Source: Herbiconiux sp. L3-i23 | Lineage (GTDB): Bacteria; Actinomycetota; Actinomycetes; Actinomycetales; Microbacteriaceae | DNA: 64,000 bases | Assembly: GCF_023734115.1 (NCBI RefSeq) | Contig: NZ_AP025737.1 | Coordinates: forward strand, 1,798,001 to 1,862,000 | Direction of reading: 5' to 3' | Shown here: piece by piece, positions 1 through 64,000 of the stretch | How the letters are laid out: each line of letters starts with the position of its first letter | How positions within the stretch are numbered: the stretch's first letter is position 1 | Position numbers and translations under genes: made by a program | Notes under the pieces: generated by a model | The model's database searches: none | The model's input: only the letters and a program-made list of their open reading frames with translations | Told to the model about the DNA's origin: nothing

Positions 1-1
1 C

Positions 2-1942
2 CGCCTCGGCAACTTGACCGCCCTCCGCGAGCTGGCACTCCTCTGGCTCGCCGACGAGGTCGATGTCGCGCTGCAGCAGTACCGCGCCGAGCACGGCATC
101 CAGGGCAAGTGGGAGGCGCGCGAACGCATCGTCGTCACGCTGACCGGCGGGCCCGAGGGCGAGACGTTGATCCGCCGCGGTGCGAGGATCGCCGCGCGAT
201 CGAGCGGCGGCCAGCTCTTCGCCGTGCACATCAGCAGCCCCGACGGGCTCGCGCAGGGCGATCCGGCGGTGCTCGGCGCCCAGCGCGCCCTGGTCGAGAG
301 CTTCGGCGGCAGCTACCACCAGGTGGTGGGCGAACAGATCCCGACCACACTCGTCGAGTTCGCTCGCGGGGTGAACGCCACCCAGTTGGTCATCGGATCG
401 AGCCGTCGAAGCCGACTCGCCGCCCTGCTCACCGGCCCCGGCATCGGGGCGAGCGTGGTGCGGATGGCGGGCGACATCGACGTGCACATCGTCACGCACT
501 CCGAAGCGGGCAGACGTGCGCTGCCGCGCGTCGGAGGCGCGCTCGGCTGGCGCCGCCGCAGCGCGGGCTTCGTGCTGACCGCTCTGGGACTCCCCGCCGT
601 CACCGCGCTGCTCGTCGCGTTCCGGTCGGAGGAGAGCATCGCGAGCGACGTGCTCGTCTTCCAACTGTTCGTCGTCGTCGTGGCGCTGATCGGCGGCATC
701 TGGCCGGCCCTCGTCGCCGCTCTCGCCGCCGGCGCCCTGCTCGACTTCTTCTTCGTCTTCCCGCTCTACACGGTCGCGATCGACGACCCGTTGCACCTGC
801 TCGCCCTCGTCATCTTCCTCCTGGTCGCCGCGCTGGTGAGCCTCGTCGTCGATCGAGCCGCCCGGCAGACTCGCGCGGCGCGTCGATCGGCGGCCGAGGC
901 CGAGACCCTCGCGACCGTCGCAGGCAGCGTGCTCGGCGGCCAGGATGCGCTCGACGCGCTCGTCACCCGCCTGCGCGAGTCGCTCGGCATGACGAGCGTG
1001 CTGCTGCGCGAGAACGGCGACGTCGTCTACGCGTCGACGGACGGATCGAGTGCTCGCGAGGACGACCACGAGACGTCGTCTCCGGTGGGTCCCTCGGCAT
1101 CGCTCGACCTGCGGGGACGGTCGCTGCCGAGCGCCGACCGACGCCTTCTCGGCGCGTTCCTGTCGCAGATCGAATCGGCGCTCACCCAGCGCCGGCTCAC
1201 CGCCGAAGCGGAACGGATGCGTCCTCTCGCCGACGCCGACCGGGTGCGGACCGCCCTGCTGCTCGCGGTCGGGCACGACCTCCGGCGTCCGCTCGCGGCC
1301 GCGACGGCCGCGGTGACCAGCCTGCGCTCGAAGGAGGTCGATTGGAATCCCGCCGACCGGTCTGAGCTGCTCGACACCGCCGCCGAGAGCCTCGGCTCGC
1401 TCGCGAACCTCGTCACCGACATCCTCGACGTCAGCCGCCTGCAGACCGGGGCCTTCGCGCTGTCGCTGCGGTCGACCGATCTCGACGACGTCGTCTCCGC
1501 GGCGCTCGACGAGCTCGGAGTCGGCCCGGGAGACGTCGCTCTCGACATGGGGGTCGACGTACCCGACGCCGACGCCGACGCGGCACTGCTGCAGCGGGTC
1601 GTCGTGAACCTCCTCGGCAACGCCCTGCGCTACTCCCCCGACGGCGCGGCACCGAGCATCGGAGTCAGCGAGTTCGGCGGGCGGGTTCAGCTGCGGGTCG
1701 TCGATCACGGCCCCGGTATCCCCGTCGAGCGACGCGACGAGGTCTTCCTGCCATTCCAACGGCAGGGCGACATCGACAACGCCACCGGACTCGGTCTCGG
1801 CCTGGCTCTCTCGCGCGGGTTCGTCGAGGGCATGGGTGGCACGATCGAGGCCGAAGACACTCCGGGCGGCGGGCTCACCATGGTCGTGTCGCTGCCGGTG
1901 GCGTCCGCCACGACGGCGACGATTGCAGGAGAGGTGCGATGA
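2..1942 (+). CDS. kdpD: Sensor histidine kinase KdpD, C-terminal part (cut by window start)
   Basis: Membrane sensor kinase that, with KdpE, controls the high-affinity K+ ATPase KdpFABC. The frame is open from base 2, so the N-terminal KdpD domain is mostly outside; the first residues (RLGNLTALRELAL) are that domain's conserved end. Next come a universal-stress-protein-like domain (about residues 35-165 of the visible part), a hydrophobic DUF4118-type membrane block (about 180-285), a GAF-like linker, the phospho-acceptor helix with GHDLRRPLA (His near visible residue 425), and an ATPase domain with NLLGNALRYSP, DHGPGIP and GLGLGLALS. The stop overlaps the start of kdpE by 4 bases (ATGA), so the two are translationally coupled. 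kdpFABC would be expected upstream, outside the window. Confidence 0.96.
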   Translation, partial: RLGNLTALRELALLWLADEVDVALQQYRAEHGIQGKWEARERIVVTLTGGPEGETLIRRGARIAARSSGGQLFAVHISSPDGLAQGDPAVLGAQRALVESFGGSYHQVVGEQIPTTLVEFARGVNATQLVIGSSRRSRLAALLTGPGIGASVVRMAGDIDVHIVTHSEAGRRALPRVGGALGWRRRSAGFVLTALGLPAVTALLVAFRSEESIASDVLVFQLFVVVVALIGGIWPALVAALAAGALLDFFFVFPLYTVAIDDPLHLLALVIFLLVAALVSLVVDRAARQTRAARRSAAEAETLATVAGSVLGGQDALDALVTRLRESLGMTSVLLRENGDVVYASTDGSSAREDDHETSSPVGPSASLDLRGRSLPSADRRLLGAFLSQIESALTQRRLTAEAERMRPLADADRVRTALLLAVGHDLRRPLAAATAAVTSLRSKEVDWNPADRSELLDTAAESLGSLANLVTDILDVSRLQTGAFALSLRSTDLDDVVSAALDELGVGPGDVALDMGVDVPDADADAALLQRVVVNLLGNALRYSPDGAAPSIGVSEFGGRVQLRVVDHGPGIPVERRDEVFLPFQRQGDIDNATGLGLGLALSRGFVEGMGGTIEAEDTPGGGLTMVVSLPVASATTATIAGEVR

Positions 1943-2652
1943 AGATCCTCGTCGCCGACGACGACCCGCAGATGGTGCGCGCGCTGCGGATCACCCTCGC
2001 TGCGCATGGGCACGACGTGATCACCGCCGCCGACGGACGCGAGGCGATCACCACCGCGGTCGCCGCTCACCCCGACCTGGTGCTGCTCGACCTCGGCATG
2101 CCCGGCCTCAGCGGCCTCGAGGTCATCGAGGCGATTCGAGGCTGGAGCACCCTGCCGATCCTGGTGATCTCGGGACGCACCGACTCGGCGGACAAGGTCG
2201 ACGCGCTCGACGCGGGCGCCGACGACTACGTCACCAAGCCGTTCGCCGCCGACGAGCTGCTGGCGAGAGTCCGTGCCCTCGCCCGTCGCACCCCGAACGC
2301 CGCCGACGAGCCGACCGTCGCGTTCGGCGACGTCGTCGTCGATCTCGCCAACCGGCAGGTGACCCGCGACGGCGCCGTGGTGCGTCTCACACCCACCGAG
2401 TGGAAGATCCTCGACGTCCTCGTGCGCAACCCCGGACGCCTGGTCACCCGGGAGCGGCTGCTCACCGAGGTGTGGGGGCCGCAGTACACGAGCGACACCG
2501 GATATCTCCGCCTCTACCTCGCCCAGCTGCGCAAGAAGCTCGAGCGCGATTCCTCGCATCCCGAACATCTGCTCACCGAGCAGGGCATGGGCTACCGCTT
2601 CTCTCCCGACACCTCCAGCGCGGCCCCGGAGCAGCCGGACACGACGTCCTGA
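1939..2652 (+). CDS. kdpE: Response regulator KdpE (OmpR family)
   Basis: DNA-binding response regulator partner of KdpD, 237 residues, the usual family length. The receiver domain (about 1-120) has the acidic pocket ADDD (7-9), phospho-acceptor Asp51 in LLDLGMPG and the conserved Lys in YVTKPF. A winged-helix DNA-binding domain follows (about 130-228) with RLTPTEWKILDVLVRNPG and a terminal GMGYRF. The ATG overlaps the kdpD stop. It is expected to activate kdpFABC under K+ limitation or osmotic upshift. Confidence 0.96.
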   Translation: MKILVADDDPQMVRALRITLAAHGHDVITAADGREAITTAVAAHPDLVLLDLGMPGLSGLEVIEAIRGWSTLPILVISGRTDSADKVDALDAGADDYVTKPFAADELLARVRALARRTPNAADEPTVAFGDVVVDLANRQVTRDGAVVRLTPTEWKILDVLVRNPGRLVTRERLLTEVWGPQYTSDTGYLRLYLAQLRKKLERDSSHPEHLLTEQGMGYRFSPDTSSAAPEQPDTTS

Positions 2653-2700
2653 ACGGGCGCTTGTCACCGGCATGCCCCGGTCGGTGATTCGATAGCCCTC

Positions 2701-3855
2701 GTGCGTTCTCTCCTGGTCGGTGCCGCCCTCCTCGTGGTCGGGCTGCTCGCCGTCCTGACCGGCGTGCTGCCGACGTCCGACGCGCTCGAACTGGTCGAGC
2801 GGGTCTGGCCCATCCTCCTGTTCGTCGTGGCGATCACGGTCGTGACCGAGCTCGCGGCCGATGCAGGCCTCTTCCGAGCCGTCGCCGAGCGGCTCGCCCG
2901 GTGGGGCCGCAGGCGGACGCTCGTGCTGTGGCTACTCATCATCGTGCTCGCCACGGCGTCGACCGTCTTCCTCTCGCTCGATACGACCGCCGTGCTGCTC
3001 ACCCCGGTCGTCGTGGTGCTGGCGCGCCACATCGGGGTCTCGCCCATCCCGTTCGCGCTCACGACCGTGTGGCTCGCGAACACCGGGTCGCTGCTGCTGC
3101 CGGTGTCGAACCTCACCAATCTGCTCGCCCAGCACGAGCTCGACGGCGTCGACCCCGCCACGTTCGCCAGCGTCACCGCGGTGCCCGCGCTGGTGGCCGT
3201 CGTCGTGCCCCTCGTCATCGTCTTCGTCGTCTACCGCCGCGATCTCGTCGGAACATACGAGCCCGAGACCGCGGAACCCGCGGCAGACCGGATTCTGCTC
3301 ACGATCAGCGGGATCGTCATCGTCCTGCTCGTGCCGGCGCTGGTGTCGGGAGTCGAGGTGTGGCTGCCCGCGACGATCGCAGCCGTGGTGCTGCTCGCCG
3401 TGTTCGCGGTGCGCCGTCCCGCCGTCGTGCGTCCGAACCTCGTGCCGTGGTCGCTTCTCGTGATGGCGTCCGGGCTGTTCCTCGTCGTCGAAGCGGGTCA
3501 CGCGCTGGGCCTCGCCGACCTGCTCGGACGGGTCATCGGATCCGGGGACGACCTCGGCTCGCTCCTCGGCGTCGCCGGGGCGGGCGCTCTGGGAGCGAAC
3601 GTCGCCAACAACCTGCCCGCCTATCTGGCGCTCGAACCGATCGCGGGCAGCCCCGAACGGCTCGTCGCTCTGCTCATCGGGGTGAACGCGGGGCCGCTCA
3701 TCACGCCGTGGGCCTCGCTCGCGACGCTGCTCTGGCACGAACGGCTGAAGGCGGAGGGCGTCGAGATCTCGTGGCCGCGATACGCGCTGCTGGGGCTCGT
3801 CGCCGCGCCGCTCACCGTCGGGCTCGCCGTCGTCGCGTTCGCTCTCACCCGCTGA
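2701..3855 (+). CDS. SLC13/ArsB-type anion permease
   Basis: Polytopic membrane protein of 384 residues with about ten hydrophobic segments, resembling the ion-transporter superfamily that includes ArsB, NhaD and SLC13 carriers. Family-like features are the TVFLSLDTTAVLLTPV segment, the NTGSLLLPVSNLTNLLAQ region (the Asn/Ser-rich loop typical of the fold) and NVANNLPAYLAL near residue 305. The start is GTG at 2701, 48 bases after kdpE, without a clear Shine-Dalgarno. Substrate cannot be told; arsenite, dicarboxylate or Na+/H+ exchange are all possible. The kdp genes next door may be only neighbours. Confidence 0.8.
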   Translation: MRSLLVGAALLVVGLLAVLTGVLPTSDALELVERVWPILLFVVAITVVTELAADAGLFRAVAERLARWGRRRTLVLWLLIIVLATASTVFLSLDTTAVLLTPVVVVLARHIGVSPIPFALTTVWLANTGSLLLPVSNLTNLLAQHELDGVDPATFASVTAVPALVAVVVPLVIVFVVYRRDLVGTYEPETAEPAADRILLTISGIVIVLLVPALVSGVEVWLPATIAAVVLLAVFAVRRPAVVRPNLVPWSLLVMASGLFLVVEAGHALGLADLLGRVIGSGDDLGSLLGVAGAGALGANVANNLPAYLALEPIAGSPERLVALLIGVNAGPLITPWASLATLLWHERLKAEGVEISWPRYALLGLVAAPLTVGLAVVAFALTR

Positions 3856-3872
3856 CGCGGGTCGAAGAAGGG

Positions 3873-4253
3873 GAATGGGCCGGCGCATACGCCGGGTTCT
3901 GTCGGGACCCGAAGGTCACTGGACGGTCATCTATCTCGGACGTACGTTGCCGCACATCTCTAGCGGTCTACCCGGAGACTCGGCGAGCCACCTCGACGCC
4001 TCCTGCTTGACCTTGCTCCAGGCGAGGTTTACCAAGCAGGCCTGGTCACCCAGGCCCCTGGTGGTCTCTTACACCACCGTTTCACCCTTACCCCGCGTGA
4101 TCGCTCACGCGTGGCGGTCTGCTTTCTGTTGCACTAGCTCTCGGGTTACCCCGGGTGGGCGTTACCCACCGCCTTGCTCTGCGGAGCCCGGACGTTCCTC
4201 GGCATCCGTCGCCTCGCGACTCCGGATGACGTGACCGCCTTGCCGACCCATTC
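3873..4253 (-). ncRNA. rnpB: RNase P RNA (class A)
   Basis: Catalytic RNA of ribonuclease P, which matures tRNA 5' ends. Read on the minus strand it contains the hallmark GAGGAACGTCCGGGCTCC near the 5' end, GGGTGAAACGGTGGTGTAAG in the middle, and the 3' ACAGAACCCGGC. Helix P1 closes the ends: GAATGGGTCGGC (4242-4253) pairs with GCCGGCCCATTC (3873-3884) with one G-U. Length about 381 nt is normal. A -10 box TAGGCT lies 8 nt upstream (4262-4267). The exact 5' and 3' ends could differ by a few bases. Confidence 0.96.
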
Positions 4254-4261
4254 GACTGGCA

Positions 4262-4267
4262 AGCCTA
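4262..4267 (-). promoter_or_regulatory. -10 box of rnpB
   Basis: TAGGCT on the minus strand, 8 nt before the first paired base of P1. It matches the TAnnnT box seen before many genes here. No convincing -35 box is visible. Confidence 0.6.
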
Positions 4268-4282
4268 CCGTCCGCGCGCCCG

Positions 4283-4425
4283 TTGCGGCATCCGTGGCCC
4301 GCCGCAACGTGCGCGCTCGCCCGGAACGCCCGACACGGGCTGAGAACGCACGTTCCGGGCAAGATCCGATATTGCGGGCACAGGCGCACGTTCTAACGTG
4401 CGTTTCTGCCCGCAATATCGGATCT
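4283..4425. repeat. Nested inverted repeats between rnpB and the next gene
   Basis: Several inverted repeats follow each other. GTTGCGG (4282-4288) and CCGCAAC (4302-4308) can pair. GCCCGGAACG (4319-4328) faces CGTTCCGGGC (4351-4360). A long hairpin has perfect 19-bp arms 4362-4380 and 4407-4425 (core ATCCGATATTGCGGGC), with an inner CGCACG/CGTGCG stem around a TTCTAA loop. The block lies just downstream of the minus-strand gene ending at 4452, so it may end that transcript, but there is no U-run and the arms are longer than a terminator needs. Confidence 0.85.
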
Positions 4426-4451
4426 CGTGCGCCGCGGGGGCCGATCGGATC

Positions 4452-5216
4452 TCAGTCGTCTTGGCGGGGCTTGGGGTCGAGGCCCGACTCGTCGGTGCGG
4501 ACCAGGATGCAGCCGCTCTCGGGATCGAGGACGACCTCGTCGGGAGCGGCGGCGCGGATCGCGGCCAGATCGGATCCGGTGAGGGCCACGTTGCTGCCCT
4601 CGGAGACGCCGCGACGCAACAGCGCCGCACCGATGCCGTACCGGGCACGCTGACGTTCGTACAACTCGACGAGGTCGGCGGGCAGCAGCGCGACGAGGTC
4701 GAGGCGCTTCTCGGTCAGCGCCGCGGACTCGGTGTCGATCGCGGAGAACGCCTCATCGCGTCCCGTCTCGAGGGTTGCGACGATCTGCGCGAGCGACGCC
4801 TGCTCGGCTTCGATCGACGCGAACTCCGCTTCGGCCGCCTCGACCCGCTCCATCACCGCCAGCTCGATGTCCTCGAGGTCGCTCTTACGGCCGGCCAGCG
4901 AGGCGAGCTCGTGCTCGAGCCCCTGCGCGTCCTTCGCGTTGGTGACGCTCTGCAGTCGGGTGGTGTCGCGCACGATGCGCGCGTCGACCACGGCGACGTC
5001 CGATTCGACGCGCTTCAGCTCCGCGCGCGCATCCTCGAGAACGCCCCGCGCCTCGATCGCGCGACGACGCAGCGCGTCGGCTTCCGCGGAGCGGGCGCTG
5101 AGCTCCGCGAGCTGCGGGAGCGTCCGCCTCGAGTTCGCCAGCTGCGCCGCCCGGTTGTCGTACGCCTGCAGCTGGAGGAGTTGCTTCTGGTCTTCGGGAA
5201 GGGCGCGCACGGTCAC
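4452..5216 (-). CDS. Coiled-coil protein with degenerate C-terminal zinc ribbon
   Basis: A 254-residue protein of the actinobacterial family of long helical coiled coils ending in a C4-type zinc ribbon. Residues about 5-190 are helical and rich in Ala, Glu and Arg. The C-terminus keeps the family frame (LLRRGVSEGSNVALTGSDL, then APDEVVLDPESGCILVRT), but only one Cys remains where the family has four, so zinc binding is probably lost. GTG 5216 is chosen because TAGGCT lies 7 nt upstream (5224-5229); GTG 5210 is possible. Molecular role unknown. Confidence 0.85.
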   Translation of the reverse strand: MTVRALPEDQKQLLQLQAYDNRAAQLANSRRTLPQLAELSARSAEADALRRRAIEARGVLEDARAELKRVESDVAVVDARIVRDTTRLQSVTNAKDAQGLEHELASLAGRKSDLEDIELAVMERVEAAEAEFASIEAEQASLAQIVATLETGRDEAFSAIDTESAALTEKRLDLVALLPADLVELYERQRARYGIGAALLRRGVSEGSNVALTGSDLAAIRAAAPDEVVLDPESGCILVRTDESGLDPKPRQDD

Positions 5217-5223
5217 GCCCCTC

Positions 5224-5229
5224 AGCCTA
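5224..5229 (-). promoter_or_regulatory. -10 box for the leaderless coiled-coil gene
   Basis: TAGGCT, 7 nt before GTG 5216. Its first three bases are also the TAG stop codon of the upstream NCS1 permease gene. Confidence 0.6.
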
Positions 5230-8200
5230 CCCAGCCGTTCCCTCGGCCACCGTGGCGGGCGACTCGCTGCGGGACGCGTGCGGTGCGGCGGCAGGGTCGA
5301 CCTCCGCGGCCTCCTGGCGCCGGATGGTCGGGACCGAGAAGGCGATCGGGGTGAGGACTCCGAGGACGAGCGCGATGAGCACTCCGAGGTCCGCCGAACC
5401 GATCCCGGTGTCCGTCGCGACACCGAGCACGCGCCACAGGTAGCCCTCGAAGAGGAACCAGCCCTGGGTGCCCGAGATGAGGCCGAGCCCCAGCACCGTG
5501 ATGACCACCAGGGCGATCAGATTGCTCCAGCGCACGTCGGCGTACACCCCACCGCGTCGCAGCAGGGACGAAGCGTCGAACCCGCGTCGGCGCAGCAGCA
5601 TCTCCCCCGCGACGATGCCTCCCCACGCTGCGACCGGCACCGCCAGGGTCGGGGCGAGGTCGAGCAGAACCGGGGTCAGCGACGGCAGGAGGGCGAGCAT
5701 CCCGAACGCGGCGAGGATGCCGACGGCGGCGACGATGCCGCTCGCCACCGATCGCCGGGCGCGGACGCCGGTCGCGAGGAGCGTGAGCCCGCCCGAGTAG
5801 ACGATCGCCGCCACTCCGGAGAGCACGCTGATGACGAGAGCGAGGAGCAGCGGCACCGGGTACCAGCCGGGCAGGGCGCCGGTGATGGTGGCGATCGGGT
5901 CGGTCTGCAGGCCCACCGAGACGGCCTCGTCGGAGGACGCGAGGAGGACGCCCCACACGATGAGCAGCAGCGACGGCAGCGCCGCACCGAGGCTCGTCAT
6001 CGCGATGGTCGCGCCGCTCGACGACTCGGGATGTTGGTAGCGAGCCAGGTCGCCGCCCGACGCGGCCCACGCGGTGCCGAGCAGCGAGAAGACCGTGATG
6101 GCGCCGGCGAGCACTCCGAGCCAGTCGCCGTCCGTCGTGCCGGAGATGTTCGCGAAATCGAGCAGGGGCGCGGTGAGCGCGACGACGAGACCGGCGACGA
6201 CGACGCCGAGAATGCCGAGCACCGCCTGCAGTGCGGCGAGCACCCGGAATCCGAACACGGCCACCACTCCGGCGCCGAGCCCGAACACCGCCAGCGCGAC
6301 GACTCCCGCGATACGCGGCTCGACGAAGAGGTCGTAGCCGGACTCGAAGGTGAGTGACGCGGTGGTGACGGACAGCAGCCACAGCAGCACGGCGACCCAG
6401 AACAGACGCACCACCAGCAGCAGCACGGTCGGCACGATGTTGCCCACCACACCGAAACTCGCCCGGGAGACGATGGCCGTCGGTTGCCCGCTGCGCTTCA
6501 CCGCCAGGGTCGTGAGGGCGAGCGGGAAGCACGCCAGAACCACGCCGAGCAGCACCGCGACGATCGACTGCCGCGCACTCAGGCCGGCACCGACGACGAC
6601 GGCGCCGAGCGCGAAGGTCAGGATGGACGTGTTGGGTGCGATCCACAACCAGAACATGCGCGCGACATCCCCGATGCGCCGGTCGATCGGCGTCGGCTCG
6701 ATTCCGATCGCCTCGACGCGGGGTTCGGGCTCGGGCTCGGCGTCCACCTCGTACTCGTCGGGGACGGGCAGCACCGGCGGGACGCCGATGAGGCTGGCGG
6801 TCGAGATGGGCACGATCGGGCCGGTGTGCTGCCCGGGCTCGGGCGGCGCGACCGGCAGCGGCGCCGCCGCACTGCCCGGAACCGCTTCGAACGGTGCCGC
6901 CACGTCGTCGACTCCGTCGGTGGCGTCGACATCGACGTCCAACTCGATGGGGCCGCTCAGCACCGGGATCGACCCGGTGTCCGCGCGAGAGCGCTCGTCG
7001 GCGATCACCGACGGGTCGAACGAGATCGGGATGGATCCGGTGGTGACCGCGACGGCGTCGGGCGCGACCGGCTCGACCACGACGGCGTCGTCGATCTCCT
7101 CGAACGCGTCGTCGGGTGCCGACGTGTCGGAAGTGTCGGCAACAGCGACGGGTTCGGCCTGGCCGTCGCCGGTGGAGGCGCCTGCTCCGTCGGCGTCGTC
7201 GTCGGAGGAGTCGGGTTCGAGGATGACGGCCTCGACCACATCTCCCGTGACCTCGGCGGGCAGTGTGCTCGCGACGAGCTCGTCGTGCGGGACCTCGGAA
7301 TCGGTGAGGGGCGGGAGGTCGATCGACGAGGTCACCGTGGCGGGCTGCGTGTCGCCCGGCTCCTCGATCTGCTCGTCGAACGCCGGATCGTCGGCATCGT
7401 TCCCGCGACTACCCGCCAGTTCGGCGCGAGCGTCATCGGCGCGGACGACGCTGCCCGCCGACACAGGGGCGGCTTCCGCCACGGTCAGCGTCGCCTCGTC
7501 GGGAGCCTCGACCTCGGCGGCGAGCGGGGCGGCGGCGGTGTCCTCGGTTCGGTCGCGTTGCGGGGCCACGGTCGGCGAGTTGCCGAGGCTCACCCCGCGC
7601 AACGACTCCTCCCACTCGCGGTAGGCGGCCTCATCGAGGTCGATGCGCGACAGAGCGGCCTGCAGGCGTTCGGCCCGTTCGAGCGCGGTGCCCTCCCCCA
7701 GCAAGGGTGCGGCTGGCGGCGCGACCGGTTCCGGCAGCGGAGCAGGCTCGGCACCGGACGGTGCGGCCGTCGGCGGCACTGCTGCCGCGGCGGCGCCGGC
7801 AGCGACCACCGGCGCGACTCCGGGGACGCCGGGGATCGACGGTCGGCTCATGACCGGGCGACCGGACGGGGCGGGCGGCGCAGCGGGCGCGATCGGCTCA
7901 TCGCCGCTGGAAGCATTCGACGACTCGGTCGCGTTCCGCGGCGAAGTCGGCGTCGATGCGGTGCTGCTCGGCTCCGACGGCCCCAACTGGGAGATGGGCG
8001 GCGCGTCGGCGGGCTCCGACCCGGCAGGCTGCGGAGCGGCGGGCGCGGTGAAGCGGGGCCCGGTGGGTTCGAGCCCCAGGGCGCCGGTGTCAGCGCGACG
8101 AGGTGCCGGCGGCTCCTCGCCCTCCTGTCGGATGATCGGGATGGGACCCGACGGCGCGAAACGCAGCAACTGAGCGGCGAGCGCGCTCGCGAGCTCGTCG

Positions 8201-8280
8201 TCGTCGTGGACGGCATCGCGGGGCTCGGGCGCGGGCGTCGCGTCGGGCACTGCGGAAGCCTCGTCGGGCGGCTCGGACAT
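5227..8280 (-). CDS. NCS1-family nucleobase/cation permease with long disordered N-terminus
   Basis: A 1017-residue protein. The last ~475 residues (from about 541) are a 12-helix permease of the purine-cytosine/NCS1 type, starting MFWLWIAPNTSILTFALG, with ASFGVVGNIVPTVLLLVVR and WAASGGDLARYQHP, the family's helix 1, 3 and 6 regions. NCS1 carriers import nucleobases, allantoin or hydantoins with H+ or Na+. The first ~540 residues are acidic, rich in Ala, Pro, Thr, Ser and Val, with no hydrophobic segment; short motifs recur (SGPIPI, TGSIPI, TGSIPV, TGPIVPI). The family is normally 420-500 residues, so this is a large cytosolic extension. ATG 8280 has TACGAT 6 nt upstream (8287-8292). Confidence 0.85.
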   Translation of the reverse strand: MSEPPDEASAVPDATPAPEPRDAVHDDDELASALAAQLLRFAPSGPIPIIRQEGEEPPAPRRADTGALGLEPTGPRFTAPAAPQPAGSEPADAPPISQLGPSEPSSTASTPTSPRNATESSNASSGDEPIAPAAPPAPSGRPVMSRPSIPGVPGVAPVVAAGAAAAAVPPTAAPSGAEPAPLPEPVAPPAAPLLGEGTALERAERLQAALSRIDLDEAAYREWEESLRGVSLGNSPTVAPQRDRTEDTAAAPLAAEVEAPDEATLTVAEAAPVSAGSVVRADDARAELAGSRGNDADDPAFDEQIEEPGDTQPATVTSSIDLPPLTDSEVPHDELVASTLPAEVTGDVVEAVILEPDSSDDDADGAGASTGDGQAEPVAVADTSDTSAPDDAFEEIDDAVVVEPVAPDAVAVTTGSIPISFDPSVIADERSRADTGSIPVLSGPIELDVDVDATDGVDDVAAPFEAVPGSAAAPLPVAPPEPGQHTGPIVPISTASLIGVPPVLPVPDEYEVDAEPEPEPRVEAIGIEPTPIDRRIGDVARMFWLWIAPNTSILTFALGAVVVGAGLSARQSIVAVLLGVVLACFPLALTTLAVKRSGQPTAIVSRASFGVVGNIVPTVLLLVVRLFWVAVLLWLLSVTTASLTFESGYDLFVEPRIAGVVALAVFGLGAGVVAVFGFRVLAALQAVLGILGVVVAGLVVALTAPLLDFANISGTTDGDWLGVLAGAITVFSLLGTAWAASGGDLARYQHPESSSGATIAMTSLGAALPSLLLIVWGVLLASSDEAVSVGLQTDPIATITGALPGWYPVPLLLALVISVLSGVAAIVYSGGLTLLATGVRARRSVASGIVAAVGILAAFGMLALLPSLTPVLLDLAPTLAVPVAAWGGIVAGEMLLRRRGFDASSLLRRGGVYADVRWSNLIALVVITVLGLGLISGTQGWFLFEGYLWRVLGVATDTGIGSADLGVLIALVLGVLTPIAFSVPTIRRQEAAEVDPAAAPHASRSESPATVAEGTAG

Positions 8281-8286
8281 GGCGGA

Positions 8287-8292
8287 ATCGTA
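8287..8292 (-). promoter_or_regulatory. -10 box for leaderless NCS1 permease gene
   Basis: TACGAT, 6 nt before ATG 8280, with no Shine-Dalgarno between. It supports this start and leaderless translation. Confidence 0.55.
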
Positions 8293-8439
8293 CCGGCGCG
8301 GGGACAACGATCCGAGGAGGCGCACGGAACCGACATCGACCTCGTCTGAGCGGACGCTGAGCCGCGGCTGTCCGTAACCGAAGGATAGACGGCGAGAACG
8401 GTGCGGCGACACGATCCTGGTAGCGGCAGAGTGGAGCGC

Positions 8440-9039
8440 ATGACCTCGTCCTCGCTCACCCTCGCCGCCGACGCGGCCCTCGTCGTCATCGACTTGCAAC
8501 GAGGTTTCGACGACTCGACGTTCTGGGGGCGACGCAACAACCCCGCCGCCGAAGGCAATGTGTCGCGCCTCGTGCGCGCTTGGGCCTCGACCGGCCGGCC
8601 GCTCGTCATCGTCCGCCACGAGTCGGCTAATCCGAATAGCCCGCTGTCACCCAGCGGGGCCGGGGGCGACCTCAAGCCCGAGGTCGCCGACGCGTCGGCC
8701 GACCTGCACATCACCAAGACGGTCAACTCGGCGTTCTACGGCACTCCCGATCTGCACGCCTGGCTCACGGAGCGGGGTATCGGTCAGGTGGTGCTCGCCG
8801 GCATCCAGACCAACATGTGCAACGAGACCACCGCGCGCATGGCCGGCAACCTCGGCCACGACGTCCTGTTCGTGCTCGACGCGATGCATACCTTCGACCT
8901 CGAAGGCCCCGACGGCTCGGTGATGAGCGCCGACGAGCTGACCCGCGCGACCGCGACCTCCCTCCACGGCGGCGGCTTCGCCCGAGTCGTCGCCACCGAC
9001 GACGTACTGCAGGCCGCCGGAGTTCCGGTCGTCGAGTAG
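8440..9039 (+). CDS. Isochorismatase-family cysteine hydrolase
   Basis: A 199-residue cytosolic hydrolase of the isochorismatase/nicotinamidase fold. The catalytic triad is visible: Asp18 in VVIDLQRGF, Lys93 in ITKTVNSAF and Cys127 in GIQTNMCNETTARMA, after the expected cis-peptide region. Substrate is not predictable; amide or ureido compounds are usual. ATG 8440 starts at the family's N-terminus; CAGAGT (8427-8432), 7 nt upstream, may be a -10 box. The last residues VVE and the TAG stop are encoded by the repeat element that begins at 9025. Confidence 0.92.
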   Translation: MTSSSLTLAADAALVVIDLQRGFDDSTFWGRRNNPAAEGNVSRLVRAWASTGRPLVIVRHESANPNSPLSPSGAGGDLKPEVADASADLHITKTVNSAFYGTPDLHAWLTERGIGQVVLAGIQTNMCNETTARMAGNLGHDVLFVLDAMHTFDLEGPDGSVMSADELTRATATSLHGGGFARVVATDDVLQAAGVPVVE

Positions 9040-9401
9040 CGACGAAGGAGCGTATCGAGACGGGTCGAGTAAGCGAAGCGCATCGAGACCACAGTGCACG
9101 CTCTCGATGCGCTCGTTCCTCGCTTACTCGAGCCGTCTCGGTGCGCTTCGCTTACTCGACGACCGGAATTGAGACTGGCGCCCTCCGTATCGCTTCGCTC
9201 AACGAGCGGGCTCTATCCCGGTCGTCGAGTAGCGACGAAGGAGCGTATCGAGACGGGTCGAGTAAGCGGAGCGCATCGAGAGCACCGCACACGCTCTCGA
9301 TGCGCTCGTTCCTCGCTTACTCGAGCCGTCGGTGCGCTTCGCTTACTCGACTACCGGGATGGGAGTCGTGTCCTTCGTATCGCTTCGCTCAACGAGCGGG
9401 G
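9025..9401. repeat. Family A palindromic repeat, two ~190-bp copies in tandem
   Basis: Two near-identical units start at 9025 and 9218. Each opens with CCGGTCGTCGAGTAGCGACG and continues with GAGCGTATCGAGACGGGTCG. Each has an inverted second half (TCTCGATGCGCTCGTTCCTC, then GCTTACTCGACGACCGG) and closes with CGTATCGCTTCGCTCAACGA. The stretch holds no gene; it separates the isochorismatase gene from the convergent DUF72 gene and could fold into large hairpins acting on both transcripts. Confidence 0.9.
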
Positions 9402-9409
9402 GCAGCCGC

Positions 9410-10249
9410 CTACTCCGCCGAGGTCGCGGTGAAGGGGGCGAGGCGGGTGCGCAGGGCGATCGCGTCGAACGGGGCGTGCACCTTCGCGTCGTTGTCGAAG
9501 TAGACGTACACGTCGCGGCCCGCCTCGAGGCGCGGCGCGAGCTGCTGCGCCCACGCATCCAGCTGAGGCTCGGAGTAGCCGCTCGTGTACAGCTCCTCCG
9601 CGCCGTGCAGCCGCACGTAGTCGAAGTCCGCGGTGCGCTCGTCGAGCAGCGGCCACCCGCCCGCGCCATCGGAGGCCACCAGTGCCACACCGTGGCGTCG
9701 CAGCACGGCGAGCGCCTCCTCGGACGCGAAGCTCTCGTGTCGCGGCTCGAACGCGTGGCGGATCCCGCGATCGACGTCGGCGCCGAAGACCGGATCGTGG
9801 GGCAGCTTCTCGTCGCGCCCCCGCGCGAGGTCCTTCGCCTCACCGACGGTGCGCGGCAACGCCGCAAGGAAGGCGTCGAGCACCTCCGCATCGAAGGTCT
9901 CCCGCGCCGGAACCTGCCAGAGGAACGGACCCAGCGACTCCCCGAGGCCGAGCACGCCGCTGCCGAAGAAGTTGCCGAGCGCGCTGTCGACGCCCCGCAT
10001 CCGACGCATGTGGGTGATAAACCGTCCGCCCTTGACGGCGAAGACGAACCCGGGCGTCGCCTGTTCGCGCCACGACGCGTAGCTCGACGGCCGCTGCAGC
10101 GAGTAGAACGAGCCGTTGATCTCGACCGAGTCGAAACGACTCGCCGAGTATTCGAGCTCGCGGCGCTGCACGAGCCCCTTCGGGTAGAAGCGTCCGCGCC
10201 ACGACGTGTACCTCCACCCGGAGATGCCGATGTACGCCCGACCCGTCAC
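9410..10249 (-). CDS. DUF72 domain-containing protein
   Basis: A 279-residue protein of the DUF72 (YecE) family, a TIM-barrel-like fold of unknown biochemical function. It starts with the signature YIGISGWRYTSWRGRFYPKG, followed by EINGSFYSLQRPSSYASW and FVFAVKGGRFITHMRRMRG, and near the C-terminus has DYVRLHGAEELYTSGYSE and DVYVYFDNDAKVHAP, the conserved acidic/His region. The start is GTG 10249, with TACCCT 8 nt upstream (10258-10263). It converges on the repeat block at 9025-9401. Confidence 0.93.
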   Translation of the reverse strand: MTGRAYIGISGWRYTSWRGRFYPKGLVQRRELEYSASRFDSVEINGSFYSLQRPSSYASWREQATPGFVFAVKGGRFITHMRRMRGVDSALGNFFGSGVLGLGESLGPFLWQVPARETFDAEVLDAFLAALPRTVGEAKDLARGRDEKLPHDPVFGADVDRGIRHAFEPRHESFASEEALAVLRRHGVALVASDGAGGWPLLDERTADFDYVRLHGAEELYTSGYSEPQLDAWAQQLAPRLEAGRDVYVYFDNDAKVHAPFDAIALRTRLAPFTATSAE

Positions 10250-10257
10250 GAGAGGCG

Positions 10258-10263
10258 AGGGTA
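10258..10263 (-). promoter_or_regulatory. -10 box for the leaderless DUF72 gene
   Basis: TACCCT, 8 nt before GTG 10249; no Shine-Dalgarno. Confidence 0.45.
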
Positions 10264-10274
10264 GCCGCCGGAAC

Positions 10275-10757
10275 TCAGCGCCAGGCGAGTTCGGTCAACT
10301 CCTGCCGGGTGAGCCCGAGGCGCGGATACTCTTCGCTGATCCGTCGCCGCACCCCCGCCGGCGCCGCCTCATCGCGTCGCACGATCAGCGTGCCCGCCTC
10401 CGCGACCATCGAACCCGGATTGCGAAGAGCGGCGACCGCGCCGTCGGATGTCACCGCGAAACTCCAGCCCGAGCGCGATGCGAGCAGCAGTGCGCCTCTC
10501 CCCCGCCAGCGGTAGTTGCCGTCTTCGCTGACCCGCGCCGGCGTGCTCGCCCGGATCGTCCGCGACCGGCCGCGCAACTCGAACTCGATGGTGAACCGGA
10601 TGCGCCCGTTCGCGGGCGGCTCGAAGACGAACTCGGCGCGGTCGACCCGCTGCGGGAAGGTGAAGTAGCCGTTCGTGGTCGCGACGAGGTGCCAGCGTCC
10701 GAGCATGTCGAAGATGGTGGCGCGGCCGCCGGTGGTGGTGGTGAGGTTGTCGGTCAT
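10275..10757 (-). CDS. Small lipocalin-like protein of unknown function
   Basis: 160 residues. I do not recognise the family with certainty. After a short Thr-rich start (MTDNLTTTTGG) the protein alternates beta-strand-like stretches: FDMLGRWHLVATTNGYFTFP, AEFVFEPPANGRIRFTIEFE, and SGWSFAVTSDGAVAALRNP. The order of Trp-containing strands resembles small beta-barrels or the DUF6314 type. No signal peptide and no catalytic motif are seen. ATG 10757 is preferred because the upstream in-frame residues are only low-complexity Arg/Gly; no strong ribosome site is visible. It ends 26 bases before the DUF72 gene on the same strand and may be co-transcribed with it. Confidence 0.65.
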   Translation of the reverse strand: MTDNLTTTTGGRATIFDMLGRWHLVATTNGYFTFPQRVDRAEFVFEPPANGRIRFTIEFELRGRSRTIRASTPARVSEDGNYRWRGRGALLLASRSGWSFAVTSDGAVAALRNPGSMVAEAGTLIVRRDEAAPAGVRRRISEEYPRLGLTRQELTELAWR

Positions 10758-10907
10758 GGTCCTCGCGAACTGCGTCGCCGCGCCCTGGCGCGCGGGAGTG
10801 AAGCGAGGGTACGCACCGCTCCTGCGACGTCGGCCGCGGGTGAGAGCCATTCAGTGGTGGATCAGTGAGGTTTCAGCGACACCGGGATGTCCACGGCGCG
10901 CGTCGAC

Positions 10908-11927
10908 TCACCGGTTGCGGCCGGTCCACTCGAGCAGGCGCTCGACCGGCCACGTGGTGACGATGCGGTCGACCGGTACTCCGTTCTTCTCCGCGCGGGC
11001 GGCGCCGTAGTCGAGGAACGCGAGCTGTCCCGGGGCGTGCGCGTCGGAGTCGATGCTGAACAGGCACCCCGCGTCGAGCGCGACCTGGATCAGCCGGTCG
11101 GGCGGATCCTGCCGCTCGGGGCGCGAGTTGATCTCGACCGCCACCCCGGCAGCGGCGCACGCGGCGAAGACCGCGTCGGCGTCGAACTCCGACTCGGGTC
11201 GAGTGCCCCTGCTGCCTTCCACGAGACGCCCCGTGCAGTGCCCGAGCACGTCGGTGTGCGGATCCGCGATGCCCCCGAGCATGCGCGTCGTCATCGTCTT
11301 CGCATCCGACCGGAGTTTCGAGTGCACACTCGCGACGACGACATCGAGCCGCCCGAGCATCTCGGGGGTCTGATCGAGCGTGCCGTCCTCGAGGATGTCG
11401 ACCTCGATCCCCGAAAGCAATCGCGCGCCGTCGGCGGAGGCGTTCAGCGTCTCGACCACGTCGAGCTCCTCGGTGAGCCGCTCCACGGTGAGGCCATTCG
11501 CGATCGTGAGATTGGGCGAGTGATCGGTGAGCGCCATGTACTCGCGGCCCAGCACGTGCCCGGCGGCGAGCATGACGTCGATCGGCACGGTGCCGTCGGA
11601 CCACTCGCTGTGCGTGTGCAGGTCTCCGCGGATCGCCTTCCGGATCTCGTCCCCGCCGTCGGCGAGCGGCGCCTGTCCGCGCTCGCGAAGGGCTTCGAGG
11701 TACTCGGGGACGGCGCCGTCGACGCTTTGCCGGACCACCTCGAAGGTGCGCCCGCCGATGCCCTTCATGCTCTTCAGACGACCGTCGCGGGTACGGGCCG
11801 CAAGGTCGTCGGCGTCGAGCCCTCCGATGGCGGCGGCGGCTTTGCGGAAGGCCTGCACCTTGAACACCGCGGCCCGTTCGCGCTCCAGCCAGAACGCGAT
11901 CTCATTCAGCGCGGCGATGGCATCCAT
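10908..11927 (-). CDS. PHP-domain protein (PolX-like C-terminal type)
   Basis: A 339-residue protein with an N-terminal helix-hairpin-helix segment like that of family X DNA polymerases (about 1-95; MKGIGGRTFEVVRQ) and a PHP metal-dependent phosphoesterase domain (about 100-335). PHP motifs seen: DLHTHSEWSDG, ALTDHS, a central GIEVDI, ASVHS, HTDVLGH and a terminal SIDSDAHAPGQL. It lacks a nucleotidyl-transferase domain, so it is probably a stand-alone phosphoesterase or exonuclease, as in other actinobacteria. ATG 11927 has CAGTAT 6 nt upstream (11934-11939), fitting a leaderless mRNA. Confidence 0.9.
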   Translation of the reverse strand: MDAIAALNEIAFWLERERAAVFKVQAFRKAAAAIGGLDADDLAARTRDGRLKSMKGIGGRTFEVVRQSVDGAVPEYLEALRERGQAPLADGGDEIRKAIRGDLHTHSEWSDGTVPIDVMLAAGHVLGREYMALTDHSPNLTIANGLTVERLTEELDVVETLNASADGARLLSGIEVDILEDGTLDQTPEMLGRLDVVVASVHSKLRSDAKTMTTRMLGGIADPHTDVLGHCTGRLVEGSRGTRPESEFDADAVFAACAAAGVAVEINSRPERQDPPDRLIQVALDAGCLFSIDSDAHAPGQLAFLDYGAARAEKNGVPVDRIVTTWPVERLLEWTGRNR

Positions 11928-11933
11928 GGGGCA

Positions 11934-11939
11934 ATACTG
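11934..11939 (-). promoter_or_regulatory. -10 box for leaderless PHP gene
   Basis: CAGTAT, 6 nt before ATG 11927. Confidence 0.4.
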
Positions 11940-11964
11940 CCCGTCGGGCCTGAGGATGTGCGGG

Positions 11965-12204
11965 TCAGGCCGGGCAGTGCACCCGGGTCGGCACGGTCGC
12001 GGTGCCGCGCTCGATGCGGTGCTCGGCCATCGCGGCGCCGCAGATCGGACACTTCGGGTCGGCCGGCGGCTGGTACGGCGCCTCGGTCTTCCCCCGCCCG
12101 ACGCCCACCTGGGCGGCGCCGGAGAAGCTGTAGGTGATGCGGTTCCAGCGATTCCAGAACCCCGGCAGCCCGGTGTACGGGTTGGTCACATCTGGTTTGC
12201 CCAC
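11965..12204 (-). CDS. Small zinc-ribbon-like hypothetical protein
   Basis: 79 residues. The middle has CPICGAAMAEHRIERG and the end VHCPA, so a Cys-x2-Cys pair and a late Cys could form part of a metal site, with the His as a fourth ligand. The N-terminus reads NPYTGLPGFWNRWNRITYS. Small proteins of this look are common next to housekeeping genes in actinobacteria, but I assign no function. GTG 12202-12204 is supported by TACACT 8 nt upstream (12213-12218). Confidence 0.75.
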   Translation of the reverse strand: MGKPDVTNPYTGLPGFWNRWNRITYSFSGAAQVGVGRGKTEAPYQPPADPKCPICGAAMAEHRIERGTATVPTRVHCPA

Positions 12205-12212
12205 GAATAGTT

Positions 12213-12218
12213 AGTGTA
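12213..12218 (-). promoter_or_regulatory. -10 box for leaderless small gene
   Basis: TACACT, 8 nt before GTG 12204. Confidence 0.45.
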
Positions 12219-12243
12219 CTCGGCAATCAGCGGACCGGGGCGG

Positions 12244-13251
12244 TCATTCTTCGGTTCGCGGCGTCAGGCCGGGCAGGAACTCCTCCGGCAGCTCCGCGAC
12301 GAGGATGAGGTTCAGGTCCTGCACCTTCCAGTCGAGCCCTATGCAGGCGGCCCGCGCCTCCTCGAGGGTCGACAGCGGCGGCACCTCGCCGTCGCGCGGC
12401 ACGACGAACGATTCGACGTGGAAGACGTGACCCTGATCCCGAACCCGCGAACGCGCGGCGGCCACCCAGCTGAGCGACGACAGCACCTCGTCGATCCGAC
12501 CGCCGACGGGGTGCGGTTCCGAGTCGTCGAAGGTCTTGGCCCAGGTGTCGATGAGCGCGGAGACGGCGGCGCGGACGTTCTTCACGCCGTCCCACGCGAT
12601 GCTCGCGGAGATCAGGATCGCGGCCGCCGCGTCGGCCCACCAGAGGCCGAGACCGATCCCGAGGATGCCGACGATCGCCGCGGCCGCCGTCTGCCAGTCG
12701 GCCTTGTTCATGTCCGCGTCGGCGTAGAGCACCTTGTCGTGCAGCGCCTCCGCACGCTTCAGCTTGGCGCGGCCGAGCAGAACCGGCGGCACGACGGTGA
12801 GCGAGAGGACGCCGATCATCAACCAGCCGAGCCAGATCGTCTGCCCGAACAGCTCGATGCCGCCGATCGCCGGATGCTCGGCGGTGATGAGCTTGATCGT
12901 CGAGTCGACGAGCAGGTATCCGCCCATCACGAGCAGAGACACCGCAGCGACCAGGTGGGCGATGCCGGTCGCGCGGTGGAAGCCGTAGGGGTGCTCCTCC
13001 GTCGGGCGTTTGCGGATGACGCGCGACGCGATGAGGAACGCGATGGGCGGAAGGAAGGAGAGGAGGTCCTCGATCCACGCCGCGCGCATCGCTTGCGAGC
13101 TGCCGAGCACGAGATAGACGAGCGTCACCGTGACGACGAGGAAGCCGATGGTCAGCCACTCGAGACGCGCGGCGTCGGCGAGGGCCTTCTTCTGCTCGGC
13201 GGGAAGCTCGGTGTGCCCGAACCGCACCGTGGCGTCGGCGGCGCGGCTCAC
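12244..13251 (-). CDS. Cation diffusion facilitator (CDF) family transporter
   Basis: A 335-residue membrane transporter of the CDF type, which exports divalent metal ions (Zn, Fe, Mn, Co) in exchange for protons. Six hydrophobic segments lie between about 30 and 220, including EWLTIGFLVVTVTLVYLV, RATGIAHLVAAVSLLVMGGY and the acidic HDKVLYADADMNKADWQ site in the fifth-helix region, followed by a soluble C-terminal domain with GHVFHVESFVVP. GTG 13251 overlaps the stop of the upstream lipoprotein gene (GTGA), so translation is coupled. The metal cannot be named. Confidence 0.9.
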   Translation of the reverse strand: MSRAADATVRFGHTELPAEQKKALADAARLEWLTIGFLVVTVTLVYLVLGSSQAMRAAWIEDLLSFLPPIAFLIASRVIRKRPTEEHPYGFHRATGIAHLVAAVSLLVMGGYLLVDSTIKLITAEHPAIGGIELFGQTIWLGWLMIGVLSLTVVPPVLLGRAKLKRAEALHDKVLYADADMNKADWQTAAAAIVGILGIGLGLWWADAAAAILISASIAWDGVKNVRAAVSALIDTWAKTFDDSEPHPVGGRIDEVLSSLSWVAAARSRVRDQGHVFHVESFVVPRDGEVPPLSTLEEARAACIGLDWKVQDLNLILVAELPEEFLPGLTPRTEE

Positions 13252-13733
13252 GGCGTCACGTCCTGGCTCAGCAGGAAACGGTCGAGGGCGAGCAGCAGCG
13301 CGTTCTCCCCCATCCGCGCGAGCACGACGTGCTTCTCGATGGCGCCGGTCTCGTCGCGGCTCTCGGCGTAGGGACGGGTCATGCCGGTGCGATCGAACCA
13401 CGGGGTGTCGTCGGTGAATCCGCCGAGCAGGATGTCGAGGTCGCCGCGTTCGAGGTCGGCGATCAGCTCCTGCTCGCTGCCCTCGACCCATTCGATGGTC
13501 GCGTCGTGGTCGGATGCGAAGTCGCGCAGCAGGTCGGGTTCGATACCGGAGGGCTCGTCGCCGTCGAGTCGGACCCAGTCACCGTTCTCGGTCACCCCGA
13601 CGAGCAACGTGCCACCCTCAGCCGAGGCGAGGGTCCCCTCCGGATCCATCGGGATCGAGCATCCGGCGAGCGCCGCGGTCAACGCGACCGTCAGTGCTGC
13701 TGCCGCCCACCGCGTGATGGTCCCCCTCATCAC
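13248..13733 (-). CDS. Lipoprotein with half-length solute-binding (SBP_bac_3-like) domain
   Basis: 161 residues with a lipoprotein signal peptide (lipobox LAGC, Cys25). The mature part resembles the first lobe of amino-acid-type binding proteins: GTLLVGVTENGDWVRL, GIEPDLLRDFASDHDATIEW, LERGDLDILLGGFTDDTPWFDRT. The normal second half of ~100 residues is missing; the protein ends GENALLLALDRFLLSQDVTP. A good ribosome site (GGGAGGT) precedes ATG 13733. The stop overlaps the CDF transporter start by 4 bases. Coupling to an exporter rather than an ABC importer suggests an accessory or sensing role at the outer membrane face; this is inference. Confidence 0.8.
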   Translation of the reverse strand: MMRGTITRWAAAALTVALTAALAGCSIPMDPEGTLASAEGGTLLVGVTENGDWVRLDGDEPSGIEPDLLRDFASDHDATIEWVEGSEQELIADLERGDLDILLGGFTDDTPWFDRTGMTRPYAESRDETGAIEKHVVLARMGENALLLALDRFLLSQDVTP

Positions 13734-13760
13734 CGACCTCCCGAGTTCATCCCTTCGAAC

Positions 13761-14267
13761 TCAAGCATCACTTCCCTGTGAGCGCACCGGGCGCAGCCTG
13801 AAGAGTCTGACGACGCGCCCCGAATCGCGCTCATATCCGCGATAGCCGGGCCACTGCTGCTCGATGCGCTGCCAGGTGGCCTCGCGTTCGATCGGGTCGA
13901 CGATCTGCTCGGCGCGGACCGCCAGCCGGCGTCGGCGCACCGTGATCTCGGCGGACGGGTCGGCGAGGAGGTTGTACGTCCATCCCGGATGGCGCCCGCG
14001 CGCGAAGTTCGTGCCGGCGACGATCGCGTTCCCGTCGCCGTCCGGGGTGTACATCAGCTCGATCGCCCGCGTCTCGCCCGTCCGCGCGCCGGTGCTGCGG
14101 AGCACCAGGGAGGGCACGAGCAGTCCGCTGACCTGCACCCGACCGCCGGTGAACCGCTGCAGTGCGCGCTCCACCGGTGGCAGCACTTTCGGCCCGACGG
14201 CACGGAAGGCTCGGGTTCGGGAGAGCGGCGCGATGATGCGGCGCACCGTCTGCTGGACGAGCGGCAT
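13761..14267 (-). CDS. Nitroreductase-family deazaflavin-dependent oxidoreductase
   Basis: 168 residues, matching the F420H2-dependent (Ddn-like) split-barrel family of actinobacteria. Typical segments: GLLVPSLVLRSTGARTGETRAIELMY, then AIVAGTNFARGRHPGWTYNLLADP and AEITVRRRRLAVRAEQI, which form the cofactor-binding barrel, and a terminal WPGYRGYERDSGR. Such enzymes reduce quinones, nitro compounds or other electrophiles with F420. The window holds no F420 synthesis genes. ATG 14267 has GAAGGAG upstream. Confidence 0.9.
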   Translation of the reverse strand: MPLVQQTVRRIIAPLSRTRAFRAVGPKVLPPVERALQRFTGGRVQVSGLLVPSLVLRSTGARTGETRAIELMYTPDGDGNAIVAGTNFARGRHPGWTYNLLADPSAEITVRRRRLAVRAEQIVDPIEREATWQRIEQQWPGYRGYERDSGRVVRLFRLRPVRSQGSDA

Positions 14268-14307
14268 GCCGCCATCATGCTCCTTCCGCCGCGCGGAGCG
14301 AAGCGTC

Positions 14308-14313
14308 TACCGT
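14308..14313 (+). promoter_or_regulatory. -10 box for leaderless hypothetical gene
   Basis: TACCGT, 6 nt before GTG 14320. Confidence 0.5.
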
Positions 14314-14319
14314 TGAGGG

Positions 14320-14586
14320 GTGGCGGATGAAATCGACGACCTGGAGCTGGCGATCCTCCGCGCGATCGTGCGGTGGGGGCTCGAACCCGGGCCGACCGGC
14401 AACCGGCACGAACTCGGGATGGCGGCTATTCAAAAGGTGCACGTGGAGCGCGGCGGCACCCCCGACGACTGGTACACGCTGAAACGACTCATGCCGCACG
14501 CGATGGAGACCCTGGTCCTCGGCGGCTACCTCGACGAGGACACCGCCACCGCCACCTCGCTCGGCCACCGGGCCCTCAACCGCTGA
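14320..14586 (+). CDS. Small hypothetical protein
   Basis: 88 residues, soluble, no recognised domain. It begins MADEIDDLELAILRAIVRWG and ends with ETLVLGGYLDEDTATATSLG, a helical layout that could be a winged-helix-like fold, but I assign no function. GTG 14320 is supported by TACCGT 6 nt upstream. A family A hairpin follows directly (14603-14654) and may terminate it. Confidence 0.7.
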   Translation: MADEIDDLELAILRAIVRWGLEPGPTGNRHELGMAAIQKVHVERGGTPDDWYTLKRLMPHAMETLVLGGYLDEDTATATSLGHRALNR

Positions 14587-14602
14587 CGGTTTCGCGGCCG
14601 CT

Positions 14603-14654
14603 CGTTGAGCGAAGCGATACGCGAGGCACCCCCTTCGTATCGCTGCGCTCAACG
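14603..14654. repeat. Short family A hairpin
   Basis: Arms CGTTGAGCGAAGCGATACG (14603-14621) and CGTATCGCTGCGCTCAACG (14636-14654), 18 of 19 paired, 14-nt loop. It is the same core as in 44915-44972. It follows the stop at 14586. Confidence 0.85.
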
Positions 14655-14679
14655 GGCGGACGGGTATCCGAGAGCCGTG

Positions 14680-14850
14680 TCGCACCGCGAAGGGCCTGGC
14701 GGCCCTCTTCAGCGACCAGAGCAACCATCTGGTCACCCCGGAGGCCGTCCACGGCCGTCGCGAAATGACGGAACCCGCAGACTCCATAAGGCGGGCGCAC
14801 CGAAGCCGTGTCCCATCGCGACGGGCCTGGCGACCCACCTCAGCGACCAG
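14680..14850. repeat. Family B palindromic repeat, degenerate copies
   Basis: Elements of family B in both directions: AAGGGCCTGGCGGCCCTCTTC with AGCGACCAGAG, then CCGGAGGCCGTCCACGGCCG with TCGCGAAATGACGG, then ATCGCGACGGGCCTGGCGAC with CAGCGACCAGAG. With the hairpin before it, this fills most of the gap 14587-14990; no gene is seen. The last ~140 bases before 14991 should carry the promoter of the protease gene. Confidence 0.75.
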
Positions 14851-14990
14851 AGCACCTGTCACCCGTTCGAGCGGGCCCTGTGTTGGGGGTCGCACCCCTA
14901 CCTGGGAATTCGCCATGCTCGGAGGACGGTAGATCGCCGCTCGATCCGCGCGGGGGCGCGGACGGCGACACCAAGGGGGCAACCACCACT

Positions 14991-15908
14991 ATGACCACGA
15001 TCCTCGATCAGGACACCGCGCCGGCGACGCCGCCGGTCGCCCACGAGACTCGCGCCGAGCGTAAGCAGCGCTCGCACAACGGGCCGAAGCACAGCCACAC
15101 CGCGCTCGTGCTCGGCCTCGGCTTCGCGCTGTGGCTGTTCGTCGGCTTCGTCACCATCCACCTGCTCCACAACACTGCGGCCGTGCCCGGTTGGATCATC
15201 ATCGGCGCCGCGCTGGTGCCGTCGACTGTCGTCTGGAGCATGGCCCACCGCCTGACTGCGTCCGACAGCCTGACCGGCGCGAAGCTCGTGCAGACCGTCC
15301 TCATCGGCGGCGCCCTGTCCTTCTCGCTCGGTGCCACCCTCGATCAGCTGGTGGAACTCATCCCGCAGCCCGACTCGGCCGCAATGGGCAACGGCGTCAT
15401 CGCCCTCGCTCTCGCCGGCTTCGTCGAAGAGTTCGCGAAGGGTGCGATCATCGTCGCGGTCGGCTGGAACGCCGTGAAGACCGCCCGTAACGGCCTCTTC
15501 ATCGGCGGCTCGGTCGGCGCCGGATTCGCGATCCTCGAGACCGTCTCATACATCATCCGCAACTACGCGGGCGACAGCCCCGTCTACGCCGCCGCCCAGG
15601 TCACCGCCGAGCGCGGACTGCTCGCGCCGTTCATGCACATCCTCTGGAGCGCCCTTCTCGGCGCGGCGATCTTCGCCGCGGCGAAGAACCGCCGCTTCGG
15701 CTTCTCGGCCGGCCTGCTCGGCACCTACGTGCTCGTCTCGGTGCTACACGGCAGCTTCGACGGCGGCGGTTCGCTCATCTCGATCGCCGTGGGCGACACC
15801 GCGATCGGCGGCGTTCTCACCGTCCCGATCATGCTGATCGTGACCGTCATCGGCTTTTTCACCTGGCGCCACGTCGCGAGGAAGAACCGTGCGGTGGTCA
15901 ACGCCTGA
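14991..15908 (+). CDS. PrsW-family intramembrane metalloprotease
   Basis: A 305-residue polytopic membrane protein. PrsW-type glutamic proteases cleave anti-sigma factors in the membrane. The family motifs are present: EExxK-like FVEEFAKG (about 145), FxxxE in FAILETVSY, and HxxxD in HGSFDGG (about 253), spread over some eight hydrophobic segments. A charged N-terminal tail (about 1-35) is cytosolic. ATG 14991 is the first Met before the conserved region; no strong ribosome site is visible. A strong terminator follows at 15926-15967. No sigma or anti-sigma gene is nearby. Confidence 0.88.
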   Translation: MTTILDQDTAPATPPVAHETRAERKQRSHNGPKHSHTALVLGLGFALWLFVGFVTIHLLHNTAAVPGWIIIGAALVPSTVVWSMAHRLTASDSLTGAKLVQTVLIGGALSFSLGATLDQLVELIPQPDSAAMGNGVIALALAGFVEEFAKGAIIVAVGWNAVKTARNGLFIGGSVGAGFAILETVSYIIRNYAGDSPVYAAAQVTAERGLLAPFMHILWSALLGAAIFAAAKNRRFGFSAGLLGTYVLVSVLHGSFDGGGSLISIAVGDTAIGGVLTVPIMLIVTVIGFFTWRHVARKNRAVVNA

Positions 15909-15925
15909 CGCCAGCTGCGTTTGAA

Positions 15926-15967
15926 CGAGAGGGGCACCCGGTCCACACGGACCGGGTGCCCCTCTCG
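15926..15967 (+). terminator. Strong hairpin terminator after the PrsW gene
   Basis: Perfect 19-bp stem (15926-15944 with 15949-15967; CGAGAGGGGCACCCGGTCC) and an ACAC loop, 17 bases after the stop, followed by TGTTGG. Very stable, without a long U-run, as is common in this GC-rich window. Confidence 0.85.
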
Positions 15968-16023
15968 TGTTGGTGCGCGAGCCCGCTCCGGGAGGACGCG
16001 TCGTTAGGACTCGCGCGCTATGC

Positions 16024-16513
16024 CGAGTCCCGTCATTTCGCGACGGGCCTGGCGGCCCTCCTCAGTGACCCGGTCGCTGAGCCGCCGCGCAGCGGCCCTG
16101 CGATGCGACCAGGTGGGCAGGTTGCGCTGAAGCTCTGGCGCCGGCGCCAAGTCCCGTCATTTCGCGACGGGCCTAGCGGCCCTCCTCAATGACCAGGAAT
16201 CCCCGGTCGCTGAGCCGCCCCGCAGCGGCCCTAGCGACGCGACCAGTCGGCAGATTGCGGCTGAGCTTCGGCGCCGGTGCCGAGTCCCGTCATTTCGCGA
16301 CGGGCCTGGCGGCCCTCCTCAATGACCAGTTCGCTGAGCCGCCGCGAAGCGGCCAGCGACGCGACCAGTGGGCAGGTTGCGCTGAAGCTCCGACCCTGTG
16401 CCGAGTCCCCTCATTTCGCGACGGGCCTGGCGGCCCTCCGGGGTGACCAGGCATTCCCGGTCGTTGAGCCGCCGCGCAGCGGCCCTGCGATGCGACTAGT
16501 GGGCAGGTTGCGG
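16024..16513. repeat. Tandem array of four family B repeats
   Basis: Four head-to-tail units begin near 16030, 16154, 16287 and 16409 (periods 124, 133 and 122). Each holds CGTCATTTCGCGACGGGCCT, GGCGGCCCTCCTCAATGACC, then GGTCGCTGAGCCGCCGCGCA and GGGCAGGTTGCGCTGAAG, with small differences. Neighbouring blocks are mutually inverted. The array fills most of the gap between the PrsW terminator and the HNH gene; no gene is visible. Confidence 0.9.
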
Positions 16514-16563
16514 CCGGGTCCTGATGCCGGGGCAATGTCGGTGGTCACTGCTTCACTATCGGT

Positions 16564-17925
16564 ATGTCGACCCCGCCGCTCCCCCCACTCGTGGCTGAGC
16601 GCTGGGACGACTTCGAAGAGTTCGACGACCTCGACACGACCTCCGACGAGGAGTCCCGGCAGCACCTGAACCGGCTCGCCGACCGGCTCCTCGACACCAA
16701 GCGAGCCGAGGCCGCGGCGGCCGCGGACCGGTACAAGGTCGTGGATCAGTTCCGCCGCGAATGGGAGTCCTCGTCCGCCTCGAAAGCGTCCCTGGCGGGG
16801 ATGCGGGTGCGGGCGATGCGCGCCGAACTCGCCGCCGCCCTCGGCCTGTCCGAACGCACCATCGAATCGTTGGTCGGCCGGGCCCGAGCGTTGAACGACG
16901 ACCTGCCCTCGACCCTGATCGCACTGCAGCGCGGAGAAGTCACGGATCGGCAGGTGCAGGTCATCGTCGACGAAGCCGCCGGACTCACCCCCGAAGAAAC
17001 AGCCGTGTTCGAAGCCGCGATCCTCCCCGAAGCCACCCCCCTGTCCGGCCCGAAGTTCGCCCGGAAAGCCCGCACCCTGCGCGAACACCTCCGCGCCACC
17101 GACCTCACACAACGCCACGCGGCCGCGGCCGAGTTCCGCGACCTGAGCCTTGCCGGGCAACGCGACGGGATGGCCGACCTGCTCCTACACGCCCCCGCAC
17201 AGCACTCGGTCGCGATCTACAACCGGGTCGATCAGATCGCCCGCACCCTCACCGACCCCGACGACACACGGATCCTCGCGCAGAAGCGCGCCGACGTGTT
17301 CATCGCCCTGCTCCTCGACCCGGGCGCGGTGTTCCCCTCCACCGACACCGACGCGGAAAAGGGGCCGCGGCAGGCGACCCTGCACCGGGGTGTCCGGCCG
17401 AACGTGAACGTCACTGTCCCGGCCCTGTCACTCCTCGGCAAATCGGATGAGCCCGCAAACCTCGAAGGCTACGGACCCATCTCGGTTGAGACCGCCCGGG
17501 AGCTGGCCGGGGCGGCGACCGGGTTCCACCGGATCCTCACCCACCCTGAAACCGGGGTGATCCTTTCCTTCGGCCGCGACAGGTACGAAGTCCCGACCGA
17601 GTTGAAGCGGTTCCTGCGGGCGCGGGATGAGACCTGCCGGTTCGTCGGCTGCAACCGGCCCGCCATCGCCACCGACATCGACCACACCGTCGCGTGGGAA
17701 GACGGCGGCGGCACCAACGTCTGGAACCTCGGTTGTCTGTGCAAAGGGCATCACCGGTTGAAACACAACACAGCCTGGGTGGTGAAACAGAAACCCGACG
17801 GCACCGGGGACTACACCTGGACCTCACCCCTCGGCCGCGACTACACCACCAAACCCGCCATCAGAATCGGCGCCGGCGTCATCACCCAAACCGCCTGGCT
17901 CGACAACGACCCACCACCGTTCTAG
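16564..17925 (+). CDS. DUF222/HNH endonuclease domain protein
   Basis: 453 residues. The N-terminal two thirds are the helical DUF222 domain (about 30-330; ELAAALGLSERTIESLV and RQVQVIVDEAAGLTPEE). The C-terminus is an HNH nuclease (about 350-405): CRFVGCNRPAIATDIDH, then GGTNVWNLGCLCKGHHRLKH, with the His and Asn of the fold and Cys pairs for a structural metal. Such proteins occur in many copies in actinobacterial genomes; their role is unsettled, with mobility or DNA repair proposed. ATG 16564 has no obvious ribosome site. It lies directly after a repeat array. Confidence 0.92.
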   Translation: MSTPPLPPLVAERWDDFEEFDDLDTTSDEESRQHLNRLADRLLDTKRAEAAAAADRYKVVDQFRREWESSSASKASLAGMRVRAMRAELAAALGLSERTIESLVGRARALNDDLPSTLIALQRGEVTDRQVQVIVDEAAGLTPEETAVFEAAILPEATPLSGPKFARKARTLREHLRATDLTQRHAAAAEFRDLSLAGQRDGMADLLLHAPAQHSVAIYNRVDQIARTLTDPDDTRILAQKRADVFIALLLDPGAVFPSTDTDAEKGPRQATLHRGVRPNVNVTVPALSLLGKSDEPANLEGYGPISVETARELAGAATGFHRILTHPETGVILSFGRDRYEVPTELKRFLRARDETCRFVGCNRPAIATDIDHTVAWEDGGGTNVWNLGCLCKGHHRLKHNTAWVVKQKPDGTGDYTWTSPLGRDYTTKPAIRIGAGVITQTAWLDNDPPPF

Positions 17926-17953
17926 CCGGAGCGGTGACAGCAGTTCGCGGAAA

Positions 17954-18030
17954 TGGTGGGCCCTGAGGGACTCGAACCCCCGACATCCACGGTGTAAACG
18001 TGGCGCTCTAACCAACTGAGCTAAGAGCCC
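17954..18030 (-). tRNA. tRNA-Val (anticodon UAC)
   Basis: Cloverleaf on the minus strand, 77 nt including an encoded CCA. Acceptor GGGCTCT pairs with AGGGCCC, discriminator A. The D arm is GCTC-AGTTGGTTA-GAGC. The anticodon stem is CCACG/CGTGG with loop TTTACAC (anticodon TAC), and the T arm is GGGGG-TTCGAGT-CCCTC. A TACACT box lies 9 nt upstream (18040-18045). It converges with the HNH gene. Confidence 0.97.
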
Positions 18031-18039
18031 GGAGATCAC

Positions 18040-18045
18040 AGTGTA
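18040..18045 (-). promoter_or_regulatory. -10 box of tRNA-Val
   Basis: TACACT on the minus strand, 9 nt before the tRNA 5' end. Confidence 0.55.
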
Positions 18046-18142
18046 GAGGTCGGGACCCGCGCATCCCGACGGAGCTTTTCGTCCCCGGAGAGTGTCTCGA
18101 CCCGCTGGCGCGAGTGTCGGGGGTGGCACGTTGAATGAGCAC

Positions 18143-18586
18143 ATGGCCGAACCGAGCAGCAACGCACTTGCGGCGCCGTGCTTCTTCTGCCGGGGCGAGC
18201 GCGGCGTGCGCGTCGACGGACGGCTGCGGTGCGCGACCTGCGACTGGAGGGTCGGCGACGTCATCGATCACGAGTTGCCGCCGCCCCGCGTCGACGTCGT
18301 CTACTACCTCCGCTACCGCGACCGGGTGAAGATCGGCACGACGGCGAACCCGCGGCAACGCTTCGCCGCCATCCGGTTCGACAGCCTGCTGGCGTTCGAG
18401 CTCGGTGATCGCCACCGGGAGCACGAGCGTCATCTCGAGTTCGCCGATGCGCGACTCGAACGCAGCGAATGGTTCGACCTCACTCCGACACTCGCCAAGC
18501 ACATCGAGCGACTCCGCAGCGACGGCGACGACCCGTGGCTGGTGCACTTGCGGTGGACGAGCGCCGCGTATGCGGCCCAACTCTGA
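18143..18586 (+). CDS. Zinc-ribbon plus GIY-YIG (T5orf172-like) nuclease-fold protein
   Basis: 147 residues in two parts. Residues 13-33 carry a four-Cys ribbon (C13, C16, C30, C33; CFFC and CATC). Residues about 50-135 match the T5orf172/MUG113 branch of the GIY-YIG fold: VVYYLRYRDRVKIGTTANP with paired Tyr and KIGTT, an Arg in NPRQRF, and the acidic EHERHLEFAD before SEWFDLTPTLAKHI. The key Tyr, Arg and Glu are all present, so activity is possible. ATG 18143 is preferred; TTG 18131 is in frame. It ends one base before the stop of the convergent nuclease-fold gene. Confidence 0.8.
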   Translation: MAEPSSNALAAPCFFCRGERGVRVDGRLRCATCDWRVGDVIDHELPPPRVDVVYYLRYRDRVKIGTTANPRQRFAAIRFDSLLAFELGDRHREHERHLEFADARLERSEWFDLTPTLAKHIERLRSDGDDPWLVHLRWTSAAYAAQL

Positions 18587-18587
18587 C

Positions 18588-19433
18588 TCAGTGGCGCAGG
18601 TAGGCGTCGACCATCAGGTCGCCGCGGATCGCCCGCAGCTCGTCGAACAGACGGTCGAAGACCTTCTTGTTGAAGCCGTGCACCCTGATGTCGTGCGGAC
18701 CGAGCTTCGGGAGGTGCCCGTCGCGGAGGCGCACCACCTCCCAGCCGACGGAGCGCAGCGCCCGGTCCTTGCGTTTGTCGGCCTCCTCCTTCTTGCCCAC
18801 GTGCTCGAGTCCGTGCCGGCCGGTCGAGTCGTACTCGATCGCCACCCGCAGCTCTGGCAGCACGATGTCGGGCCACGCCTCGAGGTGCTCGAAGAAGGGC
18901 TTCACCAACCGCACCGCGTTGAGACCTTGCGTGTAGAGCAGCCGCTCACCGAGCCCGGCTCGCAGCTCGCCCTCGACGGCGGAGGCCGGCTTCGGGGCGC
19001 AGACGCTCGTGAACGGTTGCCCCGCCGGCAGTGACGGCGTCTTCGTGCACACCTGCACCGTCGGCCGCTCCCGCCCGGGGCGCACGACCGCGACCGGCCC
19101 TTCGAGGCCGTTGCGGATGACGGGTCGCGGGTTCGCGAGTTCGAGGCACTCGGGGCACCATGAGGAACGTCGGCGAACCCGCCCCGGCCGGTGCCGCTGC
19201 TCGTCGGGAGTGGCCACGAAGACGTGGCCCGCATCGCACAACCACGTCAGATAGACATCGGCGGCCGGCGGCACCTGGCTGAGCAGGATGCCACGGTTCA
19301 TCTCGGGCCGGTACTGCAGGGCGAGCACCGGGAACGACGCCCACGCCTCCGCGTAGGTGCCCGGCTCGTACGGCACCTCGACGCCGCGCGAGAAGCGACG
19401 CCGCTCCCACCAGAGCTCGATCGGTTCGGGCAT
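18588..19433 (-). CDS. Zinc-ribbon plus PD-(D/E)XK-like (Vsr-type) protein
   Basis: 281 residues. The first half has treble-clef/zinc-ribbon features: WLCDAGHVFVATPDEQRHRP and SSWCPECLELANPRP, as in DUF4379-type zinc ribbons. The second half resembles Vsr/DUF559-like endonucleases: WPDIVLPELRVAIEYDSTG with a candidate PD...EYD metal site, then KKEEADKRKDRALRSVGWEV and RLRDG. This suggests a DNA nuclease for repair or defence; substrate unknown. ATG 19433 has TACCGT 6 nt upstream (19440-19445). It runs tail to tail with the GIY-YIG gene. Confidence 0.8.
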   Translation of the reverse strand: MPEPIELWWERRRFSRGVEVPYEPGTYAEAWASFPVLALQYRPEMNRGILLSQVPPAADVYLTWLCDAGHVFVATPDEQRHRPGRVRRRSSWCPECLELANPRPVIRNGLEGPVAVVRPGRERPTVQVCTKTPSLPAGQPFTSVCAPKPASAVEGELRAGLGERLLYTQGLNAVRLVKPFFEHLEAWPDIVLPELRVAIEYDSTGRHGLEHVGKKEEADKRKDRALRSVGWEVVRLRDGHLPKLGPHDIRVHGFNKKVFDRLFDELRAIRGDLMVDAYLRH

Positions 19434-19439
19434 ACCGGG

Positions 19440-19445
19440 ACGGTA
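19440..19445 (-). promoter_or_regulatory. -10 box for leaderless PD-(D/E)XK-like gene
   Basis: TACCGT, 6 nt before ATG 19433. Confidence 0.5.
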
Positions 19446-19502
19446 CGCCGCACCGCCGACACCGCCCAGCGCATTCGGCGGTGAACAGCCCGGACAGCAC
19501 GA

Positions 19503-19530
19503 AGGGGCGGAGCCTTTCGACTCCGCCCCT
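19503..19530 (-). terminator. Terminator of the surface-protein gene
   Basis: 10-bp GC stem (AGGGGCGGAG with CTCCGCCCCT), 8-nt loop, followed on the minus strand by TTCGTG. It begins 14 bases after the stop at 19544. Confidence 0.75.
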
Positions 19531-19543
19531 CGTTATCGCGCTA

Positions 19544-20713
19544 TCAGGCGTGCGCGGCCTTGCGGCGGCGGACCGCCACGAGAGCGCCACCGAGCAGCAG
19601 AAGGGCCGCTCCACCCGCAAGCGGCAGGCCGAGGTCCGCACCGGTGCTCGCGAGAGCCGGCAGGATCTCGAACGCCACGGCGTCGACGGCACCCGAGGTC
19701 TGGCCGACGAAGACGAGCGTGTGAGTGCCCGACCCGATGAGCGACAGCATCTCCGGGGTCAGAGTGACCTGGACGACGTCGTTCACGACCGGGAACGTGC
19801 CGACCAGGCGAGGAGCCGAGTAGGCGTACACGTCGACGAACGAGTCACCGGCGAACCAGTCGATCGTCGCGGTGTAGCTCGACTCGGTCGACAGACCGGC
19901 GGCCGGCAGACCGGCCGACGCGGCGTCCTTCTTCACGACCGACTTCGAGGCGAGGAACTGGTCGACGAGCGACGAGTCCGCGACCGGGGCGGGCGCGGCG
20001 GGCAGCTGCGGGGCCGTCACCTCGATGGTCGAGTACCACGAGGTCTGGGTCTTCGCGTAGCCGTCGGCGCGAGCCGTGGCGGTGAAGGCCAGGTGCGAGC
20101 CGACCGTCTCCGCCGGCACCAGGAGGCTGGTCGTGTTCGCGCCGTCGATGGCGCTGCCGTAATTGCCGCCGCTGTAACCCCACTCGTAGGTCACCTCGGG
20201 GACGACGCTGGTAGTGCCGGTGAACGGAGCGACGGCGGCGGTGACCGTCTGGCCGAAGACCTGCTCGCCCGTGACCGTGATGGCGCCGCCATCGAGGTAG
20301 TAGGGGTAGAGGGCCTGGTTCGGCACGGTGACGTCGCTGGAAAGCTCGAGCACGTCGACGAACTCGTCGTCCGCCGGGTAGTCGGCGTCCTCGGATTCGA
20401 ACTCGAGCTCGTAGTCGAGGCCTGCCTCGACACCGGTGAACGCGTATCCGCCGCCCGTCTGCGAGGAGGTGTAGACCTCGTCGACGACCTCTTCGGCATC
20501 CGCATCCCACAGGGTGACGAGGATGTCGTCGGAGGCGCGCAGCGAGTCGGTCGAGCCGTCCTCCCACGCGAATCCGGCGACACCGCTGATGGTGAAGACA
20601 TCGAGCGGCGCGGCGACCGCCGGCCCTGCGACGAGCGCACCGCCGAAGGCGACGGTGCAGCCGAGAACGACGGCGGATGCGCGGGTGAATGATTTGCGGA
20701 CGGGGCTGATCAT
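19544..20713 (-). CDS. LPXTG-type cell-wall-anchored surface protein
   Basis: 389 residues. A Sec signal peptide (about 1-34, ending GPAVAA) leads into an extracellular region with a SdrD B/Cna-B-like beta domain (about 37-120; WEDGSTDSLRASDDILVTLW, GGGYAFTGVEAGLDYELEF) and an Ig-like domain (about 130-225). The C-terminus is a sorting signal: LASTGADLG, a hydrophobic helix, then RRRKAAHA. Sortase should link it to peptidoglycan; no sortase gene is in the window. A ribosome site (GAGGT) precedes ATG 20713. A terminator lies just after the stop. Function probably adhesive or structural. Confidence 0.9.
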   Translation of the reverse strand: MISPVRKSFTRASAVVLGCTVAFGGALVAGPAVAAPLDVFTISGVAGFAWEDGSTDSLRASDDILVTLWDADAEEVVDEVYTSSQTGGGYAFTGVEAGLDYELEFESEDADYPADDEFVDVLELSSDVTVPNQALYPYYLDGGAITVTGEQVFGQTVTAAVAPFTGTTSVVPEVTYEWGYSGGNYGSAIDGANTTSLLVPAETVGSHLAFTATARADGYAKTQTSWYSTIEVTAPQLPAAPAPVADSSLVDQFLASKSVVKKDAASAGLPAAGLSTESSYTATIDWFAGDSFVDVYAYSAPRLVGTFPVVNDVVQVTLTPEMLSLIGSGTHTLVFVGQTSGAVDAVAFEILPALASTGADLGLPLAGGAALLLLGGALVAVRRRKAAHA

Positions 20714-20855
20714 GTGTACCTCGGTTTCGTAGCGACTTGATTCTTCGGTGCATACCGAGGTGAGCGAATGTCGGCTTCAATGCCGGCATTGGAATGCATC
20801 CCCCGATGAGAAAGACGCTATCGGCGGCTATGAATCGGCTGCTAGAGACGCACCA

Positions 20856-20877
20856 CCGAGAAACACCTATTTCTCGG
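20856..20877 (-). terminator. Weak hairpin after the carboxylate-amine ligase gene
   Basis: 8-bp stem (CCGAGAAA with TTTCTCGG), 6-nt loop, 9 bases after the stop at 20886. No U-run. Confidence 0.45.
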
Positions 20878-20885
20878 GCCTTCTA

Positions 20886-22007
20886 CTACTGAGCAGTGGC
20901 GTAATCCGCCGATCCGACGGTCAATCCGACCGCGGACTCGACCATCGCCGCCATCGACCCGAGCTCCGCCACGAGGAGCCGCTGCACGTCGGCACCGCTG
21001 CCGCGACCGAGGATTCGAGTGACCCCTTTCGCGATGAATGCTGCATCCGACATGGATAGGGACGGGCGCACGTAGGCATAGAGCGCCGCGACCGCTTCGT
21101 CGGCCCGACACGGGGTCGCCGTCGACGGGTGCAGCAGCGATCCGCCGACCCCGCTGAGGGCGGCACGCCAGGCGGCGAGTCGGATGAGCGGAGTGGGAGT
21201 GATGGATGCGGGCCGCCCCTCCCGCCAATCGCGTGAGGCCTGCTCGACCAGTCCCCGACACAGTCCGGCGAGCACCGCAGCGTCCTCGACGAGCAGGCAC
21301 ATGTCGGCCACCCGGATCTCGACCGTCGGGTGCGCACGAGACAGTCGTGCATCGAAGTAGAGCATTCCGCTGTCGAGCAGGGTGCCCGTCGCCAGCACTC
21401 GTCGCTCGTGCTCGTCGTAGGCGGCGACCGAGCCGAACACGTCGTTCGGACCCGAGCACGGCCACGCTCGCCACAGCATCGTGCGGTAGCTCGCGTACCC
21501 GGTGTCGACGCCGCCGTCGAACGGAGAATCGGCGCTCAGGGCGATGAGCACGGGAAGCCAGTCGCGGATCCGGTCGAGCACCGCGACGCCTTCCTCCCGC
21601 GACTCGATCGCCACGTGCGTGTGCAGGCCGCAGGCGAGGCTGAACCTCGTGGTGCTGCCGTAGGTGTCCATCATCGTGTGGTAGCGCGGCGACACCGTCG
21701 CATGCGGCCGGTAGGGCATCGGCGACGTCGATGCCGCCAGGATGCGAGCCCCCACGAGTCGCGCTCCCGCGTCGGCCTGCGCGCGCCCCTCGCGCAGCTG
21801 ACCGAGCAGCGCCGCCAGTTCGCGGTGAGGAGCGCTGATCACCTCGATCATCTCCTGCTGCATCTCCGCCTCGACAGTGAGATCTCCGGAGTCCTGCTGA
21901 CGCAGCTGCGAGCGGAACGTGGACAGCATGGCGGGCGCGACCGGCACCGGCGCCCATGTCGTCGCGTCGACGAGCAGCAGCTCCTCCTCCACACCGAGGG
22001 TTCGCAT
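20886..22007 (-). CDS. YbdK-type carboxylate-amine ligase (glutamate-cysteine ligase family 2)
   Basis: 373 residues, the usual length. It opens with [12 protein letters not shown], the nucleotide/metal site of this family, and has [37 protein letters not shown] and [12 protein letters not shown], all core motifs. YbdK-like enzymes show weak gamma-glutamylcysteine synthetase activity; since actinobacteria mostly use mycothiol, the real substrate is open. ATG 22007 has GATACT 6 nt upstream (22014-22019) and looks leaderless. It is divergent from aceE. Confidence 0.9.
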
Positions 22008-22013
22008 GGGGCC

Positions 22014-22019
22014 AGTATC
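22014..22019 (-). promoter_or_regulatory. -10 box for leaderless carboxylate-amine ligase gene
   Basis: GATACT, 6 nt before ATG 22007. Confidence 0.45.
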
Positions 22020-22147
22020 GAGCGGCGCAGGCCCGGGCGAAGCGGGGTTGACACCGACGACGAACCGCCTCAGGCGGGGTCGGCGCCCTCCCGCATCACT
22101 CGTCGGGCACCGCCCCTGCGGCGCTCCACGACATGCCGACGAGAGAC

Positions 22148-22153
22148 TAGGCT
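22148..22153 (+). promoter_or_regulatory. Candidate -10 box of aceE
   Basis: TAGGCT about 143 bases before the aceE start, implying a 5' leader of roughly 135 nt. No riboswitch fold is recognised in the leader. Confidence 0.4.
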
Positions 22154-22295
22154 CATCTATCGGCCGAGAGTCCTGTCGCAACCCGACAACGACGGCCACC
22201 GGGCGCGCCGGATCACGGCACGGACGGACGATTTGGATCTCGACCCGCAGACCACAGGCAGCGGGCAGGGCCACCACCTCGAAGAAAGGTCGCAG

Positions 22296-25022
<2,727 letters not shown>

Positions 25023-25053
25023 CACCCGAGCACCGCACGACGACGACGAGCTA

Positions 25054-26250
25054 GTGGCACGCACGAAACCCGAGACCCTCGCGTGGTTGCGCACGGTTTC
25101 GGGCGAGCTCGCGACCGCGACGCTGAAGCGACTCGAGGAGACGCTGCCCTGGTACGGCGACATGCCGCCGGGGCGGCGCTCCGCGGTCGGCCTCGTCGCC
25201 CAGGCCGGCATCACGTCGTTCATCAGTTGGTACGACGACCCGCGGGCGACTCCGTGGATCGCGGCCGACGTCTTCGGCGCCGCTCCCCGTGAGCTGCTCC
25301 GCTCGGTCAGCCTGCAGCAGACGCTGCAGCTGATCCGGGTTGTCGTCGAGGTCGTCGAGGAGCGGGTGAAGGACGGCGGCGACGGCCTCCGCGACGCGAT
25401 CCTGCTCTACTCGCGCGAGATCGCGTTCGCCGCTGCCGACGTCTACGCGCGCGCCGCCGAGGCGCGAGGACTCTGGGACGCGCGGCTCGAAGCCCTCGTC
25501 GTCGACTCGATCCTCTCTGGCGAGGCCGACGACGAGCTGCCGAGCCGCATCGCCGCCCTCGGCTGGCACGGGCACGGCGAAGTCTGCGTGCTCGTCGGGA
25601 CGACGCCGAAGATGCTCGACGTCGACCAGCTGCGCCGCACCGCCCGGCACGTGCAGGCCGACGTGCTGATCGGCGTGCAGGGCACCCGCCTCGTGCTCGT
25701 CATCGGGCGGGCCGAGCCGTTGCAGCCCGAGACCGACGAGCCGAAGACGGGCCCGCGGCAGATGAGTTTCCTCGAGATCGCCGAGCGACTCGAGCCCGAC
25801 TTCGGACCCGGCCACCTGGTGCTCGGACACGAGGTGCCCGACCTGGTGCAGGCGTCGCGCAGTGCGCGGGCCGCTCTCGCCGGCTTCGCCGTCGCCCGAG
25901 CGTGGCGCAACGCGCCGCGCCCGGTGCTCGCCGACGACCTGCTGCCCGAGCGCGCGCTCGCGGGCGATCCGCTGGCGCGGGCGACGCTGATCAGCCGTGT
26001 CTACCGGCCGCTCGCCGACCACTCCTCCGAGCTGCTCACCACTCTCTGGTGCTATCTCGACAACGGCCGCTCCCTCGAAGCGACCGCGCGCGAGCTGTTC
26101 GTGCACCCGAACACGGTGCGCTACCGCCTGAAGCGGATCTCCGAAGTGATCGGCTACGACGCAACGGGTGCCCGCGAGGCCGTCATCCTGCAGTCGGCCC
26201 TGATCCTCGGCGCGATCGCGGAACCGACGCCCGGGCCGAAGCGGCGCTGA
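25054..26250 (+). CDS. fasR: PucR-type regulator of fatty-acid synthesis (FasR-like)
   Basis: 398 residues. The long N-terminal region (about 1-320) is a ligand/GGDEF-like module. The C-terminus is a PucR helix-turn-helix: LWCYLDNGRSLEATARELFV, HPNTVRYRLKRISEVIGYD, close to the end. In Streptomyces and mycobacteria a regulator of this type (FasR) lies by fabD and activates the fatty-acid genes in response to acyl-CoA; the position here, between aceE and the fab genes, supports that role. GTG 25054 is the start. The assignment rests on context and HTH, so moderate confidence for the symbol. Confidence 0.82.
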   Translation: MARTKPETLAWLRTVSGELATATLKRLEETLPWYGDMPPGRRSAVGLVAQAGITSFISWYDDPRATPWIAADVFGAAPRELLRSVSLQQTLQLIRVVVEVVEERVKDGGDGLRDAILLYSREIAFAAADVYARAAEARGLWDARLEALVVDSILSGEADDELPSRIAALGWHGHGEVCVLVGTTPKMLDVDQLRRTARHVQADVLIGVQGTRLVLVIGRAEPLQPETDEPKTGPRQMSFLEIAERLEPDFGPGHLVLGHEVPDLVQASRSARAALAGFAVARAWRNAPRPVLADDLLPERALAGDPLARATLISRVYRPLADHSSELLTTLWCYLDNGRSLEATARELFVHPNTVRYRLKRISEVIGYDATGAREAVILQSALILGAIAEPTPGPKRR

Positions 26251-26275
26251 GCACCGCCGGAACGGCCCCGTCCGG

Positions 26276-27043
26276 TCAGTAGTTGACGTTGCTCGTCGGG
26301 GTGATGACCAGCTCGTTCACGCACACCCGCGGCGGAAGCGCCGCCACGAAGTCGACAGCCGCGCCGATGTCGTCGGCGGTCAGCATCAACTCCATCGCCT
26401 CCTCGGTGGGCACCACCGGCCGGGTGTAGAGGATGTCGGTGCGCACCTCGCCCGGGCAGAAATGGGTGGCGCGGATGCCGTTTCCCCGCTCCTCCGCGTT
26501 CACCGTCTCGGCCAGCACGCCGAGCGCCGTCTTGCTCGCGGAGTACGCGGCGCCGGCGCCCGGTGAATACCGCCACGCCGCCCACGACGAGACGAGGATC
26601 ACCAGTCCCCCGCCGCGCCTGCGCATGCCCGGGAGCACGCTCTGCACGGCGCGCACCGCGCCGGTCAGGTTCACGTCGACGACCGAGGCGAACTCGGCGG
26701 GGGCGAGGTCCTGCCAGAAGCGCGATCGCACGTTGGTGCCGGCCGAGAAGACGAGGGTGTCGACCTCTCCGTACTCGTCGACGATGCTCCGCACGGCCGC
26801 TGCGACGGACGCGTCGTCCGCCACGTCGACGACCGCGATGGAGGCCGACCCTCCCTCGGCACGGATGCTCGCGGCCGACGACTCGAGGACGTCGGTGCGG
26901 CGTCCGGAGAGGACGACGTGCGCACCCTGGCGGGCGAGCGCCCGTGCCGCCCCGAGCCCGATCCCCGTGCCACCGCCGATCACCCACGCCACGTTCTGCG
27001 GTACAGGATCGAGATCGGAGACTGAAGAGGCGCCGGCGGTCAT
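26276..27043 (-). CDS. Short-chain dehydrogenase/reductase (SDR)
   Basis: 255 residues, classical SDR length. Seen: nucleotide-binding GGGTGIGLG near residue 21, VVDVAD, LVFSAGTN, the catalytic Ser/Tyr/Lys as SSWAAW and YSASKTA, and the HFCPGEVRTDI loop. The N-A-G motif is S-A-G. Substrate unknown; the position between fasR and fabD hints at, but does not prove, a lipid link. ATG 27043 has CAGGGT 6 nt upstream (27050-27055). It faces fasR tail to tail and is divergent from fabD. Confidence 0.9.
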   Translation of the reverse strand: MTAGASSVSDLDPVPQNVAWVIGGGTGIGLGAARALARQGAHVVLSGRRTDVLESSAASIRAEGGSASIAVVDVADDASVAAAVRSIVDEYGEVDTLVFSAGTNVRSRFWQDLAPAEFASVVDVNLTGAVRAVQSVLPGMRRRGGGLVILVSSWAAWRYSPGAGAAYSASKTALGVLAETVNAEERGNGIRATHFCPGEVRTDILYTRPVVPTEEAMELMLTADDIGAAVDFVAALPPRVCVNELVITPTSNVNY

Positions 27044-27049
27044 CCCTCG

Positions 27050-27055
27050 ACCCTG
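27050..27055 (-). promoter_or_regulatory. -10 box for the leaderless SDR gene
   Basis: CAGGGT, 6 nt before ATG 27043. Confidence 0.4.
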
Positions 27056-27164
27056 CCACGAGTCGCTCGCGCCGGACATGGGGATCGACGCCGTGTGGGC
27101 GACACCTCCAAAGGTTTCCGCGATTGTTGGTGCCCATCTCACCGCCGATGACACCGAGGCTTGG

Positions 27165-27170
27165 CAGGAT
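27165..27170 (+). promoter_or_regulatory. -10 box for leaderless fabD
   Basis: CAGGAT, 6 nt before GTG 27177. The 121 bases upstream, to the SDR promoter, are where a FasR operator would be expected; I could not identify it by eye. Confidence 0.45.
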
Positions 27171-27176
27171 GGACTG

Positions 27177-28124
27177 GTGATCGTCGTCGTCGCGCCCGGA
27201 CAGGGCTCTCAGACCCCCGGGTTCCTCACCCCCTGGCTCGAACAGCCCCGTCTGCGCGAGAAGCTCGAGCAGCTCTCCGACGCCGCCGCGATCGATCTCG
27301 TCGCGCACGGCACCGTGTCGGATGCGGACACCATCCGCGACACCGGCGTCGCGCAGCCGCTGATCGTCGCGGCCGGCCTGCTGACTCTCTCAGCACTGTT
27401 CGACCCCACCGACGACGAGCACGCGGTCGCGCCGAGCGGCGTCGCCGGTCACTCCGTCGGCGAGATCACCGCCGCCGCCGCGGCGGGCATCCTCGGCGAG
27501 GTCGACGCCATGCGGCTCGTCGCCACTCGCGGTCGCGCCATGGCCGACGCCGCCTCCGCCGCCGAGACCGGCATGAGCGCCGTCATCGGGGGCGACGAGA
27601 CGCAGCTGCTCGCCCGCCTCGACGAACTCGGACTGCACCCCGCCAACTACAACGGCGGCGGTCAGATCGTCGTCGCCGGCCCCCGCGACGCTCTCGCCGC
27701 TCTGGCCGAGACCCCGGTCGCCGGCACGCGCGTCATCCCGCTCCAGGTCGCGGGTGCATTCCACACGCCCTACATGGCGAGCGCGGTCGAGACCGTCCGC
27801 GACTTCGCCTCGACGCTCGCACCGACCAACCCGCAGCTGCGCATCTGGTCGAACCGCGACGGCGGCGAGGTGACCTCGGGCACCGAGTTCCTGAACCTGC
27901 TCGTCGGCCAGATCTCCTCGCCCGTCCGCTGGGATCTCACCATGACCTCGTTCGCGTCTGCCGGGATCACGGGTATCGTCGAGCTCGCCCCCGCCGGCGC
28001 CCTGGTCGGACTCGCCAAGCGCGGCCTCAAGGGGGTCCCGACCGTCGCGGTGAAGACCCCCGACGACATCCAGGCCGCTCGCGACCTGCTCGCCACCAGC
28101 AACGACACCGCAGGAGATGCATGA
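27177..28124 (+). CDS. fabD: Malonyl-CoA:ACP transacylase
   Basis: Loads malonyl groups onto acyl carrier protein. 315 residues. The oxyanion segment APGQGSQTPG starts at residue 6; the nucleophile is Ser93 in GHSVGEITAA and the catalytic His is His196 in GAFHTPYM. GTG 27177 is supported by CAGGAT 6 nt upstream and by the family N-terminus. The ATGA at the end overlaps fabH by 4 bases. First gene of the fabD-fabH-acpP-fabF block. Confidence 0.96.
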   Translation: MIVVVAPGQGSQTPGFLTPWLEQPRLREKLEQLSDAAAIDLVAHGTVSDADTIRDTGVAQPLIVAAGLLTLSALFDPTDDEHAVAPSGVAGHSVGEITAAAAAGILGEVDAMRLVATRGRAMADAASAAETGMSAVIGGDETQLLARLDELGLHPANYNGGGQIVVAGPRDALAALAETPVAGTRVIPLQVAGAFHTPYMASAVETVRDFASTLAPTNPQLRIWSNRDGGEVTSGTEFLNLLVGQISSPVRWDLTMTSFASAGITGIVELAPAGALVGLAKRGLKGVPTVAVKTPDDIQAARDLLATSNDTAGDA

Positions 28125-29119
28125 GCTCGCTCAAGCAGGCCGAAGGCCCGCGTCACACCCGGATCCTCGGCCTCGGAGCCGCTCGCGGCGACCTCGTCGT
28201 CCCCAATGACGACCTCGTCGGACCGATCGACTCGTCGGACGAGTGGATCCGCCAGCGCACCGGCATCGTGACCCGCACCCGCGCGTCCCACGACATCCTC
28301 GCCGTCGATCTCGCCAGCGACGCCGCGAAGGAGGCCATCGAGGCCTCCGGCGTCCCCGCCGACCAGATCGACCTCGTGCTCGTCGCGACGATCAGCAACG
28401 TGCAGCAGACGCCGTCGATCGCCGCCGTCGTCGCCGACCGGGTCGGGGCGAACCCCGCACCGGCGTACGACCTGAATGCCGCGTGCGCCGGGTACACCTA
28501 CGCCATCGCGCAGGCCGACGCCCTCATCCGGGCCGGCGCCGCGCACTATGCGCTCGTCATCGGCGCCGAGAAGCTGTCGGACGTCGTCGACCCCACCGAC
28601 CGGAGCATCTCCTTCCTTCTCGGCGACGGCGCCGGTGCCGCGGTCATCGGACCGAGCGAGACCCCCGGGATCTCGACCACCGTCTGGGGATCCGACGGGT
28701 CGAAGGCCGACGCCGTCGGCATGAACGCGACCCTCACCGACTTCCGCGATGGCGACGCCGCCTGGCCGACCCTTCGTCAAGAGGGCCAGACCGTCTTCCG
28801 CTGGGCGGTGTGGGAGATGGCGAAGGTCGCTCAGAAGGCCCTCGACGAAGCCGGTATCACCGTCGACGACCTCGCCGCGTTCGTGCCGCACCAGGCCAAC
28901 ATGCGCATCGTCGACGAGTTCGCGAAGCAGCTGAAGCTGCCCGAGACGGTCGTCATCGCCCGAGACATCCAGACCACCGGCAACACCTCCGCCGCGTCGA
29001 TCCCCCTCGCCACCCACCGACTGCTCAGCGAACACCCCGAACTCTCGGGCGGGCTCGCGCTGCAGATCGGCTTCGGCGCAGGGCTCGTCTACGGCGCCCA
29101 GGTCGTCGTCCTCCCCTGA
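28121..29119 (+). CDS. fabH: 3-oxoacyl-ACP synthase III
   Basis: Starts fatty-acid synthesis by condensing acyl-CoA with malonyl-ACP. 332 residues with the Cys-His-Asn triad: Cys122 in NAACAGYTYA, His257 in FVPHQANMRI and Asn288 in TTGNTSAASIPLA. The Arg-rich entry DEWIRQRTGI is also present. Translation is coupled to fabD through ATGA. In this group FabH often prefers branched starters; this cannot be read from sequence here. Confidence 0.96.
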   Translation: MSSLKQAEGPRHTRILGLGAARGDLVVPNDDLVGPIDSSDEWIRQRTGIVTRTRASHDILAVDLASDAAKEAIEASGVPADQIDLVLVATISNVQQTPSIAAVVADRVGANPAPAYDLNAACAGYTYAIAQADALIRAGAAHYALVIGAEKLSDVVDPTDRSISFLLGDGAGAAVIGPSETPGISTTVWGSDGSKADAVGMNATLTDFRDGDAAWPTLRQEGQTVFRWAVWEMAKVAQKALDEAGITVDDLAAFVPHQANMRIVDEFAKQLKLPETVVIARDIQTTGNTSAASIPLATHRLLSEHPELSGGLALQIGFGAGLVYGAQVVVLP

Positions 29120-29157
29120 CTCGCGCCGGGCTCCCGAGCCCGTCCGCGAGCGTTAGC

Positions 29158-29163
29158 TAGGCT
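29158..29163 (+). promoter_or_regulatory. Candidate internal promoter (-10) for acpP
   Basis: TAGGCT about 44 bases before acpP, after a small GGGCT/AGCCC hairpin (29129-29142). It would give acpP its own transcript with a ~35-nt leader holding the AAGGAG ribosome site. Confidence 0.45.
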
Positions 29164-29206
29164 CGAATCCGCGTTCCGCACCACCCCGATCAAGGAGAAC
29201 CAAGAA

Positions 29207-29455
29207 ATGGCTCAGTCCACCGAAGAAGTACTCGCAGGCCTCGCTGAGCTCGTCAGCGACGAGACCGGCATCGCGACCGACACCGTCGAGCTCGACAAGT
29301 CGTTCACCGACGACCTCGACATCGACTCGATCTCGATGATGACGATCGTCGTCAACGCCGAAGAGAAGTTCGACGTCAAGATCCCCGACGAAGAGGTCAA
29401 GAACCTGAAGACCGTCGGCGACGCCGTCAGCTTCATCGTCAAGGCGCAGGGCTGA
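29207..29455 (+). CDS. acpP: Acyl carrier protein
   Basis: Carries growing acyl chains on a phosphopantetheine arm. 82 residues, very acidic. The attachment site is Ser41 in DLDIDSISMMTIV; the usual DSL is DSI here. A strong ribosome site AAGGAG lies 8-9 nt before ATG 29207, unlike many leaderless neighbours, as expected for an abundant protein. Confidence 0.96.
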   Translation: MAQSTEEVLAGLAELVSDETGIATDTVELDKSFTDDLDIDSISMMTIVVNAEEKFDVKIPDEEVKNLKTVGDAVSFIVKAQG

Positions 29456-29503
29456 GTTCCTAGCGAACCGAGACCCCGAACAACACTGCACAGGAGCCCC
29501 TCC

Positions 29504-30739
29504 ATGCCCAAGAAGATCGTCGTCACCGGCCTCGGCGCCACCACCCCGCTCGGTGGGACCGCCCGCGACTCGTGGAACGCTCTGCTCGCCGGTGAGTCCG
29601 GCGCGAGCACGATCGAGGAGGAGTGGGTTTCCGCGCTCGAGCTGCCGGTGACCTTCGCCGCCCAGGCGAAGGTCCCGGCCAGCGAGCAGCTGGAGCGGAT
29701 CGAGGCGAAGCGTCTCGACCCGGGCAGCCAGTTCGCGCTCATCGCCGCCCGTGAGGCGTGGAGCGACGCCGGGCTCGAGGACGTCGTGCCCGAGCGTTTC
29801 GGCATCGACTGGGCTACCGGAATCGGCGGGGTCTGGACCCTGCTCGACGCGTGGGACACCCTGCGCGAACGCGGGCCGCGCCGCGTGCTGCCGATGACAG
29901 TGCCGATGCTGATGCCGAACGCGCCCGCAGCGGCGATCGAGATGGCTCTCGGCGCGCGCGGCGGCGCCCGCACCGTCGTCTCGGCCTGCGCGTCGAGCAC
30001 CGAGTCGATCGCCAACGCCTACGAGCACCTGCAGGCGGGCCTCGTCGACGTGGTCGTGGCCGGTGGTTCCGAGGCGGCGATCCACCCGCTGCCGCTCGCG
30101 TCGTTCGCGTCGATGCAGGCGCTGTCGAAGCGCAACGACGACCCCCAGCATGCCTCGCGTCCCTACGACGCGACCCGCGACGGCTTCGTGCTCGGTGAGG
30201 GCGGTGCCGCCATCGTCCTCGAGACCGAGGAGCACGCCCTCGCTCGCGGCGCCCGTATCTACGCCGCGGTCGTCGGTGGCGCTGTCACCAGCGACGCCTA
30301 CCACATCACCGCCCCCGACCCCGAGGGGTCGGCCGCGGCCCGCGCGATGATCGCCGCCATCGAAGGCGCCGGCTACAGCCGCGCCGACGTGGCGCACATC
30401 AACGCGCACGCGACCAGCACGCCCGTCGGCGACATCGCCGAGTACAACGCGCTGAAGCACGTCTTCGGCGACGGGCTCGCCGGCATCCCGGTCACCGCCA
30501 CCAAGGCGTCGACCGGCCATCTGCTCGGCGGCGCGGGCGGTATCGAGGCGATCTTCACGATCCTTGCGCTCAACGAGCGCGTCGCACCTCCGACGATCAA
30601 CCTCACCGAGCAGGATCCGGCGATCGATCTCGACATCGTCACCTCGCCGCGTCCGCTCGGCGACGGCGACCTGTTCGCGATCAGCAACTCCTTCGGCTTC
30701 GGCGGCCACAACGCCGTCGCCGCGTTCAAGACCTACTGA
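29504..30739 (+). CDS. fabF: 3-oxoacyl-ACP synthase II
   Basis: Chain-elongating condensing enzyme, 411 residues. The triad is clear: Cys162 in VVSACASSTES, His302 in INAHATSTPVGD and His339 in ATKASTGHLLGGAGG. The end NSFGFGGHNAV is typical. A ribosome site (AGGAG) precedes ATG 29504. It is followed after 2 bases by a methyltransferase gene. Confidence 0.96.
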   Translation: MPKKIVVTGLGATTPLGGTARDSWNALLAGESGASTIEEEWVSALELPVTFAAQAKVPASEQLERIEAKRLDPGSQFALIAAREAWSDAGLEDVVPERFGIDWATGIGGVWTLLDAWDTLRERGPRRVLPMTVPMLMPNAPAAAIEMALGARGGARTVVSACASSTESIANAYEHLQAGLVDVVVAGGSEAAIHPLPLASFASMQALSKRNDDPQHASRPYDATRDGFVLGEGGAAIVLETEEHALARGARIYAAVVGGAVTSDAYHITAPDPEGSAAARAMIAAIEGAGYSRADVAHINAHATSTPVGDIAEYNALKHVFGDGLAGIPVTATKASTGHLLGGAGGIEAIFTILALNERVAPPTINLTEQDPAIDLDIVTSPRPLGDGDLFAISNSFGFGGHNAVAAFKTY

Positions 30740-30741
30740 GC

Positions 30742-31494
30742 ATGGCGGGCGGCGACGACGACCCCTGGTCGTCGATCGCCGCCGCCTGGTCCGGTCTGTG
30801 GGGTCGCCTTGCCGACCCGGTGCGGTCTGTGCTGATCGACGCGGCCGGGGTAGGAACCGGTAGCCAGGTGCTCGATGTGGGGTGCGGCAGTGGCGAGTTC
30901 GTCGCCCTCCTCGACTCCGTCGGTGCTCGAGCGGTCGGAGTCGATCCGTCGCCGGCGATGCTCGCGCTCGCCCGTGAGGCGGCGCCGGATGCGGAGTTCC
31001 GGCTCGGGTCGTTCGAGGACCTGCGCTGGGCCGACGGTGCGTTCGATGTGGTCGTCGCCGTCAACGCGCTGCAGTTCGCCGAGGACGCAGACGATGCTGT
31101 GGTGGCGATGACCCGTGCGCTCCGGACGGGCGGGCGGGTTGCGATCGCGCAGTGGGCCCACGGGCCGCACAGCGACATCGATGCGCTCGAAGCGGCCATC
31201 GCGGAGTACGACGGGGAAGATCCGCCTGACGACGAGCAGGCGCCCTCGGACGGCGGGTTGGTGGCGCTGCTCGAGGACGCGGGGCTCGTGACGTCGGGTG
31301 CGGGCGTGACGCCCATCGGGTTCGATGTGCCGGACGCCGACACCCTGCTGCGGATGCTCCTGCTCGGCGAGGACTCGAAGCGGCGCGAAGAAGTCCGGGC
31401 GACGGTCCTCGATGCGGCGTCGACCCTCCGCCGTCCCGACGGCACCTACCACCTCAAGACCACCATGCGCTGGGCCGTCGCCGCCGTCGACTGA
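30742..31494 (+). CDS. Class I SAM-dependent methyltransferase
   Basis: 250 residues. The SAM site is clear: VLDVGCGSGEFVALLDSVG (about 36-54), VGVDPSPAM, then FEDLRWADGAFDVVVAVNAL. The target is unknown; family members methylate small molecules, including lipids and quinones. ATG 30742 begins 2 bases after the fabF stop, with no ribosome site of its own, so it is probably translated by coupling and may act on a product of the pathway. Its TGA stop lies inside a family B repeat (CTGAGGAGGCC). Confidence 0.9.
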   Translation: MAGGDDDPWSSIAAAWSGLWGRLADPVRSVLIDAAGVGTGSQVLDVGCGSGEFVALLDSVGARAVGVDPSPAMLALAREAAPDAEFRLGSFEDLRWADGAFDVVVAVNALQFAEDADDAVVAMTRALRTGGRVAIAQWAHGPHSDIDALEAAIAEYDGEDPPDDEQAPSDGGLVALLEDAGLVTSGAGVTPIGFDVPDADTLLRMLLLGEDSKRREEVRATVLDAASTLRRPDGTYHLKTTMRWAVAAVD

Positions 31495-31810
31495 GGAGGC
31501 CGCCCCCACGGCCGTCGCGATGCGACACCACAATGCGAGACTCCCCACTGGTCGCTGAGGAGGCCGCCCGCGGCCGTCGCGATGCGACACCACCTCCCAG
31601 GTGTGCCACACCGGCGAACCGGCAACACCCGTCATCTCGCGACGGCCGTAGACGGCCTCCTCAATGACCAGGAATGCGAGGCTCCCCACTGGTCGCTGAG
31701 GAGGCCGCCCGCGGCCGTCGCGATGCGACACCACCTCCCGGGTGTGCCACACCGGCGAACCGGAAACCCCGTCATTTCGCGACGGCCGTGAACGGCCTCC
31801 TCAATGACCA
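31485..31810. repeat. Family B repeats: one partial and two tandem ~141-bp units
   Basis: A partial copy begins at the end of the methyltransferase gene; full units start at 31550 and 31691 (period 141). Each has GGTCGCTGAGGAGGCCGCCC, GGCCGTCGCGATGCGACACC, then CGTCATTTCGCGACGGCCGT and CGGCCTCCTCAATGACCAGG in inverted order. Together with the hairpin at 31834-31873 this fills much of the gap 31495-32005; in 31874-32005 I see nothing. Confidence 0.88.
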
Positions 31811-31833
31811 GGAATGCAGCGCCCGAGAAAGGG

Positions 31834-31873
31834 GAAGAGCCCCGAGCCGGTACCCATCCGGTCGGGGCTCTTC
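31834..31873. terminator. Hairpin terminator after the fab operon repeats
   Basis: GAAGAGCCCCGA (31834-31845) pairs with TCGGGGCTCTTC (31862-31873), and the inner GCCGG/CCGG extends the stem. It could end transcripts from either side: the fab/methyltransferase mRNA or the DUF3145 gene. Confidence 0.7.
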
Positions 31874-32005
31874 ATGTCGCTGTCGCTAAGTTCGAGGGTC
31901 GCTACCCTTACGACCCGAACGCGTTGGAGCGCGAGGCGAACAAGACAAGGCTACGACTGCGAGTCCCCCGAACGAGTCACATCCGCTCGGCGTGTCGCGA
32001 AGCTC

Positions 32006-32509
32006 TCAGCCCGCTCTGTGCATCCAGACGACGGGGCTGTGCTCGCCGGCGTGACGGAACGGTTCCAGCTCCTCATCCCACGCCTGCCCGAGCGCCAGAC
32101 GGAGCTCGCGGTGCAGTTCGAGGGCGTTCACACCGGCCACATCCATCGCGTAACGGATGCGATCCTCGGGGACCACCACATTGCCGGACGTGTCCGTCTG
32201 CGCGTAGAAGATGCCCAGATCGGGCGTGTGCATCCAGCGAGCACCATCGGTGCCGTACCCGGCGTCCTCGGTCACCTCGAAACGGAGGTGCTCCCACCCG
32301 CGGAGGGCGGACGCGATCGCAGCGCCGGTGCCCTGAGGGCCCTCCCAGTAGAAGTCGGTGCGCTGCGAGTTCTTCAGAACGGGCTGCTCGATCCACTTGA
32401 AGTTCACGGCACGCCCGATAGCGCGACCTGCGGCCCATTCGACATGGGGGCAGAGCGCGCGCGGCGAGGAGTGCACGTACAGCACACCCCGGGCAGACGG
32501 TGCAGTCAT
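32006..32509 (-). CDS. DUF3145 domain-containing protein
   Basis: 167 residues of an actinobacteria-specific family of unknown function. Typical text: GVLYVHSSPRALCPHVEWAA, FKWIEQPVLKNSQRTDFYWE, and the C-terminal HSPVVWMHRAG. Cytosolic, no membrane segment. ATG 32509 is preceded by GGAGAACC. The gene order fabF ... DUF3145 is common in actinobacteria, but no role in lipid synthesis is established to my knowledge. Confidence 0.92.
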   Translation of the reverse strand: MTAPSARGVLYVHSSPRALCPHVEWAAGRAIGRAVNFKWIEQPVLKNSQRTDFYWEGPQGTGAAIASALRGWEHLRFEVTEDAGYGTDGARWMHTPDLGIFYAQTDTSGNVVVPEDRIRYAMDVAGVNALELHRELRLALGQAWDEELEPFRHAGEHSPVVWMHRAG

Positions 32510-32712
32510 AGTGGTTCTCCGTTCGGATAGGTACGTCTTCCCCAACGACCTGGTGAACGGACAATCCTCCTGTTGCACCGATATGAAGTTATTGCCTGGG
32601 AGACCCAGTGCTTGGAATTATGCCCGACGACACGCCGGAATGACAACGGTGCGATCCGGTCGAACGTGAGCGACTATCGAGCGGAGTGTTTCGAGCCCGT
32701 GAGGAGGGACAC

Positions 32713-33288
32713 ATGTCCGTGCGGAACGGCCTCCTCGGAGTGCTCACCCTGGGCCCCGCCTACGGCCTGCAACTGCACGGTGAGCTGCTCGCGCGCGCCG
32801 CTCACCGCGGTGCCGTGAACGTCGGCCAGATCTACGGCACTCTCGACCGTTTGCAGAAGCAGGGTCGCATCAGCCGGGCGGGCGACACCGCCGACGGCTC
32901 CCCGCTCTACGAGCTCACCCCGTCGGGGCGCGACGAGGCGATCGCCTGGGTGACCGGGGTCAGCCCGATCGACCCGGACTGGACCGAGATGCTCGACCGT
33001 GTACTGGTTTCGAGCACGGTCCCGAGCGGCGATACCGACGCGGTCATCGACGGCTACCTCAAGCACTGGACGGCGGTCATCGCGTCGCTCGACGAGCCCG
33101 AGCTCGCCTCGGCGACGACCCTGGCGGACGCCGCGGCCGCCGACCTCGCCGGCGCCGCGGTCAGATGGCTGGCCCGCGCCCGCGACACCGCGGCGAGCGG
33201 AACCCTGGTGCGCCCGCTCGCGGTCGCCCGTCCGCGGCGCGGCCGTCCGGCCACCGCGTCACCCGCGTCAGTGCAGCAGACCGCCTGA
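32713..33288 (+). CDS. PadR-family transcriptional regulator
   Basis: 191 residues. An N-terminal winged helix (about 5-80: GVLTLGPAYGLQLHGELLAR, GQIYGTLDRLQKQGRISR) and a helical dimerisation tail (about 90-165) are as in PadR regulators, which control efflux pumps or detoxification. A good ribosome site (GGAGGGAC) precedes ATG 32713. The end overlaps the convergent DUF1684 gene by 21 bases. No transporter neighbour reveals the target. Confidence 0.88.
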   Translation: MSVRNGLLGVLTLGPAYGLQLHGELLARAAHRGAVNVGQIYGTLDRLQKQGRISRAGDTADGSPLYELTPSGRDEAIAWVTGVSPIDPDWTEMLDRVLVSSTVPSGDTDAVIDGYLKHWTAVIASLDEPELASATTLADAAAADLAGAAVRWLARARDTAASGTLVRPLAVARPRRGRPATASPASVQQTA

Positions 33289-34086
33289 GGCGTCGAGCAC
33301 GTTCTTCTCCCCCGCCGTGACCGGGAACGGGAACCGATTCTGCGCGGGTGGGATCGGGCAGTTGAAGTTGTAGCTGAACGCGCAGGGCGGCAGCACCGCC
33401 CGGTTGAAGTCGAGCACGACCTCGCCGTGCTCGTCGGGGGCGACGAACAGGAAGCGGCCGACGCTGTACGTGCTGTCCCCGTTGGTGGCGTCGGCGAACA
33501 CCAGCTGCAGGCGCGACCCCTCGGGGAAGGCGACGACGGTGTAGCTGCCGCCGTCGTGGTCGAAGCCGATCTCACCGGGAATCGGCTTCAGCCGCTCATC
33601 GTCGCCGGCGACATGTTCGAAGGCGACGGTCGTGCCCTCGGCGAGCGGCGTGAACCGGCCGGTGATCACCCACGCGGGGTCGTAGGGGAAGCTGTCGATC
33701 CCTCCGAAACGGGCGATCCCCTCCGACTGGGAGTCCCACACCCGCAGGCCGTATCCGCCGCTCTCGCTGCGCACGACGGTCCCCCGGGTGTGATCGTCGA
33801 ACACCACCGTCGACGGGGCGATGGCCTCCGGGCCGGCGACGATCGCGACGCCGTCGACGAGCGTCCCGTCCACCTCGACACCATCCGCGGCCGTGGCGCG
33901 CACGATGAGCCCCGACTGCCCTTCGGGGAGCGGAGCCCATGTGCCGGGCACGCCCCAGATCGGCTGCTCGGAGTCGACCCACTGCGTGTTGACGAGCGCG
34001 AGCGCGCCGAGCGGTCCCCGGGCGCTGTCGATTCGGCGCGCCTTGAGGCGGGCGTCGAGCTCGGCTTCGGCGTTCACGTCGGTCAT
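33268..34086 (-). CDS. DUF1684 domain-containing protein
   Basis: 272 residues. The C-terminal half carries the DUF1684 signature: STYSVGRFLFVAPDEHGEVV, LDFNRAVLPPCAFSYNFNCP and PPAQNRFPFPVTAGEK. The family is beta-rich and of unknown activity. ATG 34086 has AGGAGACC before it. Its stop lies inside the 3' end of the padR gene on the other strand, so transcripts overlap; whether this matters is unknown. Confidence 0.92.
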   Translation of the reverse strand: MTDVNAEAELDARLKARRIDSARGPLGALALVNTQWVDSEQPIWGVPGTWAPLPEGQSGLIVRATAADGVEVDGTLVDGVAIVAGPEAIAPSTVVFDDHTRGTVVRSESGGYGLRVWDSQSEGIARFGGIDSFPYDPAWVITGRFTPLAEGTTVAFEHVAGDDERLKPIPGEIGFDHDGGSYTVVAFPEGSRLQLVFADATNGDSTYSVGRFLFVAPDEHGEVVLDFNRAVLPPCAFSYNFNCPIPPAQNRFPFPVTAGEKNVLDASGGLLH

Positions 34087-34156
34087 CGGGTGGTCTCCTG
34101 TCGGACGTCCCGGCACGCAGCCGGGGTCCTTCGAGTCAACCGGACGAGCATGCGCA

Positions 34157-36115
34157 TTATTCGGGAACCGCCTGATCAGGCCGCCAGAGAGACAACTCCG
34201 GCACGCTGGGCGGGGTGAATCCGAGGATCTGGCCGTAGAACGACAGCGCTGCCTCGCGCACCGCCGTCCGCGTCTCGGCCCGGCGGAAGCCGTGCGACTC
34301 CCCCTCGAACGTCAGGTAGGCGTGCGGAACCCCGGCCGCGACGAGCGCATCGCGCACCTGCTCCGACTGCGCGGGCGGGACCACCGGGTCCTCGAGGCCT
34401 TGCAGAAGGAGGATCGGACGCTCGAACGGCTCACCGCAGGTCAGCGGCGAGCGTTCGACATACAACGCCTCGGCGCCGGGCAGAGGACCGACGAGCCCCT
34501 GCAGATAGCTGCGTTCGAAGTCGTGGGTCGCGGCGATGAGAGTGCGCAGGTCGGCGACGCCGTAGAGGGAGACCCCGCAGGCGAAGACGTCGCCGCGCAC
34601 CAGGCTCGACAGCACCGTCCATCCGCCGGCGGAGCTGCCCTCGATGGCCATGCGGGCACCGTCCGCCTCCCCCGCGGCGACGAGCCCTCGCGCCGCGGTC
34701 TCGACGTCGGCGACGTCGACGACTCCCCACTCGCCGTCGAGCCGCTCCCGGTAGGCGCGGCCGTATCCCGTCGAGCCGCCGTAGTTGACGTCGAGCACAC
34801 CGATGCCGCGGCTGGTGTAGTACGCGAAGACCGGGTTCACCGAGGCCTGCGAGTGCGCCGTCGGCCCGCCGTGCACGATGGTCACGTACGGGGGCGGCTC
34901 CCCGTCGGGCGCGACGTGGTCGGGGTTACGCGGCGGATAGACGACGGCGTGCACCTCGCGCCCCTCCCCCTGGAAGGTCCGCTCGACCGGCGCGGGCAGG
35001 TACGCCGCGTCGGGGAGCTCCTCGAAGTCGGACCGCACGGTTTCGACCGCGCCGATCTCGACCGACCCATCGGCGATATCGAGCAGGTGAAGACCGCCGG
35101 GGAGATCGGGACCGCCTCCGCGCACGAGCACGCGTCCATCGGCGTAGTCGAGCAGCTCGAACGAGGTGAAGGGGCTGTCGAGCACCGACCGGGTGCCATC
35201 CGCCTCAAGGACCTCGAGCCGGTCGGAGCCGAACGTCGAGCGCAGCAGCAACCGGTCGGCGGCGAGCGGCAGGTACCAACGGGCACCGAGGTTCCAAAGG
35301 GGCCCTCCGGTCTCCCGCTCGGTGACGGCCTCACGGATCATCGTGCCGCCCGTGTCGACGAGCACCGGATTCCAGAAGCCGCTGCGATCGGTGACGCACC
35401 AGAGCGTCTCGTCGTCGCGCCACTCCGGCTGCAGCACCGACTCCACTGGGCCGCCCAGCAGAGTGCGCCACTCCGGAACGACGCCGTCGACGACCTCACC
35501 GACGCGCAGCTCGGTGCCGTCCCACGGCATGCGGGGGTGGTCCCACGCGATCCAGGCGAGCCGGCGTCCGTCGGGCGAGATGCGCGGGTAGGCGACGAAG
35601 TCGGACCCGGCGACGAGCGCGCGGATCGCGTCGCGGCTCTCTGCCGCCGATCCGTCGAGCGGCACCGCCACGATGTCGCGCGACACCGAGTGCTCGTTCA
35701 CATGCTCGCGGACGGCGAGGATCTCGTCGCCGTGCACGGCGATCTCCGCGTACGAGGTCCCCCTGATGTGCGGCGTGAGCGGCTCGGCGAGGCCGTCGGG
35801 GCGGAGCCGGTGGATGCGCTGATCGCGCGCGTCGACGTAGACGAGCGTTCCGTCGGACGTCGCCGTCCACGCACCGCCGCCGTACTCGTGCACGCGACTG
35901 CGCGCTCCGGCCGGCGCCGGGAGCACGGTCTCGACGGCCCCGTCGAATCGTCGGCGGAAGACGCCGGTGCGCCCACCCTCAGTGGGGCGGCGCTCGGACC
36001 ACCAGACCTCGTCACCGACGAACCGGGCGTCCTCGACCGCGTGGGTGCCGCCGGCGATCGCGGCCGCGTCGATCGGCGAGTGCCATGAACCGTAGGGGGC
36101 GACTCGAGGTGTCAC
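34157..36115 (-). CDS. S9-family prolyl oligopeptidase-like serine peptidase
   Basis: 652 residues. An N-terminal beta-propeller (about 30-390) leads into an alpha/beta-hydrolase domain (about 400-640). Catalytic residues: Ser495 in GSSAGGW, Asp576 in GLEDPVVPP and His608 in GESHGFR, the S9 order. It likely trims short peptides in the cytosol; no signal peptide. GTG 36115 overlaps the stop of the oxidoreductase gene by 4 bases (GTGA), so translation is coupled. Confidence 0.93.
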   Translation of the reverse strand: MTPRVAPYGSWHSPIDAAAIAGGTHAVEDARFVGDEVWWSERRPTEGGRTGVFRRRFDGAVETVLPAPAGARSRVHEYGGGAWTATSDGTLVYVDARDQRIHRLRPDGLAEPLTPHIRGTSYAEIAVHGDEILAVREHVNEHSVSRDIVAVPLDGSAAESRDAIRALVAGSDFVAYPRISPDGRRLAWIAWDHPRMPWDGTELRVGEVVDGVVPEWRTLLGGPVESVLQPEWRDDETLWCVTDRSGFWNPVLVDTGGTMIREAVTERETGGPLWNLGARWYLPLAADRLLLRSTFGSDRLEVLEADGTRSVLDSPFTSFELLDYADGRVLVRGGGPDLPGGLHLLDIADGSVEIGAVETVRSDFEELPDAAYLPAPVERTFQGEGREVHAVVYPPRNPDHVAPDGEPPPYVTIVHGGPTAHSQASVNPVFAYYTSRGIGVLDVNYGGSTGYGRAYRERLDGEWGVVDVADVETAARGLVAAGEADGARMAIEGSSAGGWTVLSSLVRGDVFACGVSLYGVADLRTLIAATHDFERSYLQGLVGPLPGAEALYVERSPLTCGEPFERPILLLQGLEDPVVPPAQSEQVRDALVAAGVPHAYLTFEGESHGFRRAETRTAVREAALSFYGQILGFTPPSVPELSLWRPDQAVPE

Positions 36116-37044
36116 GGGTGCAGCACGACCTTGCCTCCGGGGTGACCGGTCGTGACGAGCCGAAGCGCCTCGACGGCGTCCTCGAGCGGGAACGACGGGC
36201 CGAGCTCGACGAGGAGCCGCCCCTCGCCGGCGAGTGCGATGAGTTTCGCCTTGGCCGCATTGCGGATGTCGGTTCCGGGGTCGGCCCCGGGGCTTCCGCC
36301 GAGCAGCTGGATGCCCGCCTCGCCACCGCGTCCGAAGGCCGCGATCGTGGCGATGCGGTGGCGGTCGGCGACGAGGGCGACGGACACGTCGACGGCCTCG
36401 TCGGTGCCGACCGTGTCGAGCGCGACGGTGATCTCGGGCGCGATCTCGCGCACGCGATCGAGAAGCCCGTCGCCGTACTCGACCGGCTCCACGCCGAAGC
36501 GGCGCAGCACGTCGAATCGGGCTGCACTCGACGTTCCGATCACCCGCGCTCCGCGACCGATCGCGAGCTGGGCGGCGAGGAGACCGACGCTGCCCGACGC
36601 GCCGTGGATGAGCACGGTGTCGCCGTCGTGCACATCGGTCGCCACGAGGAGGTGCTCCGCCGTCGTCCCGGTGAGCAGCAGGCCCGCGGCCGCATCGAAC
36701 GAGAGCGACGCGGGCTTCGCGAAGACGGAGCGCGCGGCGACGGTGATGCTGTCCGCCCATCCGCCGCGGACACGGAACGCGACGACCTCGTCGCCTTCGG
36801 CGAAGGGGCCGGCTTCGAGTCCTACCGCGGTGATGACCCCGGCGACCTCGTTGCCGACGGGAAGCGGAAGCGAGGCGTCGTTCCGGCCGAACTCGCCCGA
36901 GATGGTCTTGAAGTCGGAGGGGTTGACGCCCGCGGCGCGTACCTCGATCGTCACCTCGCCGATACCGGGCGATGGCACCTCCTTCTCCACGACCGTCAGG
37001 ACTTCGAGTCCCCCGTACGCTTCGGCGACCACCGCTCGTGCCAT
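36112..37044 (-). CDS. NADP-dependent quinone oxidoreductase (MDR family, zinc-free)
   Basis: 310 residues of the medium-chain dehydrogenase/quinone reductase group. Seen: NPSDFKTISGEF near 38, GNEVAGVITAVG, the nucleotide site HGASGSVGLLAAQLA and VALDTVG. Zinc ligands of alcohol dehydrogenases are absent. A strong ribosome site (AAGGAGGA) precedes ATG 37044. First gene of a two-gene unit with the S9 peptidase. Confidence 0.9.
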   Translation of the reverse strand: MARAVVAEAYGGLEVLTVVEKEVPSPGIGEVTIEVRAAGVNPSDFKTISGEFGRNDASLPLPVGNEVAGVITAVGLEAGPFAEGDEVVAFRVRGGWADSITVAARSVFAKPASLSFDAAAGLLLTGTTAEHLLVATDVHDGDTVLIHGASGSVGLLAAQLAIGRGARVIGTSSAARFDVLRRFGVEPVEYGDGLLDRVREIAPEITVALDTVGTDEAVDVSVALVADRHRIATIAAFGRGGEAGIQLLGGSPGADPGTDIRNAAKAKLIALAGEGRLLVELGPSFPLEDAVEALRLVTTGHPGGKVVLHP

Positions 37045-37154
37045 CCCGCTCCTCCTTCGATCGTGATCGGACGTGCGCCGTCCGCCCGTCGATCGTCGCA
37101 CGCGCGGATTCGGAGCGCCCGCGCGCCCTGCCCGCACGCCCCTCTCCGCGGCTC

Positions 37155-37160
37155 TAGCCT
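37155..37160 (+). promoter_or_regulatory. -10 box for leaderless lysozyme-like gene
   Basis: TAGCCT, 6 nt before GTG 37167; the same box and spacing as at 43103-43108. Confidence 0.6.
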
Positions 37161-37166
37161 GACCAG

Positions 37167-38327
37167 GTGACTGCCCGCCGCCCGCAGGCGCTGCTGCGCG
37201 CCGCCCTCGTCGCGGCGCTGGTCGCCGGCGCCGAGCTCGCGGAGCCGGCGGTGGCCGCCGACTACCCCTCATGGGACGAGGTCGCTGACGCGAAGAGCGA
37301 CGCCGCGGCCACTCAGACCGAGGTCTCGCGCATCGCGGGCCTGCTCGACGGCCTCGAGGCGGAAGCCGCTCGACTCGGTGACGTCGCGGTCGATCAGGCG
37401 GCCGCCTCCAGCGCGGCTCGGGCCGCCGCGGACGAGGCCGCCGCGGTGTCGGCCGCGCTCGCGGCGAGCGCCGCGGAGGCCGAACAGCGCGCCCGCGATT
37501 CGTCCCGCCAAGCGGGCGCGGTGGCGGCGAGCATGGCCCGCGCCGGAGACCCGGTGCTCGATCTGTGGTTGTCGGGCAGCGACGCCGACGATCTGCTCGG
37601 CCGGATCGGCACGATGTCGAAGGTGACCGAGTCGCTCGCGCTCCTCCGCGACGCGGCGGCGCGCGAGCAGCGCCAGGCCGAATCGCTCGGGGAGCAGGCG
37701 GAGATCGCGACGAGGGAGCGGGACCGCTTCGCGGACGCGGCGCAGGCCCGATCAGAGGAGGCGAACGCGGCCCAGCAGAGCGCGGAGGCGGCGCTGGCGG
37801 AGATGAACGCGCGCTCGTCGACCCTGTACGAGCAGTTGGCGGAGCTCAACGACACCTCCAGTGAGCTGGAACGGCAGTACCGCGCGGGTCAGCAGCTCGA
37901 GGATTCGTACTCGGGTGGCACCGGCTCCGGTGGATCGAGCGGTGGCGGCACCACCGGTGGGGGCGGCTCGGGCGGCTCCGGCGAGGAGCTCGGCGGGGTC
38001 ACGCCCGGCGCCGGCTCGATGAGTCCCGCCGAGGCCCGCGCGCACGCGGCGACGCGCATGCCCGCGTACGGCTGGAACGACGGCGAATACCAGTGCCTCG
38101 TCTGGCTGTGGACCCGCGAATCGAGCTGGCGGTGGAACGCCTACAACGGCTCGAGCGGCGCGTACGGCATCCCTCAGTCGCTGCCCGGCAGCAAGATGGC
38201 AGCCGCCGGCGGCGACTGGCGCACCAACGCGGCCACGCAGATCGAGTGGGGCCTTGGCTACATCGCCAACCGATATGGGTCGCCCTGCGCCGCGTGGGCT
38301 CACTCCGAAGACGTCGGCTGGTACTGA
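37167..38327 (+). CDS. Secreted coiled-coil protein with lysozyme-like (APF C-terminal type) domain
   Basis: 386 residues. A signal peptide (about 1-31, ending AVAA) precedes a long Ala/Glu-rich coiled coil (about 35-245), a Gly/Ser-rich linker (about 250-275; runs of GGSG) and a C-terminal lysozyme-like domain: LWTRESSWRWNAYNGSSGAY, GIPQSLPGSKMAAAGGDW, ATQIEWGLGYIANRYG. The Glu in TRESSW is the likely catalytic acid. This layout suits a peptidoglycan hydrolase or resuscitation-type protein tethered at division sites. GTG 37167 is supported by TAGCCT 6 nt upstream. Confidence 0.85.
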   Translation: MTARRPQALLRAALVAALVAGAELAEPAVAADYPSWDEVADAKSDAAATQTEVSRIAGLLDGLEAEAARLGDVAVDQAAASSAARAAADEAAAVSAALAASAAEAEQRARDSSRQAGAVAASMARAGDPVLDLWLSGSDADDLLGRIGTMSKVTESLALLRDAAAREQRQAESLGEQAEIATRERDRFADAAQARSEEANAAQQSAEAALAEMNARSSTLYEQLAELNDTSSELERQYRAGQQLEDSYSGGTGSGGSSGGGTTGGGGSGGSGEELGGVTPGAGSMSPAEARAHAATRMPAYGWNDGEYQCLVWLWTRESSWRWNAYNGSSGAYGIPQSLPGSKMAAAGGDWRTNAATQIEWGLGYIANRYGSPCAAWAHSEDVGWY

Positions 38328-38412
38328 GCCCACCGCGACGGCGGCGAGCCGCGTGGATGGCGGCGGCCACCGCGCCTGCACGCCATCATGATCGGAGACG
38401 AAAGAAGAGGCG

Positions 38413-39201
38413 ATGGACACCTTCCTGTACGACTGGCCGGTCTGGCTGTCTCTGCCGGTCGCCGTGCTCGGCTTCCTCGCCGGGTCGTGGCTCATCCTGC
38501 TCGGCGTCCGTCGCCCGGTCATGCGCGCCGCCGGCAACAACTCCGAGTGGGACCGGGTGCTCGGCTACGCCATCACTGCGTACGGGGTCTTCTACGGCAT
38601 CCTCCTCGCCCTCGTCGCCGTGTCGGTGTACGAGAACTTCACGAGTGTCGACGACGCGGTGCTCGGTGAGACCTCCGCGATCGCCACACTCTTCCGCGAC
38701 GCCGCAGGATACCCGCAGCCTTTCTCGGGGCAGCTGCAGGACACCATCCGCGAGTACACGCAAGGGGTGGTGACCCTGGACTGGCCGCAGCAGGCGGCGG
38801 GGGTCGTGCCGCGCGAGACCGACGAGCGCCTCGCCGCCGTGCAGCAGCTGCTGCTCTCCTACGAGCCGGTCACGAACGGTGCGCAGGCCCTGCACACCAA
38901 CACGATCGAGACCTTCAACGAACTGGTCGACGCGAGACGAACCCGCATCGACATGACCGATCTGTCGCTGCCGCCGCTGCTCTGGTTCGTGATCGCGGTC
39001 GGCGCCGTGCTCAACGCGGTTCTCCTAGCACTGATCGAGGTGCGGCGACTGCAGGTGCATCTGTTCATGTCGGGCATCATCGCCGTCTTCGTCGGGTTGC
39101 TCATCTTCGTCACCGCTGACATGGATCACCCCTACCAGGGCGGCGTCAGCGTCACGTCCGAGGACTACCAGATCCTCCTCGACGACCTGATGGGCAAGTA
39201 A
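38413..39201 (+). CDS. DUF4239 (bestrophin-like) membrane protein
   Basis: 262 residues with two hydrophobic helices near the N-terminus (about 10-30 and 53-75), a soluble middle, and two more at about 195-245. The segment WDRVLGYAITAYGVFYGILLALVAVSVYEN is split by family-typical residues, and the middle holds the DUF4239 feature DDAVLGETSAIATLFRDA. Function unknown; a distant relation to bestrophin channels is proposed for the family. A GAAGAGG site precedes ATG 38413. The gap 39202-39445 holds no gene. Confidence 0.85.
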   Translation: MDTFLYDWPVWLSLPVAVLGFLAGSWLILLGVRRPVMRAAGNNSEWDRVLGYAITAYGVFYGILLALVAVSVYENFTSVDDAVLGETSAIATLFRDAAGYPQPFSGQLQDTIREYTQGVVTLDWPQQAAGVVPRETDERLAAVQQLLLSYEPVTNGAQALHTNTIETFNELVDARRTRIDMTDLSLPPLLWFVIAVGAVLNAVLLALIEVRRLQVHLFMSGIIAVFVGLLIFVTADMDHPYQGGVSVTSEDYQILLDDLMGK

Positions 39202-39445
39202 CTCCCGCCTCTACCTCTCCACCGACCGCGCGCAGCCCTCGAGGCGCGACGGTGCGCCCTTCGATGCACCGATTCACAGCCCCCTTCCCGCGACCCGTCT
39301 GAGGGATTCTCAGGGCTCGCCGCGAACGACTGTTTCTCCCAGGCGGCGCCCATCGACCGGTCCTGGTGCGTCCAGTTTTGGCGCTCACGGTCGTTGGTGC
39401 GAACCGAAGCGCGTGGAGCCGAACTCCCGCACCGAAAGGACGATC

Positions 39446-40225
39446 ATGAGCAACAGCATCTCCTCGGGCGACTACCCCGACCTCCCCGTCGAGCGGATTC
39501 CGACGCCCCCGCCGACAACGCCCGTCACCCCTCCCCCTGTCGGCGGCGGCACCACCGGCGGCTACTCCGGCGGCAGCGGCGGTTCCGGCGATCAGGGCAA
39601 GGCCGCTGCGGCGAAGGAGCAGGCGGCCGAAGTGGGCCAAACCGCCGCCGAGGCCGGCAAGCACGTGGCGGGCACCGCGAAGGACAAGGCCTCCGAGGTC
39701 GCCTCCGAAGCGAAGCACCAGGCCCGCGACCTGTACGACCAGACCAAGGGCGAGCTCTCCGAGCAGGCAGCACGACAGCAGGAGCGCGTCGCCGCCGGCC
39801 TGCGCTCGATCTCCGAGGAACTCGGATCGATGTCGTCATCCGCCGAGAACGGCGGCGTCGCTGCCGACCTCGTCGGACAGGCGGCGGGCAAGCTCGACGG
39901 CGTCGCATCGTGGCTCGACCAGCGCGACCCGGGCTCGCTCCTCGACGAGGTGCGCCAGTTCGCAGCGCGCCGTCCGGGAGTGTTCATCGGCGTCGCCGCC
40001 GCGGCCGGGCTGCTCGCCGGCCGGCTGACCCGCGGCATCACCGAGACGGTGAAGGAGGAGAAGGAGGCCGAGGCGACCGGAAGCTCCACCTCGTCCACGA
40101 CGTACGACACCAGCGTGCCCGCTCCGGCACCGACCGGCGCCTACAGCAGCAACGTGCCCGCCTACGACGTGAACTCCGGCGCGACGACCGCGACCCCGCT
40201 GCCCGGCGAGAGCGAGTACCGATGA
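39446..40225 (+). CDS. Ala/Glu-rich coiled-coil protein with one membrane segment
   Basis: 259 residues. A Pro/Gly-rich start (about 10-50) is followed by amphipathic repeats (AEAGKHVAGTAKDKASEVAS, LEA-like) to about 110, a helical region, and one membrane segment RRPGVFIGVAAAAGLLAGRL (about 172-191), then a disordered tail. It resembles YtxH/DUF3618-associated stress proteins, with no enzyme motif. ATG 39446 has AAAGGA upstream. The last ATGA overlaps the next gene, the first link in a coupled chain 39446-41207. Confidence 0.75.
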   Translation: MSNSISSGDYPDLPVERIPTPPPTTPVTPPPVGGGTTGGYSGGSGGSGDQGKAAAAKEQAAEVGQTAAEAGKHVAGTAKDKASEVASEAKHQARDLYDQTKGELSEQAARQQERVAAGLRSISEELGSMSSSAENGGVAADLVGQAAGKLDGVASWLDQRDPGSLLDEVRQFAARRPGVFIGVAAAAGLLAGRLTRGITETVKEEKEAEATGSSTSSTTYDTSVPAPAPTGAYSSNVPAYDVNSGATTATPLPGESEYR

Positions 40226-40638
40226 GCGACCCGGGCACGCCCTCCGAACAGAAGGCCGCACGGACGTCGCTCGGCGATCTGCTCGGCGAGGTCACCAAAG
40301 ACCTGTCCACGCTGGTGCGGCAGGAGATCGACCTCGCCAAGGCTGAGGCGAAGGAGAGCGCGACGCGCGCCGGGAAGGGTGCGGGGCTCCTCGGCGGCGC
40401 AGGATACGCGGCGCTCATGGCCGTGCTCTTCCTGTCCATCGCGCTCTGGTGGGGGCTCGGTCATCTGATCGACAACGGCTGGTCGGCCGTCGTCGTCGCC
40501 CTGATCTGGGCCGTCATCGCACTGGTGCTCTTCGTCGTCGGCCGCAAGCAGCTGAAGACGATCAAGGGCGCACCGCAAACCGTGGACAGCATCAAGCGCA
40601 TCCCGGACAGCTTCAAGAGGAATGAGGAGAACCGATGA
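40222..40638 (+). CDS. Holin-superfamily-III-like membrane protein, copy 1
   Basis: 138 residues with an amphipathic N-terminus (TLVRQEIDLAKAEAKESATR) and two membrane segments (about 58-78 and 83-105), matching the PF07332-type proteins called phage holins in databases. Nothing phage-like surrounds it; in actinobacteria these sit in envelope stress clusters. Coupled on both sides by 4-base overlaps (ATGA at 40222 and 40635). A close paralogue lies at 42502-43059. Confidence 0.85.
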   Translation: MSDPGTPSEQKAARTSLGDLLGEVTKDLSTLVRQEIDLAKAEAKESATRAGKGAGLLGGAGYAALMAVLFLSIALWWGLGHLIDNGWSAVVVALIWAVIALVLFVVGRKQLKTIKGAPQTVDSIKRIPDSFKRNEENR

Positions 40639-41207
40639 GCGACGCCGATCGCATCCGAGCGGAGATCGACCGCACACGTACCGAATTGAGCGGCGACGTC
40701 GACGCGCTCGCCGACAAGGTGACCCCGTCGAAGGTCGTGCACCGTCAGACGGTCAAGGTGAAAGACGCATTCAGCGGAGTGAAGGAGAAGGTCATGGGCG
40801 CAGCGTCCGACGCGAGGGACAGCGTGGCATCGTCGACGTCGTCAGCGGGTGAGTCGCTCGGCGCCGCCCCGCGTGCCGCGGTGCAGAAGGCGAAAGGCAA
40901 TCCGCTCGCCGTCGGCCTGATCGCGTTCGGCGCCGGCTGGCTCGTGTCGTCGCTGCTGCCCTCGACGACGGTGGAGAAGAACGCAGCCTCGCAGGTGAAG
41001 GACGCGGCGCAGCCGCTCGTCGAGAAGGCGCAGGACGCGGCGAAGGAGGTCGGCGAGCACCTCAAGGAGCCCGCCCAGCAGGCCGCGCAGGCCGTCAAGG
41101 AGACCGCCACCGACGCGGCCGCCGAGGTCAAGTCGGAGGCGCAGTCCGCCGCCAGCGACGTGAAGTCGCAGGCACAGGACTCGAAGGACGCCGTTCAGAA
41201 CGGCTGA
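40635..41207 (+). CDS. DUF3618 domain-containing protein
   Basis: 190 residues. The DUF3618 start is plain: DADRIRAEIDRTRTELSGDV and DALADKVTPSKVVHR. One membrane segment follows (about 92-112), then LEA-like Ala/Lys repeats (KDAAQPLVEKAQDAAKEVGE and on) to the end. Possibly protects or organises the membrane under stress; unproven. Last gene of the coupled trio; a terminator lies at 41223-41248. Confidence 0.9.
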   Translation: MSDADRIRAEIDRTRTELSGDVDALADKVTPSKVVHRQTVKVKDAFSGVKEKVMGAASDARDSVASSTSSAGESLGAAPRAAVQKAKGNPLAVGLIAFGAGWLVSSLLPSTTVEKNAASQVKDAAQPLVEKAQDAAKEVGEHLKEPAQQAAQAVKETATDAAAEVKSEAQSAASDVKSQAQDSKDAVQNG

Positions 41208-41222
41208 GTAACCCCGACCGCT

Positions 41223-41248
41223 GGGGGCCGCGTCGTCACGCGGCCCCC
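41223..41248 (+). terminator. Terminator after DUF3618 gene
   Basis: Perfect 10-bp stem GGGGGCCGCG/CGCGGCCCCC with a 6-nt loop, 15 bases after the stop, followed by GGCGTCTTCT. Confidence 0.85.
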
Positions 41249-41297
41249 GGCGTCTTCTCCCAGCGTTTTCTCTCCAACAAGCGATGAGAGGTCGGCC

Positions 41298-42389
41298 ATG
41301 ACCGACGCAGGTGCCAGCGAACGTCTCAAGGACGCGCCCGAGCCGGAGGATTCTCGGAAGCCCGACAAACCCACCGAGGTCAGCAAACGGTCGTGGCTCT
41401 ACGTGCTGCGGAAGACCGCACGCGAATTCACGAGCGACCAGTGCACCGACATCGCCGCCTCGCTCACCTATTACGCGGTGCTGTCGATCTTCCCGGCGTT
41501 CATCGCCCTCATCTCGGTGCTCGGGGTGATCGGCAACGGCAAACAGGTCGTCGACGGCCTCCTCGAAGTGCTGAGCTCGGTTGCGCCCGAGTCGGCGCTC
41601 GACGTCCTCCGGGGACCGCTCGAGGGCTTCGCAGAGTCGCCCGCCGCCGGGTTCGCCCTCGTCAGCGGCATCGTGCTCGCGATCTGGTCGGCGTCTGGCT
41701 ACGTCGGCGCCTTCTCGCGAGCGATGAACCGCATCTACGAGATCGACGAGGGGCGCCCCGTCTGGAAGCTCAAGCCGGTGCAGCTGCTCGTCACCATCAT
41801 CGGGCTGGCGCTCATCCTCGTCGTCGTCCTGCTGCTCGTCGTGTCCGGTCCCGTCGCGGACTCCGTCGGCGCGCTGTTCGGCGCCGGCGATGCGTTCACC
41901 GCCGTCTGGGACATCGCGAAGTGGCCGGTGATCGCCGCGATCCTCGTCTTCCTCCTCGCCGTGCTCTACTACATGACCCCGAACGCGAAACAGCCGAAGT
42001 TCCGGTGGATGAGCATGGGCGCCCTGCTCGCCCTCATCGCCCTGGTGGTCGCGTCGGCACTGTTCGGCCTCTACGTCACGAACTTCTCGAACTATGCCAA
42101 GAACTACGGGTCTCTTGCGGGCGTTGTCGTATTCCTGCTGTGGCTCTGGATCGCGAACCTCGCCCTGCTGTTCGGCGCGGAGTTCGACGCCGAACTGGAA
42201 CGCGGACGGCAGTTGCAGGCCGGCATCGCCGCCGAGAAGGACATTCAACTGCCGCCGCGAGACACCAAGAAGAGCGAGAAGGCGGCGGCGCAGGAGGAGA
42301 AGGACATCGAACTCGGTCGACGCATCCGCGAAAGCTCCGATGACGACGGCGAGCGCCGGCAGAACGACGACGGGCGGCAGCATCGCTGA
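41298..42389 (+). CDS. YihY/virulence factor BrkB family membrane protein
   Basis: 363 residues with six hydrophobic helices between about 45 and 290. Family motifs: AASLTYYAVLSIFPAFIALI near 55, GYVGAFSRAMNRIYEIDEGR, VLYYMTPNAKQPKFRWMSMG and LWIANLALLFGAEFDAELER. The ends are charged and disordered. The family is broadly conserved; its transport function is unsettled. It starts about 50 bases after the terminator, with GAGAGG upstream of ATG 41298. Confidence 0.94.
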   Translation: MTDAGASERLKDAPEPEDSRKPDKPTEVSKRSWLYVLRKTAREFTSDQCTDIAASLTYYAVLSIFPAFIALISVLGVIGNGKQVVDGLLEVLSSVAPESALDVLRGPLEGFAESPAAGFALVSGIVLAIWSASGYVGAFSRAMNRIYEIDEGRPVWKLKPVQLLVTIIGLALILVVVLLLVVSGPVADSVGALFGAGDAFTAVWDIAKWPVIAAILVFLLAVLYYMTPNAKQPKFRWMSMGALLALIALVVASALFGLYVTNFSNYAKNYGSLAGVVVFLLWLWIANLALLFGAEFDAELERGRQLQAGIAAEKDIQLPPRDTKKSEKAAAQEEKDIELGRRIRESSDDDGERRQNDDGRQHR

Positions 42390-42501
42390 ACTCCCAGGCC
42401 GGTCGCATCCGGCGGTCGAGAGACGCTCAGTCTCGGCGGGGACCGTCTGAGCAGCACCGTCGTGCTTCCGCGATGGCGCCGATCGTGAGAGGACACGCGC
42501 G

Positions 42502-43059
42502 ATGACGAATCTCCCGACGGGGCAGCACCCCGAGGTGCCGGCGGAGTCCGGCCCGATTCGGACCGATGCCGGGCGGCACGCCGCGCCGGTCGCTCCCGAC
42601 TCACTTCCGGGCTCAGACGGTCTCGCCGCTCCGAGGGCGGCGCGCTCGTCGCTCGGCGAGCTGCTCGGGGACGTCTCGAAGGATCTCTCGACACTGGTGC
42701 GGCAAGAGATCGAGCTCGCCAAGGCCGAGACCAAGGAGACGGCGGTGCGCGCCGGCAAAGGTGCGGGGCTGTTGGGAGGCGCTGGGTACGCCGCCCTCAT
42801 GGCGTTGCTGTTCGTGTCGATCGCCCTCTGGTGGGGGCTCGGGCACCTGATCGACAACGGTTGGTCGGCGGTCGTCGTCGCCGCCGTCTGGGGAGCCGCT
42901 GCGCTCGTGCTGTATACGATCGGCCGTACCCAACTGAAGAAGGTGAAGGGCCTTCCGCAGACGATCGACAGTGTGAAGCGCATCCCTCAGTCCGTCGCGC
43001 ATCGAGACGATGTCGAGACGCTGAGGGAGGCGGCGCGCGAGACCGCCGACCGCGGCTGA
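42502..43059 (+). CDS. Holin-superfamily-III-like membrane protein, copy 2
   Basis: 185 residues; paralogue of the product at 40222-40638. The core VRQEIELAKAETKETAVRAG and GLLGGAGYAALMA, then SIALWWGLGHLIDNGWSAVV, is nearly the same as in copy 1, while the ends differ (35 extra N-terminal residues, longer tail). Two membrane segments. GAGAGGAC precedes ATG 42502. Confidence 0.85.
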   Translation: MTNLPTGQHPEVPAESGPIRTDAGRHAAPVAPDSLPGSDGLAAPRAARSSLGELLGDVSKDLSTLVRQEIELAKAETKETAVRAGKGAGLLGGAGYAALMALLFVSIALWWGLGHLIDNGWSAVVVAAVWGAAALVLYTIGRTQLKKVKGLPQTIDSVKRIPQSVAHRDDVETLREAARETADRG

Positions 43060-43102
43060 CCCTCGCCGCCCGGGGTCTCGGCATTCCTCCTGCTGCCGTG
43101 TC

Positions 43103-43108
43103 TAGCCT
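43103..43108 (+). promoter_or_regulatory. -10 box for leaderless DUF1206 gene
   Basis: TAGCCT, 6 nt before ATG 43115; identical box and spacing to 37155-37160. Confidence 0.6.
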
Positions 43109-43114
43109 GACCGC

Positions 43115-43936
43115 ATGATGGCATCGGTGAAGCAGGTCGCTCATCCCAAAGGCGCTGCACGGTCGGTCGGTTCGAGCCGCGCCGTGAAGGTCCTCGCCCG
43201 CACGGGCTACGCCGCGAACGGCGTCCTCCACATCCTGATCGGCGTCATCGCCATCTCGGTCGCGCTCGGCGGAGGTGGCAGCGCCGATCAGTCCGGCGCG
43301 CTCGGCGCACTCGCGGGCAACCCGTTCGGCGCCAACCTGCTGTGGGTGATGGCCGTCGGACTCGCGGCCCTCGCCCTCTGGGGCGTCGTGCAGGCGATCA
43401 TCGCGAGCTCGGCCGATACGAAGGAGACCTGGAAGCTGCGCGCCAAGGAGGGCGGCAAAGCGGTCGCCTACGCCGCGGTGTCGGTGACCGCGTTCCGCTA
43501 TGCGATGGGAAGCAGTTCCGACGGAGACCAGAGCGCGCAGTCCCTCAGCGCGACGCTGCTCGAGAACCCGTTCGGAGTGGCGCTGCTCCTCGTCGTCGCG
43601 GCCGGCATCCTCGGCATCGGCGCGTACTTCGTGGTCAAGGGCGCGAACCGGAAGTTCCTCGACGACATCGACCGCCCGTCCGGTCGGGCCGGACGGGCGA
43701 CGGAGCTGATCGGCATGGTCGGCTACATCGCGAAGGGCGTCGCGCTCGCCGTGGTCGGCATCCTGTTCGGCACCGCCGCCGTGACGACCGACCCCGAGCA
43801 GGCGGCCGGCCTCGACGGCGCTCTCAAGGCGCTGGCCGAGCTCCCCTTTGGCGCCGTCGTGCTCGCGCTGATCGGACTGGGCTTTATCGCGTACGGCGTC
43901 TACTGCGGGATCCGCGCGCGGTACGCGCGGCTCTGA
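43115..43936 (+). CDS. DUF1206 domain-containing membrane protein
   Basis: 273 residues built from three repeats of a two-helix DUF1206 unit, beginning LARTGYAANGVLHILIGVIA, then RAKEGGKAVAYAAVSVTAFR, and ELIGMVGYIAKGVALAVVGI; the last ends YGVYCGIRARYARL. Role unknown. ATG 43115 is chosen over 43118 because TAGCCT lies exactly 6 nt upstream. Confidence 0.92.
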   Translation: MMASVKQVAHPKGAARSVGSSRAVKVLARTGYAANGVLHILIGVIAISVALGGGGSADQSGALGALAGNPFGANLLWVMAVGLAALALWGVVQAIIASSADTKETWKLRAKEGGKAVAYAAVSVTAFRYAMGSSSDGDQSAQSLSATLLENPFGVALLLVVAAGILGIGAYFVVKGANRKFLDDIDRPSGRAGRATELIGMVGYIAKGVALAVVGILFGTAAVTTDPEQAAGLDGALKALAELPFGAVVLALIGLGFIAYGVYCGIRARYARL

Positions 43937-43999
43937 CCGGCTGCGTCCCGGTCGGCTGACAGGTACCCGCAGGCCCTCCCCGGGTGTTCGGCGGGAATC

Positions 44000-44005
44000 T
44001 ACCCT
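44000..44005 (+). promoter_or_regulatory. -10 box for leaderless MmyB-type regulator gene
   Basis: TACCCT, 6 nt before ATG 44012. Confidence 0.5.
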
Positions 44006-44011
44006 GGGACG

Positions 44012-44899
44012 ATGACCGAAGTACGCGCCGAGATCCGCGAGTTCCTCAGCTCCCGCCGCGCCCGCATCACCCCCGAGATGGCGGGACTGCCGGCCTACGG
44101 CGGCAACCGTCGCGTCGCCGGTCTGCGTCGCGAAGAGGTCGCGATGCTCGCCGGAGTGTCGGTCGACTACTACGTGCGGCTCGAGCGCGGCGACCTCGCG
44201 GGAGCATCCGAAAGCGTGCTCGACTCGATCGCGTCGACGCTGAAGCTCGACGACGCCGAGCGGGTCTACCTCTTCGACCTCGCCCGCGCCGCCGGCCCGT
44301 CGAGGCGAGCGCCGAGCAAGCCGAAGGCGTCGGTGCGCCCCGCAGTGCAGCAGGTGCTCGACGCCATCGCCGACGCACCCGCCTGGGTTCGCAACGGCCG
44401 GCACGACATCATCGCGGCGAACCGGATGGGTCGCGCCCTCTACTCCCCCGTCTTCGACGACCCGCGCCGCCCGGTGAACACCACCCGCTTCGCTTACCTC
44501 AACCCCGAGGCCAAGACCTTCTGGCGCGACTACGACCAGATCACCCACGACGCGGCGTCGATGCTGCGCCTCGAAGCGGGACGCAACCCGCACGACCCCG
44601 ACATCATCACGCTCGTGGGCGAGCTGTCGACGCAGAGCGAACTGTTCCGTCAGCGCTGGGCGTCGCGGGACGTCATGTTCCACCGCAGCGGCACGAAGCG
44701 TCTGCACCACCCGGTGGTCGGCGACCTCGATCTCGACTACGAGTCGATGGAGCTGCCGAGCGAACCGGGCCTGGTGCTGAACGTCTACACCGCCCGGGCC
44801 GGCTCGCCGTCCGCGGACGGACTGAAGCTCCTCGCCTCCTGGGCGGCGACGCAAGAGGAGGCGTTCGCACGCCAGGAGGCGGAGAGCCGCGGGCTTTAG
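44012..44899 (+). CDS. MmyB-type helix-turn-helix regulator
   Basis: 295 residues. An N-terminal XRE helix-turn-helix (about 5-80: RRVAGLRREEVAMLAGVSVD, YYVRLERGDL) and a PAS-like MmyB ligand domain (about 110-275: DIIAANRMGRALYSPVFDDP, HHPVVGDLDLDYESMELP). Such regulators often sit by redox or detoxification genes; the minus-strand cupin-MFS-ADH operon and DUF2255 gene are likely targets. Leaderless start with TACCCT 6 nt upstream. Its TAG stop touches the first copy of a 14-bp direct repeat (44899-44912). Confidence 0.92.
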   Translation: MTEVRAEIREFLSSRRARITPEMAGLPAYGGNRRVAGLRREEVAMLAGVSVDYYVRLERGDLAGASESVLDSIASTLKLDDAERVYLFDLARAAGPSRRAPSKPKASVRPAVQQVLDAIADAPAWVRNGRHDIIAANRMGRALYSPVFDDPRRPVNTTRFAYLNPEAKTFWRDYDQITHDAASMLRLEAGRNPHDPDIITLVGELSTQSELFRQRWASRDVMFHRSGTKRLHHPVVGDLDLDYESMELPSEPGLVLNVYTARAGSPSADGLKLLASWAATQEEAFARQEAESRGL

Positions 44900-44992
44900 C
44901 TCGGGTACTCCGGCCGTTGAGCGAAGCGATACGAAGGTTGATCGAACAGCCTCCGTATCGCTTCGCTCAACGGGCGGCGCTCGGGTACTCCG
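44899..44992. repeat. Short family A element flanked by a 14-bp direct repeat
   Basis: A 66-bp element (44913-44978) with perfect 19-bp arms CGTTGAGCGAAGCGATACG (44915-44933) and its complement (44954-44972). It is flanked by GCTCGGGTACTCCG at 44899-44912 and 44979-44992. The right copy codes the end of the cupin; the element itself gives the cupin's last three residues and TGA stop. Between convergent genes it can also act as a two-way terminator. Confidence 0.92.
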
Positions 44993-45383
44993 CGTCGGAG
45001 ACCTTCTCGCCCCACGTCGTCTCCGGCTCGCCCGTCTCGGGTGCGGGCGCCTCCCAGAGCGCGAGGTGGCACATGAACTGGTCGGCGGTCGCGCCGTGCC
45101 AGTGCCACTCACCGGCGGGAGTGTGCACGGTATCGCCGGGATGCATCTCGATCAGCTCGCCTCCGCGACTCTGCACGTATCCGACGCCTTCGGTGACGTG
45201 CAGCGTCTGCCCGACCGCGTGCTTGTGCCAGGCGGTGCGCGCCCCGGGGGTGAACCGCACGAGGTTCAGTCGTGCCCGCGAGGGCTCATCGCCGCTGTAG
45301 TAGGCGTTGAAATAGACGTCGCCGCTGAACCACTCGGCCGGCCCTTTCACCGTGGGGGTCTTCGTCTGGATAGTGGTGCTCAT
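44967..45383 (-). CDS. Cupin-domain protein
   Basis: 138 residues, a single cupin barrel. Metal-site residues: GARTAWHKHAVGQTLHVTEG (His, His and a later Glu position) and GDTVHTPAGEWHWHGA. Small cupins of this type act as isomerases, lyases or dioxygenases, often beside regulators. It is the third gene of the ADH-MFS-cupin operon, 39 bases after the MFS gene. The C-terminus EYPSAAR and its stop come from the inserted repeat; removing the repeat would give EYPS and TAA. Confidence 0.88.
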   Translation of the reverse strand: MSTTIQTKTPTVKGPAEWFSGDVYFNAYYSGDEPSRARLNLVRFTPGARTAWHKHAVGQTLHVTEGVGYVQSRGGELIEMHPGDTVHTPAGEWHWHGATADQFMCHLALWEAPAPETGEPETTWGEKVSDAEYPSAAR

Positions 45384-45422
45384 TGCGTTCCTTTCGTCGG
45401 GGCTGGTTGTGAGGGCTGGTCG

Positions 45423-46898
45423 TCAGGGCTGGGCGTCGAGACTGGTCGCCGAGCCACCTCGGGTCGCGGTCGCCTGCGAGGCGACGAAGTGCGCAGGGGG
45501 CTCGGAGAGCCGACGGCGACGGGCTCGGTCGCCGGGCACGATGAGTGCCAGGCATACCGTGAGACAGAGGGCGAGAAGCACGGCGCCCGCGGTGAGCGCG
45601 GCGGAGACGGCGCCAACCGCCGCTCCCCCGTCGTTCGCGAAGGGAGCGGCGACGGCGACGAGAACGCCGAGCCCCACCGACATGCCGAGCTGGTGGAAGG
45701 TGTTCACCAGTCCGGACGCCGCCCCCGCATCCTCGTCGCGCACGCCGGCGATCCCGGCGGAGGTCAGCGGGGCGAACACCAGCCCCTGGCCCGCACCGAT
45801 GACGACCATCGGCGCGGCGACGCTCAGGAGGTAGTTGCTGTCCGCGTCGAGGCGGCTGAGCCAGAACATTCCGACGAGGGTGAGGGCCACTCCGGCGAGA
45901 AGGGGCGGCGTCTCGCCGAAACGGCGGGTGATGCGCGGGATTGCCATCGCGACGGCGAAGTTCACCACGGTCATCGGCAGGAAGCCGATACCCGCCTGCA
46001 GCGGGTTCAGCCCCAGGATGTCCTGCAGGTACTGGGTCGTGAAGTAGAAGAACCCGATCATGGCGCCCATGTAGAGCATCCGCGCGAGGTAGGCGCCGGT
46101 GCGGATCCTGCTGGCGAACAGACGCAGCGGCATGATCGGCTGGGCGGCCCTCGCCTCGTTGACCACGAGCGCGACGAGGAGGAGCACTCCGACGGCGAGC
46201 GCCCCGAGGGTGACCGGCGACGTCCAGGACGTATCCGCGGATTCGATCACCGCGAGGACGATGGCGCCGATCCCGAGGGTGGTGGCCACCGCGCCGAATG
46301 CGTCGAATCGGCCCTGACTGCGCGCCGACTCGGGAAGGAAGCGCGGGGCGAGGAGGATCATCGCGATCCCGATCGGCACGTTCACGAAGAATCCGGCCCG
46401 CCAGGAGATCCAGTGCGCTAGGGCTCCCCCGACGACCAGCCCGAGGCTCGCCCCGATGCCGGCGGTCGCTCCGTACAGGGCGACCGCGCGCGACCGTTCG
46501 CGTCCTGCGGGAAAGCTCGAGGTGATGAGCGACAACGACGACGGGGCGACGATCGCCGCGCCGACGCCCTGCAGGGCGCGGCCTCCGATGATCCACCAGT
46601 CGCTCTGAGCGAGGCCGATGAGAAGTGACGCGGCCGAGAAGACGACCAGGCCGAACACGAACACGCGGCGGCGGCCGAGGAGGTCGCCGGCGCGCGCACC
46701 GAGCAGCAGCAGCCCGCCGAACACGAGGGTGTACGCGTCCTGCACCCACGAGAGCTCCCCCGCGCCCAATCGCAGGTCGTTCTCGAGGCTCGGCAGCGCG
46801 GTGAAGATCACCGAATTGTCGAGCAGGATCATGAAATAGCTGAGCAGGACGATCGCGAGGATCGCCCCCTTGTGTGCGGCGGGCTGCTGCGCACGCAT
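45423..46898 (-). CDS. MFS drug-efflux transporter (DHA2, 14-helix type)
   Basis: 491 residues, about 14 hydrophobic helices. Motifs: ILLDNSVIFTALPSLENDL (helix 1, motif D1-like), GARAGDLLGRRRVFVFGL (motif A), GRALQGVGAAIVAPSSLSLI and GATAGIGASLGLVVGGAL (motif C). It should export a toxic compound with protons. ATG 46896-46898 overlaps the ADH stop by one base (TGATG), so translation is coupled. Confidence 0.92.
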   Translation of the reverse strand: MRAQQPAAHKGAILAIVLLSYFMILLDNSVIFTALPSLENDLRLGAGELSWVQDAYTLVFGGLLLLGARAGDLLGRRRVFVFGLVVFSAASLLIGLAQSDWWIIGGRALQGVGAAIVAPSSLSLITSSFPAGRERSRAVALYGATAGIGASLGLVVGGALAHWISWRAGFFVNVPIGIAMILLAPRFLPESARSQGRFDAFGAVATTLGIGAIVLAVIESADTSWTSPVTLGALAVGVLLLVALVVNEARAAQPIMPLRLFASRIRTGAYLARMLYMGAMIGFFYFTTQYLQDILGLNPLQAGIGFLPMTVVNFAVAMAIPRITRRFGETPPLLAGVALTLVGMFWLSRLDADSNYLLSVAAPMVVIGAGQGLVFAPLTSAGIAGVRDEDAGAASGLVNTFHQLGMSVGLGVLVAVAAPFANDGGAAVGAVSAALTAGAVLLALCLTVCLALIVPGDRARRRRLSEPPAHFVASQATATRGGSATSLDAQP

Positions 46899-47938
46899 CA
46901 GAAGGTGACCAGGACCTTGAGCGCCTCTCGCGCATCCATCGACGCGTATCCGGCAGGGACTCCGTCGATGGTGACGCTGCTGTCGAACACCCGGCCGGGG
47001 TCGATCTCGCCGTTCAGCACCTGCGGGATGGCCTGCTCGAGGTAGGCGCGCACCGGCGCGGGGCCGCCCGTGAGGGTGACGTTCTTGCCGAACAGCGAAC
47101 CGAATCCGATCGGAGCCTCCTCGTATTGCGGAACCCCGACGCGCGAGATGACGCCGCCCGGGCGGACGATGCCGAACGACTGCTCGTACGCGGGCATGTG
47201 TCCGACCGCTTCGAGCACGACGTGCGAGCCTTCGCCGCCGGTGAGCTCCAGCACCTTCGCGATGCCCTCGTCGCCGCGTTCGGCGACGACGTCGGTGGCG
47301 CCGAACTCGATGCCGAGGTCGGTTCGCGCCGTGTGCCGCCCCATCAGGATGATGCGCTCGGCACCGAGCTGACGCGACGCCAACACCGCCGACAGACCCA
47401 CGGCACCGTCGCCGATCACCGTGACGGTCTTCCCCTCGGTGACACGGCCCATGTGCGCGGCGTGGTACCCGGTGAGGTAGACGTCGGAAAGCGTGAGCAG
47501 CGACGGGAGCAGGTCGCTCGTCTCGTCGATGCCGGGAACGACGACGAGGCTGCCGTCGGCCTGTGGGATGCGGGCGAGCTCCGCCTGGAGCCCGCCGATC
47601 TCACGGCTGCCGTAGAAGCCGCCGTGCACGCACGAGGTGTGGAAGCCTTCGCGGCAGAAGACGCAGGTGTTGTCGCTGAACGCGAACGGGGCGATCACGA
47701 AATCGCCCTTCTTCAAGGTGGTCACAGCGGAGCCGATCTCCTCGACCACGCCGATCAGTTCATGCCCCATCGGGGTGCCCTGCTCGCCGTGCTCCATCGT
47801 GTGGAACGGGTGCAGGTCCGATCCGCAGACGCAGGCCCGCACGGCGCGGACGATCGCGTCGGTGGGGGCGACGATGACGGGGTCGGGCACGGTCTCGACG
47901 CGGACGTCGCCGGCGCCGTACATGAATGTGGCTCTCAT
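46898..47938 (-). CDS. Zinc-dependent alcohol dehydrogenase
   Basis: 346 residues of the medium-chain dehydrogenase family. Catalytic zinc ligands: Cys in ACVCGSDLHPFH and GHE in MGHELIGVVEE. A structural-zinc loop (DNTCVFCREGFHTSCVHGG) is present but has three Cys instead of four. NAD(P) site: VIGDGAVGLSAVLASRQLGA. First gene of the operon with the MFS exporter and cupin. ATG 47938 is the family start. The 38-bp inverted repeat at 48009-48046 lies about 70 bases upstream. Confidence 0.92.
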   Translation of the reverse strand: MRATFMYGAGDVRVETVPDPVIVAPTDAIVRAVRACVCGSDLHPFHTMEHGEQGTPMGHELIGVVEEIGSAVTTLKKGDFVIAPFAFSDNTCVFCREGFHTSCVHGGFYGSREIGGLQAELARIPQADGSLVVVPGIDETSDLLPSLLTLSDVYLTGYHAAHMGRVTEGKTVTVIGDGAVGLSAVLASRQLGAERIILMGRHTARTDLGIEFGATDVVAERGDEGIAKVLELTGGEGSHVVLEAVGHMPAYEQSFGIVRPGGVISRVGVPQYEEAPIGFGSLFGKNVTLTGGPAPVRAYLEQAIPQVLNGEIDPGRVFDSSVTIDGVPAGYASMDAREALKVLVTF

Positions 47939-48008
47939 GGATTCCTTCGGTTCGGGTCGTCGCGCAGCATTCGCGACCGTTCCATCCCAACCGAGGCCGC
48001 TCACGTGC

Positions 48009-48046
48009 GGGAGGCCCTGTCGTAGCAGGCACTGACAAGGCCTCCC
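48009..48046. promoter_or_regulatory. Inverted repeat, candidate operator between ADH operon and DUF2255 gene
   Basis: GGGAGGCC (48009-48016) and GGCCTCCC (48039-48046) pair perfectly; the arms go on inward as TGTC (48018-48021) and GACA (48034-48037). On the minus strand it holds CCTTGTCAGTGCCTGCTACG, with a TTGTCA that could be a -35 box. It sits between divergent genes, the usual place for an operator; the MmyB-type protein is the likely binder. Confidence 0.5.
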
Positions 48047-48125
48047 TCGCGGCGGCGCTCCGACGTACGTTCTGCGGGAAGGGACGCGGAAGACGCCGCG
48101 TCCCTCGCAGACGAGAGGGCAGGCG

Positions 48126-48497
48126 ATGAGCAGCTGGAGCGACGCGGACCTCGCGACGTTGGATCGGGTCGGAGAGATCCGCATCGCCGGTCGGCGCGAC
48201 GACGGGTCCACGCGGAAGCCGGTCATCATCTGGCACGTCGTCGTCGATGGAGTCCTGTACGTGAGGTCGGTGCGCGGCACCGCCGGCGGCTGGTACCGGG
48301 GCGTCGCACGGCGCTTCGAGGGGACCATCGAGTGGGACGGCGCGCCGCACGCGGTGACCTTCGTGCTCGATGGATCGCGTGACGACGAAGTCGACGCCGC
48401 CTACTTCGCGAAGTACGGCCGCGGCTCCTCGAGCCAGGCGATCACGTCCGCCACGGCGAAAGCGACCACCCTGCGAGTGGAGCCGGCTGCCGCATAG
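48126..48497 (+). CDS. DUF2255 family protein
   Basis: 123 residues, close to the full family length. Features: WSDADLATLDRVGEIRIAGR, TRKPVIIWHVVVDGVLYVRS, GTAGGWYRGVARR and DAAYFAKYGRGSSSQAI, the layout of DUF2255, related to FMN-binding split-barrel-like folds. Function unknown; often beside short-chain or zinc dehydrogenases. Divergent from the ADH operon, so possibly under the same operator. GAGGGCAGG before ATG 48126 may be its ribosome site. Confidence 0.88.
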   Translation: MSSWSDADLATLDRVGEIRIAGRRDDGSTRKPVIIWHVVVDGVLYVRSVRGTAGGWYRGVARRFEGTIEWDGAPHAVTFVLDGSRDDEVDAAYFAKYGRGSSSQAITSATAKATTLRVEPAAA

Positions 48498-48508
48498 GGC
48501 GCGGCACC

Positions 48509-48895
48509 ACGGTCTCGATGCGCTGCGCTTACTCGACCCGTTTCGATACGCTCCTTCGTCGCTACTCAACGACCGGTTTCAGGGCCCGCCCGTTGAGCGA
48601 AGCGATACGAAGGGCCATACCTCCAACCGGTCGTCGAGTAGGGCCGCCAGGCCCGTATCGAGACGGCTTGAGTAAGCGAGGAACGAGCGCATCGAGAGCG
48701 CGCGCTGTGGTCTCGATGCGCTCCGCTTACTCGACCCGTTTCGATACGCTCCTTCGTCGCTACTCAACGACCGGTTTCAGGGCCCGCTCGTTGAGCGAAG
48801 CGATACGAAGGGCATGACTCCCCCACCCGGTCGTCGAGTAAGCGAAGCGCACCGAGACGGCTCGAGTAGCGAGGAACGAGCGTATCGAGAGCACA
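48509..48895. repeat. Family A repeat block, several mosaic copies
   Basis: Contains two copies of GACCCGTTTCGATACGCTCC with TTCGTCGCTACTCAACGACC, each followed by CGTTGAGCGAAGCGATACGA, then inverted parts starting CCGGTCGTCGAGTA. It is the same material as 9025-9401 rearranged. No gene. Confidence 0.88.
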
Positions 48896-48918
48896 GCGCC
48901 ACGGTCGCGGGTTTCGCC

Positions 48919-49040
48919 CGGTCGCTGAGGAGGCCGTTCACGGCCGTCGCGATGCGACGCGAGTCGGTCGGTGTGCTGACAGTGAAGGGGGATGCGCAGT
49001 TCCTCGCATCGCGACGGCCTGGCGGGTCTCCTCAGCGAGC
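48919..49040. repeat. Family B repeat next to the family A block
   Basis: GGTCGCTGAGGAGGCCGTTC, ACGGCCGTCGCGATGCGACG, a ~45-base spacer, then CATCGCGACGGCCTGGCGGG and TCTCCTCAGCGAGC in inverted order. With the block before it, it fills 48498-49051. Confidence 0.88.
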
Positions 49041-49051
49041 AGAGTGACGCG

Positions 49052-49471
49052 CTACGGGCGACCGGCGGAAGGCACCTCGAGGTCGGCGAGCAGGGCCTCC
49101 ACCCGGGCGCGGATGGCGTCGCGGATGGGGCGGACCGTATCGAGCCCCTGGCCCGCAGGGTCGTCGAGTTCCCAGTCCTCGTAGCGCTTCCCCGGGAAGA
49201 ACGGGCAGGCGTCGCCACAGCCCATGGTGACGACCACGTCGGCGGCGCGCACCGAGTCGGGAGTGAGCAGCTTCGGCGTCTCGTTCGCGATATCGATGCC
49301 CTCTTCGGCCATCGCCGCCACCGCCACCGGATTGATGCCGTCCGCCGGTGCCGACCCGGCGGAGAAGACATCGACCGCGCCGCCGCTCAGAGCCGCGAGA
49401 TATCCCGCCGCCATCTGCGAGCGACCCGCGTTGTGGACGCAGACGAACAACACGGAGGGCTTCGCGCTCAT
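49052..49471 (-). CDS. arsC: Arsenate reductase/low-molecular-weight phosphatase-like (ArsC)
   Basis: 139 residues with the PTP-loop Cys11-x5-Arg17 (CVHNAGRS) near the N-terminus and the arsenate-reductase-like MGCGDACPFFPGKRYEDWEL (about 83-102), plus DPAGQGLDTVRPIRDAI. It reduces arsenate to arsenite with thiols (thioredoxin or mycothiol). No arsR or arsenite exporter is adjacent. ATG 49471 has TACGCT 6 nt upstream (49478-49483). Family B repeats lie just beyond the stop. Confidence 0.92.
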   Translation of the reverse strand: MSAKPSVLFVCVHNAGRSQMAAGYLAALSGGAVDVFSAGSAPADGINPVAVAAMAEEGIDIANETPKLLTPDSVRAADVVVTMGCGDACPFFPGKRYEDWELDDPAGQGLDTVRPIRDAIRARVEALLADLEVPSAGRP

Positions 49472-49477
49472 CCCATC

Positions 49478-49483
49478 AGCGTA
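49478..49483 (-). promoter_or_regulatory. -10 box for leaderless arsC
   Basis: TACGCT, 6 nt before ATG 49471. Confidence 0.5.
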
Positions 49484-49511
49484 GCTCCGCGGCCGGCCAC
49501 CGTACGGGGCT

Positions 49512-49517
49512 TAGCCT
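49512..49517 (+). promoter_or_regulatory. -10 box for leaderless lysE-type gene
   Basis: TAGCCT, 7 nt before GTG 49525. Confidence 0.55.
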
Positions 49518-49524
49518 GCCTCCC

Positions 49525-50163
49525 GTGGACATCCCCCAAGCGCTCCTCGGCTTCACCGTCGTCGCCGCCCTGCTCACGATCGTGCCGGGAATCGACACCG
49601 CCCTGGTGCTGCGCTCGGCGATCGGCCGCGGTCCGGTCGCGGCCATGGTCACGGCCGCCGGAGTCGGCACCGGAACCCTCGTCTGGGGTGTTGTCGCCGC
49701 GGTCGGTGCCTCCGCGGTCCTCGCCGCATCCGAGACCGCGTACCGGGTGCTCACTCTCGCCGGCGCCGCCTACATGATCTGGCTGGGCGTCTCCATGTTC
49801 GCGAAGACGTTCCGACCGGGCGCCGCCCACTCCCCCGACACGCTGCCGACTCCGGCCCGAGCTGGGCTGTGGCGGGCGTGGGCGACCGGCGCGGGCACGA
49901 ACCTGCTCAACCCGAAGGTCGGCGCGTTCTACCTCGCGACCATCCCCCAGTTCATCCCGGCGGGCACGTCGCCGATCCTGATGGGCGTCGCGCTCGCCGC
50001 CATCCACTTCGCGCTCGGCCTCGTCTGGGCCGGGATCATCGTCGCCGCGTCGAGAGCGGCGTCGCGGTGGTTGCAGAACGCCAAGGCGGTGAAGCTCGTC
50101 GACCGCATCACCGGGGGCGTGCTGGTCGCCTTCGGCGTGCGGCTCGCCCTGCAACCCCACTGA
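49525..50163 (+). CDS. LysE/RhtB-family amino-acid exporter
   Basis: 212 residues, six hydrophobic segments. Family motifs: ALLTIVPGIDTALVLRSAIG at the N-terminus (the GPG-like turn is PGID), VTAAGVGTGTLVWGVVAAVG and GAGTNLLNPKVGAFYLATIP. It exports amino acids or derivatives. GTG 49525 is supported by TAGCCT 7 nt upstream and by the family N-terminus. Confidence 0.93.
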   Translation: MDIPQALLGFTVVAALLTIVPGIDTALVLRSAIGRGPVAAMVTAAGVGTGTLVWGVVAAVGASAVLAASETAYRVLTLAGAAYMIWLGVSMFAKTFRPGAAHSPDTLPTPARAGLWRAWATGAGTNLLNPKVGAFYLATIPQFIPAGTSPILMGVALAAIHFALGLVWAGIIVAASRAASRWLQNAKAVKLVDRITGGVLVAFGVRLALQPH

Positions 50164-50227
50164 CGGCCGGCGGGCCTCGGTCGCCGATGTCCGCGCGTCA
50201 GAGCCGTCGGCTGCGGGGGGCTCGCCC

Positions 50228-50233
50228 TAGGTT
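50228..50233 (+). promoter_or_regulatory. -10 box for leaderless membrane-protein gene
   Basis: TAGGTT, 6 nt before ATG 50240. Confidence 0.5.
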
Positions 50234-50239
50234 GAGCGC

Positions 50240-50974
50240 ATGAGGACTCCGGATGTTCGCCGCTGGACCGGGCTGTCGGCTCTCGCCGTCGCCCTGTTCC
50301 TCGCCGTCGAGGCGATCACCAAGCTGACCATGCCCCCGCGTCCGCAGCTCGACGACTCCGATGCACTCGTCGCCTACGCGCAGGCCTCCAGCTCGCAGAC
50401 CTTCATCGTGATCCTCGCCGACACGTTCGTGATGGCGTTCCTCATCGTCTTCCTCGCGAGCTTCCGGCAGCTGATCAACCGGGCACGACCCGATGTCGAG
50501 TGGCTCGCCGACCTCGCGTTCGGCGCCGGGCTCGTGTTCATCGCGGTCACCCTCGTCGGCGACGCTATGGACGGCGGCGCAGCGCTCGACACGCTGGGGC
50601 TCACCCCGGATCCTTCGGCCATCCGGACGCTGATCGAAGGGCACGCGATCATGTTCGGCTCGACCGGCGCCGTGCTGCTCGCGCTCGTCTCGGCCACCGC
50701 CGCGTACCTGACGTTCCTGTCCGGAGCCGTGCCGCGGTGGACGGGCTACCTCGCTGCGGCGACGGCCGTGTCGAACCTCGTGTGGGCGCCGCTCGGGTTC
50801 ACGGGCACGTCGCCCACGAGCTTCTTCGCGACGGGCGGGGCCGGTAACGCGATCCTCGCCATCTTCCCGTGGCTCGTCTGGGTGTTCTGCGTCGGCATCA
50901 CGACGGTGCGCGGCGCGCGTCCCGGGACTGCCCGCTCCGGTGGGCCGAAGGCCGTCGCCGACGCGGCGGTGTGA
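50240..50974 (+). CDS. Six-helix membrane protein of unknown function (DUF4386-like)
   Basis: 244 residues with hydrophobic segments near 12-28, 55-78, 92-112, 133-157, 165-185 and 200-222. The order of segments resembles DUF4386 proteins, but no diagnostic motif is certain. A polar tail (RGARPGTARSGGPKAVADAA) ends the protein. ATG 50240 with TAGGTT 6 nt upstream. Role unknown. Confidence 0.75.
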   Translation: MRTPDVRRWTGLSALAVALFLAVEAITKLTMPPRPQLDDSDALVAYAQASSSQTFIVILADTFVMAFLIVFLASFRQLINRARPDVEWLADLAFGAGLVFIAVTLVGDAMDGGAALDTLGLTPDPSAIRTLIEGHAIMFGSTGAVLLALVSATAAYLTFLSGAVPRWTGYLAAATAVSNLVWAPLGFTGTSPTSFFATGGAGNAILAIFPWLVWVFCVGITTVRGARPGTARSGGPKAVADAAV

Positions 50975-50986
50975 CGCCGGCGCAGG

Positions 50987-51637
50987 TCAGCGGCGGCGCA
51001 GTCGGTCCCAGTCGGCGCGGGTGAGAGTATGCCGGGTCGCGCTCACCTGCACGAAGCCGAGCCGACCGGCGAGCGCCCGTGAGCGGAGGTTCTCCGGACG
51101 GATCTCCGCGTGCACCACGGTGACCGCCAAGCGCAGGAAGGCGAGAGCGAGGGCGGCATCCGCCGCTTCGGCGGCGTAGCCCTTGCCCGTGTAGGCGGGG
51201 TTCAGCACCCAGCCCATCTCTGCCGAGCGTGTCGCGGCGCGGACGTCGCGCAGGTGCAGAGACACGTCGCCGATGACGACCCCATCGAACTCGACGGCCC
51301 AGGCGGCGAAGTCGTCGGCCTGCTCCAGCCGGACGTGACGGGTGCGGTCTCGCAGGTGACGCCGGGACTGACGGGCGTCGCGGGTCGGCCAGCGCAACCC
51401 GTCCCGGACACTCGCCGACGACTGCAACGCGAACCAGTCCGCGGTGTCCGACATGCGGTGCCGGCGCAGGACGAGCCGGTCGGTGTCGACCCGCCGCACC
51501 AGGAGAGGGCGCTCCACCCTGTCGCCGCGCAGGAACCGAGGACGTCGCACTCCGAGCGCGCGAGCGATGCGACGTACGCCGTCGGAGAGGGATGCGACCT
51601 GGGGTCCGTTCGGGAAGGCGGGCCGAGCTGTGGTCAT
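50987..51637 (-). CDS. GNAT-family N-acetyltransferase
   Basis: 216 residues. The GNAT domain (about 55-210) begins TDRLVLRRHRMSD, has EFDGVVIGDVSLHL and the acetyl-CoA loop LNPAYTGKGYAAEAADAALA, then HAEIRPENLRSRALAGRLGF. It matches the RimJ/RimL-like branch; the acceptor is unknown. An Arg-rich stretch (about 20-55) precedes the domain. ATG 51637 has TACTGT 6 nt upstream (51644-51649). Confidence 0.9.
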   Translation of the reverse strand: MTTARPAFPNGPQVASLSDGVRRIARALGVRRPRFLRGDRVERPLLVRRVDTDRLVLRRHRMSDTADWFALQSSASVRDGLRWPTRDARQSRRHLRDRTRHVRLEQADDFAAWAVEFDGVVIGDVSLHLRDVRAATRSAEMGWVLNPAYTGKGYAAEAADAALALAFLRLAVTVVHAEIRPENLRSRALAGRLGFVQVSATRHTLTRADWDRLRRR

Positions 51638-51643
51638 CCGCCG

Positions 51644-51649
51644 ACAGTA
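51644..51649 (-). promoter_or_regulatory. -10 box for leaderless GNAT gene
   Basis: TACTGT, 6 nt before ATG 51637. Confidence 0.5.
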
Positions 51650-51735
51650 GGCGGCTCGGGCAAGCGCGTTCTGTGGCTTCGTGTGCGGTTGATGTGAAGC
51701 CCTGCTCCCCGGACAGCGGCGGTCGAAGGGCCGAC

Positions 51736-51741
51736 TACAGT
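51736..51741 (+). promoter_or_regulatory. -10 box for leaderless response-regulator gene
   Basis: TACAGT, 6 nt before GTG 51748. It decides this start over the in-frame ATG 51784. Confidence 0.5.
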
Positions 51742-51747
51742 TGGCGC

Positions 51748-52527
51748 GTGTCGGCAGCAGAACCCGAGCAGAGCGTCTCGACCATGGAGCGCAGGCGAGC
51801 CGTCCTCGCCCAGCTTCCGCGCATGCACCGGGCCGACGGCACACCGATCCGGGTGCTGCTCGTCGACGACGAACGGGTGCTCACCGATCTCGTCAAACTG
51901 GCGCTCGGTTACGAGGGCTGGGTCGTCGACGTGACGCTCACGGGCCGCGCGGGCATCGAACGCTACAAGTCGCTCCGCCCCGACGTCGTGGTGCTCGACA
52001 TCATGCTGCCCGACCTCGACGGTCTCGCGGTGCTGTCCGAGATGCGCGCGCTCGGCCGATCGACGCCGACCCTCTTCCTCACCGCCAAGGACTCGATCGA
52101 CGACCGCATCGTCGGGCTCACCGCAGGCGGCGACGACTACATGACCAAGCCGTTCGCTCTCGAGGAGCTCGTCGCGCGGCTTCGCGGTCTGCTCCGTCGC
52201 ACCGCCGAGCAGGTCGTCGAGGAGGACCCCATCCTCGTCGTCGGCGACCTCGTGCTCGACGAGAGCAGCCACGAGGTCACCCGTAGCGGCGACCCGATCG
52301 CCCTCACCACGACCGAGTTCGAACTGCTGCGATACCTGATGCGCAACCCGAAGCGGGTGGTCAGCCGAGCGCAGATACTCGACCGGGTGTGGAACTACGA
52401 CTTCTCGGGTCGGGTGAACATCGTCGACCTCTACGTCTCATACCTGCGCAAGAAGATCGACGCCGAGCGCAAACCGATGATCCACACGGTCCGCGGTGTC
52501 GGCTATGTGCTGAGGCCCACCGAATGA
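51748..52527 (+). CDS. OmpR-family response regulator
   Basis: 259 residues. After a ~33-residue N-terminal extension, the receiver domain has LLVDDE, phospho-acceptor Asp84 in VVVLDIMLPD and Lys in YMTKPFA; the winged helix follows with LTTTEFELLRYLMRNPKRVV and VRGVGYVLR. It resembles TcrA/MprA regulators of actinobacteria. Stop and the kinase start overlap (ATGA), so the pair is one unit. Confidence 0.94.
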   Translation: MSAAEPEQSVSTMERRRAVLAQLPRMHRADGTPIRVLLVDDERVLTDLVKLALGYEGWVVDVTLTGRAGIERYKSLRPDVVVLDIMLPDLDGLAVLSEMRALGRSTPTLFLTAKDSIDDRIVGLTAGGDDYMTKPFALEELVARLRGLLRRTAEQVVEEDPILVVGDLVLDESSHEVTRSGDPIALTTTEFELLRYLMRNPKRVVSRAQILDRVWNYDFSGRVNIVDLYVSYLRKKIDAERKPMIHTVRGVGYVLRPTE

Positions 52528-54020
52528 GCCACCGACGACGTCCGACGACGTTGCGGCGCCGTTTGATGTGGGGCGTCGTCGGCTACCTGTCCGCGGTGCT
52601 CGTCGCGGTCGGCGCCGTGAGCCTCGTGACGGTGACGACGACCACCGCGAGCGTCGCGGACAACCAGCTGACCGCGTCGCTCGACGGCTTCGAGCACACC
52701 GTCCGCAAGGTGACCGACAACCCGGACCGTCGGCTCGGCAAGCCGCTCGTCGACTTCGTCGGCCAGGCGCCCGGCTCGGTGATCGCCCTCGTACGCGACG
52801 GCCAGGTCGTGGACTCGGCATCCTTCTCGTCGGAGGATCCGTCGCGCCTCGGTCCAGCCGCGGTCGCACAGCTGGAGACCTCCGACTTCACGGACGAACG
52901 CAAGCACACGGTGAGCCTCGCCGGGATGGGCGACTACCGGGTCGACAGCGTCGTGACGCCGCGCGGCGACGTCCTCATCGCCGGAGTCTCGCTCGCGGTG
53001 CAGCGCGCGGCGATCATGCAGGAGGCGATCACGCTCGCCGTCATCGCGTTGCTCGCGGTGGGAATCGCGGCGGTCGGCACCGTTCTCATCGTCCGCCGGA
53101 GCCTGCGTCCCCTCGATCGGGTCGTCGCGTCGGCGGCGGAGGTGACGCGCATCCCGCTCGACCGCGGCGAAGTCGCCATCCGTGAACGCGTCGTCATCCC
53201 GGACACCGACCCGCGCACCGAGGTGGGTCAGGTCGGCGAAGCGCTCGACAAGCTCCTCCACCACGTCGACGACGCCCTCGCCGTGCGCTCGCAGACCGAT
53301 CGACGGATGCGCCGCTTCATCACGGACGCGAGCCACGAGCTGCGGACCCCCCTGGCCGCGATCCGCGGCTACGCCGAGCTGACCCGGCAGGACAGCGACC
53401 GGCTCCCCGAGATGACCGAGTACGCGCTCGCACGGATCGAATCCGAGTCACGACGGATGTCCTCGCTGGTGTCCGACCTGCTGCTGCTCGCGCGCCTCGA
53501 CGAGGGCCAGGACCTGCACCTGGCGCCACTCGATCTCGCGAGCATCGTGGCCGACGTCGTCAGCGACGCGCGCGCGGCCCATCCCGACCACCGGTGGGCC
53601 GCGGAGCTGCATGACGATCACGTCGCCCTCGTCGGCGACGCGGAGCGGATGCATCAACTGGTCGTGAACCTGCTGACCAACGCCGCGACCCACACACCGC
53701 CGGGATCGTCGGTCGTCGCGGCGTTGCGGATCGACGGCGACACGGCGGAGCTGACGGTGCGCGACGACGGACCCGGTATCGACCCGGAGGTCCTGCCGGA
53801 ACTGTTCCAGCGCTTCACCCGGGCGGATCTCGCCCGCACCCGAGACGCCGGAAGCACCGGACTCGGGCTGGCGATCGTCGCGTCGATCGTCGACGCCCAC
53901 GGCGGCACGATCGAGGCGGCGAACGACGAGGCCGGCAGCGTGTTCACCGTTCGGCTGCCGCTCGAGTCGCAACCGACTGAAGAAGCCGCGGACACGGATC
54001 CGGTCGTCGTCGGCGGCTGA
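52524..54020 (+). CDS. Sensor histidine kinase (HAMP, HisKA, HATPase)
   Basis: 498 residues. Membrane helix about 15-38, an extracytoplasmic sensor region, a second helix about 170-195, a HAMP segment, then His271 in DASHELRTPLAAIRGYAEL, NLLTNAATHTPPG, DDGPGIDPEVLPELF and STGLGLAIVASI. Signal unknown; adjacent PBP gene is on the other strand, so an envelope signal is only a guess. Coupled to the response regulator by ATGA. Confidence 0.95.
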   Translation: MSHRRRPTTLRRRLMWGVVGYLSAVLVAVGAVSLVTVTTTTASVADNQLTASLDGFEHTVRKVTDNPDRRLGKPLVDFVGQAPGSVIALVRDGQVVDSASFSSEDPSRLGPAAVAQLETSDFTDERKHTVSLAGMGDYRVDSVVTPRGDVLIAGVSLAVQRAAIMQEAITLAVIALLAVGIAAVGTVLIVRRSLRPLDRVVASAAEVTRIPLDRGEVAIRERVVIPDTDPRTEVGQVGEALDKLLHHVDDALAVRSQTDRRMRRFITDASHELRTPLAAIRGYAELTRQDSDRLPEMTEYALARIESESRRMSSLVSDLLLLARLDEGQDLHLAPLDLASIVADVVSDARAAHPDHRWAAELHDDHVALVGDAERMHQLVVNLLTNAATHTPPGSSVVAALRIDGDTAELTVRDDGPGIDPEVLPELFQRFTRADLARTRDAGSTGLGLAIVASIVDAHGGTIEAANDEAGSVFTVRLPLESQPTEEAADTDPVVVGG

Positions 54021-54038
54021 TCCCCCGACCGGTCCTCA

Positions 54039-54120
54039 ACCCCCGCGAGCGCGGTGTGTTGCTGCGAGCGCTGGTGTTCAAACATCCGCGCTCGCAGCAA
54101 CACACCGCGCTCGCTGGGGT
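54039..54120. repeat. 82-bp near-perfect palindrome between convergent genes
   Basis: Arms 54045-54071 and 54088-54114 are perfect over 27 bp (GCGAGCGCGGTGTGTTGCTG and on); with one mismatch they extend to 54039 and 54120. The 16-base centre also pairs nearly to the middle. It sits 18 bases after the kinase stop and 7 bases beyond the PBP stop on the other strand. It can act as a two-way terminator but is far longer than needed. Confidence 0.9.
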
Positions 54121-54127
54121 CGTCAGT

Positions 54128-56593
54128 TCAGTCGTCGTCCTCGTCGTCGCCGTCGCCGTTGCCTCCGCCGCCGGGGCCGCCGTTTCCTCCGAACGGGGTC
54201 GGCACCCCGTTCTGCGCCTGCGAGCCGTTCGAGGTGTAAAGGGTGACGGTGCCGCCGCGTCCGCCGGACGCTTCCGCCGCCACCACGGTGCCGGCCAGCT
54301 GATCGGAGTCGCGGGCGCCGCCGTCGCGCACCGTGAAGCCCGCCCTTTCGAGCACGTCCGTCGCGGCGTCGAGGGTGAGTCCCGTCACGTCCGGCACGCT
54401 CACCTGCGATCCGCGCAGCAGCTGCTGGGACGGCTCCGGCAGGGGGTCTCCGCCCCACTTCGCGTTCGCGACCGACATCACGGCGGGGAAGATCCGGTGC
54501 CGCTTGACCGCGGCCTGCTCGCCACCCAGTCGGTACTCGCGCTGGTTGACGAACCCGGTCACGTTGTAGACGCCGCTCACCGTCGCCGCCTTCGTGGTCG
54601 CGCCGCTCATCCATGTCGCGTACGCCTCGTCGGTCGTGCCCGTCTTGCCGAAGGTCGGCGCGGACGGGTCGAGCCGCCCGCTCGACGTGGCCCCCGTGCC
54701 GTCCTCGAACGCGTTCTCGAGCGCGTACGCCGCCGTGGCCGCGACCGCAGGGTCGAGCACCTGCTGGCACTGGTTCGCCGGGAGGGGCACGTCGGATCCG
54801 TCGGGGGCGACGATCCGCTCGATGGCGGTCGGCGGGCAGTAGAGGCCGCCCGCGGCGATCGTGGCGAAGGCGCCCGCCATCTGCAGCGGGGCGACCTCGT
54901 TGGTGCCGAGCACGTCGGCGGGGTTCTTCAGCAGTTCGCCCGTGCCGACGGCTCCGGTCGCCGCGTCGACGATCGCACCCTGATCGGCGCGGTGCACGCC
55001 CATCGACGCCGCGGTATCGCGGATGCCGCAGAGATCGAGTTCGTTCGCCATGGCAAGGAAGCCGGTGTTCTTCGATGTCACCGTGCTCTGCAGCGCACTG
55101 ATCGAGCCGGGGCTGTCGTTCTCGTCGTTGCGAGGGCGGTACGACTCGCCCACGGTGATAGAGCCGCCGTCGACGCAGGAGTCCTGCCAGGTCGACCCCT
55201 GCCAGTCTCGCACCCTGCCGTCGACGGTCTCGTTGAGGCCGTGCCCCTCCTTCAGCCACTCGAGCAGGGTGAAGATCTTGTAGGTCGACCCCGGCTGGAA
55301 ACCGGTCGAGCCGCCCATCTCGTAGTCGGCGTTGAAGTTGACCGCGCTGTAGCTCGGATCGCTCGCCAGCACTCCCGGGTCGTCCGAGTAGATCTTGTTC
55401 TGGGCCATGGCCCGGATCTTGCCCGTTCCCGGTTCGACGGTGACCACGCTCGCGCCGATGTCGAAGTCGGCGAGCGTCATGGGGACGTTGTCGTTGATGG
55501 CCGACTCGGCGGCGGCCTGCAGGTCCATATCGAGGGTCGTGTAGATGTCGTATCCGGACGTGATCAGCGATTGCAGGCGCTCGTCGGCCGTGTCGCCGAA
55601 GAACCCGTCGGTCGTGATCGCGCGGCGGACGTAGTCGCAGAAGAAGCCCGCCTGCCCCGCGGCCGAACACCCGACCGTCGGTTGCACGATGTTGGGCTCG
55701 ACGGGAGCCGCGACCGCGTCGTCGTGCTCCTGCTGGGTGATCATCCCCTCGGTCAGCATGCTGCCGAGGATGTAGTCGCGGCGGGTCTTGTTGGCCGCGT
55801 AGCCGTTCTCAGCACCGTTCTCGGGGTCGTCCGCCTGGTCGAGTCGGAACCGCTCGGGGTTGTTCACGATGGCGAGGAGGCTCGCCGCCTGCGGCAGGGT
55901 CGCATTCGCCGCCGTCGTGCCGAAGTAGTAGTTGGCGGCCGCTTCGACGCCGTAGACGGTGCCGCCGAAACCCGCGATGTTGAGGTACCCCATCAGGATC
56001 TCGTCCTTGGTGTAGCGCTTCTCGAGACCGATCGCGTACTTCATCTCCTGCACCTTGCGCGACTCGGTCGTCGCGGTCGCCTTCTCGTAGGCGGCGGTGA
56101 TCTCGTCCTGATCGGTGAGGTTGCGGATGGCGTTCTGGATGTTGACGTTCTTGACGTACTGCTGCGTGATGCTCGACCCGCCCTGCACCGATCCGCCGAG
56201 GATGTAGGTGTTCACGATGGCGCGGACGGTGCCCTGCAGATCCACTCCCCCGTGGTCGTAGTAGCGGGGGTTCTCACCGGCGATGGCGGCGTCCTTGACG
56301 AAGCCGTTGACCTGCTCCGGACCGACCTCGACGCGGTTCTGGTTGTAGAAGTAGGCGAGGAGATGCGCGGAGCCGTCGGCGTTCGTCGCATACACGTTGG
56401 TGCGCTGCGACAGCGGCTGGATCTCGAGGTAGTCGGGCAGGTCCTCGAACACGCCGATCGTGCTGTTCGCGGCCGCCCCCGACAGCGCGATCGCGGGGGT
56501 GACCGCGGCGGTGGCGAGCACGCCCGCGGCGACGCTCAAACCGATGAAACCGAGGAGACCGCCGACGCGGCCTCCGAGGGACGAAACGGGCAC
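54128..56593 (-). CDS. Class A penicillin-binding protein (transglycosylase-transpeptidase) with PASTA domain
   Basis: Peptidoglycan-building enzyme, 821 residues. One membrane helix (about 10-33), a GT51 transglycosylase domain (about 60-250) with Glu107 in AGENPRYYDHGG and GGSSITQQYVKN, then a transpeptidase domain with Ser436-x2-Lys439 (GSTYK), the second motif in TSKNTGF and Lys650 in GKTGTTDE. A PASTA domain follows (about 720-785, VPDVTGLTLDAATDVLERAG) and a Gly/Asp-rich tail. The usual E-D-x-x-F of the glycosyltransferase is E-N-P-R-Y. GTG 56593 is preceded by GGAGAGGAG. Confidence 0.94.
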   Translation of the reverse strand: MPVSSLGGRVGGLLGFIGLSVAAGVLATAAVTPAIALSGAAANSTIGVFEDLPDYLEIQPLSQRTNVYATNADGSAHLLAYFYNQNRVEVGPEQVNGFVKDAAIAGENPRYYDHGGVDLQGTVRAIVNTYILGGSVQGGSSITQQYVKNVNIQNAIRNLTDQDEITAAYEKATATTESRKVQEMKYAIGLEKRYTKDEILMGYLNIAGFGGTVYGVEAAANYYFGTTAANATLPQAASLLAIVNNPERFRLDQADDPENGAENGYAANKTRRDYILGSMLTEGMITQQEHDDAVAAPVEPNIVQPTVGCSAAGQAGFFCDYVRRAITTDGFFGDTADERLQSLITSGYDIYTTLDMDLQAAAESAINDNVPMTLADFDIGASVVTVEPGTGKIRAMAQNKIYSDDPGVLASDPSYSAVNFNADYEMGGSTGFQPGSTYKIFTLLEWLKEGHGLNETVDGRVRDWQGSTWQDSCVDGGSITVGESYRPRNDENDSPGSISALQSTVTSKNTGFLAMANELDLCGIRDTAASMGVHRADQGAIVDAATGAVGTGELLKNPADVLGTNEVAPLQMAGAFATIAAGGLYCPPTAIERIVAPDGSDVPLPANQCQQVLDPAVAATAAYALENAFEDGTGATSSGRLDPSAPTFGKTGTTDEAYATWMSGATTKAATVSGVYNVTGFVNQREYRLGGEQAAVKRHRIFPAVMSVANAKWGGDPLPEPSQQLLRGSQVSVPDVTGLTLDAATDVLERAGFTVRDGGARDSDQLAGTVVAAEASGGRGGTVTLYTSNGSQAQNGVPTPFGGNGGPGGGGNGDGDDEDDD

Positions 56594-56743
56594 GAGGCTC
56601 CTCTCCAGCGGACACAGTAGGCAGACGCGGAGGCTCGACCCTGCCGAAACGGTCCGATCCAAAGGGGTCTCACACGAAACCTCGGCGTCTACTCATGTGC
56701 GCCTGCGAGCGCCGCGCCGCCTCCCGCCACTCGTTCGCCCGTG

Positions 56744-59050
56744 TCAGAGGCCTCGGACGACTCGCGTCACGACCTCGCGGCGGTCGGTCGGAAGGACCTC
56801 GTGCACCGACCCGTCGACCACGGTGGTCGCAACGGTCTCCTTGTCGGCACTGGAAGCTCCGACCCAGAACTCGATCTCGCCGGGTTCGACGATGCGACGC
56901 AGCTTCGCGTCCGAGAACGCCAGCCGCGTGGTCGGAACGTCGAACACGACCTCCGCCTGCTCGCCCGCCTCGAGCGCGACCCGTGCGTACCCGACGAGTT
57001 GCGCCAACGGGCGAGTGACCGACGCGACGACGTCGTGCGAGTAGAGCTGCACCACGTCGACTCCCGCGCGCTCTCCGGTGTTGCGGACGCGGACCCGCGC
57101 CTCGAAGGCGCCGCCGGCCGAGATGACCGGCGCCACCTGCAGATCCTCGTGCGAGAACGTCGTGTAGCCGAGCCCGAAACCGAACGGCCGCACCGGGGTG
57201 CTGTCGGCGCTGGTGATCTCGTTGGCGGCCCCGAGCGGCGGATGCAGGTAGCTGAACGGCTGCGCTCCGGCCGAGCGCGGGAGAGAGACGGGCAGCCGTC
57301 CCGACGGGAAGACATCGCCCGAAATGATCGAGGCGAGGGCGCTACCGCCCTCCTCGCCGGGGAAGAACGCCTGCAGCACCGCGGCGGCGGTCGCCGTGCC
57401 GTCGAGCGCCCAGGCGAGTTCGTAGGGACGCCCGGAGAGCACGACGAGCACCACCGGCGTTCCCGTGGCGATGACGGCCTCGACGAGTTCGCGCTGCACG
57501 CCCGGCAGGGCGAGCGACTCGACGTCGTTGCCCTCCCCCACCGTGCCTCGGCCGAAGAGACCGGCGCGGTCGCCGACGGCGACGATCGCCACCTCGGCCT
57601 GCGCGGCTGCGTCGACGGCGGCGCCGAAGCCGGCGCGATCGAGGCCTTCGACCTCGGCGCCTTGTTCGACCGTGATCGTCGCGCCCGGATACCGCGAGCG
57701 CACGGCCTCGGCCAACGAGGGCGCGTCGAAGCCGAGCTCGGTGCCGGGGTGGTGCGCGAGCACGTGGTTCGCGAACGAGTAGCAGCCCATCAGCGATTCG
57801 GTGCTGTCGGCGTTGGGGCCGATGAGGGCGATGCGGCGCGGTTCCGCGAGCGGAAGAGTTCCATCGTTCGAAAGCAGCACGATCGACTCCTCGGCGAGTC
57901 GGCGGGCGATCCGTCGGTGCTCGCTCGAGTCGAGGTCGATCTCGGTCGGCGGCGAATCGAAGGTCTCATCGAGGAGACCGAGCCGTTCTTTCTGCTCGAG
58001 CACGCGCAGCACTGCGCGGTCGACGAGCGCCTCGGGCACATCGCCGGCACGGACCGCCGCGGCCAACGGCGCGAGGTAGGCGTCGCCGCTCGGCAGTTCG
58101 ACATCGATCCCTGCGGTGAGGGCGAGCACCGCCGCGTCGCCGTCCGACGCGGCGATCGCGTGCATGGTCCTGAGGAAGGCCACGGCGAAGTAGTCGGACA
58201 CCACCACACCGTCGAAGCCCCACTGTTCACGCAGGAGGTGGGTGAGCAGCTCCGCCGACGAGGCGACGGGCACCCCGTCGATCTCGGCATACGAGTTCAT
58301 CACCGAGCGCACTCCCCCGTCGCGCACCGCCATCTCGAAGGGAGGCAGGAACACGTCGGCGAGTTCACGCGGACCGGCGTGGACGGGCGCATGGTTGCGC
58401 CCCGCCTGCGACGCCGAGTACCCCACGAAGTGCTTGAGCGTGGCATCGACTCCGCTGCTCTGGAGCCCCTTCACGTAGGCGGTTCCGATCGTGCCGACGA
58501 CGTGGGGGTCCTCAGCGATGCACTCATCGACGCGACCCCAGCGCGGGTCGCGGATGACGTCCAGAACCGGAGCGAGGCCCTGGTGGATGCCGAGATCCCG
58601 CATCGGCTGCCCGATCGAGCGAGCCATTTCCTCGACCAGTTCTGGGTCGAAGGACGCTCCCCACGCGAGTGGGGTGGGGAAGGTCGCCGCCTTCCACGCC
58701 GCGAGTCCGGTGAGGCATTCCTCGTGCACGATGGCCGGGATGCCGAGCCGGGTCTTCTCGCGCAGACGCCGCTGCTCGCCCCACAGCCACGCGGCTCGAT
58801 CGACCGGGTCGACCGGACGGGTGCCGTAGACACGGGTGAGGTGGCCGATGCCATGGGCCGTCGCCTCCTCATAGCTGGCGGAGCTGCCCATCTCGCCGGC
58901 CATGGGGGCGACGATCTCATCGCCCTGGTCGACCCAGTACCCGACCAGTTGGGCGAGCTTCTCATCGAGCGTCATCGCCTCGAGGAGTCCGAGAACCCTG
59001 CTCGAGGGCTCGGTCGTAGTGGACGACCTCTGGTCGTCGAGAATGGTCAC
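56744..59050 (-). CDS. Glycoside hydrolase family 3 (beta-glucosidase/beta-xylosidase type)
   Basis: 768 residues, cytosolic. N-terminal barrel with the nucleophile Asp286 in VVVSDYFAV, KHFVGYSASQAGRNHAP (substrate-binding) and GLAPVLDVIRDPRWGRVDEC; a second alpha/beta domain (about 385-620) and a fibronectin-III-like C-terminal domain (FGLGYTTFSHE onward). With the ABC transporter, LacI and GH43 it most likely cuts imported xylo- or gluco-oligosaccharides. GTG 59050 begins 7 bases after the permease stop (AAAGG upstream); last gene of the operon. The next 150 bases (56594-56743) hold no gene. Confidence 0.93.
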   Translation of the reverse strand: MTILDDQRSSTTTEPSSRVLGLLEAMTLDEKLAQLVGYWVDQGDEIVAPMAGEMGSSASYEEATAHGIGHLTRVYGTRPVDPVDRAAWLWGEQRRLREKTRLGIPAIVHEECLTGLAAWKAATFPTPLAWGASFDPELVEEMARSIGQPMRDLGIHQGLAPVLDVIRDPRWGRVDECIAEDPHVVGTIGTAYVKGLQSSGVDATLKHFVGYSASQAGRNHAPVHAGPRELADVFLPPFEMAVRDGGVRSVMNSYAEIDGVPVASSAELLTHLLREQWGFDGVVVSDYFAVAFLRTMHAIAASDGDAAVLALTAGIDVELPSGDAYLAPLAAAVRAGDVPEALVDRAVLRVLEQKERLGLLDETFDSPPTEIDLDSSEHRRIARRLAEESIVLLSNDGTLPLAEPRRIALIGPNADSTESLMGCYSFANHVLAHHPGTELGFDAPSLAEAVRSRYPGATITVEQGAEVEGLDRAGFGAAVDAAAQAEVAIVAVGDRAGLFGRGTVGEGNDVESLALPGVQRELVEAVIATGTPVVLVVLSGRPYELAWALDGTATAAAVLQAFFPGEEGGSALASIISGDVFPSGRLPVSLPRSAGAQPFSYLHPPLGAANEITSADSTPVRPFGFGLGYTTFSHEDLQVAPVISAGGAFEARVRVRNTGERAGVDVVQLYSHDVVASVTRPLAQLVGYARVALEAGEQAEVVFDVPTTRLAFSDAKLRRIVEPGEIEFWVGASSADKETVATTVVDGSVHEVLPTDRREVVTRVVRGL

Positions 59051-59057
59051 GAGCGGG

Positions 59058-59933
59058 TCAGCCTTTCACGGCGCCGGTGAGGCCGCCGACGATGCGCCTC
59101 TCGAAGAGGCTGAAGAAGATGAGCGCCGGGATCATCGACAGCGCGGTGAACGCGAGCACCCGCGCGGTGTCCACCGAGTACTGCGACGCGAACGCCTGCG
59201 TACCGAGGGGCAGCGTGTAGGCACCCTCGTTGTTGAGGATGAACAGCGGCAGGATGTACGAGTTCCAGCTGTTGATGAAGGCCAGGATCCCGACGGTGAT
59301 GACTCCCGGAAGCGACAGTGGGAGCATCATCCGCCAGAAGAAGCCGAGTCGGCTCGCCCCGTCGATCGAGGCCGCCTCCTGCAGCTCGTTCGGGATCGCC
59401 GACAGGAACGGCACCAGGATGATGATGGTCGTCGGCAGAGCGAACGCGATCTGCGGCAGGATGACGCCCGCGAGCGAGTTCATCAGGCCGAGGTCGCGGA
59501 CCAGGATGTAGAGCGGGGTGATCGCCACCGTCATCGGGAACATCAGTCCCGCCGTGAACAGGGCGTAGATCGCGCCGCGTCCGCGGAACCGGTAGCGGGC
59601 AAGAGCGAACGCAGCCATGAGCCCCAGTCCGACGACGACGGCCGTGGTGCTGAGCGCGGCGATCGCCGAGTTGCCGACCTGACCCCAGAACAGCCCGCTG
59701 CCGAGCACGTCGCCGTAGTTCTGCCAGTTCCAGACCGTGGGGAAGCCCGACGGGTCGACCGTGATCTCGGAGTTCGAGCGGAAGCCGCCGAGCACCAGGT
59801 AGCCGACGGGCGCGAGCATCAGCACGACGAGCACGAGGGCGACGAGGTAGATCACGCCGTTACCCCGCCGGGTCTGCCCCGGCACCGGACGGCGCGGCGC
59901 GCGCGGGGCGAGAAGGCTGGTCGCGGCGGTCAT
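59058..59933 (-). CDS. Sugar ABC transporter permease (MalG-type)
   Basis: 291 residues, six membrane helices. The EAA loop ELQEAASIDGASRLGFFWRM is typical of MalG-like permeases; N-terminal IYLVALVLVVLMLAPVGYLV and C-terminal RRIVGGLTGAVKG also fit. Overlaps the first permease gene by 4 bases (ATGA). Confidence 0.94.
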   Translation of the reverse strand: MTAATSLLAPRAPRRPVPGQTRRGNGVIYLVALVLVVLMLAPVGYLVLGGFRSNSEITVDPSGFPTVWNWQNYGDVLGSGLFWGQVGNSAIAALSTTAVVVGLGLMAAFALARYRFRGRGAIYALFTAGLMFPMTVAITPLYILVRDLGLMNSLAGVILPQIAFALPTTIIILVPFLSAIPNELQEAASIDGASRLGFFWRMMLPLSLPGVITVGILAFINSWNSYILPLFILNNEGAYTLPLGTQAFASQYSVDTARVLAFTALSMIPALIFFSLFERRIVGGLTGAVKG

Positions 59934-60967
59934 TTGACCCCTCCTGTGATCGCACCGGCGGTGTCGCGTCGCAGCAGGAACCGCTGATAGAGCAGAGCGA
60001 CGACGAGGGAGATGATGAACATGACGACCGCGACGGCGCTGCCGTAGCCGTAGCTGCCCGCGTTGCGGCCGTTCGCGACCATGTAGGTCGCCATGGTCGA
60101 CGTGCCCGCGGTCGAGGCGACGTACTGGCCCCAGATGATCCAGACGAGGTCGAATAGCTGCAGCGAGCCGATGATCGACAGGAACGCCCAGATGCGCACG
60201 GTCGGTCCCATGAGCGGCAGCACGATGTGCCGCTGGACCTGCCAGTAGCTGGCGCCGTCGATGGCCGCCGCTTCGGAGAGTTCCTCGGGGATGCCCTGCA
60301 GCCCCGCGAGGAAGAGGATGACGGCGAAGCCGATGTACTTCCACGTGATGATCACCATCAGAGTCCAGATGGCGATGTTCGGGTCCGAGATCCAGTCGGC
60401 GGCGAAGGCGCCGAGGCCGACCTTCTCAAGTGCGCCGTTGACCGCTCCGCTCGACTGCAGCATCAGCCCCCAGCCGAGGCCGACGACGACCTCGGAGATC
60501 ACATAGGGGACGAAGATCAGCACTCGGATGGTCGATTGGAAGCGCAGCTTGCGGTTGAGCAGCAACGCCAGACCGAGTGCGAGCGGGCCCTGCAGCACGA
60601 GTGAGGCGATCACGATGAACGCGTTGTGACCGAGCGCCTCGTGGAAGGCCGGATCGGTGAGGATCGTGACGTAGTTCTTCAGCCCGACGAAGTCGACGGG
60701 AGCGCCGTAGCCCGCCCAGCTGAAGAAGCCGTAGTAGGCGGCCATCACGACCGGGAAGATCACGAAGGCCAGGAAGATTAGGAGTGCGGGGCCGAGGAGG
60801 AGCGCGAGCTCCCCGCGGATCACCCAGCGCCGACGCCTGATCGAGTCCGACGGGCGGCGGGTGGGGGTGCCGCCGGTGGGCGGTGACGTCTGTGCGTCAC
60901 CGCCCACCGGGGCGAGGCTCCCGGACGCGAGGTCCGCGGGAACAGTGCGCTCGCGCACGGAAGCCAT
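59930..60967 (-). CDS. Sugar ABC transporter permease (MalF-type)
   Basis: 345 residues. A ~50-residue polar N-terminus, then six helices, beginning LALLLGPALLIFLAFVIFPV. EAA loop: ELSEAAAIDGASYWQVQRHI. Pairs with the MalG-type protein in the membrane. ATG 60967 follows 15 bases after the binding-protein stop, with a ribosome site GAGAGGGA. No ATPase gene is in the operon; a shared MsiK-type ATPase would be expected elsewhere. Confidence 0.94.
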   Translation of the reverse strand: MASVRERTVPADLASGSLAPVGGDAQTSPPTGGTPTRRPSDSIRRRRWVIRGELALLLGPALLIFLAFVIFPVVMAAYYGFFSWAGYGAPVDFVGLKNYVTILTDPAFHEALGHNAFIVIASLVLQGPLALGLALLLNRKLRFQSTIRVLIFVPYVISEVVVGLGWGLMLQSSGAVNGALEKVGLGAFAADWISDPNIAIWTLMVIITWKYIGFAVILFLAGLQGIPEELSEAAAIDGASYWQVQRHIVLPLMGPTVRIWAFLSIIGSLQLFDLVWIIWGQYVASTAGTSTMATYMVANGRNAGSYGYGSAVAVVMFIISLVVALLYQRFLLRRDTAGAITGGVK

Positions 60968-60982
60968 CTACCTATCCCTCTC

Positions 60983-62266
60983 TCAGGACTTCGCGGCGGC
61001 GTCGTTCACGGCGTCGACGATGGCCTGCGGCGATCCCTTGCCTGCGAAGAGGTCGACGACCGCGACGTTGAGCGCATTGCCGACGTTCTGCCCGTAGAGG
61101 GTGTCGAGCCAGAGCACGACGTAGGGCGCCTCGTTGTAGGCGGCGAGCACGTCCTTCAGGGCGGGGTCGGTGACGACGCTCTGCGCTTCGGTCGACGCGG
61201 GCAGCGTCTGGAAGGCGTCGGCGTAGGCCTCCTGGTTCTCCTTCTCGACCATGAAGTTGAGGAAGTCCACGCACGCGGCCGGGGCGTTGACCCAGCAGGT
61301 GAAGCCGTCGACGCCGCCGAGCATGGCGCCGGGCTCGCCGTCGCCTCCGTCGACCTCGGGGAAGGCGAACCACTTCAGGTCGGCGAGCGGCTGCTGGTCG
61401 GGGGTGAGCGAGGCGATGACCCCGGGATTCCAGGCGCCCATCAGCTCCATGGCGGCCTGGTGGTTGGCGAGGAGCCCGGCCGACGAACCGGCGCCCTGCT
61501 GAGCGGCGGTGGTGAGGAAGCCGTCGTTGAAGGGCGATGACCCCAGGAACGATTCGAGGTTCTCCCCTGCGGTGAGCCAGCAGGGATCGTCGAAGGAGCG
61601 TGATTCGGCTGCCTCGTCGAGGGCGTCCTTCGAGCAGGCGCGCAGCGCGAAGTTGTAGTACCAGTGCGCCGCGGGCCAGGCATCCTTCGCACCGACGGCG
61701 ATCGGGTCGATTCCCGCCCCGGCGAGCTGCTCATCGACCGACTCGAGCTCGTCGATCGTGGTGGGAGGCGCGGCGACGCCCGCCTCGGTGAAGAGGTCGG
61801 ACGAGTAGTAGATGCCGGAGGGCAGCACCGAGACGGGCATGCCGTAGTTCTTGCCGTCGAATTCGAAGGCGCTGAGCGCGCTGCCGACCACCGATCGCGT
61901 CTCCTCGGAGATGCCCTCGGTGATGTCCATTGCCTGTCCGGCCTTCACGACGTCGGCGAGCTTGCCGCCGCCTCGGGCCAGGAAGACGTCGGGGGCGTCG
62001 CCCGAGTTGAGGGCGGTCTGCAGCTTGCCGTCCATCTCCTCGTTCTGGATCGCCTGGACCTCGATCGTGACGCCCGGGTTGGCCTCTTCGAATGCGGCCG
62101 CGGTGTCGAGCCAGTACTGCTTGCCGTCACCGGTGGTGGAGTTGTGCCAGAAGGTGAGCGTCGTCGACCCGTCATCGCCTCCACCGGCGCCGCCGCTGCA
62201 GCCGGCGAGCGCGAGCCCGCTGACGACGAGGAGCGCCGATCCTGCGAGGAACTTCCTGCTTTTCAT
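60983..62266 (-). CDS. Sugar ABC transporter substrate-binding lipoprotein
   Basis: 427 residues. Signal peptide with lipobox LAGC (Cys about 23), then a Gly-rich linker and a cluster-B binding protein (SBP_bac_1): TLTFWHNSTTGDGKQYWLDT, NSGDAPDVFLARGGGKLADV, AMELMGAWNPGV. Similar to BxlE-type proteins for xylobiose, but the ligand is not proven. First gene of the operon. ATG 62266; its ~120-nt leader starts from the promoter at 62394-62422. Confidence 0.93.
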   Translation of the reverse strand: MKSRKFLAGSALLVVSGLALAGCSGGAGGGDDGSTTLTFWHNSTTGDGKQYWLDTAAAFEEANPGVTIEVQAIQNEEMDGKLQTALNSGDAPDVFLARGGGKLADVVKAGQAMDITEGISEETRSVVGSALSAFEFDGKNYGMPVSVLPSGIYYSSDLFTEAGVAAPPTTIDELESVDEQLAGAGIDPIAVGAKDAWPAAHWYYNFALRACSKDALDEAAESRSFDDPCWLTAGENLESFLGSSPFNDGFLTTAAQQGAGSSAGLLANHQAAMELMGAWNPGVIASLTPDQQPLADLKWFAFPEVDGGDGEPGAMLGGVDGFTCWVNAPAACVDFLNFMVEKENQEAYADAFQTLPASTEAQSVVTDPALKDVLAAYNEAPYVVLWLDTLYGQNVGNALNVAVVDLFAGKGSPQAIVDAVNDAAAKS

Positions 62267-62393
62267 GTGATTCCAACCGTTCTCTTCATCGAGGTGCATC
62301 GGAGATGCAAGGGGGTGCAGGGAGCCCGCCGACGCGCTTTCCGGATCTCGAGCGACTTCGCTCGTGACCACTCCGGTCGGCTGGACGTGGGCA

Positions 62394-62422
62394 ACTATCG
62401 CAACGAGGCGAAACCATGTCAA
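62394..62422 (-). promoter_or_regulatory. Promoter of the sugar ABC transporter-GH3 operon
   Basis: Minus strand: TTGACA (62417-62422), 17-base spacer, GATAGT (62394-62399). It is the best classical promoter in the window. The LacI-type palindrome begins 2 bases upstream of the -35 box. Confidence 0.8.
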
Positions 62423-62424
62423 AC

Positions 62425-62436
62425 GTTTTCGAAAAC
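62425..62436. promoter_or_regulatory. Candidate LacI-family operator
   Basis: Perfect 12-bp palindrome GTTTTCGAAAAC in an AT-rich patch (AACGTTTTCGAAAACC). It lies between the divergent promoters, next to the -35 box of the transporter operon and in the -35 region of lacI. Size and symmetry fit LacI-family sites. Confidence 0.75.
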
Positions 62437-62448
62437 CTTTTCCATCTG

Positions 62449-62454
62449 TACAGT
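62449..62454 (+). promoter_or_regulatory. -10 box for leaderless lacI-type gene
   Basis: TACAGT, 7 nt before ATG 62462. Confidence 0.55.
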
Positions 62455-62461
62455 CGGCTCT

Positions 62462-63457
62462 ATGACGCGGCGAGCGACGATCCAGGATGTAGCGGCTGCG
62501 GCCGGCGTCTCGGTGGCCAGCGTGTCGAAGGCGGTGAACGGCCGCTACGGGGTTTCGTCGGAGATGACCGAGCGCGTGATGGCCGCCGTGGAGCGGCTCG
62601 GGTACGAGTCGAGCCTCGTTGCGAGCAGCATGCGATCGCGTCGCACCGGCGTGATCGGCGTGCTCGTCGCCGACTTCGAGCCGTTCTCGGCCGAGGTCCT
62701 GAAAGGAGTCGCGCGAGCGCTCGCCGACACCTCATACGATCTGCTCGCCTATAGCGGCTCGCATCAGCACGGAGCCGGCTGGGAACGTCGTTCGCTCAGC
62801 CGCCTGAGCGGCACACTCATCGACGGCGCCGTGATGGTGACTCCCTCGGTCGTCGGGGTGGCAGCCGATGTCCCGGTCGTCGCCATCGACCCTCACACCG
62901 GTCGCGGCGAGCTGCCGACCGTCGAGTCCGACAGCTACAACGGCGCCCGCCAGGCGACCGATCACCTGATCGAGCTCGGTCATCGCCGCATCGGGTTCAT
63001 CGCCGGCCGCCCCGATCTGCGCTCGGCCGTGGCCCGAGAACGCGGCTACCGCGACGCTCTCACCGCGGCGGGAATCGGCTTCGACGCCGCTCTTATCGGG
63101 GTGGGCCGATACGAGGAGGACATCGCACGCGACGCAGCCCGACGGATGCTCGCCCTGCCGACGCCGCCGACCGCGATCTTCGCCGCGAACGATCTCTCCG
63201 CGCTGTCGATCATCGCCGTCGCCCGTGACCTCGGGCTCTCGGTTCCCGCCGACCTCTCGGTGATCGGCTTCGACGATGTGCCCGAGGCCGCCCGCGCCGA
63301 TCCGCCGCTGTCGACGGTGCGGCAGCCGATCCAGCGGCTCGGCGAGGCGGCCACCCGCCTGGTGCTGGAGCTCATCGCGGGTGGCACCCCGGAGATCACG
63401 CACTTCACGCTTCCGACCCGGCTGGTGGCCCGAGCCACCACCGCCCCTCTGCGCTGA
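62462..63457 (+). CDS. LacI-family transcriptional regulator
   Basis: 331 residues. N-terminal LacI helix-turn-helix (ATIQDVAAAAGVSVASVSKAVNG, split into recognition and hinge), hinge with LVASSMRSRRTG, then a periplasmic-binding-protein-like ligand domain (DHLIELGHRRIGFIAGRPD, IFAANDLSALSIIAVA, SVIGFDDVPEAA). It most likely represses the divergent transporter-GH3 operon and itself through 62425-62436. A TACAGT box sits 7 nt before ATG 62462, so probably leaderless. Confidence 0.94.
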   Translation: MTRRATIQDVAAAAGVSVASVSKAVNGRYGVSSEMTERVMAAVERLGYESSLVASSMRSRRTGVIGVLVADFEPFSAEVLKGVARALADTSYDLLAYSGSHQHGAGWERRSLSRLSGTLIDGAVMVTPSVVGVAADVPVVAIDPHTGRGELPTVESDSYNGARQATDHLIELGHRRIGFIAGRPDLRSAVARERGYRDALTAAGIGFDAALIGVGRYEEDIARDAARRMLALPTPPTAIFAANDLSALSIIAVARDLGLSVPADLSVIGFDDVPEAARADPPLSTVRQPIQRLGEAATRLVLELIAGGTPEITHFTLPTRLVARATTAPLR

Positions 63458-63507
63458 CCGCGTCCGGTCCCCCGCAGTCCGCCCCCAAACTCGAACGAAG
63501 GAGTTCC

Positions 63508-64000
63508 GTGGGTCGCTATGAGAACCCGATCCTGGCGGGATGCCACCCCGATCCGAGCATCTGCCGGGTCGGTGACACCTACTACCTGGTCACCTCCACC
63601 TTCGAATACCTTCCCGGCCTGCCGATCCACGCGTCGAAGAACCTCGTCGACTGGGAGTTGATCGGGCACGCCATTCATCGGCCCGAGCAGCTCGACCTCC
63701 GCGGCCTCGAGTCGTCGCGGGGGCTCTACGCGCCGACGATCCGCGCCATCGGGGACTTGCTCGTCGTGGTGTGCACCGCGGTCGGCCCCGACGACGGCAG
63801 CTGGACCGGTCGGACCGGTCACTTCCTCGTCACCGCCTCCGACGCTGCGGGTCCATGGTCGGACCCGGTCTGGATCGACGATGTGGGCGGGTTCGATCCG
63901 TCGATCACCGTCGACGGCGATCGCGTCTGGCTCTGCGGGACCCGACCGCCCGAGCCGATGCGGTGGCCGGGCGAGACCGAGGTGTGGCTGGCGGAGCTCG
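63508..64000 (+). CDS. Glycoside hydrolase family 43 (beta-xylosidase/arabinofuranosidase type), 5' part
   Basis: 164 codons visible; the gene runs off the window. The start is clear GH43: YENPILAGCHPDPSICRVGD with the catalytic-base Asp in HPDPS, then TYYLVTSTFEYLPGLPIHAS, LYAPTIRA, and VGGFDPSITVDGD with a second conserved Asp. No signal peptide, so it acts on imported sugars. GTG 63508 has GAAGGAG 7 nt upstream. It follows lacI by 50 bases. Confidence 0.93.
   Translation, partial: MGRYENPILAGCHPDPSICRVGDTYYLVTSTFEYLPGLPIHASKNLVDWELIGHAIHRPEQLDLRGLESSRGLYAPTIRAIGDLLVVVCTAVGPDDGSWTGRTGHFLVTASDAAGPWSDPVWIDDVGGFDPSITVDGDRVWLCGTRPPEPMRWPGETEVWLAEL

What the first reader, a model, noticed from the sequence alone, without database searches (positions are those of the whole stretch)
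16564..19433. Three different nuclease folds around a tRNA-Val, each tied to a zinc site
Within 2.9 kb lie an HNH protein with Cys pairs (16564-17925), a four-Cys ribbon fused to a GIY-YIG domain (18143-18586), and a treble-clef plus Vsr-like PD-(D/E)XK protein (18588-19433). The last two run tail to tail, their stops one base apart. A four-unit repeat array precedes them and a tRNA gene lies inside; tRNA genes are common integration sites. A small defence or DNA-repair island is possible. No restriction methylase, reverse transcriptase or known defence partner is seen.
Basis: partly seen in the sequence, partly recalled or inferred. Interest (0 to 1): 0.52.

Follow-up and report, generated by a model that had tools for sequence, protein, structure and literature searches.

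The report
Paired zinc-finger nuclease genes in Microbacteriaceae
Two small genes for DNA-cutting proteins sit tail to tail in this actinobacterium and tend to be kept or lost together across its family, even where they lie far apart, which hints at a shared job that is not yet known; the neighbouring third nuclease gene and the tRNA gene look like ordinary bystanders.

Summary
The HNH gene is one of 13 DUF222-HNH genes in this genome and is not linked to the others in relatives. The GIY-YIG gene (T5orf172/MUG113 plus a four-Cys ribbon) and the DUF4379 treble-clef plus Vsr-like PD-(D/E)XK gene do belong together, loosely. In 387 Microbacteriaceae genomes 176 have both, 26 only the Vsr-like, 25 only the GIY-YIG, 160 neither. 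Of 32 sampled relatives with both, 17 have them side by side (14 convergent, 2 divergent, 1 co-directional) and 14 have them far apart. Zinc and active-site residues are invariant; predicted folds match Vsr/I-Bth0305I and GIY-YIG proteins. Both families are nearly absent from other Actinomycetota. No integrase, att repeat or defence island was seen; tRNA-Val is an old chromosomal neighbour in three genera. Both architectures resemble free-standing homing endonucleases, so the best reading is a domesticated, non-obligate pair in one DNA-processing or anti-invader pathway. Which pathway is not shown.

The parts
18143..18586 (+). GIY: zinc ribbon (C13, C16, C30, C33) + T5orf172/MUG113 GIY-YIG nuclease, 147 aa
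   Evidence: Pfam; invariant residues; AlphaFold pLDDT 88; fold matches
18588..19433 (-). REA: DUF4379-type treble clef (C66, H70, C93, C96) + Vsr-like PD-(D/E)XK nuclease, 281 aa
   Evidence: Pfam; invariant E154, D189, E200, D202; AlphaFold pLDDT 86; fold matches
18587..18587 (.). single base between the two convergent stop codons; the gap is -12 to 80 bp in the 14 convergent genomes
17954..18030 (-). tRNA-Val(TAC): chromosomal neighbour, no sign of an att site
16564..17925 (+). DUF222-HNH protein: bystander, one of 13 in the genome
16021..16512 (.). 133-bp REP-like repeat array upstream of the HNH gene: bystander
22425..25022 (+). aceE: landmark; tRNA-Val lies upstream of aceE here and in G041 and G063

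Best explanation
GIY and REA are two single-copy, chromosomal zinc-finger nucleases built like free-standing homing endonucleases (zinc finger + T5orf172 GIY-YIG; DUF4379 treble clef + EDxHD/Vsr-like PD-(D/E)XK) that were domesticated within Microbacteriaceae. They most likely act in one DNA-processing pathway: each zinc finger brings its nuclease to DNA, and cuts or nicks by both limit or resolve incoming or aberrant DNA. Shown here: predicted fold, intact sites, adjacency in three orientations, co-retention when unlinked, near-restriction to one family, no multiplication within a genome. Inferred: catalytic activity, cooperation, and the anti-invader or repair role. The partnership is not obligate.
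For: Co-occurrence: 32 of 40 carriers among 119 relatives have both; 176 both / 26 / 25 / 160 neither of 387; 49 of 50 REA genomes without a nearby GIY have one elsewhere (8 further such loci were not tested). On a five-marker tree of 74 genomes, independent pairs go the same way about 6 times and the opposite way 0 times (median p 0.03, range 0.008-0.125). Adjacency is found in convergent, divergent and co-directional form (further divergent pairs in G350, G372, G394, G374, positions) while the flanks differ from genus to genus. Sites invariant; folds. Homing-type architectures: DUF4379/CapR-like + EDxHD/Vsr (passages of PMC12350094) and zinc finger + T5orf172 (passages of PMC10448857). One copy per genome almost throughout.
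Against: Each gene also lives alone: REA only in 13 genomes of genus g103 and 6 of g107, GIY only in g2 (5) and g34 (4). Co-occurrence is largely by lineage (genera: 36 both, 2 and 5 single, 33 neither), so the uncorrected odds ratio of 43 overstates it; p on the tree is only about 0.03. Where linked, joint loss may be one deletion. Distances in the two families do not mirror each other strongly (r 0.30-0.32; partial Mantel p 0.13-0.24). No biochemical or expression evidence.
Confidence: 0.45

Rival explanations
1. Two functionally unrelated family-specific genes that inherited an ancestral neighbourhood near tRNA-Val/aceE; the co-occurrence is lineage history (both are kept in larger genomes and lost in small ones).
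For: Strong lineage structure and genera with only one of the two; tRNA-Val within 7 kb of one or both in 6 of 38 carriers that have the tRNA match, in genera g1, g34 and g56.
Against: Independent pairs about 6 to 0; three different orientations of adjacency; side by side in many unrelated neighbourhoods.
Confidence: 0.32
2. Active selfish free-standing homing endonucleases that still spread by cutting a target near their own gene.
For: Architectures match known homing types; in the two larger data sets the two families follow the species markers less well than the markers follow each other (r 0.08-0.23 against 0.42-0.64); genus monophyly rejected for GIY (p-AU 0.0145).
Against: One copy per genome; flanks differ between genera rather than marking one conserved target and are mostly ordinary genes; REA has no relative in phage records or viral contigs; genus monophyly not rejected for REA (p 0.245).
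Confidence: 0.12
3. A small mobile defence or repair island of three nucleases inserted at tRNA-Val.
For: Three nuclease-fold genes and a tRNA within 2.9 kb; empty tRNA-Val flank in G008.
Against: HNH not linked elsewhere; no att repeat; no defence enrichment among 191 neighbours; in 32 of 38 carriers the tRNA is more than 7 kb away or on another contig.
Confidence: 0.06

Closest known systems
EDxHD/Vsr-type homing endonucleases (I-Bth0305I) and the CapR/DUF4379 + EDxHD/Vsr intron proteins of phages
   Same: zinc-finger-type domain(s) followed by a C-terminal Vsr-like nuclease; the REA model matches I-Bth0305I at Z 9.2 over 97 residues, rmsd 2.8
   Different: one treble clef instead of three to five domains (passages), a bacterial chromosomal gene, single copy, nearly confined to one family
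Vsr mismatch endonuclease
   Same: fold (Foldseek probability 0.99, E 7e-3; Z 8.1 over 105 residues, rmsd 3.2)
   Different: NCBIfam vsr far below its cut-off (13.9 against 97.85 bits); extra treble clef
T5orf172 GIY-YIG homing nucleases; also Odn, a chimeric nuclease of the phage satellite PLE
   Same: zinc finger + T5orf172 nuclease
   Different: a four-Cys ribbon and a stable chromosomal gene. The Odn comparison is recalled, with only the paper's search listing seen
GIY-YIG proteins of actinophages (Gordonia, Mycobacterium)
   Same: nuclease domain, up to 51% identity over residues 52-127
   Different: 0 of 77 phage records cover 80% of the query

Membership tests
GIY-YIG, T5orf172/MUG113 subfamily (GIY) | Pfam score over the gathering threshold | tested here: met
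   MUG113 26.9 (cut-off 22.3) and T5orf172 24.0 (cut-off 20) bits; MUG113 in 39 of 39 relatives at E 0.01
GIY-YIG, T5orf172/MUG113 subfamily (GIY) | conserved GIY/YIG-like strands, Arg and Glu | tested here: met
   Y54 Y55, K63 I64 G65 T66, R73, E93 invariant in 39 of 39; which residues are catalytic is inferred
EDxHD/Vsr-like PD-(D/E)XK (REA) | Vsr-like fold | tested here: met
   predicted model only:
EDxHD/Vsr-like PD-(D/E)XK (REA) | conserved acidic site | tested here: met
   E154, D189, E200, D202 invariant in 31 of 31 and 40 of 40; their catalytic role is inferred
Vsr mismatch endonuclease proper | NCBIfam TIGR00632 over cut-off | tested here: not met
   13.9 against 97.85 bits
DUF4379 treble clef (REA N-terminal part) | Pfam match and four Cys/His ligands | tested here: met
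   31 of 31 members at E 0.01, best 1.6e-13, C66 H70 C93 C96 invariant; the window's own protein alone is below the cut-off
homing endonuclease (behaviour) | cuts gene-less alleles near its own locus and is copied into them | not testable with these tools
   needs biochemistry
anti-phage defence system | matches a known defence model | tested here: not met
   no PADLOC match for any of the three proteins at E 1; the library dates from 2023
anti-phage defence system | lies in defence islands | tested here: not met
   few scattered PADLOC matches among 191 neighbour proteins at E 1e-10
integrative element at tRNA-Val | direct repeat of the tRNA end | tested here: not met
   one match only in the window at up to 3 mismatches, the tRNA itself
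integrative element at tRNA-Val | integrase nearby | tested here: inconclusive
   none among the neighbour families shown, but each list was cut at 25 of 122 families; no integrase among the window proteins scanned near the pair

The most novel reading that the evidence does not exclude
A dedicated two-nuclease system of Microbacteriaceae, made from domesticated homing-endonuclease modules with two different zinc-dependent DNA-reading parts, which restricts or processes invading DNA without any methylase and works in trans, so that its genes need not be neighbours.
Probability: 0.27. Interest if true: 0.62.

Novelty: new variant of a known kind. Interest (0 to 1): 0.42.

Why it matters
It would add a bacterial, chromosomal pair to homing-type nuclease architectures described mainly from phages and introns, and give a testable case of nuclease domestication in a large environmental and plant-associated family. 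The many genomes with both, one or neither make the question directly testable by genetics.

Tried and rejected
Three-gene island: rejected (13 DUF222 genes; DUF222 found by BLAST in 2 of 53 pair loci; about 3 would be expected if relatives carry as many, my arithmetic). tRNA as att site: no repeat. Viral origin: for REA none of 65 candidate stretches in viral contigs was a relative and no phage record matched; for GIY 1 weak viral contig and 77 phage records that match the nuclease part only. Plasmids: 2 and 8 weak partial matches. Solved structures by sequence: nothing credible. Foldseek against PDB for GIY: no match at E 0.001; the VIA second look gives 1zg2 Z 5.0 and Slx1 Z 4.8, weak. Mirror-tree test: weak. 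AU test: does not reject genus monophyly for REA, rejects it for GIY, where the window's long branch may mislead. Promoter and terminator scan: nothing. Literature: no paper holds three of GIY-YIG, DUF559, Vsr, treble clef, nor GIY-YIG with Microbacterium, nuclease and co-occurrence; open-access library only. Divergent REA-like rows G033 and G071 were left out of A1, of the distance tests and of the REA and GIY trees; they are kept in the counts.

Full report
What is there. The window is from a Microbacteriaceae genome whose nearest relatives are Naasia and Amnibacterium (same-genus handles match named contigs of those genera by length and position). The GIY and REA stop codons face each other with one base between.

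The HNH gene is ordinary. It is a DUF222-HNH protein, one of 13 such genes in this genome (14 match rows, two of them adjacent pieces), which fall into duplicated groups of up to 93% identity. DUF222 was found in only 2 of the 53 loci fetched around GIY or REA in other genomes. It is not part of the unit.

GIY and REA belong together, loosely. Among 119 relatives REA is in 33, GIY in 39, both in 32. Of these 32, 14 have them convergent with a gap of -12 to 80 bp, 2 divergent, 1 co-directional, 1 about 3 kb apart on one strand, and 14 unlinked. Of 80 named loci with REA, 22 have GIY within 4 kb (21 convergent, 1 divergent); of the other 58, 50 genomes were tested and 49 have GIY elsewhere. In 387 family genomes of at least 95% completeness: 176 both, 26 REA only, 25 GIY only, 160 neither. 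By genus: 36 both, 2 REA only, 5 GIY only, 33 neither. On a five-protein tree of 74 genomes the traits change 15 and 13 times, and about 6 of 9 independent pairs agree, none disagree, the rest do not differ (median p 0.03, range 0.008-0.125). So there is a real but not obligate association, partly lineage history.

Neighbourhoods. The flanks of the pair differ in nearly every genus. Of 195 nearest neighbours 191 were scanned: among the families shown they are mostly ordinary metabolic, transport and regulatory proteins, with a few scattered, mostly generic PADLOC matches (Pfam lists cut at 25 of 122 families, one PADLOC list at 25 of 38). tRNA-Val(TAC) lies within 7 kb of GIY or REA in 6 of the 38 carriers in which it was matched: four species of the window's genus (G000, G001, G002, G008), G041 (335 bp from GIY) and G063 (2.2 kb from REA); in G041, G063 and the window it lies upstream of aceE. 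This suggests an old home near tRNA-Val and aceE with later dispersal, rather than insertion at a tRNA. In G008 the tRNA and the secreted-protein gene are neighbours without the pair.

Range. In a sample of 336 Actinomycetota genomes REA matched 4 genomes of the family plus one weak case outside, GIY 4, all in the family; one further GIY is in another family of the order (G110). REA has no phage match. GIY's nuclease half resembles actinophage proteins, up to 51%.

Structure and sites. GIY model pLDDT 88, REA 86. REA matches Vsr (probability 0.99; Z 8.1) and I-Bth0305I (Z 9.2). GIY matches viral GIY-YIG proteins (best E 2.4e-7) and, weakly, 1zg2 and Slx1. The four zinc ligands and the acidic site of REA are invariant in 31 of 31 sequences, the four Cys and the core of GIY in 39 of 39. 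The window's GIY is the odd one: no N-terminal Cys/His module and a long branch.

Mechanism. Both architectures resemble homing endonucleases: DUF4379/CapR-like domains with EDxHD/Vsr (PMC12350094, passages) and zinc fingers with T5orf172 (PMC10448857, passages). But copy number is one, no common target gene flanks them, and they persist intact, so active homing is unlikely. I commit to a domesticated pair in one DNA-processing or anti-invader pathway (0.45). The two families fit the species markers poorly, and genus monophyly is rejected for GIY but not for REA, so some transfer within the family is likely; in the REA tree the window's REA groups with that of G053, a Rathayibacter (72% identity).

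Novelty. No paper describing the pair was found in the searches made. The parts are known families; the pairing and its apparently domesticated state are the new element.

Noticed in passing
window 16021-16512; G000 genome: The 133-bp REP-like repeat has 29 exact pattern matches in 11 places; 4 of the 11 lie within about 1 kb of a DUF222-HNH gene, sometimes on both sides, and other DUF222 groups carry their own variant dyads. Not seen at the two DUF222 genes of other genera at hand. It could be a REP-like element tied to DUF222-HNH copies; the copies are partly duplicates of one another.
   Followed up: partly
window 31532-31817 and 48923-49037: Further REP-like dyads of the same kind.
   Followed up: no
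Gordonia phage records H11-H16: The GIY-like nuclease gene lies at the extreme right end of these phage genomes, about 1 kb from the end.
   Followed up: no
G033, G071 and genera g26, g64, g107, g108: A divergent REA-like subfamily (E about 1e-25 to 1e-35), with GIY in some of these genera and without it in others.
   Followed up: no
genus code g103 (13 genomes): All 13 sampled REA carriers of this genus lack GIY: a natural test of REA acting alone.
   Followed up: no

Follow-up and report, generated by a model that had tools for sequence, protein, structure and literature searches.

A REP-like hairpin flanked by a short direct repeat supplies the stop codon of a cupin gene in Herbiconiux sp. 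L3-i23

Introduction

In the window analysed here, a 64-kb stretch of the Herbiconiux sp. L3-i23 genome, a hairpin lies between two convergent genes, which encode an MmyB-like regulator on the forward strand and a cupin on the reverse strand, and is flanked by a 14-base duplication (Table 1). The best reading of this locus, and a probable one, is the insertion of a non-coding REP-like doublet together with a duplication of 11-14 bp; both the direction of the event (insertion, rather than a later copying of the 14-mer) and the mechanism of joining are what we infer. This reading is supported because the repeat is exact and flush with the element, and because the joined flanks yield a clean stop codon at the length usual among relatives of the cupin.

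In the proposed mechanism, a genus-specific doublet of two inverted 28-nt units (68 bp) would have entered at the overlapping stop codons of the convergent genes, and this single event would have left 11-14 bp of the cupin 3′ end on both sides. With the loss of the cupin TAA, three codons (GCC GCC CGT) would be read into the element as far as its built-in TGA, changing the C-terminus from EYPS to EYPSAAR. The duplication would most likely be a by-product of joining, either through a filled-in staggered break or through a replication template switch to another copy and back, and not the mark of a transposase for which target duplication is the rule.

Table 1. Features at the junction of the MmyB-like and cupin genes (positions in the window)
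Feature	Position	Strand	Remarks
MmyB-like regulator (HTH_31 + MLTR_LBD)	44012..44899	+	stop TAG, then 10 nt to element
Four-base ORF overlap, reconstructed empty site	44896..44899	.	cupin TAA 44896-44898, mmyB TAG 44897-44899
Left direct-repeat copy GCTCGGGTACTCCG	44899..44912	+	first G is final base of MmyB TAG; terminal CCG equally assignable to element start
REP-doublet (REPIN-like) hairpin	44910..44977	.	two family A units, head-outward, unique spacer between
Family A unit 1 (CCGGCCGTTGAGCGAAGCGATACGAAGG)	44910..44937	+	
Family A unit 2 (CCGCCCGTTGAGCGAAGCGATACGGAGG)	44950..44977	-	holds TGA now ending cupin
Cupin stop codon TGA	44967..44969	-	inside family A unit 2
Cupin_2 protein, 138 aa, C-terminus EYPSAAR	44967..45383	-	
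Right direct-repeat copy GCTCGGGTACTCCG	44979..44992	+	minus strand codes (E)YPS of cupin; presumed original

The hairpin and its repeat family

An earlier sequence-only reading had described a 14-bp direct repeat on both sides of a 66-bp hairpin, with the cupin ending in EYPS followed by AAR and a TGA from the element. Both points are confirmed: the two copies of the 14-mer are the only exact ones in the window, the 66 bp between them (44913-44978) represent the arm pair of a repeat, and the TGA lies in the second unit. The 68-nt stretch spanning the doublet folds at -54.9 kcal/mol (z = -12 against shuffled sequences), and its ends are formed by 34-nt inverted arms that are 88% complementary, so that terminal inverted repeats are present.

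This near-perfect hairpin is made of two copies of a 28-nt REP-like unit, designated family A, with the consensus CCGC[CT]CGTTGAGCGNAGCGATACGNAGG. Its core, CGTTGAGCGAAGCGATACGAAGG, has at least 118 half-copies in the 3.18-Mb genome when up to 2 mismatches are allowed, whereas the reversed control pattern gave 0 matches in the same genome at the same tolerance. In the regions fetched around copies there are 113 copies of the family (21 head-outward doublets and 92 single units), none within a called gene. Many single units are enclosed by the arms of two further palindromic repeats (CTACTCGACGACCGG..CCGGTCGTCGAGTA and CCTCCTCAATGACCAG..CTGGTCGCTGAGGAGG), with which they form BIME-like mosaic arrays with a period near 200 bp. 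Since family A occurs in 3 of the 9 genomes of the genus, and 150 genomes of Microbacteriaceae gave no occurrence beyond the genus, it is regarded as lineage-specific. No match above the gathering score was returned by Rfam, where only sub-threshold microRNA-precursor matches appeared, and a literature search on these repeats in Microbacteriaceae gave nothing pertinent. The hairpin has no U-tract, and no site resembling an intrinsic terminator was found on either strand.

At position 10 of the unit, both arms carry the same base in only 6 of 19 doublets and differ in the other 13, and pairing of the hairpin is thus not maintained at this position. Units of the family may exchange between copies. 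A donor for the doublet described here was sought among the other copies: none shares its spacer, and the closest full-length match elsewhere is 88%. The earlier proposal that the element had been caught in the act therefore receives no support from the spacer, nor from the genomes examined, none of which offers an empty site or has a cupin-MmyB pair with alignable flanks.

The direct repeat and the reconstructed empty site

When the hairpin and one 14-mer (80 bp) are removed in silico, a 135-aa cupin ending in EYPS and TAA is obtained, and the sequence expected of a single-copy empty site is TTTAGCTCGGGTACTCCGCG. The clean stop thus agrees with what had been proposed, whereas the overlap of three bases has to be corrected, as the two stop codons share two bases in the joined flanks and the open reading frames overlap by four. 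The duplication is given as 11-14 bp because the units begin with CCGC[CT], so that the last CCG of the left 14-mer may belong either to the target or to the element.

The repeat could in principle be an unrelated short one that happens to flank the hairpin, given the high GC content of the window, the frequency of short repeats, and the finding that random sites gave a 14-bp flank match in 7 of 20000 trials (a figure that includes real repeats). A flush exact match at any of the 113 copies is nevertheless expected at only about 3e-4 for 14 bp, or about 0.01 for 11 bp (the length that applies should the terminal CCG be part of the element), which makes coincidence highly improbable.

It is also quite unlikely that the hairpin and the present cupin end existed beforehand and that the 14-mer was copied later from right to left by slippage or template switching. 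Hairpins promote slippage, and two relatives lend this course some plausibility, one with a tandem duplication at the cupin 3′ end in the absence of a hairpin (L105) and one with another hairpin in the same gap (L033). Later copying, however, gives no account of why the joined flanks should stop in frame right behind EYPS, at a codon that overlaps the MmyB stop; such an immediate in-frame stop would be an accident of roughly 5-8% by our estimate.

Target duplication and mobility across the family

The sequence-only reading had further suggested a search for direct repeats at other family A copies and for a transposase with matching ends. Flush repeats were searched for at all 113 copies, both exactly and with tolerance of mismatches, against controls with mismatched flanks, and a clear one was found at the present copy alone. 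Its mismatch-tolerant flush score is 14, compared with at most 6 for the other 20 doublets and a 99% control level of 7; the few high-scoring single units reflect neighbouring repeats or low-complexity sequence, and the longest common flank stretches at other copies are at background level. Target duplication as a family-wide habit is accordingly rejected, although insertion with a duplication remains the simplest reading of this particular locus. No Y1 transposase or RAYT (Y1_Tnp, PF01797) was detected in the genome itself or in 8 congeners, while control genomes gave matches, and the fetched regions showed no transposase gene enclosed by inverted family A units.

These results bear on the possibility that the element moves like a MITE, by means of a transposase that makes 11-14 bp target duplications, those at other copies having decayed or been lost when copies recombined with one another. 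The long inverted ends, the many copies, and the exact flush repeat at this copy are all compatible with such transposition, and there is a precedent in the YPAL/RU-2 elements of Yersinia, where target duplications of 3-26 bp coincide with or adjoin sites of dyad symmetry (PMC2229807); the 14-mer described here is itself quasi-palindromic (CGGGTAC-T-CCG). The flush scores of the other doublets and the lack of a Y1 transposase in the genome and genus nonetheless render it unlikely, as does the finding that only a DUF222/HNH gene lies between inverted units in the fetched regions. A duplicating transposase would possibly be an enzyme that has since been lost or that was not recognised. A one-off duplication at joining is favoured because only 1 of 113 copies has the repeat, the genome and genus have no Y1 transposase, and the regions fetched gave no transposase gene lying between inverted units.

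The gene flanked by two inverted family A units encodes a DUF222/HNH endonuclease (L070:1893-3574). The genome has 13 DUF222 genes, and 10 of the 13 loci hold some repeat unit, compared with 53% of random windows of the same size; with no clear enrichment near repeats, DUF222/HNH genes are not convincing as mobilisers, and no other mobiliser emerged.

Cupin relatives and the junction with the MmyB-like gene

Among 35 cupin rows with at least 70% identity, a set that includes the window itself and some genomes twice, 25 extend 0-3 residues beyond the conserved EYP, with a mode of 2. The reconstructed EYPS fits, and the present EYPSAAR is longish yet not beyond what relatives show; tails of four residues occur without the element in L100, L129, and L133. 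Relatives ending in EYPSAAR without the element had been named as a finding that would refute an insertion; they were looked for, and this C-terminus was found in none of the cupin relatives compared.

The convergent pair is retained in many relatives, and the gap between its genes ranges from -29 to more than 2000 bp, at times containing other sequence, including other hairpins, so that the ancestral gap cannot be deduced from them. In the same genus, a different neighbour lies downstream of the MmyB ortholog (L221). Because the gaps vary and the neighbour in the congener differs, the clean join serves as indirect evidence for the direction of the event.

Several junctions have features of their own. 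The cupin of L105 (G136) bears a local tandem duplication (CGGGTCTACTTCATCGGGTCTACTTCGT) at its 3′ end, an independent event at the same place in a junction that lacks a hairpin, and in L033 an unrelated hairpin (GATCAGCTCGGTCGCGG..CCGCGACCGAGCTGATC) is located at the end of the MmyB gene. The cupin of L053 (G006, same genus) matches over its first 61-63 residues only and continues into unrelated sequence, apparently as a truncated gene.

Placement at gene ends and supplied stop codons

Family A has a strong bias towards gene 3′ ends. Intergenic regions with family A comprise 25 convergent, 29 co-directional, and 3 divergent cases, compared with 7, 54, and 30, respectively, among those of at least 60 bp without it; genes were called by a simple codon-usage caller of our own, which is approximate, and the sample comprises the window together with regions selected around copies. 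Stop codons near a unit either coincide exactly with its TGA, which is located in the outward head (CC GCC CGT TGA), or precede it by a few bases, usually 2-17 nt. In the fetched regions, at least seven unrelated genes stop at this same TGA, with C-termini ending in -AR or -VR; besides the cupin, they encode a ROK protein, a TetR regulator, an FHA protein, a glycolipid-binding-like protein, an FGGY kinase, and a membrane-like protein without a Pfam match. Since at least seven genes use the TGA of the unit, the moved stop codon is not peculiar to the cupin locus, whereas the duplication is, and moving a stop codon is a more general effect of family A than duplication. For two other genes stopping in a unit, relatives are mostly less than 55-60% identical, and their ends are too variable to place the original stop.

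A comparable arrangement involving another palindromic repeat (CCGGTCGTCGAGTAG) occurs at 9026-9039 of the window, where the repeat appears to give a TAG stop to a gene ending at about 9039.

A broader generalisation, which we consider improbable, would be that a genus-specific palindrome without a RAYT spreads by targeting gene ends, its own in-frame stop making insertion harmless, with at least one target duplication on entry.

Comparison with known systems

Like REPINs, family A consists of two inverted short units with a variable spacer, measures less than 100 bp, forms hairpins, and is extragenic and dispersed both as doublets and as singles (PMC3116915). Unlike REPINs, it has no RAYT in the genome or genus and no GTAG head, which is absent from the unit consensus read on both strands; many of its singles are bracketed by the arms of two further palindromic repeats, and its own arms show no covariation at position 10. 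Because the GTAG head and RAYT are missing, family A is best placed as a lineage-specific family of the REP/BIME/REPIN kind outside the GTAG class.

With the REP/BIME sequences of E. coli, family A shares mosaic arrays and many copies within about 15 nt past a stop codon (PMC12306157), although the sequences are unrelated and the outward head of family A carries a stop codon used by several genes. E. coli REPs within about 15 nt after the stop codon are reported to stall ribosomes (PMC12306157). The hairpin described here stands where both transcripts reach their 3′ end, 10 nt past the MmyB stop and over the cupin stop, which by analogy matches the ribosome-stalling position in E. coli (PMC12306157) and is where REP elements reportedly affect translation and mRNA 3′ ends; on this comparison we infer that it may influence the expression of the two genes.

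Among repeats whose duplications vary in size, the YPAL/RU-2 elements of Yersinia (PMC2229807) come closest as a precedent. They resemble family A in being repeated, intergenic, and not A+T-rich, and in having such duplications at or next to dyad symmetry, but they are about 168 bp long with internal inverted repeats, are unrelated in sequence, and have duplications as a family property, in contrast to the single case in family A.

Significance

The locus illustrates well how the ends of genes are reshaped by ordinary repeats, although the duplication is not general to the repeat. It belongs to a concrete and countable case of protein ends being redrawn by a bacterial repeat, in which one genome has at least seven unrelated proteins that end in -AR or -VR because the same unit supplies their stop. 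Should an empty site be found, the locus would also reveal at single-base resolution how a REP-like element for which no transposase is known gets into DNA.
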